A stretch of DNA of 16,586 nt from Caldifarciminota bacterium (lineage in GTDB: Bacteria > Hydrothermota > UBA3072 > B12-G15): contig JAGGTX010000131.1 in NCBI GenBank assembly GCA_021163525.1, positions 1 to 16,586 of the forward strand, written 5' to 3'. A program made the translations under genes and the position numbers. Positions 1 through 16,586 of the stretch are shown here, piece after piece; positions within the stretch are counted from its first letter, which is position 1, and each line of letters begins with the position of its first letter. Under the pieces are notes generated by a model. It saw only the letters and a program-made list of their open reading frames with translations, did no database searches and was not told where the DNA came from.

Positions 1-1
1 A

Positions 2-868
2 AGAATACTGGTGGATACTGATTATTCCCCCAGCCTTTCTGAACTCCTGAATCCCTCCACCTTTGAGAATGTGCTCCAGAATGAAAAGCAAAGGATTCTA
101 ACCCTTGCTGATTCTCTTATTTATGAGGAAAATGTAAAGGAATTCCTCCATCTTGAATTTGATTACTTCAATGCCAGGGTTCTGCTAAAGGGGAAAATCT
201 TTGACAGGGATGTTTCAGGTTTTCTTGTTCCCCTTGGTAATTTGAACACAGATGAGATGAAACAGATATTTGAGAATGAAGAGTATGAAAAACTACCTGA
301 AAATATTGTTAAGGCAATCCAGGACGCCATCTCTTCATACTATAATTCTAAAGAGCCCAGGATGATTGATTTTACCTTTGACAGGGCATTTATTGAGCAC
401 ATGAATATGAGTGGGTATCCTCCGTTCTTACAGGACTATTACAGGCTCCTAACAGACCTGACCAATTTCAGGTCTCTATTAAGATGGAAGGTTATGGAAC
501 TGGATAAGTCACGTTTCAGGGATGTTCTCCTTCCTGGAGGATTCATACCAGAAGGAATATTCCTTGATTTGATTGGAGAACCGGTTGAACAGATTCCTGG
601 TGTTTTTTCCAGATGGATATATTATCCAGTGTTTCTTGAAGGAACAAAGTATCTGAACACAAAACATTCCTTTATAAGATATGAAGCCATGGTGGAGAAA
701 CTCCTTTCAACTTACATTGATAAAACAAGGTATCTTGTCTTTGGTGTTGAACCCGTAATTGCCTATTATCTAAGGAAAATGAAGGAGATTAAGAATATGA
801 GGATAATACTCGTTGGAAAGTTTAATGGGGTTGAAGAGGAAATCCTTGCAGAGAGACTTGTGATATGA
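2..868 (+). CDS. atpC: V/A-type ATP synthase subunit C (5' partial)
   Basis: Central-stalk subunit C (AC39/d family) of the V/A-type ATPase, which couples the rotor shaft D-F to the membrane c-ring. The C-terminal part is diagnostic: EPVIAYYLRKMKEIKN followed by MRIILVGKFNG (about residues 249-275 counted from the GTG at 11) matches the conserved end of the AC39 family. The reading frame is open back to the window edge and the visible protein (285 residues from that GTG) is shorter than the usual 320-350. The gene most likely begins upstream and the GTG at 11 is internal. It is followed directly by subunits F, A, B and D, which fixes the identity. Its stop overlaps the start of subunit F (ATGA). 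The protein is helical and acidic, with no signal peptide. Confidence 0.9.
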   Translation, partial: RILVDTDYSPSLSELLNPSTFENVLQNEKQRILTLADSLIYEENVKEFLHLEFDYFNARVLLKGKIFDRDVSGFLVPLGNLNTDEMKQIFENEEYEKLPENIVKAIQDAISSYYNSKEPRMIDFTFDRAFIEHMNMSGYPPFLQDYYRLLTDLTNFRSLLRWKVMELDKSRFRDVLLPGGFIPEGIFLDLIGEPVEQIPGVFSRWIYYPVFLEGTKYLNTKHSFIRYEAMVEKLLSTYIDKTRYLVFGVEPVIAYYLRKMKEIKNMRIILVGKFNGVEEEILAERLVI

Positions 869-1167
869 AGATAGCGGTTATAGGGCCTGAAAGCGGAATA
901 ATACCATTCAGGGCAATAGGTGCAGATACCTATCCAGCGGGTGAAAAGCCCGATGAGATTGTAAGGGAGGTCCTTGGTAAGGATTATGGAATTGTTTTCA
1001 TCACCGAGGATACAATTAACAGGCTTGAGGAGAGGAAGATTATAATGGAGACAGAGATTAATGTTGTTCCCATCCCCGGTGTGGGTGGGGAGACAGGTTT
1101 TGGAAGGGAGAGGATAAGAGCGTTAATAAAGAGGGCAGTTGGAATAGATTTAGGAGGAGAGAAATGA
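865..1167 (+). CDS. atpF: V/A-type ATP synthase subunit F
   Basis: Small central-stalk subunit F (NtpG in Enterococcus naming) that binds subunit D and modulates ATP hydrolysis. At 100 residues it has the usual family length. It opens with MKIAVIGPESGIIPFRAIGAD, the typical first strand and loop of the Rossmann-like F fold. YGIVFITEDTINRL follows in the middle, then the PIPG turn (I-P-G-V-G-G-E) that precedes the C-terminal helix. The start overlaps the end of subunit C by ATGA and its stop overlaps the start of subunit A in the same way, so translation is probably coupled. The order C-F-A-B-D is that of Thermus and archaeal operons. Confidence 0.92.
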   Translation: MKIAVIGPESGIIPFRAIGADTYPAGEKPDEIVREVLGKDYGIVFITEDTINRLEERKIIMETEINVVPIPGVGGETGFGRERIRALIKRAVGIDLGGEK

Positions 1168-2924
1168 AAGAAGGAAGAATAATAAGGGTATCAGGACCCC
1201 TTGTTGTTGCAGAGGGGATGAAGGGTTCAAGGATGTATGATGTTGTTTATGTGAGCGATAAAAAACTCATGGGTGAAATCATTGAACTCAAGGGTGAGAT
1301 CGCCTCAATACAGGTTTACGAGGAAACAGGTGGTATTGGGGTTGGTGAACCTGTTTATCCCACTGGTGCTCCACTCTCTGTTGAACTTGGGCCTGGTTTG
1401 ATTGAATCTATCTACGACGGTGTCCAGAGACCACTTGATAAGATAAGGGAGATGGCAGGTGACTTCATCACAAGGGGAATTCATATCCCCGGTCTTGACA
1501 GGGAGAAAAAGTGGAAGTTCTCTCCGAAAGTGAAAGAAGGGGAAGCGGTTGAACCGGGTGATATTCTTGGTGTTGTTCAGGAAACAGTCCTTGTGGAACA
1601 CAGAATACTTGTTCCACCCGGGATTAAGGGAAAGGTTGTTGATATAAGTGAGGGTGAATACACGGTTGAGGATGTTGTATGCAGGATTGATACAGGTGCA
1701 GGTGTTGAAGAGATTAAGATGCTCCAGAAGTGGCCTGTGAGGATACCAAGGCCTTATGTGAAGAAACTTGCTCCAGAGATTCCAATGTTCACAGGTCAGA
1801 GGATTATTGATACATTCTTCCCTGTTTCAAAGGGTGGAACTGCATGTATTCCAGGACCTTTTGGTTCAGGGAAGACGGTCACACAGCACCAGCTTGCAAA
1901 GTGGAGTGATGCAGAAATCATTGTGTATATTGGATGTGGTGAGCGTGGCAATGAGATGACAGATGTTCTCATTGAGTTCCCTGAACTTGTTGACCCAAAG
2001 AGTGGTGAGCCTTTGATGAAGAGAACGGTCCTTATTGCAAATACCTCCAATATGCCTGTGGCAGCAAGGGAGGCCTCTGTTTATACTGGTATCACCATTG
2101 CTGAGTACTTCAGGGATATGGGTTATTCAGTTGCACTCATGGCAGATTCAACCTCAAGATGGGCAGAGGCAATGAGGGAGATTTCTGGAAGGCTTGAAGA
2201 GATGCCAGGTGAAGAGGGGTATCCTGCCTACCTTGGTTCAAGGGTTGCATCATTCTATGAGAGGGCTGGAAGGGTTGTATGTCTTGGAAAGGAACAGAGG
2301 GAAGGTTCACTTTCTGTTATTGGTGCAGTATCTCCTCCTGGTGGTGACCTGTCAGACCCTGTTGTTCAGGCAACACTCAGGGTTGTCAAGGTCTTCTGGT
2401 CACTTGAGGCCAGGCTTGCTTATGCAAGGCACTTCCCTGCAATAAACTGGCTCACCTCATACTCCCTCTATACTGATAATGTTAAGGATTATATGCTCAC
2501 AAATGTTGCTGAAGATTTCTATGATATACAGGGACAGGCAATGAAACTCCTTGAGCAGGAAGCGGAACTAGAGGAGATTGTCAGGCTGGTTGGACTGGAA
2601 GCGCTCTCAATGAAGGACCAGCTGGTCTTGCTTGTTGCAAGGATGATAAGGGAGGACTTCCTCCACCAGAATGCATTCCATGAGGTTGATACATACACCT
2701 CTATAAAGAAGCAGTACATCATGTTAAAAAACATCATTCACTTCTATGAGGAATCCCTCCATGCCATAGAAAAGGGTGCTGGAGTATCAGAACTTTCAGG
2801 ACTCCCTGTGCTTGAGAGAATTGCAAGGATGAAGTTTGTTCCAGAAGACAGGATGGATGAGATCGAGTCCATCAGGGATGAGATAACAAAGGAAATATCT
2901 TCCCTTCAGGGGGTGAATGTATGA
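1164..2924 (+). CDS. atpA: V/A-type ATP synthase catalytic subunit A
   Basis: Catalytic nucleotide-binding subunit of the V1/A1 head, where ATP is made or hydrolysed at the A-B interfaces. At 586 residues it has the usual length. The N-terminal beta-barrel is followed by the A-specific bulge insertion (about 110-190, with [10 protein letters not shown]). An intact Walker A, GPFGSGKT, lies at residues 231-238, and GERGNE at 259-264 carries the catalytic glutamate region. [32 protein letters not shown] is present as expected (given here only to identify the nucleotide-binding core; key residues are the DSTSRWAEA segment and the GYPAYL segment). The start has AGGAGG 7-8 bases upstream and overlaps subunit F (ATGA). 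The catalytic residues are intact, so the enzyme should be active. The sequence does not show whether it runs on protons or sodium, because the K/c subunit lies outside the window. Confidence 0.97.
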
Positions 2925-4309
2925 AAGTTGAATACAGGACTGTTAATGATATTGCAGGGCCTTTGATGCTTGTTGAAGAGGTTGAGGCCGTGAAATATGG
3001 AGAACTTGTTGAGATTATACTGCCTGATGGCTCAAAGAGGAACGGGCAGGTGCTTGAGGTGCATCACGATAGGGCATTGATTCAGGTGTTTGAGGGAACA
3101 CAGGGGATAGATATACCTGAGACAAAGGTTGTTTTCAGGGGAAAAGGAATAGAACTCTCTCTGTCCCCTGATATTCTTGGAAGGGTCTTTAATGGGCTTG
3201 GTGAACCCATTGATGGAGGACCTGAAATTATACCCGTTGTTAAGAGGGACATAAATGGTGCTCCAATAAATCCCTATGCAAGGGAGTATCCGAATGAATT
3301 TATACAGACAGGCATATCTGCGATAGATGGATTGAATCCACTTGTGAGGGGACAGAAACTTCCGTTCTTCTCCGGTTCAGGACTCCCTCACAACAGGCTT
3401 GCTGCACAGGTTGCAAGGCAGGCAAAGGTTCTGGGTAAAGAGGAGAAATTTGCCGTTGTTTTTGGTGCAATGGGTATCACCTTTGAGGAAGCAAACTTTT
3501 TCATGGAGGACTTCAGAAGAACAGGGGCACTTGAAAGGGTTGTGATGTTCCTCAATCTTGCAAATGACCCTGCGATTGAAAGGATAGCAACACCAAGGAC
3601 AGCACTCACAGCAGCAGAATACCTCGCCTTTGACCTTGAAATGCATGTCCTGGTTATCCTTACAGATATGACCAATTATTGTGAGGCACTCAGGGAGATT
3701 TCAGCAGCAAGGAAGGAAGTGCCAGGTAGAAGGGGATATCCTGGGTATCTATATACAGACCTTGCCACAATATACGAGAGGGCAGGAAGGATTAAAGGGA
3801 AGAAGGGTTCAATCACCCTTATTCCTGTTCTTACAATGCCAGAGGATGACAAGACACATCCAATACCAGACCTTACAGGATACATTACAGAGGGCCAGAT
3901 AATCTTCTCAAGGTCCCTTCACCGGAAGAAGGTTTCACCACCCATAGATGTTCTTCCTTCCCTTTCAAGGCTCAAAGATAAGGGAATTGGGAAGGGTAAA
4001 ACACGGGAAGACCATGCAGACCTTTATAACCAGTTGTATGCAGCATATGCAAGGGGTAAAGAGGCAGAGGAACTCTCTGTTATACTTGGTGAGGCAGCAC
4101 TTTCAGACATGGATAAACTCTATCTGGAATTTTCAAGGAAATTTGAGGAAAGATACATAACCCAGGGAGAGTATGAAGACAGGAGTATTGAGGATACACT
4201 GAATCTTGGATGGGAACTTCTCTCCATGTTCCCGAGGACAGAACTCAAGAGAATAAGGGAAGAATACCTGAATAAGTACTACGAGAAATTCAAGAAGGGT
4301 GAGAGATGA
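2921..4309 (+). CDS. atpB: V/A-type ATP synthase regulatory subunit B
   Basis: Non-catalytic nucleotide-binding subunit that alternates with A in the hexameric head. At 462 residues it has normal length. In place of a Walker A loop it has the B-type signature [17 protein letters not shown] starting near residue 151, with no lysine at the P-loop position, as expected for [21 protein letters not shown] and YITEGQI are typical B-subunit segments. The N-terminal part ([15 protein letters not shown]) is the standard beta-barrel. It overlaps subunit A by ATGA (2921-2924) and subunit D by ATGA (4306-4309), so the head subunits are tightly coupled. Nothing in the protein looks unusual. Confidence 0.97.
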
Positions 4310-4923
4310 GGAGGCAGGTTTCTGCAACAAGGATGGAATTACTGAACCAGAAGAAAAAACTGGGTCTTGCCAGAAGGGGTCACAAGTTACTCAAGGATAA
4401 GCAGGATGAACTCCTCAGGGTATTGCAGGATTTAATCAAAGAGGTGATGCAGATGAGGCGTGAGGTTGAGGATGAACTGATCAAGGCGATGAAGAGGTTT
4501 GTTCTGGCAAGGGCAGTAACAGAACCCATGTACATAGAGGATGCCTTCATGATTAGCACATCAACCTTCTCCATTACAGAATCAAGAAGGAGTGTGATGA
4601 ATGTGAAGATACCTGTTTATGAAAGCGAATTTGAGGGTTTATTGACCTCTTATGGTTTTCTGAATACATCTGGAGAGATGGACCTTGCCCTTGAAAATCT
4701 TCATGCAGTATTTGAGAAGATGATAAAACTTGCAGAGAAGGAGAGAGCCATAATTCTACTCTCTGAAGAAATGGCAAGGACAAGGAGAAGGGTGAATGCC
4801 CTTGAATTTATACTCATACCTGACATTGAGGAGGCAATAAAGACAATTTACATGAAACTCTCCGAGATGGAGAGGGGGAATATTTCCCGTCTTATGAGAA
4901 TCAAGGATGTTATCAGAAAGTGA
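4306..4923 (+). CDS. atpD: V/A-type ATP synthase subunit D
   Basis: Rotor-shaft subunit D, the long antiparallel coiled coil in the centre of the A3B3 head. The N-terminus, with [20 protein letters not shown] and then [11 protein letters not shown], is the family signature. The C-terminal helix ([20 protein letters not shown]) is equally typical. Length is 205 residues, which is normal. The start is set by the ATGA overlap with subunit B. It is the last ATPase gene in the operon. Its final codons overlap the start of the dipeptidase gene by 17 bases, so the next gene is probably co-transcribed and may depend on termination of D translation. Confidence 0.95.
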
Positions 4924-5809
4924 TTTTATTCCTGCAATTGACCTTCATTCCGATTTTCTTTCCTGCAGGAAGGATTGTGTAACATCACCTGAAATACTGA
5001 AAAGTTCACCTGTTAGAGCGCAGTTCTTTGCAATATTTCTCCCACCTGAAAAGAAAACAAAACCATTTCTCTTTGAGGAACTTGATAGATTCAGGGGGCT
5101 GCTCAAAGACCATGGATTTATTCATGGGAGAACACCCGAGATAATAATAAATGAGTTTTCTGAAAAGAATGTTATTGCAGTACCATGCGTTGAGGATGCT
5201 GAGATACTTGATATTCCAGGAAAAAGAGATTGGGCAGTCTCACTGGGTGTCAGGTATGTTACGATTGTTCACAATTATTCAAACAGGTATGGAGGGAGTT
5301 CAATGGATGGTGGAGGAGGGCTCACTCTGGATGGAAAGAAACTGATAAAATGGCTTGAAGGAAGGAGAATTCTTCCTGATGTATCCCATGCATCCGAAGA
5401 TACCTTTAAGGATATTCTTTCCATAACTAAGTGTCCTGTTATTGCCAGCCATTCATGTTCTTTTTCCCTCAATCCACATCACAGGAATCTTAAAGATTAT
5501 CAGATAAAAGAGATTGCCGGGACAGGTGGGGTTATAGGTGTGAACTTTTACCCCTACTTTCTTTCCGGTAATCCTACATGTAGTATTGAGAAACTGGTTG
5601 AGCATATAAAATACATGGTTGATATTGCAGGGATTGATTTTGTAGCACTTGGTTCTGACTTTGATGGTATCTCATCAACACCTGAAGGATTAAACACACC
5701 TGCAAACCTCATACTGTTGAAGGAGAGGTTGTTTTCAGCGGGTTTTTCCAGAAAAGAGGTTGAGAAGATATTTTACAGGAATGTTTTAAGGGTCTTAAGT
5801 AGAATATAA
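4907..5809 (+). CDS. Membrane dipeptidase-family metallopeptidase (peptidase M19)
   Basis: Member of the M19 renal-dipeptidase family (COG2355), zinc enzymes of the amidohydrolase fold that cleave dipeptides, including D-containing ones. Visible family motifs are the zinc-binding H-x-D (DLHSDF, H14 and D16), the candidate bridging glutamate segment VEDAE, HNYSNRYG, LPDVSHAS, and PVIASHSCSFSLNPHHRN with its conserved histidines. GSDFDG lies near the end. There is no signal peptide, so it is probably cytoplasmic. The only ATG that keeps H14/D16 lies inside the end of atpD, and an in-frame stop just upstream excludes a longer form. The ribosome site is weak (AAGG touching the start), which suggests translational coupling to atpD. 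The substrate is unknown; recycling of dipeptides or peptidoglycan fragments is inference. It lacks an obvious link to ATPase function. Confidence 0.9.
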   Translation: MLSESDFIPAIDLHSDFLSCRKDCVTSPEILKSSPVRAQFFAIFLPPEKKTKPFLFEELDRFRGLLKDHGFIHGRTPEIIINEFSEKNVIAVPCVEDAEILDIPGKRDWAVSLGVRYVTIVHNYSNRYGGSSMDGGGGLTLDGKKLIKWLEGRRILPDVSHASEDTFKDILSITKCPVIASHSCSFSLNPHHRNLKDYQIKEIAGTGGVIGVNFYPYFLSGNPTCSIEKLVEHIKYMVDIAGIDFVALGSDFDGISSTPEGLNTPANLILLKERLFSAGFSRKEVEKIFYRNVLRVLSRI

Positions 5810-5813
5810 AAAA

Positions 5814-5844
5814 GGCCCCTGTCCGGAGGGCGGAGACAGGGGCC
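5814..5844 (-). terminator. Rho-independent terminator of the minus-strand operon
   Basis: A perfect 10-base-pair inverted repeat (GGCCCCTGTC at 5814-5823 and GACAGGGGCC at 5835-5844) encloses an 11-base loop. Read on the minus strand, the stem is followed at once by TTTTTTATATTCT, a good U-tract. It lies 57 bases beyond the stop of the HtrA-like gene. On the plus strand the stem is preceded by the A-run and not followed by U, so it should act mainly on the minus-strand operon, though it may also slow read-through from the dipeptidase gene. Confidence 0.88.
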
Positions 5845-5864
5845 CAGGGCCAGAAGTCAGCCTC

Positions 5865-5894
5865 TTAATCACCTCCTTTTTGGGGGTTGAACAT
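5865..5894 (-). other. Possible 9-codon micro-ORF containing an extended Shine-Dalgarno sequence
   Basis: On the minus strand, six bases after the stop of the HtrA-like gene, an ATG opens a reading frame MFNPQKGGD followed by TAA. The last codons are written by AAAAAGGAGGTGATTAA, an unusually long match to the complement of the 16S rRNA 3' tail (at least 11 bases). A second, overlapping frame starts at the GTG inside this sequence (5872) and runs 25 codons through the terminator to a TAA at 5795-5797. Either could be translated; neither resembles a known peptide. The Shine-Dalgarno-like string itself is certain, and the coding status is not. Confidence 0.3.
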
Positions 5895-5900
5895 AAAGGT

Positions 5901-6872
5901 TCATTTACCACCACCCTGTGGAGGGCTTCCCTGCGGCATCAGAGAACCAGTCCCGGGTCCTTTGATATGGAGGTTCCTGTATTTAAGAGGAGGTGCCGCC
6001 TGACCAAGTGTTATATTGAAGGATATTTTTTTTCTCTTTCTTTTTACAATTATTTTTATACGCTCACCTCTTTTTTTATTTTTTATGTATGATGCAACAT
6101 CCTCCATGCTTGTTATTTTTTTTCTATCAATGTATAAAATGATGTCGTTTTTCTTGAGGCCGGCCTTTTCTGCAGGAGAACCTCGCACAACATCCCTTAT
6201 ATAGACTATCCCATTTCTCTCATATAAGGAAACTCCAAGCCATGCCCTTCTAATTGAACCCTTTTTTAATATTATGCCAGCAATAACCTTAATGTGATTG
6301 TATGGTATTACAATGCCAACGTTTCCAGAGTAAAACAGACTTAAATCCTGTGGAAGGGATACCAGTTCCCTGATGGTTATTGGACTCATCACACCGCCGA
6401 TTATTCCAATCAATCTGCCATTCATATCAAAAACACCACTCCCGTTGTTTCCCGGGTTTAGTGGTACGACAATCTTATAGATGTCCATATCTTTATGAAT
6501 TATTCCCAGACCAACAGGCCCAAGTGTTCCAAATGAGTTTCCATAAACAAGACCAAGCTGGCCAGTTACGGGATTTTTTATTCCAGAAGGGGGGTTGAAT
6601 GATTGGGTTGTTTTTATTACAGCAATTCCCGAGAATTCGTCAACGCCCGCTACAACCCCCTCAATGTTGTTGTTGCTATAGGTTATCAAGGTTACGGGTA
6701 ATTTGTCGGGGAACATGCCAGCGGTCACAACTGTATTTCTATCAATTATAGTTCCAGTTGCGTTTCCTTCATCAGAAACAACCATTACAACATACCTTGA
6801 TACTTTCTGGGTTAAGGCCCTCACATTTTCGTCAAGTGTTGTCAGTAAAGAACAAAATATTAACAAAAGCAT
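5901..6872 (-). CDS. HtrA/DegS-like trypsin-fold protein with PDZ domain, catalytic triad lost
   Basis: Exported or membrane-anchored HtrA/DegS-family protein, 323 residues. A hydrophobic N-terminus (about 2-12) is followed by a trypsin-like domain (about 25-200) and one PDZ domain (about 208-292, from AWLGVSLYERNGIVYI). The Gly/Pro-rich tail ends PPQGGGK. The fold landmarks align without gaps to active HtrA, but each catalytic residue is replaced. TAGMF (50-54) has Met53 where T-x-x-H has His. DEFSGIAVIK (78-87) has Gly82 for Asp. NPGNNGSGVF (139-148) has Asn143 for Ser. It is therefore predicted to have no protease activity. It starts 2 bases after the anti-sigma stop. By analogy with DegS it may sense peptides through PDZ; that role is inference. 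N-terminal basic residues, usual in signal peptides, are lacking. Confidence 0.85.
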   Translation of the reverse strand: MLLLIFCSLLTTLDENVRALTQKVSRYVVMVVSDEGNATGTIIDRNTVVTAGMFPDKLPVTLITYSNNNIEGVVAGVDEFSGIAVIKTTQSFNPPSGIKNPVTGQLGLVYGNSFGTLGPVGLGIIHKDMDIYKIVVPLNPGNNGSGVFDMNGRLIGIIGGVMSPITIRELVSLPQDLSLFYSGNVGIVIPYNHIKVIAGIILKKGSIRRAWLGVSLYERNGIVYIRDVVRGSPAEKAGLKKNDIILYIDRKKITSMEDVASYIKNKKRGERIKIIVKRKRKKISFNITLGQAAPPLKYRNLHIKGPGTGSLMPQGSPPQGGGK

Positions 6873-6874
6873 GT

Positions 6875-7318
6875 TTAGAAGGTACCTCCCTGGTAGGATG
6901 TTAGAACATAATTCCCCTCCACTGTATAAACAGGAAACTGATAACCACTCTGTTCTTCCTTGATGATGTAAAGGTCCTTTGACCTTCCAGCAAACCTGTA
7001 GGAGGGTCTGAAGAAGTAGAGGGACAGTCCAATTGCAATAAGTATGAAGGACATGCCCATTGCAAACCTGTAAAGCACCCTGAATGGCGATGGTTGTGTT
7101 TCATTTTCAACCCTGTATTTGATCTTCTGGAACATATAGGGATTTAACTCTGGTATCTTTATCCTTAATGTCTCTTTCTGGATTGCCTTAACATCCTCAA
7201 CAAGGGTTCTGCATTCAGAACAGTGGGTTAAATGAGACTCAAAGTCCTCCTTCATTCCAGAATGGAGGAGACCATCAATGTAATCTGAAAGGTACTTCTT
7301 TACATCTTTACAGTTCAA
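6875..7318 (-). CDS. Membrane-anchored zinc-finger anti-sigma factor
   Basis: Anti-sigma factor that would hold the adjacent ECF sigma factor inactive at the inner membrane. The cytoplasmic N-terminal domain has the ZAS pattern: Cys3, then H29-x3-C33-x2-C36 (HLTHCSEC). One transmembrane helix follows at about 85-103 (FAMGMSFILIAIGLSLYFF), and then a short extracytoplasmic tail of about 44 residues. Total length is 147. The start is TTG, chosen because GAGGAGG (7323-7329) sits four bases before it and the frame fits C3. It lies inside the last codons of the sigma gene, an 11-base overlap that suggests coupled, stoichiometric synthesis. The short outer tail leaves little room for a large sensor domain, so signal reception may rely on the HtrA-like partner encoded next. 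Confidence 0.88.
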   Translation of the reverse strand: MNCKDVKKYLSDYIDGLLHSGMKEDFESHLTHCSECRTLVEDVKAIQKETLRIKIPELNPYMFQKIKYRVENETQPSPFRVLYRFAMGMSFILIAIGLSLYFFRPSYRFAGRSKDLYIIKEEQSGYQFPVYTVEGNYVLTSYQGGTF

Positions 7319-7787
7319 GCTTCCTCCTCAGGGTTTCCCTTAATTCAAGCCTTGCCCTGTTGAGCCTTGACTTCACAGTCCCGATAGGGATATTCAATGA
7401 CTGAGAGATCTCTTCATAGTTCAATCCGTTCATCTCTCTGAGGATGAAAACCTCCCTGTATTCAGGTATAAGTTTCTGGATTGCCCTTTCAATCTCTATC
7501 CTTTCCTCTGCCATTGTATCCCTTTCCTCAACCTGGATGACCTTGCCTTCCTCCCTCTTTCTTTTCCTCCATTTGTCATATATGATGTTTCTTGATATTC
7601 GCATAAGATATGCCCGTATGTTTTTAACCCCTTTCTTCCCATGTTTTATGGCCCTGTAAAAGGTCTCCTGAAGAATGTCATCAGCCTCATTCCTGTTCTG
7701 GACCATACCGTATATAAACCTGTATAAAAATTCAGCCTCCGCATTATAGATGTCTTCCCATTCTTCCATTTTCATATTAGAAGACAT
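7308..7787 (-). CDS. ECF-subfamily RNA polymerase sigma factor
   Basis: Sigma-70 family extracytoplasmic-function sigma factor, 159 residues. Region 2 spans about 17-80, with EADDILQETFYRAI, then NIRAYLMRISRNIIYDKWRKRK for -10 recognition and melting. Region 4 spans about 103-155, with LIPEYREVFILREMNGLNYEEI and the helix-turn-helix SQSLNIPIGTVKSRLNRAR. It lacks region 3, as usual for ECF. It lies 24 bases after the sppA stop and overlaps its anti-sigma gene. The ATG at 7787 has no Shine-Dalgarno and its first base lies in a small hairpin. Met5 or Met7 (MKMEEW) are alternative starts that would keep all domains. Its target promoters are unknown; autoregulation of this operon cannot be shown from the window. 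Confidence 0.92.
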   Translation of the reverse strand: MSSNMKMEEWEDIYNAEAEFLYRFIYGMVQNRNEADDILQETFYRAIKHGKKGVKNIRAYLMRISRNIIYDKWRKRKREEGKVIQVEERDTMAEERIEIERAIQKLIPEYREVFILREMNGLNYEEISQSLNIPIGTVKSRLNRARLELRETLRRKLEL

Positions 7788-7801
7788 TTCAGGAGGCTGA
7801 A
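7786..7801 (-). promoter_or_regulatory. Small hairpin at the sigma-factor start codon
   Basis: In the minus-strand message the perfect 6-base-pair stem TTTCAG/CTGAAA (tetraloop CCTC) runs directly into the ATG of the ECF sigma gene, so that the A of the start codon is part of the stem. No Shine-Dalgarno sequence is present on this strand in front of the start. Ribosomes finishing sppA 24 bases upstream could open it, giving coupled translation. The stem is short and may be weak; a regulatory role is inference. Confidence 0.35.
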
Positions 7802-7811
7802 AAGTTCCAGG

Positions 7812-10031
7812 TTATTTCAGTCTCACAATCACAGGTTCAATGTATAAAAATGGGCTCTCAAGGAGTTTCAGAACAGGAATATCCACCAGGGTATTCGCAT
7901 GGTCCTCAAGCAGGGTTTCAATGAAGGAAGCAGGATGTGGATAGAGTGTAATTCCCACCTTTCCCTTGATGCCAGCCATTTTCTTTGCCTCTTCAATGGC
8001 ATCAAGCAATCCTCCATTGTGGTCCACAATACCAATCCTGACTCCATCTGCACCACTCCAGATATGACCCCTGCCAATGGCATCAATGGAATCTTTATCC
8101 ATCTTTCTTCCTTCAGCAACCCTTTCAAGGAAAAGTTCATATCCATACCTTATAACCCGCTCCAGCCTATTTTCCTCCAATTGGTCAAATTTCCTGTAAT
8201 CAGCAAATGCATCTGCATGCTTCCCCCATTTCACTGCCTGGTGGCTTATCCCTATCTTTTTATATAGTTTCTCCATTACAAACTTTCCTCCAAAGATACC
8301 AATGGAACCTGTGAGTGTGGTTTTGTCTGCAAAGATCTTCTTCCCACCAGCAGATATGTAATAACCTCCAGATGCAGCAACATCACCCATTGAGATGACA
8401 ACGGGCTTTTTCTCAGAGAGTTTTTTTATAGATTTCCACATAATATCAGAGGCAAGGGCATCACCACCCGGAGAATTTACCCGTATCACAACTGCCTTTA
8501 TTGATGGGTTCTTCATCACTTTTTTTATCGTGGATACGAATGTTTCTGAACCAACTGTTTTCCCACCGATTATAGGTATTGGGAGGAAAGGCTCAGAACT
8601 CTTTCCCTGGACAATGCTTCCTTCTGCAACAACAACTGCAATGTTTGGTAAGAAGCCTCTAACAAGCGCCCTTGGGACTGCTTCTCCATGGAGTATCCTT
8701 GCCTTTTTCTTTATTTTTAAGTGGTCCTTAACATCATCCAGATACATTAGCGTATCAACAAGATTATACCTGACTGCTTCGGCAGGTGTGAAGTAACCCA
8801 CCGTGTCAATGAGCCCTGCAAGTTCTGATGCTGGTATACCTCTTGATGATGCAATCCCATTTATCATAACATCCACAATGGTCTTAATGTATGCGTTCAA
8901 TTGCTCCCTATCAGCAGTGCTCATGGTGTCTGAAATCAGAGGTTCAACTGCACTCTTGTATTTTCCTATCCTTGCGAACTGGGCCTCAACACCAATCCTG
9001 TCCAGCATGCTTTTTAGATAACTCTTGATAACAACAACACCTGGAAGGGAGATACCACCTGAAGGTGGAATTATTACAGAATCACAGGCACTGGCAATAA
9101 AGAGGTTTTTAAGGGTGAGTTGATCTGCATAGGCAAAGGTCCTTTTCTCCTTGCTTATTTCCTTTATTAATTTTTCCAACTCCTCTGCCTGGGCAACACC
9201 AAGGTCGTTATTCTTTATCACAAATAGAACTGTTTTAACATACTTTGTATCCCTGATATCCTTCAGCAGTTGTAGAAGGTCAAGAAAACATTTGCTCTTT
9301 TTAAGGAATCTTTTTGTTGGTAGTTCAGGATACTTTCCCTCAATCTCAACCACAATGCGGGTTCTGAATCTTTTCAGGAGTGAAGGGAAGGGGGTTAGTG
9401 ACGCTGTTATCATAGTATTGTAAGATTCTATACTGTTTGAGTAAGTGCCAGTATATCTTCCTCTTAGATTTGCCAGTGATATGACCAATCCTACAAATAA
9501 CCTCTTTTCCTGGAACTGATAGCCAATTCTCATTCCAAGACCATCAATGGGTTCGCCGTAAGCCTCAACAAAGGCTTTTCTGCCGGTTAAATCAGGTAAA
9601 ATGCCGATGTCGTATCTACCAGTTATTGTAATTTTATCCGAATTTGGTGGCTGTAGGCTTACCCCAATGTGCGTGTAAATATCCGATAGTGATTTGAGGA
9701 AACCCGTTATTCCAATAGAGACACCATAAGTGGGCCTGATGCACATTCCTATAAGATACCTTTCCATTCCACCGTCATACCCGATCCCCGTGGAAAACCT
9801 ATCCTTGAATGAGAATATAGTTGAACCTGTTATAAAATGGATTGTATCCCCTTTATAGCGAATACCAAAACCTGATTTTCCAAATGAGAGTAGATAATAA
9901 TTTTCAGGATAAACATAGGAAAATTCATATCCGTGATGAATTCCGAGCCCGGCTGGGTTCTCAAGCAGTGACAACGACCTTTCAATGTTTGATGGGGATA
10001 GCAGAAGAAGGGATAAAAAAAGCCCGATCAT
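7812..10031 (-). CDS. sppA: Signal peptide peptidase SppA (protease IV) with N-terminal beta-barrel-like domain
   Basis: Serine-lysine membrane-associated peptidase that degrades cleaved signal peptides, 739 residues against about 620 for the long E. coli form. After a hydrophobic leader (2-12), about 215 extra residues (20-235) look like alternating beta-strands. They start with ENPAGLGIHHGYEF, the N-P-A-G-L pattern seen in PorV/FadL-type outer-membrane proteins. The two S49 repeats follow: the N-terminal half carries the general-base Lys359 in GKYKSAVEP, the C-terminal half the nucleophile Ser554 in AASGGYY. Both residues of the dyad are present, so the enzyme should be active. The start has AGGAGG five bases upstream, overlapping the stop region of the zinc-ribbon gene. 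The barrel-like fusion is unusual and might place the peptidase at the outer membrane or periplasm; that is inference. Confidence 0.9.
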   Translation of the reverse strand: MIGLFLSLLLLSPSNIERSLSLLENPAGLGIHHGYEFSYVYPENYYLLSFGKSGFGIRYKGDTIHFITGSTIFSFKDRFSTGIGYDGGMERYLIGMCIRPTYGVSIGITGFLKSLSDIYTHIGVSLQPPNSDKITITGRYDIGILPDLTGRKAFVEAYGEPIDGLGMRIGYQFQEKRLFVGLVISLANLRGRYTGTYSNSIESYNTMITASLTPFPSLLKRFRTRIVVEIEGKYPELPTKRFLKKSKCFLDLLQLLKDIRDTKYVKTVLFVIKNNDLGVAQAEELEKLIKEISKEKRTFAYADQLTLKNLFIASACDSVIIPPSGGISLPGVVVIKSYLKSMLDRIGVEAQFARIGKYKSAVEPLISDTMSTADREQLNAYIKTIVDVMINGIASSRGIPASELAGLIDTVGYFTPAEAVRYNLVDTLMYLDDVKDHLKIKKKARILHGEAVPRALVRGFLPNIAVVVAEGSIVQGKSSEPFLPIPIIGGKTVGSETFVSTIKKVMKNPSIKAVVIRVNSPGGDALASDIMWKSIKKLSEKKPVVISMGDVAASGGYYISAGGKKIFADKTTLTGSIGIFGGKFVMEKLYKKIGISHQAVKWGKHADAFADYRKFDQLEENRLERVIRYGYELFLERVAEGRKMDKDSIDAIGRGHIWSGADGVRIGIVDHNGGLLDAIEEAKKMAGIKGKVGITLYPHPASFIETLLEDHANTLVDIPVLKLLESPFLYIEPVIVRLK

Positions 10032-10040
10032 GTTTACCTC

Positions 10041-10385
10041 CTAATTGTCTTCAATCCCACATATGATTTCTTCAATCTTCTGATTTTCCTCTTTCTCCTT
10101 TATTCGTTCCTTCACTTCTTTAAACTCCTTTTCAATTTCTTCTGTAAAGGCCTCTATTCTTTTTAGCACACTCCTTCCACTATCCACTGGTTTTCTGAAG
10201 AAAAGGAGTAGAGACTCAAAAGGCTTGTTTGAGGTGTATCTCCGTAGGGTATATCTTGCAACAAAACTACCACAATGTGCACATTCAACATACACCCTTA
10301 TTGTTCCATCCTCGTATTTCACAAAATTGTTCACCATTTTAAGCCCACCACAAACGGGGCATCTTTCCCTCTTAACCCTTTCCAT
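10041..10385 (-). CDS. Small zinc-ribbon protein with C-terminal coiled coil, function unknown
   Basis: I do not recognise a specific family. The 114-residue protein has two CxxC knuckles, C9-P-V-C12 and C35-A-H-C38, spaced as in a zinc ribbon. The segment between them is beta-rich (FVKYEDGTIRVYVEC). After a linker with FESLLLFFRKPVD, residues about 70-108 are strongly charged and helical (EEIEKEFKEVKERIKEKEE), probably a coiled coil. No signal peptide is seen, so it is cytoplasmic. GGGAGG four bases before the ATG supports the start. It lies 13 bases after hisC and 9 bases before sppA, so it belongs to the same operon. A nucleic-acid or protein-binding adaptor is possible. Confidence 0.75.
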   Translation of the reverse strand: MERVKRERCPVCGGLKMVNNFVKYEDGTIRVYVECAHCGSFVARYTLRRYTSNKPFESLLLFFRKPVDSGRSVLKRIEAFTEEIEKEFKEVKERIKEKEENQKIEEIICGIEDN

Positions 10386-10398
10386 CCAACCTCCCTGG

Positions 10399-11487
10399 TT
10401 AGGTGATTATCTCTTTAAGTGCATCTATAAATTTTGCATTCTCTTCAAGAGTACCTATGGTAACCCTTAAATAGTTTTTCAGACCATATGGGTTCAATGG
10501 CCTTGCAATAATACCCTTCTTCATCAATTTTGAATTTATTTCCTTTGCGTCCATTTCAAGTTTTATGGTAACAAAGTTGGCTTCAGAGGGTATGTAGTAT
10601 ATTCCCATTTTTTCAAACTCTTTGTAAAAAAAACTTTTACCCTCTTCAACAAGTTTCCTTGACCTTTCAATGTGTTCTGTGTCATCAAGTGCTGCAATGG
10701 CTGCCTTCTGCGCTATGCTATTCACATTGAATGGGAGACGGACGCGATGGAGAATGTTTATGATTTCAGGCCTTGCAATTCCATATCCAACCCTTAAACC
10801 AGCAAGCCCATAAATCTTGGAGAATGTTCGTAGAACAATAACATTCAGTCCTTTTCTCACATAATCAATGGTCTCAGGAAAGTCCTCCCTTGTAATATAC
10901 TCCCTGTAGGCCTCGTCAACAATCAGGAGGGTATTCTCCGGAAGTGACTTAACCACACGGTCCAGTTCATCTGCTGTGAGCATTGAACCAAGTGGATTGT
11001 TGGGATTGTCAATGTAGAGGAGTTTTGTTTTGTTATCAAGGGCATCAATTATGGCGTCAATATCATGCCTGTTGTTCTTCACAGGGATTTCAACGAGTTC
11101 TGCTTCAAAGATCTGGCTTTCTATCTTTCCCATGATGAATGTTGGTTTGCTCAAAACAACCTTTTCACCGGGATTGATGCATGCCTTCGCAACAAGGTGA
11201 ATGAGTTCACAAGAACCATTCCCTGTGATGATGTAATCAACTGGAATGTTGAGATGTTCAGATAGTTTGTTCTTCAGATAATAAGATGTGTCATCAGGAT
11301 AGAGGTGGAGGGATTTGAGCATACTTTTTACTGCCTCAGTTGCCCTTGGTGAAGGGCCCAGGGGGTTTTCATTGGAGGCAAGTTTTATTATATCACCTTC
11401 AATCCCCAGTTCCCTTTTTACCTCTTCAATGGGTTTGCCAGGGATATAGGGCTTTATTCCAAGAACAGGCTTTCTTGCAATCCCCAT
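10399..11487 (-). CDS. hisC: Histidinol-phosphate aminotransferase
   Basis: PLP-dependent class I/II aminotransferase of the HisC group, 362 residues. HisC transfers an amino group between glutamate and imidazole-acetol phosphate in histidine synthesis; many HisC enzymes also accept aromatic keto acids. The N-terminus KPYIPGKPIEEVKRELGI is characteristic. ASNENPLGPSP, then YIDNPNNPLG, VDEAYREY and the Schiff-base lysine K224 in TFSKIYGLAGLRVGYG follow in the expected order. The C-terminal arginine region is RVTIGT. It begins 3 bases after the lipoprotein stop and lacks a clear Shine-Dalgarno, suggesting coupled translation. No other histidine gene is near. In this envelope-related operon a broader role, such as phenylalanine or tyrosine synthesis, is possible. 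Confidence 0.93.
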   Translation of the reverse strand: MGIARKPVLGIKPYIPGKPIEEVKRELGIEGDIIKLASNENPLGPSPRATEAVKSMLKSLHLYPDDTSYYLKNKLSEHLNIPVDYIITGNGSCELIHLVAKACINPGEKVVLSKPTFIMGKIESQIFEAELVEIPVKNNRHDIDAIIDALDNKTKLLYIDNPNNPLGSMLTADELDRVVKSLPENTLLIVDEAYREYITREDFPETIDYVRKGLNVIVLRTFSKIYGLAGLRVGYGIARPEIINILHRVRLPFNVNSIAQKAAIAALDDTEHIERSRKLVEEGKSFFYKEFEKMGIYYIPSEANFVTIKLEMDAKEINSKLMKKGIIARPLNPYGLKNYLRVTIGTLEENAKFIDALKEIIT

Positions 11488-11490
11488 TTT

Positions 11491-12060
11491 TCATCTTAAA
11501 GTTGAAATATCTATCAAAACATAGTCATTATAGACTTCAAAATCTTCATTATACCCGTATGCATCCTCGCCAAAGAAGATCACCCTCATCCTCATGGTTG
11601 TGTGAGGGTCAGGGTATGTTAGATCAAAAAGAGAATCAATCCCGTCCGCAATATAGATGGGAATATTGTAAATGGTGTTTTTAACAGTATCCGATTCACC
11701 GGAGGAGAATATGTATCTCCGCAAACCATAAATGTGGCTTGTGTAAACAAGTTTTCCTGAATCCTCGTCAGGGATATAAAATTTAACCTTGAAGCCGTTT
11801 ATTACTGCATCAACACCGTTCCAGGATACAAATGTCACGGAGTCAATAATTACATCAACATAATGCACTGGAATTGTTACATCATTTCCAGCCGTATCTT
11901 TATATGTTGAGTCATAAAGCACTATGAAGCCACCTGGATTCGTTGCCAGTATAAATACCTCAGGTGTATGAACCTGTGTCTGGGTTTCCCTGACAAAGTC
12001 ACACCCAAAAGCAAAACCGAGTAAGACAATCAAAGAGACAAACAGGATTTTTCCTTTCAT
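11491..12060 (-). CDS. Putative lipoprotein, function unknown
   Basis: I do not recognise the family. The 189-residue protein starts MKGKILFVSLIVLLGFAFGC, a basic n-region, a hydrophobic core and a lipobox-like A-F-G-C with Cys20 as the likely lipidated residue. Asp21 follows; in E. coli Asp at +2 retains lipoproteins at the inner membrane, but this rule may not hold here. The mature part is beta-rich, with repeated short strands (VDVIIDSVTFVSW, VINGFKVKFYIPDEDSGKL) suggestive of an immunoglobulin- or jelly-roll-like fold. The start is supported by AGGAGG four bases upstream. It is the first gene of the seven-gene minus-strand operon and immediately downstream of its promoter. Confidence 0.8.
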   Translation of the reverse strand: MKGKILFVSLIVLLGFAFGCDFVRETQTQVHTPEVFILATNPGGFIVLYDSTYKDTAGNDVTIPVHYVDVIIDSVTFVSWNGVDAVINGFKVKFYIPDEDSGKLVYTSHIYGLRRYIFSSGESDTVKNTIYNIPIYIADGIDSLFDLTYPDPHTTMRMRVIFFGEDAYGYNEDFEVYNDYVLIDISTLR

Positions 12061-12084
12061 ATATCCTCCTTTTTTTCTCCTTGA

Positions 12085-12113
12085 ATTTTATAGAAATTTT
12101 TAGTGCTTGTCAA
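12085..12113 (-). promoter_or_regulatory. Sigma-70-type promoter of the minus-strand operon
   Basis: On the minus strand a perfect -35 TTGACA (12113-12108) and a -10 TAAAAT (12090-12085) are separated by 17 bases. Transcription would begin near 12078, leaving about 18 bases of leader with AGGAGG before the lipoprotein ATG at 12060. No other promoter of this quality is seen in the operon, so all seven genes probably depend on it, at least in part. Confidence 0.75.
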
Positions 12114-12133
12114 GAATTTATTTGAAAAAATGA

Positions 12134-12161
12134 TTGACTTAATTTTTATTGAATTTATATT
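12134..12161 (+). promoter_or_regulatory. Sigma-70-type promoter of the Lon-like gene
   Basis: On the plus strand a -35-like TTGACT (12134-12139) and a -10-like TATATT (12156-12161) are 16 bases apart in an A/T-rich stretch. Transcription would begin near 12168, just before the strong ribosome site CAGGAGG (12171-12177) and the ATG at 12183. The leader is very short. The two -35 boxes of the divergent promoters are about 20 bases apart, so RNA polymerase binding at one may influence the other. Confidence 0.65.
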
Positions 12162-12182
12162 TATCAAAAACAGGAGGAAAAA

Positions 12183-14507
12183 ATGGGATACAGGAAGTTG
12201 AAATACGATGAAATTCTCTTCAAACCTCCAGACCTTCCATTCAAGCACACCGGGGAAATAAAACGGCGAACAGAGATTGTAGGTCAGGCCAAAGCGCTTG
12301 ATGCACTTATGGTTGCCATAGAGACCGAGCAACCCCATTACAATATTTTTGTTTCAGGCCCACCTGGAACAGGCAGGCGCACAGCAGTCAGGCACATATT
12401 GAAAAAGGTTAAGAAAAAGAAGAGGCCAGAGGATAAATGCTATGTTTACAATTTCTCCAACCCTGATTCACCAATTCTGCTCAGGTTCAGGGCAGGAGAG
12501 GGAAGGAAATTTAAGAAGGAATTTGAATCTCTTGTTTCTGCACTACTTACAATGATACCAGAGGTCTTACAGGGGGAGGTTGTTCAGAAGATAAGGGAAA
12601 GAATTATTGAGAAGTACAAGAAAAAGGAGGACAGAATTTATAAGGATTTTGAAAAGAGGGCATTGAAGAATGGTTTTCAGGTCTCTGTTGTTAAGGTTGG
12701 TCCTTTACAGAAGCCTGTATTGAAACCCATTATTGATGGAGAGGCTATTGATTTCCAGACACTTGAGCAACTTGTAGATGAGGGAAAGGTGAAGAAGACA
12801 GAGTTTGAGAGGATTGAGAAGGTATACAGGGAACTTTCTTTTGAACTCCAGGCAGTTCTCAAGGCAATATCTGATGAGAATAAGAGGGCGGCAGTTGAAC
12901 TTGAGGAGTCCGTAATGGATGTTTTAAGACCACTGGTTGAGATGAAGATTGATGAACTCAAAGAGAATTTCAGGGATAAAAAGGTTGGAATGTTCCTTGA
13001 TGCATTTCTTGAGGATTTAATGGGCGACCTGAACAACCTTATCAAATCCGAGGGGTTCCCTTTGAAGTACAGGGTTAACCTTCTTGTTGACAACAGCAAT
13101 GTGAAGACTGCTCCGATTGTGTTTGAAAACTCTCCGACATTTAATAAGTTATTTGGCACCATAGAGGTGACCACTGATAGCAATGGCACAATAAGAACAG
13201 ATTTTACAATGATAAGGGGAGGTTCGCTTCTGAAGGCCGATGAAGGTTTTCTCGTCCTTAATGCGTACGATGTGCTCACCGAGCCTGGTGTCTGGGAAAA
13301 GTTGAAAAGGACACTGCGTAATGGTGAACTTGAAATCCAGCCAAGAGATTATCCTGGAATCTTTGCCCTCACAGGTCTGAAACCCGAGCCAATAAAGATC
13401 AATGTGAAGGTGATTATGATAGGTGAACCCTATCTGTATGCAATCCTCTATAATAATGACCCTGAATTTGGTAAACTCTTCAAGGTGAGAGCGGATTTTG
13501 ACAATGAGATGGATTTATGTAAGGAATCTGCAATGCAGTATGCATATGTGATCAAGAAGGTATCAGAGGATGAGAAACTCCTTCCTGTAAAAAAGGATGC
13601 AGTTCTGAGGTTGATTGAGTATGGAGTGAGGCTTGCAGAGAACAGGAAGAAGATTTCAACAGAATTCAACAGGATTGCTGATGTTGTGAGGGAGGCAAAT
13701 TACTGGGCAAGGCAGAAGAAAAAGAAGTTCATTACTGAGAAGGAGATAAGGGAGGCGATTGAACACAGGTACAGAAGGTCAAACCTTATTGAGGAGAAGA
13801 TCCTGGATATGATAAGGAGTGGGGACATCTTTGTGGATGTTGATGGGTTTGCCGTTGGTCAGATAAATGGGCTGGAGATTTACTCCATTGGTGACCTTGA
13901 GTTTGGCAAACCTGTAAGAATAACGGCAACTGTATCCATAGGGAATGAGGGGGTGGTGAATATAGAGAGGGAGGTCCAGCTTTCAGGCCCTATCCACTCC
14001 AAGGGGGTTTTGATACTTGCAGGTTTTTTAAGGGAAAGGTTTGCACAAAAATTTCCCCTCTCCCTAAATGCCTCAATTTGCTTTGAGCAATCATACACAG
14101 GGATAGATGGTGATAGTGCATCATCTGCTGAACTTTATGCCATTATATCAGCCCTTTCAGGTGTGCCCATTGACCAAAGTCTGGCAGTAACAGGTTCTGT
14201 GAATCAGAAGGGCATGATTCAGCCAATTGGAGGTGTGAATGCAAAGATTGAGGGCTTCTTTGATGTATGCAAAATAAAGGGTTTGACAGGGAAACAGGGT
14301 GTGGTGATACCAGAGACCAATGTTGATGAACTTTTGCTCAAAGAGGAGGTTGTGGAGGCAATAAAAAAGAAGAAGTTCCACCTGTATTCTGTTAAGACCG
14401 TTGAAGAGGGTATTGAATTGCTCACCCACATGCCTGCCAGTGAGGTGTTCAAACTTGCAGAGAAAAAGTTGTTTGAGTATGCAGAAACTCTTAAGAAGTA
14501 TAAATAA
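12183..14507 (+). CDS. Lon-family protease with degenerate ATPase domain (AAA_32/LonC-like)
   Basis: Cytoplasmic Ser-Lys protease of the Lon superfamily, 774 residues. The N-terminal AAA-like domain has a P-loop region GPPGTGRRT (59-67) where the Walker A lysine and following Thr are both Arg. The expected Walker B acidic pair reads LVLNAYD. A long charged helical insertion (about 115-275) separates the two AAA parts. The proteolytic domain (about 560-740) carries Ser645 in DGDSAS and Lys688 in GGVNAKIEGF, so it should be active. This layout matches the AAA_32 plus Lon-C group; in Meiothermus LonC such proteins are ATP-independent. Start is fixed by CAGGAGG five to six bases upstream. It has its own promoter. 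Substrates are unknown. It could instead retain weak ATPase activity, since Arg at this site occurs in the family. Confidence 0.88.
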   Translation: MGYRKLKYDEILFKPPDLPFKHTGEIKRRTEIVGQAKALDALMVAIETEQPHYNIFVSGPPGTGRRTAVRHILKKVKKKKRPEDKCYVYNFSNPDSPILLRFRAGEGRKFKKEFESLVSALLTMIPEVLQGEVVQKIRERIIEKYKKKEDRIYKDFEKRALKNGFQVSVVKVGPLQKPVLKPIIDGEAIDFQTLEQLVDEGKVKKTEFERIEKVYRELSFELQAVLKAISDENKRAAVELEESVMDVLRPLVEMKIDELKENFRDKKVGMFLDAFLEDLMGDLNNLIKSEGFPLKYRVNLLVDNSNVKTAPIVFENSPTFNKLFGTIEVTTDSNGTIRTDFTMIRGGSLLKADEGFLVLNAYDVLTEPGVWEKLKRTLRNGELEIQPRDYPGIFALTGLKPEPIKINVKVIMIGEPYLYAILYNNDPEFGKLFKVRADFDNEMDLCKESAMQYAYVIKKVSEDEKLLPVKKDAVLRLIEYGVRLAENRKKISTEFNRIADVVREANYWARQKKKKFITEKEIREAIEHRYRRSNLIEEKILDMIRSGDIFVDVDGFAVGQINGLEIYSIGDLEFGKPVRITATVSIGNEGVVNIEREVQLSGPIHSKGVLILAGFLRERFAQKFPLSLNASICFEQSYTGIDGDSASSAELYAIISALSGVPIDQSLAVTGSVNQKGMIQPIGGVNAKIEGFFDVCKIKGLTGKQGVVIPETNVDELLLKEEVVEAIKKKKFHLYSVKTVEEGIELLTHMPASEVFKLAEKKLFEYAETLKKYK

Positions 14508-14564
14508 TAGCATTGAGAAGTTTGGGTAGTTTGGATTTGTAAACATGGAGGTTAAAGGGCTTTA

Positions 14565-15824
14565 ATGCTCCTTATAACAGATGTTGAAAAGGGTTCAATA
14601 GGCGATAGGGCTGGTTTGAAACCAAGCCAGTATATACTCTCCATCAATGGAGAAAGGGTTGATGATGCCCTTGATTTCAGATTCCATACTGCTGATGAAA
14701 TTCTTGAGATAGAGATAAGAGAGGGTGAAGAGATATTCAGGATTTATGTTGAAAAGGATATAGACCAGGACCTTGGTGTTCAGGTGAAGGATTTTGTTAT
14801 AAGGAGGTGCCAGAACAACTGTATATTCTGCTTCATGGACCAGTTGCCCGGAGATGCCAGAAAGTCCTTATTTGTTAAGGATGATGATTACAGGATGTCT
14901 TTTCTCTATGGTAATTTCATAACCTTGACAAACCTTGTTGAGAATGACTTCAAAAAGATTGAAAGACTCAGGCTATCCCCTCTTTACATCTCTGTGCATA
15001 CAACAAACCCATCTTTGAGGGAGTCCATAATGAGAAACAAAAATGCCGGAAAGATTAAAGAACAGATGATGAGATTGATCTCCTCCGGTATAAAACTGCA
15101 TACACAGATTGTTCTTTTGCCTGGAATAAATGACGGAGAGGAGTATCTTTCAACTGTTGAGGACCTTGCTTCAATGTATCCAGGTGTTCTATCCATAGGT
15201 GTTGTCCCGGTTGGGTTAACGGCTCACAGGGAGGGGCTTCCGCTTATTATATCACCTGACAGTGACTGGGCTAAGGAAATCATTCATATTTCAAAGCCCT
15301 ATCAGGAAAAATTCAGGGAACAGTTTGGCATTACCTTCCTTTACCTTGCAGATGAGTTTTACATACTTGCAGATGAAGAGATACCTAAAAGGGAGTTTTA
15401 CGATGATTTCCCCCAGATAGAGAACGGGATTGGAATGGTGAGAAGGTTCCTTGATGGGCTTGAGTATATGGAAGTTCCACAGATGAGCGGAAGGACAATC
15501 CTTGTGACAGGTGTGCTTGCTGAACCCTTTGTAAAAAAACTTGAGGAAAAATTCAAAAAAACGGGGCAGAGGGCTGAGACCGTTGTTGTTAAGAACAGAT
15601 ACCTTGGTTCTTCTGTTACCGTTGCTGGACTCCTTCCAGGGTGGGATATACTTGCCATGGTTTCAATGATTGAGGGAGAGAACATTATTCTTCCTCCGTA
15701 TGTTGTTAATAGTGATGGAAAATTTATAGATGATTTTTCAATAGATGATATGCGAAAGTTTACAGGGAAGAGGGTTTATGTTGCTCCTTCAGATATAACG
15801 GAACTTGCAGGGGTTATAAAATGA
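14565..15824 (+). CDS. PDZ-radical SAM-DUF512 protein
   Basis: Putative radical SAM enzyme of the DUF512 family, 419 residues. Residues about 1-65 form a PDZ-like domain (ITDVEKGSIGDRAGLKPSQY). A CxxxCxxC iron-sulfur motif follows (C82, C86 and C89 in CQNNCIFCFMDQLP), then a TIM-barrel-like segment with YISVHTTNPSLRESIM. The C-terminal DUF512 part contains GMVRRFLDGLEY and VTGVLAEPFVKKL. Its activity is not established; it is widely found beside der in Clostridia and other phyla. Here its stop overlaps the der start by ATGA, so a shared role in ribosome or translation maturation is a reasonable inference. The start at 14565 fits the PDZ fold; GGAGG lies 13 bases upstream, somewhat far, with AAAGGG closer (six bases). 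No clear promoter is visible in the 57-base gap after the Lon-like gene. Confidence 0.88.
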   Translation: MLLITDVEKGSIGDRAGLKPSQYILSINGERVDDALDFRFHTADEILEIEIREGEEIFRIYVEKDIDQDLGVQVKDFVIRRCQNNCIFCFMDQLPGDARKSLFVKDDDYRMSFLYGNFITLTNLVENDFKKIERLRLSPLYISVHTTNPSLRESIMRNKNAGKIKEQMMRLISSGIKLHTQIVLLPGINDGEEYLSTVEDLASMYPGVLSIGVVPVGLTAHREGLPLIISPDSDWAKEIIHISKPYQEKFREQFGITFLYLADEFYILADEEIPKREFYDDFPQIENGIGMVRRFLDGLEYMEVPQMSGRTILVTGVLAEPFVKKLEEKFKKTGQRAETVVVKNRYLGSSVTVAGLLPGWDILAMVSMIEGENIILPPYVVNSDGKFIDDFSIDDMRKFTGKRVYVAPSDITELAGVIK

Positions 15825-16586
15825 GTGCTGTGGCTATCATAGGTAGACCAAATGTAGGCAAGTCCACCCTGTTTAACAGACTTACAGGAAGGAGAGAGGC
15901 AATCGTTGATGACAGGCCAGGAATTACAAGGGATAGAATATATGGGTTTTGTGAATATCTGGATACCCATTTTATAGTCATTGATACAGGGGGATTGAGT
16001 TTTGCAGATGACCCCATAACAACAGAGGTGAGAAAGCAGGTTGATTTTGCCATTGATGAGGCAGACAAAATCCTGTTTGTTGTTGATGGAAGGGAGGGTC
16101 TGCATCCCCTTGATAAGGAGATTGCAGAGCACCTGAAGAAGAAGGCACCTGAAAAACCCGTTGCTGTTGTTATAGCGAAGATGGATAAGGGAGTGGATCC
16201 TTCAGTAGAAGCAGAATTCTCTGCACTTGGTTTTGAACCCATTTTCACCATATCTGCATTCCATAAGATTGGAATAGGGGACATGCTTGACTGGGTGATT
16301 GATGGGCTTGAGGGTATAGAGCCTGTTCAGGGGTTTGGAATAGCAGTTGTTGGTAAACCCAATGTGGGAAAGTCCTCATTTGTGAATGCCATACTTGGTT
16401 ATGAAAGAAGTATAGTTACAGAGATACCTGGAACAACAAGGGATAGTATAGACACGCCGGTAAAGATAGGGAAGCAGTGGATTACCCTCATAGATACTGG
16501 TGGTTTGAAAAAGAAGTCAAGGATGATGAAAGAGGCAATTGAATATTATACAATGCTGAGAACAGTGAGAAGCATTGAAAGGTCCC
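15821..16586 (+). CDS. der: Ribosome-assembly GTPase Der (EngA), 3' partial
   Basis: Double-GTPase needed for 50S ribosomal subunit maturation. The visible 255 codons cover the first G domain and the first half of the second. GD1 has G1 GRPNVGKST (8-16), switch I RPGITRD and G3 DTGG. GD2 has G1 GKPNVGKSS, IPGTTRDSID and G3 DTGG. This tandem layout is unique to Der. The start is set by the ATGA overlap with the DUF512 gene. The reading frame runs off the window. The G4 motif of GD1, normally NKxD, reads AKMD here (in VIAKMDK); the lysine and aspartate remain but the base-contacting Asn is Ala. The rest of GD2 and the KH domain are not visible. Confidence 0.95.
   Translation, partial: MSAVAIIGRPNVGKSTLFNRLTGRREAIVDDRPGITRDRIYGFCEYLDTHFIVIDTGGLSFADDPITTEVRKQVDFAIDEADKILFVVDGREGLHPLDKEIAEHLKKKAPEKPVAVVIAKMDKGVDPSVEAEFSALGFEPIFTISAFHKIGIGDMLDWVIDGLEGIEPVQGFGIAVVGKPNVGKSSFVNAILGYERSIVTEIPGTTRDSIDTPVKIGKQWITLIDTGGLKKKSRMMKEAIEYYTMLRTVRSIERS

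Follow-up and report, generated by a model that had tools for sequence, protein, structure and literature searches.

The window analysed here, a stretch of 16,586 nucleotides (contig JAGGTX010000131.1) from a Caldifarciminota bacterium, carries a gene for a DegS/HtrA-like protein in which all three catalytic residues have been lost. It is the third gene of an operon, behind an ECF sigma factor and an anti-sigma factor, and it belongs to a family whose 34 aligned members all lack the catalytic His and Asp. The reading that we prefer, and whose chances we judge to be about even, is that a dead DegS-like protein in the RseB slot binds and shields the anti-sigma tail; its export, the binding, the shielding, the signal and the self-regulation are what we infer.

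A DegS-like protein without a catalytic triad

The gene and its parts are the following.

5901-6872, minus strand: HtrA/DegS-like pseudoprotease of 323 amino acids, with an N-terminal hydrophobic segment, a chymotrypsin-fold domain and one PDZ domain
6714-6716, minus strand: codon of Met53, at the catalytic His position by alignment
6627-6629, minus strand: codon of Gly82, at the catalytic Asp position by alignment
6444-6446, minus strand: codon of Asn143, at the catalytic Ser position, within the best conserved region tested (residues 136-156)
6303-6407, minus strand: enlarged L2-type loop, residues 156-190 (35 residues versus 17-24 in canonical HtrA)
6003-6257, minus strand: PDZ domain, residues 206-290, with the WLGV loop kept (domain search and alignment)

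Domain searches, a predicted structure and a structural match to DegS all gave a DegS/HtrA fold with a PDZ domain for the 323-residue product. The chymotrypsin-fold domain followed by a PDZ domain that marks the HtrA/Deg family is present; the His-Asp-Ser triad that marks its enzymes is absent. The protein is probably secreted. It scored under the cut-off of the NCBIfam DegS model (36.3 bits versus 422.95), the NCBIfam MamO model was absent from the 23 families that it matched at E 0.01, and no MucB_RseB domain was found among its Pfam matches. The initial annotation of the window had placed Met, Gly and Asn at the triad positions. Three separate MAFFT alignments and the structural match to DegS confirmed this and ruled out a triad misplaced by alignment; MAFFT moves the Met53/His column by one residue, with no His in either placement. 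Given the loss of the triad, DegS-type cleavage of the periplasmic domain of the anti-sigma factor by this protein is very unlikely. By L2 loop we mean here the stretch that links the strand following the active-site loop to the one behind it. The WLGV loop of the PDZ domain, the carboxylate-binding loop, is kept in most aligned rows.

Comparison of the window with G123, a genome of the same genus, gave a dN/dS of 0.104 for the pseudoprotease gene (0.082 for the protease domain and 0.097 for the PDZ domain), with 0.055 for the sigma factor, 0.208 for the anti-sigma factor and 0.078 for an intact HtrA. The pseudoprotease is under purifying selection. Among nine regions compared in the 12 closest relatives, the ruined active-site loop (136-156) was the best conserved, at 0.81; the PDZ loop scored 0.64 and the remainder of that domain 0.59. 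That a cleft unable to cut has stayed the most conserved part of the protein points to binding.

Extent of the family and loss of the triad in relatives

We use WOR-3 for the phylum of the window, other relatives being named candidate division WOR-3, and Aminicenantes for records named Aminicenantes, Saccharicenans or Acidobacteriota together with one uncultured bacterium. When 147 WOR-3 genomes were searched with a profile of 22 relatives, 20 of them, spread over ten family-level groups, had a family member with 213-394 bits. The next score was 168 bits, where the canonical HtrAs begin; membership follows from a profile built from triad-less sequences, but canonical HtrAs score far below the members. 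The Aminicenantes relatives are about 30% identical. The family proper, window included, comprises 34 aligned rows (20 WOR-3 and 14 Aminicenantes). Some of its proteins bear the database names S1C family serine protease or serine protease Do.

Catalytic His and Asp were absent in all 34 rows. The Asp position is occupied by Gly, His, Lys, Asn or Arg in WOR-3 and by Arg, Gln, His or Gly in Aminicenantes. At the Ser position, the WOR-3 rows have Asn (9/20), Ser (8/20) or another residue (3/20), and all 14 Aminicenantes rows have Ser. Loss of His and Asp is common to all members, and the triple loss in the window is its extreme form. A search for orthologues with an intact triad found none among the 34. 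The L2 loop measures 28-48 residues in every member versus 17-24 in 100 canonical rows, without overlap, L146 and L152 (Glu for Asp) being placed among the canonical rows in this comparison. Loss of His and Asp, an enlarged L2 loop and an ECF sigma gene plus a one-TM gene upstream, the traits by which we delimit the pseudoprotease family, were all found for the window protein.

In a tree of 69 rows, 36 canonical and 33 degenerate rows were separated by a 100/100 branch; the canonical rows are a chosen part (22 from the phylum and 14 from named genomes) and the truncated L020 was left out. Since the two kinds fall on opposite sides of that branch, a single origin of the triad loss is the simplest reading and is consistent with the tree, although three long end branches, a long-branch warning and midpoint rooting make it uncertain. 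Separate recent losses in each genus are disfavoured by the same split, with the same uncertainty. The predicted structure of an Aminicenantes member was of lower confidence (mean pLDDT 70.6, pTM 0.50); the secondary-structure elements in it are consistent with a protease domain plus two PDZ-like parts and a long helix at the C-terminus. One Aminicenantes member scored 24.3 bits with the MamO model of NCBIfam (cut-off 800).

Some further sequences lie beside these. One pseudoprotease copy (G028:C7:27895-28785) contains a single in-frame TAA. Outside the family, L078 (Phe-Asp-Thr) and P0039 (Gly in place of Asp, Asn in place of Ser) are HtrA relatives with partly lost triads.

The sigma operon

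The genes and sites preceding the pseudoprotease are the following.

7781-7808, minus strand: ECF-type promoter-like site GGAACTT-N15-TGTCTT, at the sigma start; similar sites occur at the same place in relatives
7308-7787, minus strand: ECF sigma factor; true start probably the ATG at 7775, by comparison with relatives
6875-7318, minus strand: anti-sigma factor of 147 amino acids, with a zf-HC2 zinc finger, one predicted TM segment (85-103) and a 44-residue tail
6878-7009, minus strand: conserved tail ending ...YQGGTF, the proposed ligand of the pseudoprotease

The pseudoprotease gene starts two bases after the anti-sigma gene. We infer that the 44-residue tail is periplasmic. The ATG at 7775 is the likelier start of the sigma gene also because the promoter-like site at 7781-7808 overlaps the called start.

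An ECF sigma gene and a short one-TM gene were found upstream in 31 of the 32 WOR-3 and Aminicenantes members with enough upstream sequence, L022 (at a contig edge) and L049 (without upstream sequence) lying outside this count; the family sequences are related, so neither the operon counts nor the C-terminus counts below are independent events. The exception, L016 (genome G011), has no sigma gene in 1.4 kb upstream. The wider count covered 135 ORFs, 98 intact and 37 degenerate. A sigma gene stood within 2 kb upstream of only two intact homologues (L056 and L061, both from Pseudomonadota); 83 others had at least 1.1 kb of upstream sequence and no sigma gene, and 13 had less than 1.1 kb and no sigma gene. 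Thirty-one of the degenerate ORFs had one, L016, L078, L146 and L152 had none, and L022 and L049 were short. The arrangement at L056 and L061 resembles that of MucD in the algU-mucA-mucD operon. These MucD-type homologues differ from the pseudoprotease in having an intact triad and in falling on the canonical side of the tree.

The short gene had a zf-HC2 match in 17 of 18 linked WOR-3 operons (one of them under the cut-off), L009 being the exception, and all 31 short genes encode a hydrophobic segment that we read as a single TM. No Pfam match was found in the four Aminicenantes middle proteins tested, so these proteins are called anti-sigma factors by position and TM segment; the one compared with NCBIfam gave a weak anti-sigma match (17.1 bits, cut-off 100). 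A search with the anti-sigma protein of the window found only three close relatives. The one-TM proteins of Aminicenantes (L039-L052), with their conserved end ...[IV]xY, are perhaps a zinc-less anti-sigma family.

Around the operon, a gene for a Peptidase_S49 signal peptide peptidase-like protein (7812-10031, minus strand) lies directly upstream of the sigma gene; the same gene is there in G123 and other genes in other relatives. On the other side, an inverted repeat noticed by eye (GGCCCCTGTC...GACAGGGGCC, 5814-5844), between the convergent M19 dipeptidase and pseudoprotease genes, is perhaps a two-way terminator. Elsewhere in the window, a LonB/LonC-like protease gene (12183-14507, plus strand) is followed by a gene for a DUF512 radical SAM protein (14565-15824, plus strand) with a PDZ_6 domain of its own.

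The anti-sigma tail as a candidate PDZ ligand

The tails of the 31 linked TM proteins are 42-76 residues long. Their last residue is Tyr in 17, Phe in eight, Pro in three, and Leu, Met and Arg in one each, so that 25 of the 31 end in an aromatic residue (Phe/Tyr). Among 51 zf-HC2 matches we examined 30 loci, 15 linked and 15 unlinked, one of the latter being cut by a contig end; of the 14 unlinked proteins from those genomes whose C-terminus is complete, none ended in Phe, Tyr or Trp. The difference in aromatic ends between linked and unlinked proteins gave Fisher p values of 2e-7 for all and 1e-4 for WOR-3 alone, relatedness being ignored. The tail end follows Y-x-G-G-[ST]-[FL] in 8/8 proteins of the window's order and [IV]-x-Y in 13/13 of Aminicenantes. 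In DegS and AlgW the PDZ domain binds the C-terminal ends of outer-membrane proteins or of MucE, and the peptides used for activation end in Phe (PMC8103513, PMC8545111). The aromatic ends, this precedent and the WLGV loop kept in the PDZ domain together suggest that the anti-sigma tail is a candidate PDZ ligand.

Promoter-like sites and a possible regulon

Of 17 WOR-3 operons with sufficient sequence, 12 have a GGAAC-N16/17-CGTC-like site close to the called start of the sigma gene; none of 13 Aminicenantes operons has one. Mononucleotide shuffles gave an expectation of 0.92 among the 30 operons; the pattern was chosen after the window's own copy had been seen, and two of the 12 sites, those of L009 and L013, carry less weight (their spacing differs or they lie inside the called gene). 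From the promoter-like site, the sigma operon probably regulates itself.

A strict pattern matched 19 times in eight genomes of the window's order versus 14 times for a reversed-pattern control, and twice versus three times in G000 plus G123. As these totals are near the control, we rely on a site only where it turns up ahead of one type of gene in several genomes. Of the 19 sites, five precede the sigma operon and three an Hsp20 gene with a triad-intact HtrA gene next to it, the Hsp20 being recognized by Pfam in two genomes and by similarity in the third. Two more precede PPIC-type isomerases (in two genomes), two precede sugar transferases, and seven look unrelated or are without an assigned target. 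The promoter stood directly upstream of a canonical HtrA at one of 16 loci; in the three genomes mentioned it lies one gene further up, before Hsp20. A sigma-E-like regulon in WOR-3 comprising the sigma operon, Hsp20-HtrA, PPIC isomerase and sugar transferase sites (7781-7808 in the window, and L195-L213) is possible.

Genuine proteases and comparison with known systems

By alignment, a triad-intact HtrA is encoded in the window's own genome, which also has M50 site-2 protease candidates. An M50 protease over the cut-off was found in all 20 genomes with the pseudoprotease (the window's own genome being 75.6% complete), and HtrA could be aligned from 16 of the 20, 15 intact and one with Glu for Asp. 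A MucB_RseB match over the cut-off was found in none of the 20, with weak matches in two. Because intact HtrA and M50 proteases are present and MucB_RseB over the cut-off is absent, the pseudoprotease is better compared with RseB than with a replaced DegS. The initial idea of binding instead of cutting may hold for the pseudoprotease itself and probably does not extend to the whole pathway, given the triad-intact HtrA and M50 candidates of the genome.

RseB follows rpoE and rseA in the operon rpoE-rseA-rseB-rseC (PMC4336711), and binding of MucB/RseB suppresses site-1 cleavage (PMC8545111). The pseudoprotease is alike in following the sigma and anti-sigma genes; the tail binding and site-1 block that we propose for it are read from this position and the conserved tail. 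It differs in having an HtrA fold without a MucB_RseB domain. From DegS/AlgW, the site-1 proteases of the RseA/MucA pathways, it differs in the lack of a triad in 34/34 members, in the enlarged L2 loop and in being encoded as the third gene inside the sigma operon. MamO is likewise an HtrA scaffold with a degenerate triad and non-catalytic roles beside an active paralogue (PMC4794232); it is, however, a metal-binding magnetosome protein of magnetotactic bacteria. Guarding of an anti-sigma factor by binding has a precedent in FoxA, whose signalling domain attaches to the C-terminal domain of FoxR and keeps this anti-sigma factor from proteolysis (PMC11637429), but the FoxA partner is part of a TonB-dependent receptor and not an HtrA fold. 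HtrA pseudoproteases and anti-sigma shields are thus each already known; a literature search among open-licence papers found no publication on an ECF-linked HtrA pseudoprotease.

Proposed mechanism and alternatives

In the periplasm, the conserved dead cleft and the PDZ domain would hold the anti-sigma tail, the PDZ domain taking its free aromatic C-terminus. While bound, the tail would be shielded from the true site-1 protease, a role that probably falls to the genome's own triad-intact HtrA. Competition for the PDZ domain would come from outer-membrane proteins that have failed to assemble, with C-termini that may be similar to the tail, or from some other envelope signal; the tail would then be released and cut, an M50 protease would finish the cleavage, and the free sigma factor would turn on its own operon plus chaperone and protease genes until extra pseudoprotease reset the switch. 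The competition step is weak for outer-membrane proteins because the three Omp85-family proteins of the window's genome end in Leu, Phe and Leu. Six of the 31 tails without an aromatic end and one unlinked pseudoprotease (L016) also speak against the shield.

The strongest rival, which we hold to be unlikely, is an activating adaptor, which would attach either to the tail of the anti-sigma factor or to the intact HtrA and stimulate cleavage. MamO, itself an HtrA pseudoprotease, activates MamE-dependent proteolysis without catalysis of its own (PMC4794232), and both the triad-intact HtrA of the same genome and the promoter-like site of the sigma factor before Hsp20-HtrA in three relatives would suit such a role. 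As an argument only, a co-transcribed third gene fits RseB-like negative feedback better. Less likely again, the protein could be a regulon member that has no part in signalling, a periplasmic chaperone of unfolded proteins that simply shares a transcript with its sigma factor: a promoter-like ECF site heads the operon and HtrA proteins can act as chaperones (PMC12826053), yet linkage to a sigma and a TM gene in 31/32 members of two groups, and aromatic ends on linked but not on unlinked zf-HC2 proteins, suggest a partnership. That Ser-retaining members still cut by another mechanism is very improbable. Ser is indeed kept in 14/14 Aminicenantes and 8/20 WOR-3 rows, but the residue in the Asp column is not constant (Gly, His, Lys, Asn, Arg, Gln), the window protein has no Ser, and a search for another catalytic set in the 22-row alignment A2 found no further His, Cys or Lys at 80% conservation. 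Several Lys are conserved in the Aminicenantes alignment, so the case against such cutting is less firm there. A decaying gene that stays in frame by chance is scarcely credible, since in spite of the in-frame stop of the G028 copy the dN/dS of 0.10 rules out degeneration and, with members in ten family-level groups, bears out the selected pseudoprotease of the initial annotation.

Implications

Returning to the shield, we tentatively extend it, with some doubt, to an old class of sigma-E-like circuit in WOR-3 and Aminicenantes, in which a site-1 protease fold would have become a ligand-gated anti-sigma clamp, stress peptides would displace an OMP-like aromatic tail from the PDZ domain and cutting would be left to another enzyme. 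The binding of a C-terminal Phe/Tyr by the PDZ domain is a clean prediction that can be tested with peptides, and the system offers a handle on envelope-stress control in both groups. If the proposal is true, it shows how a sensor protease can turn, within a stress circuit, into a protein that senses by binding alone, and how the former substrate, the anti-sigma tail, has perhaps become a permanent ligand.
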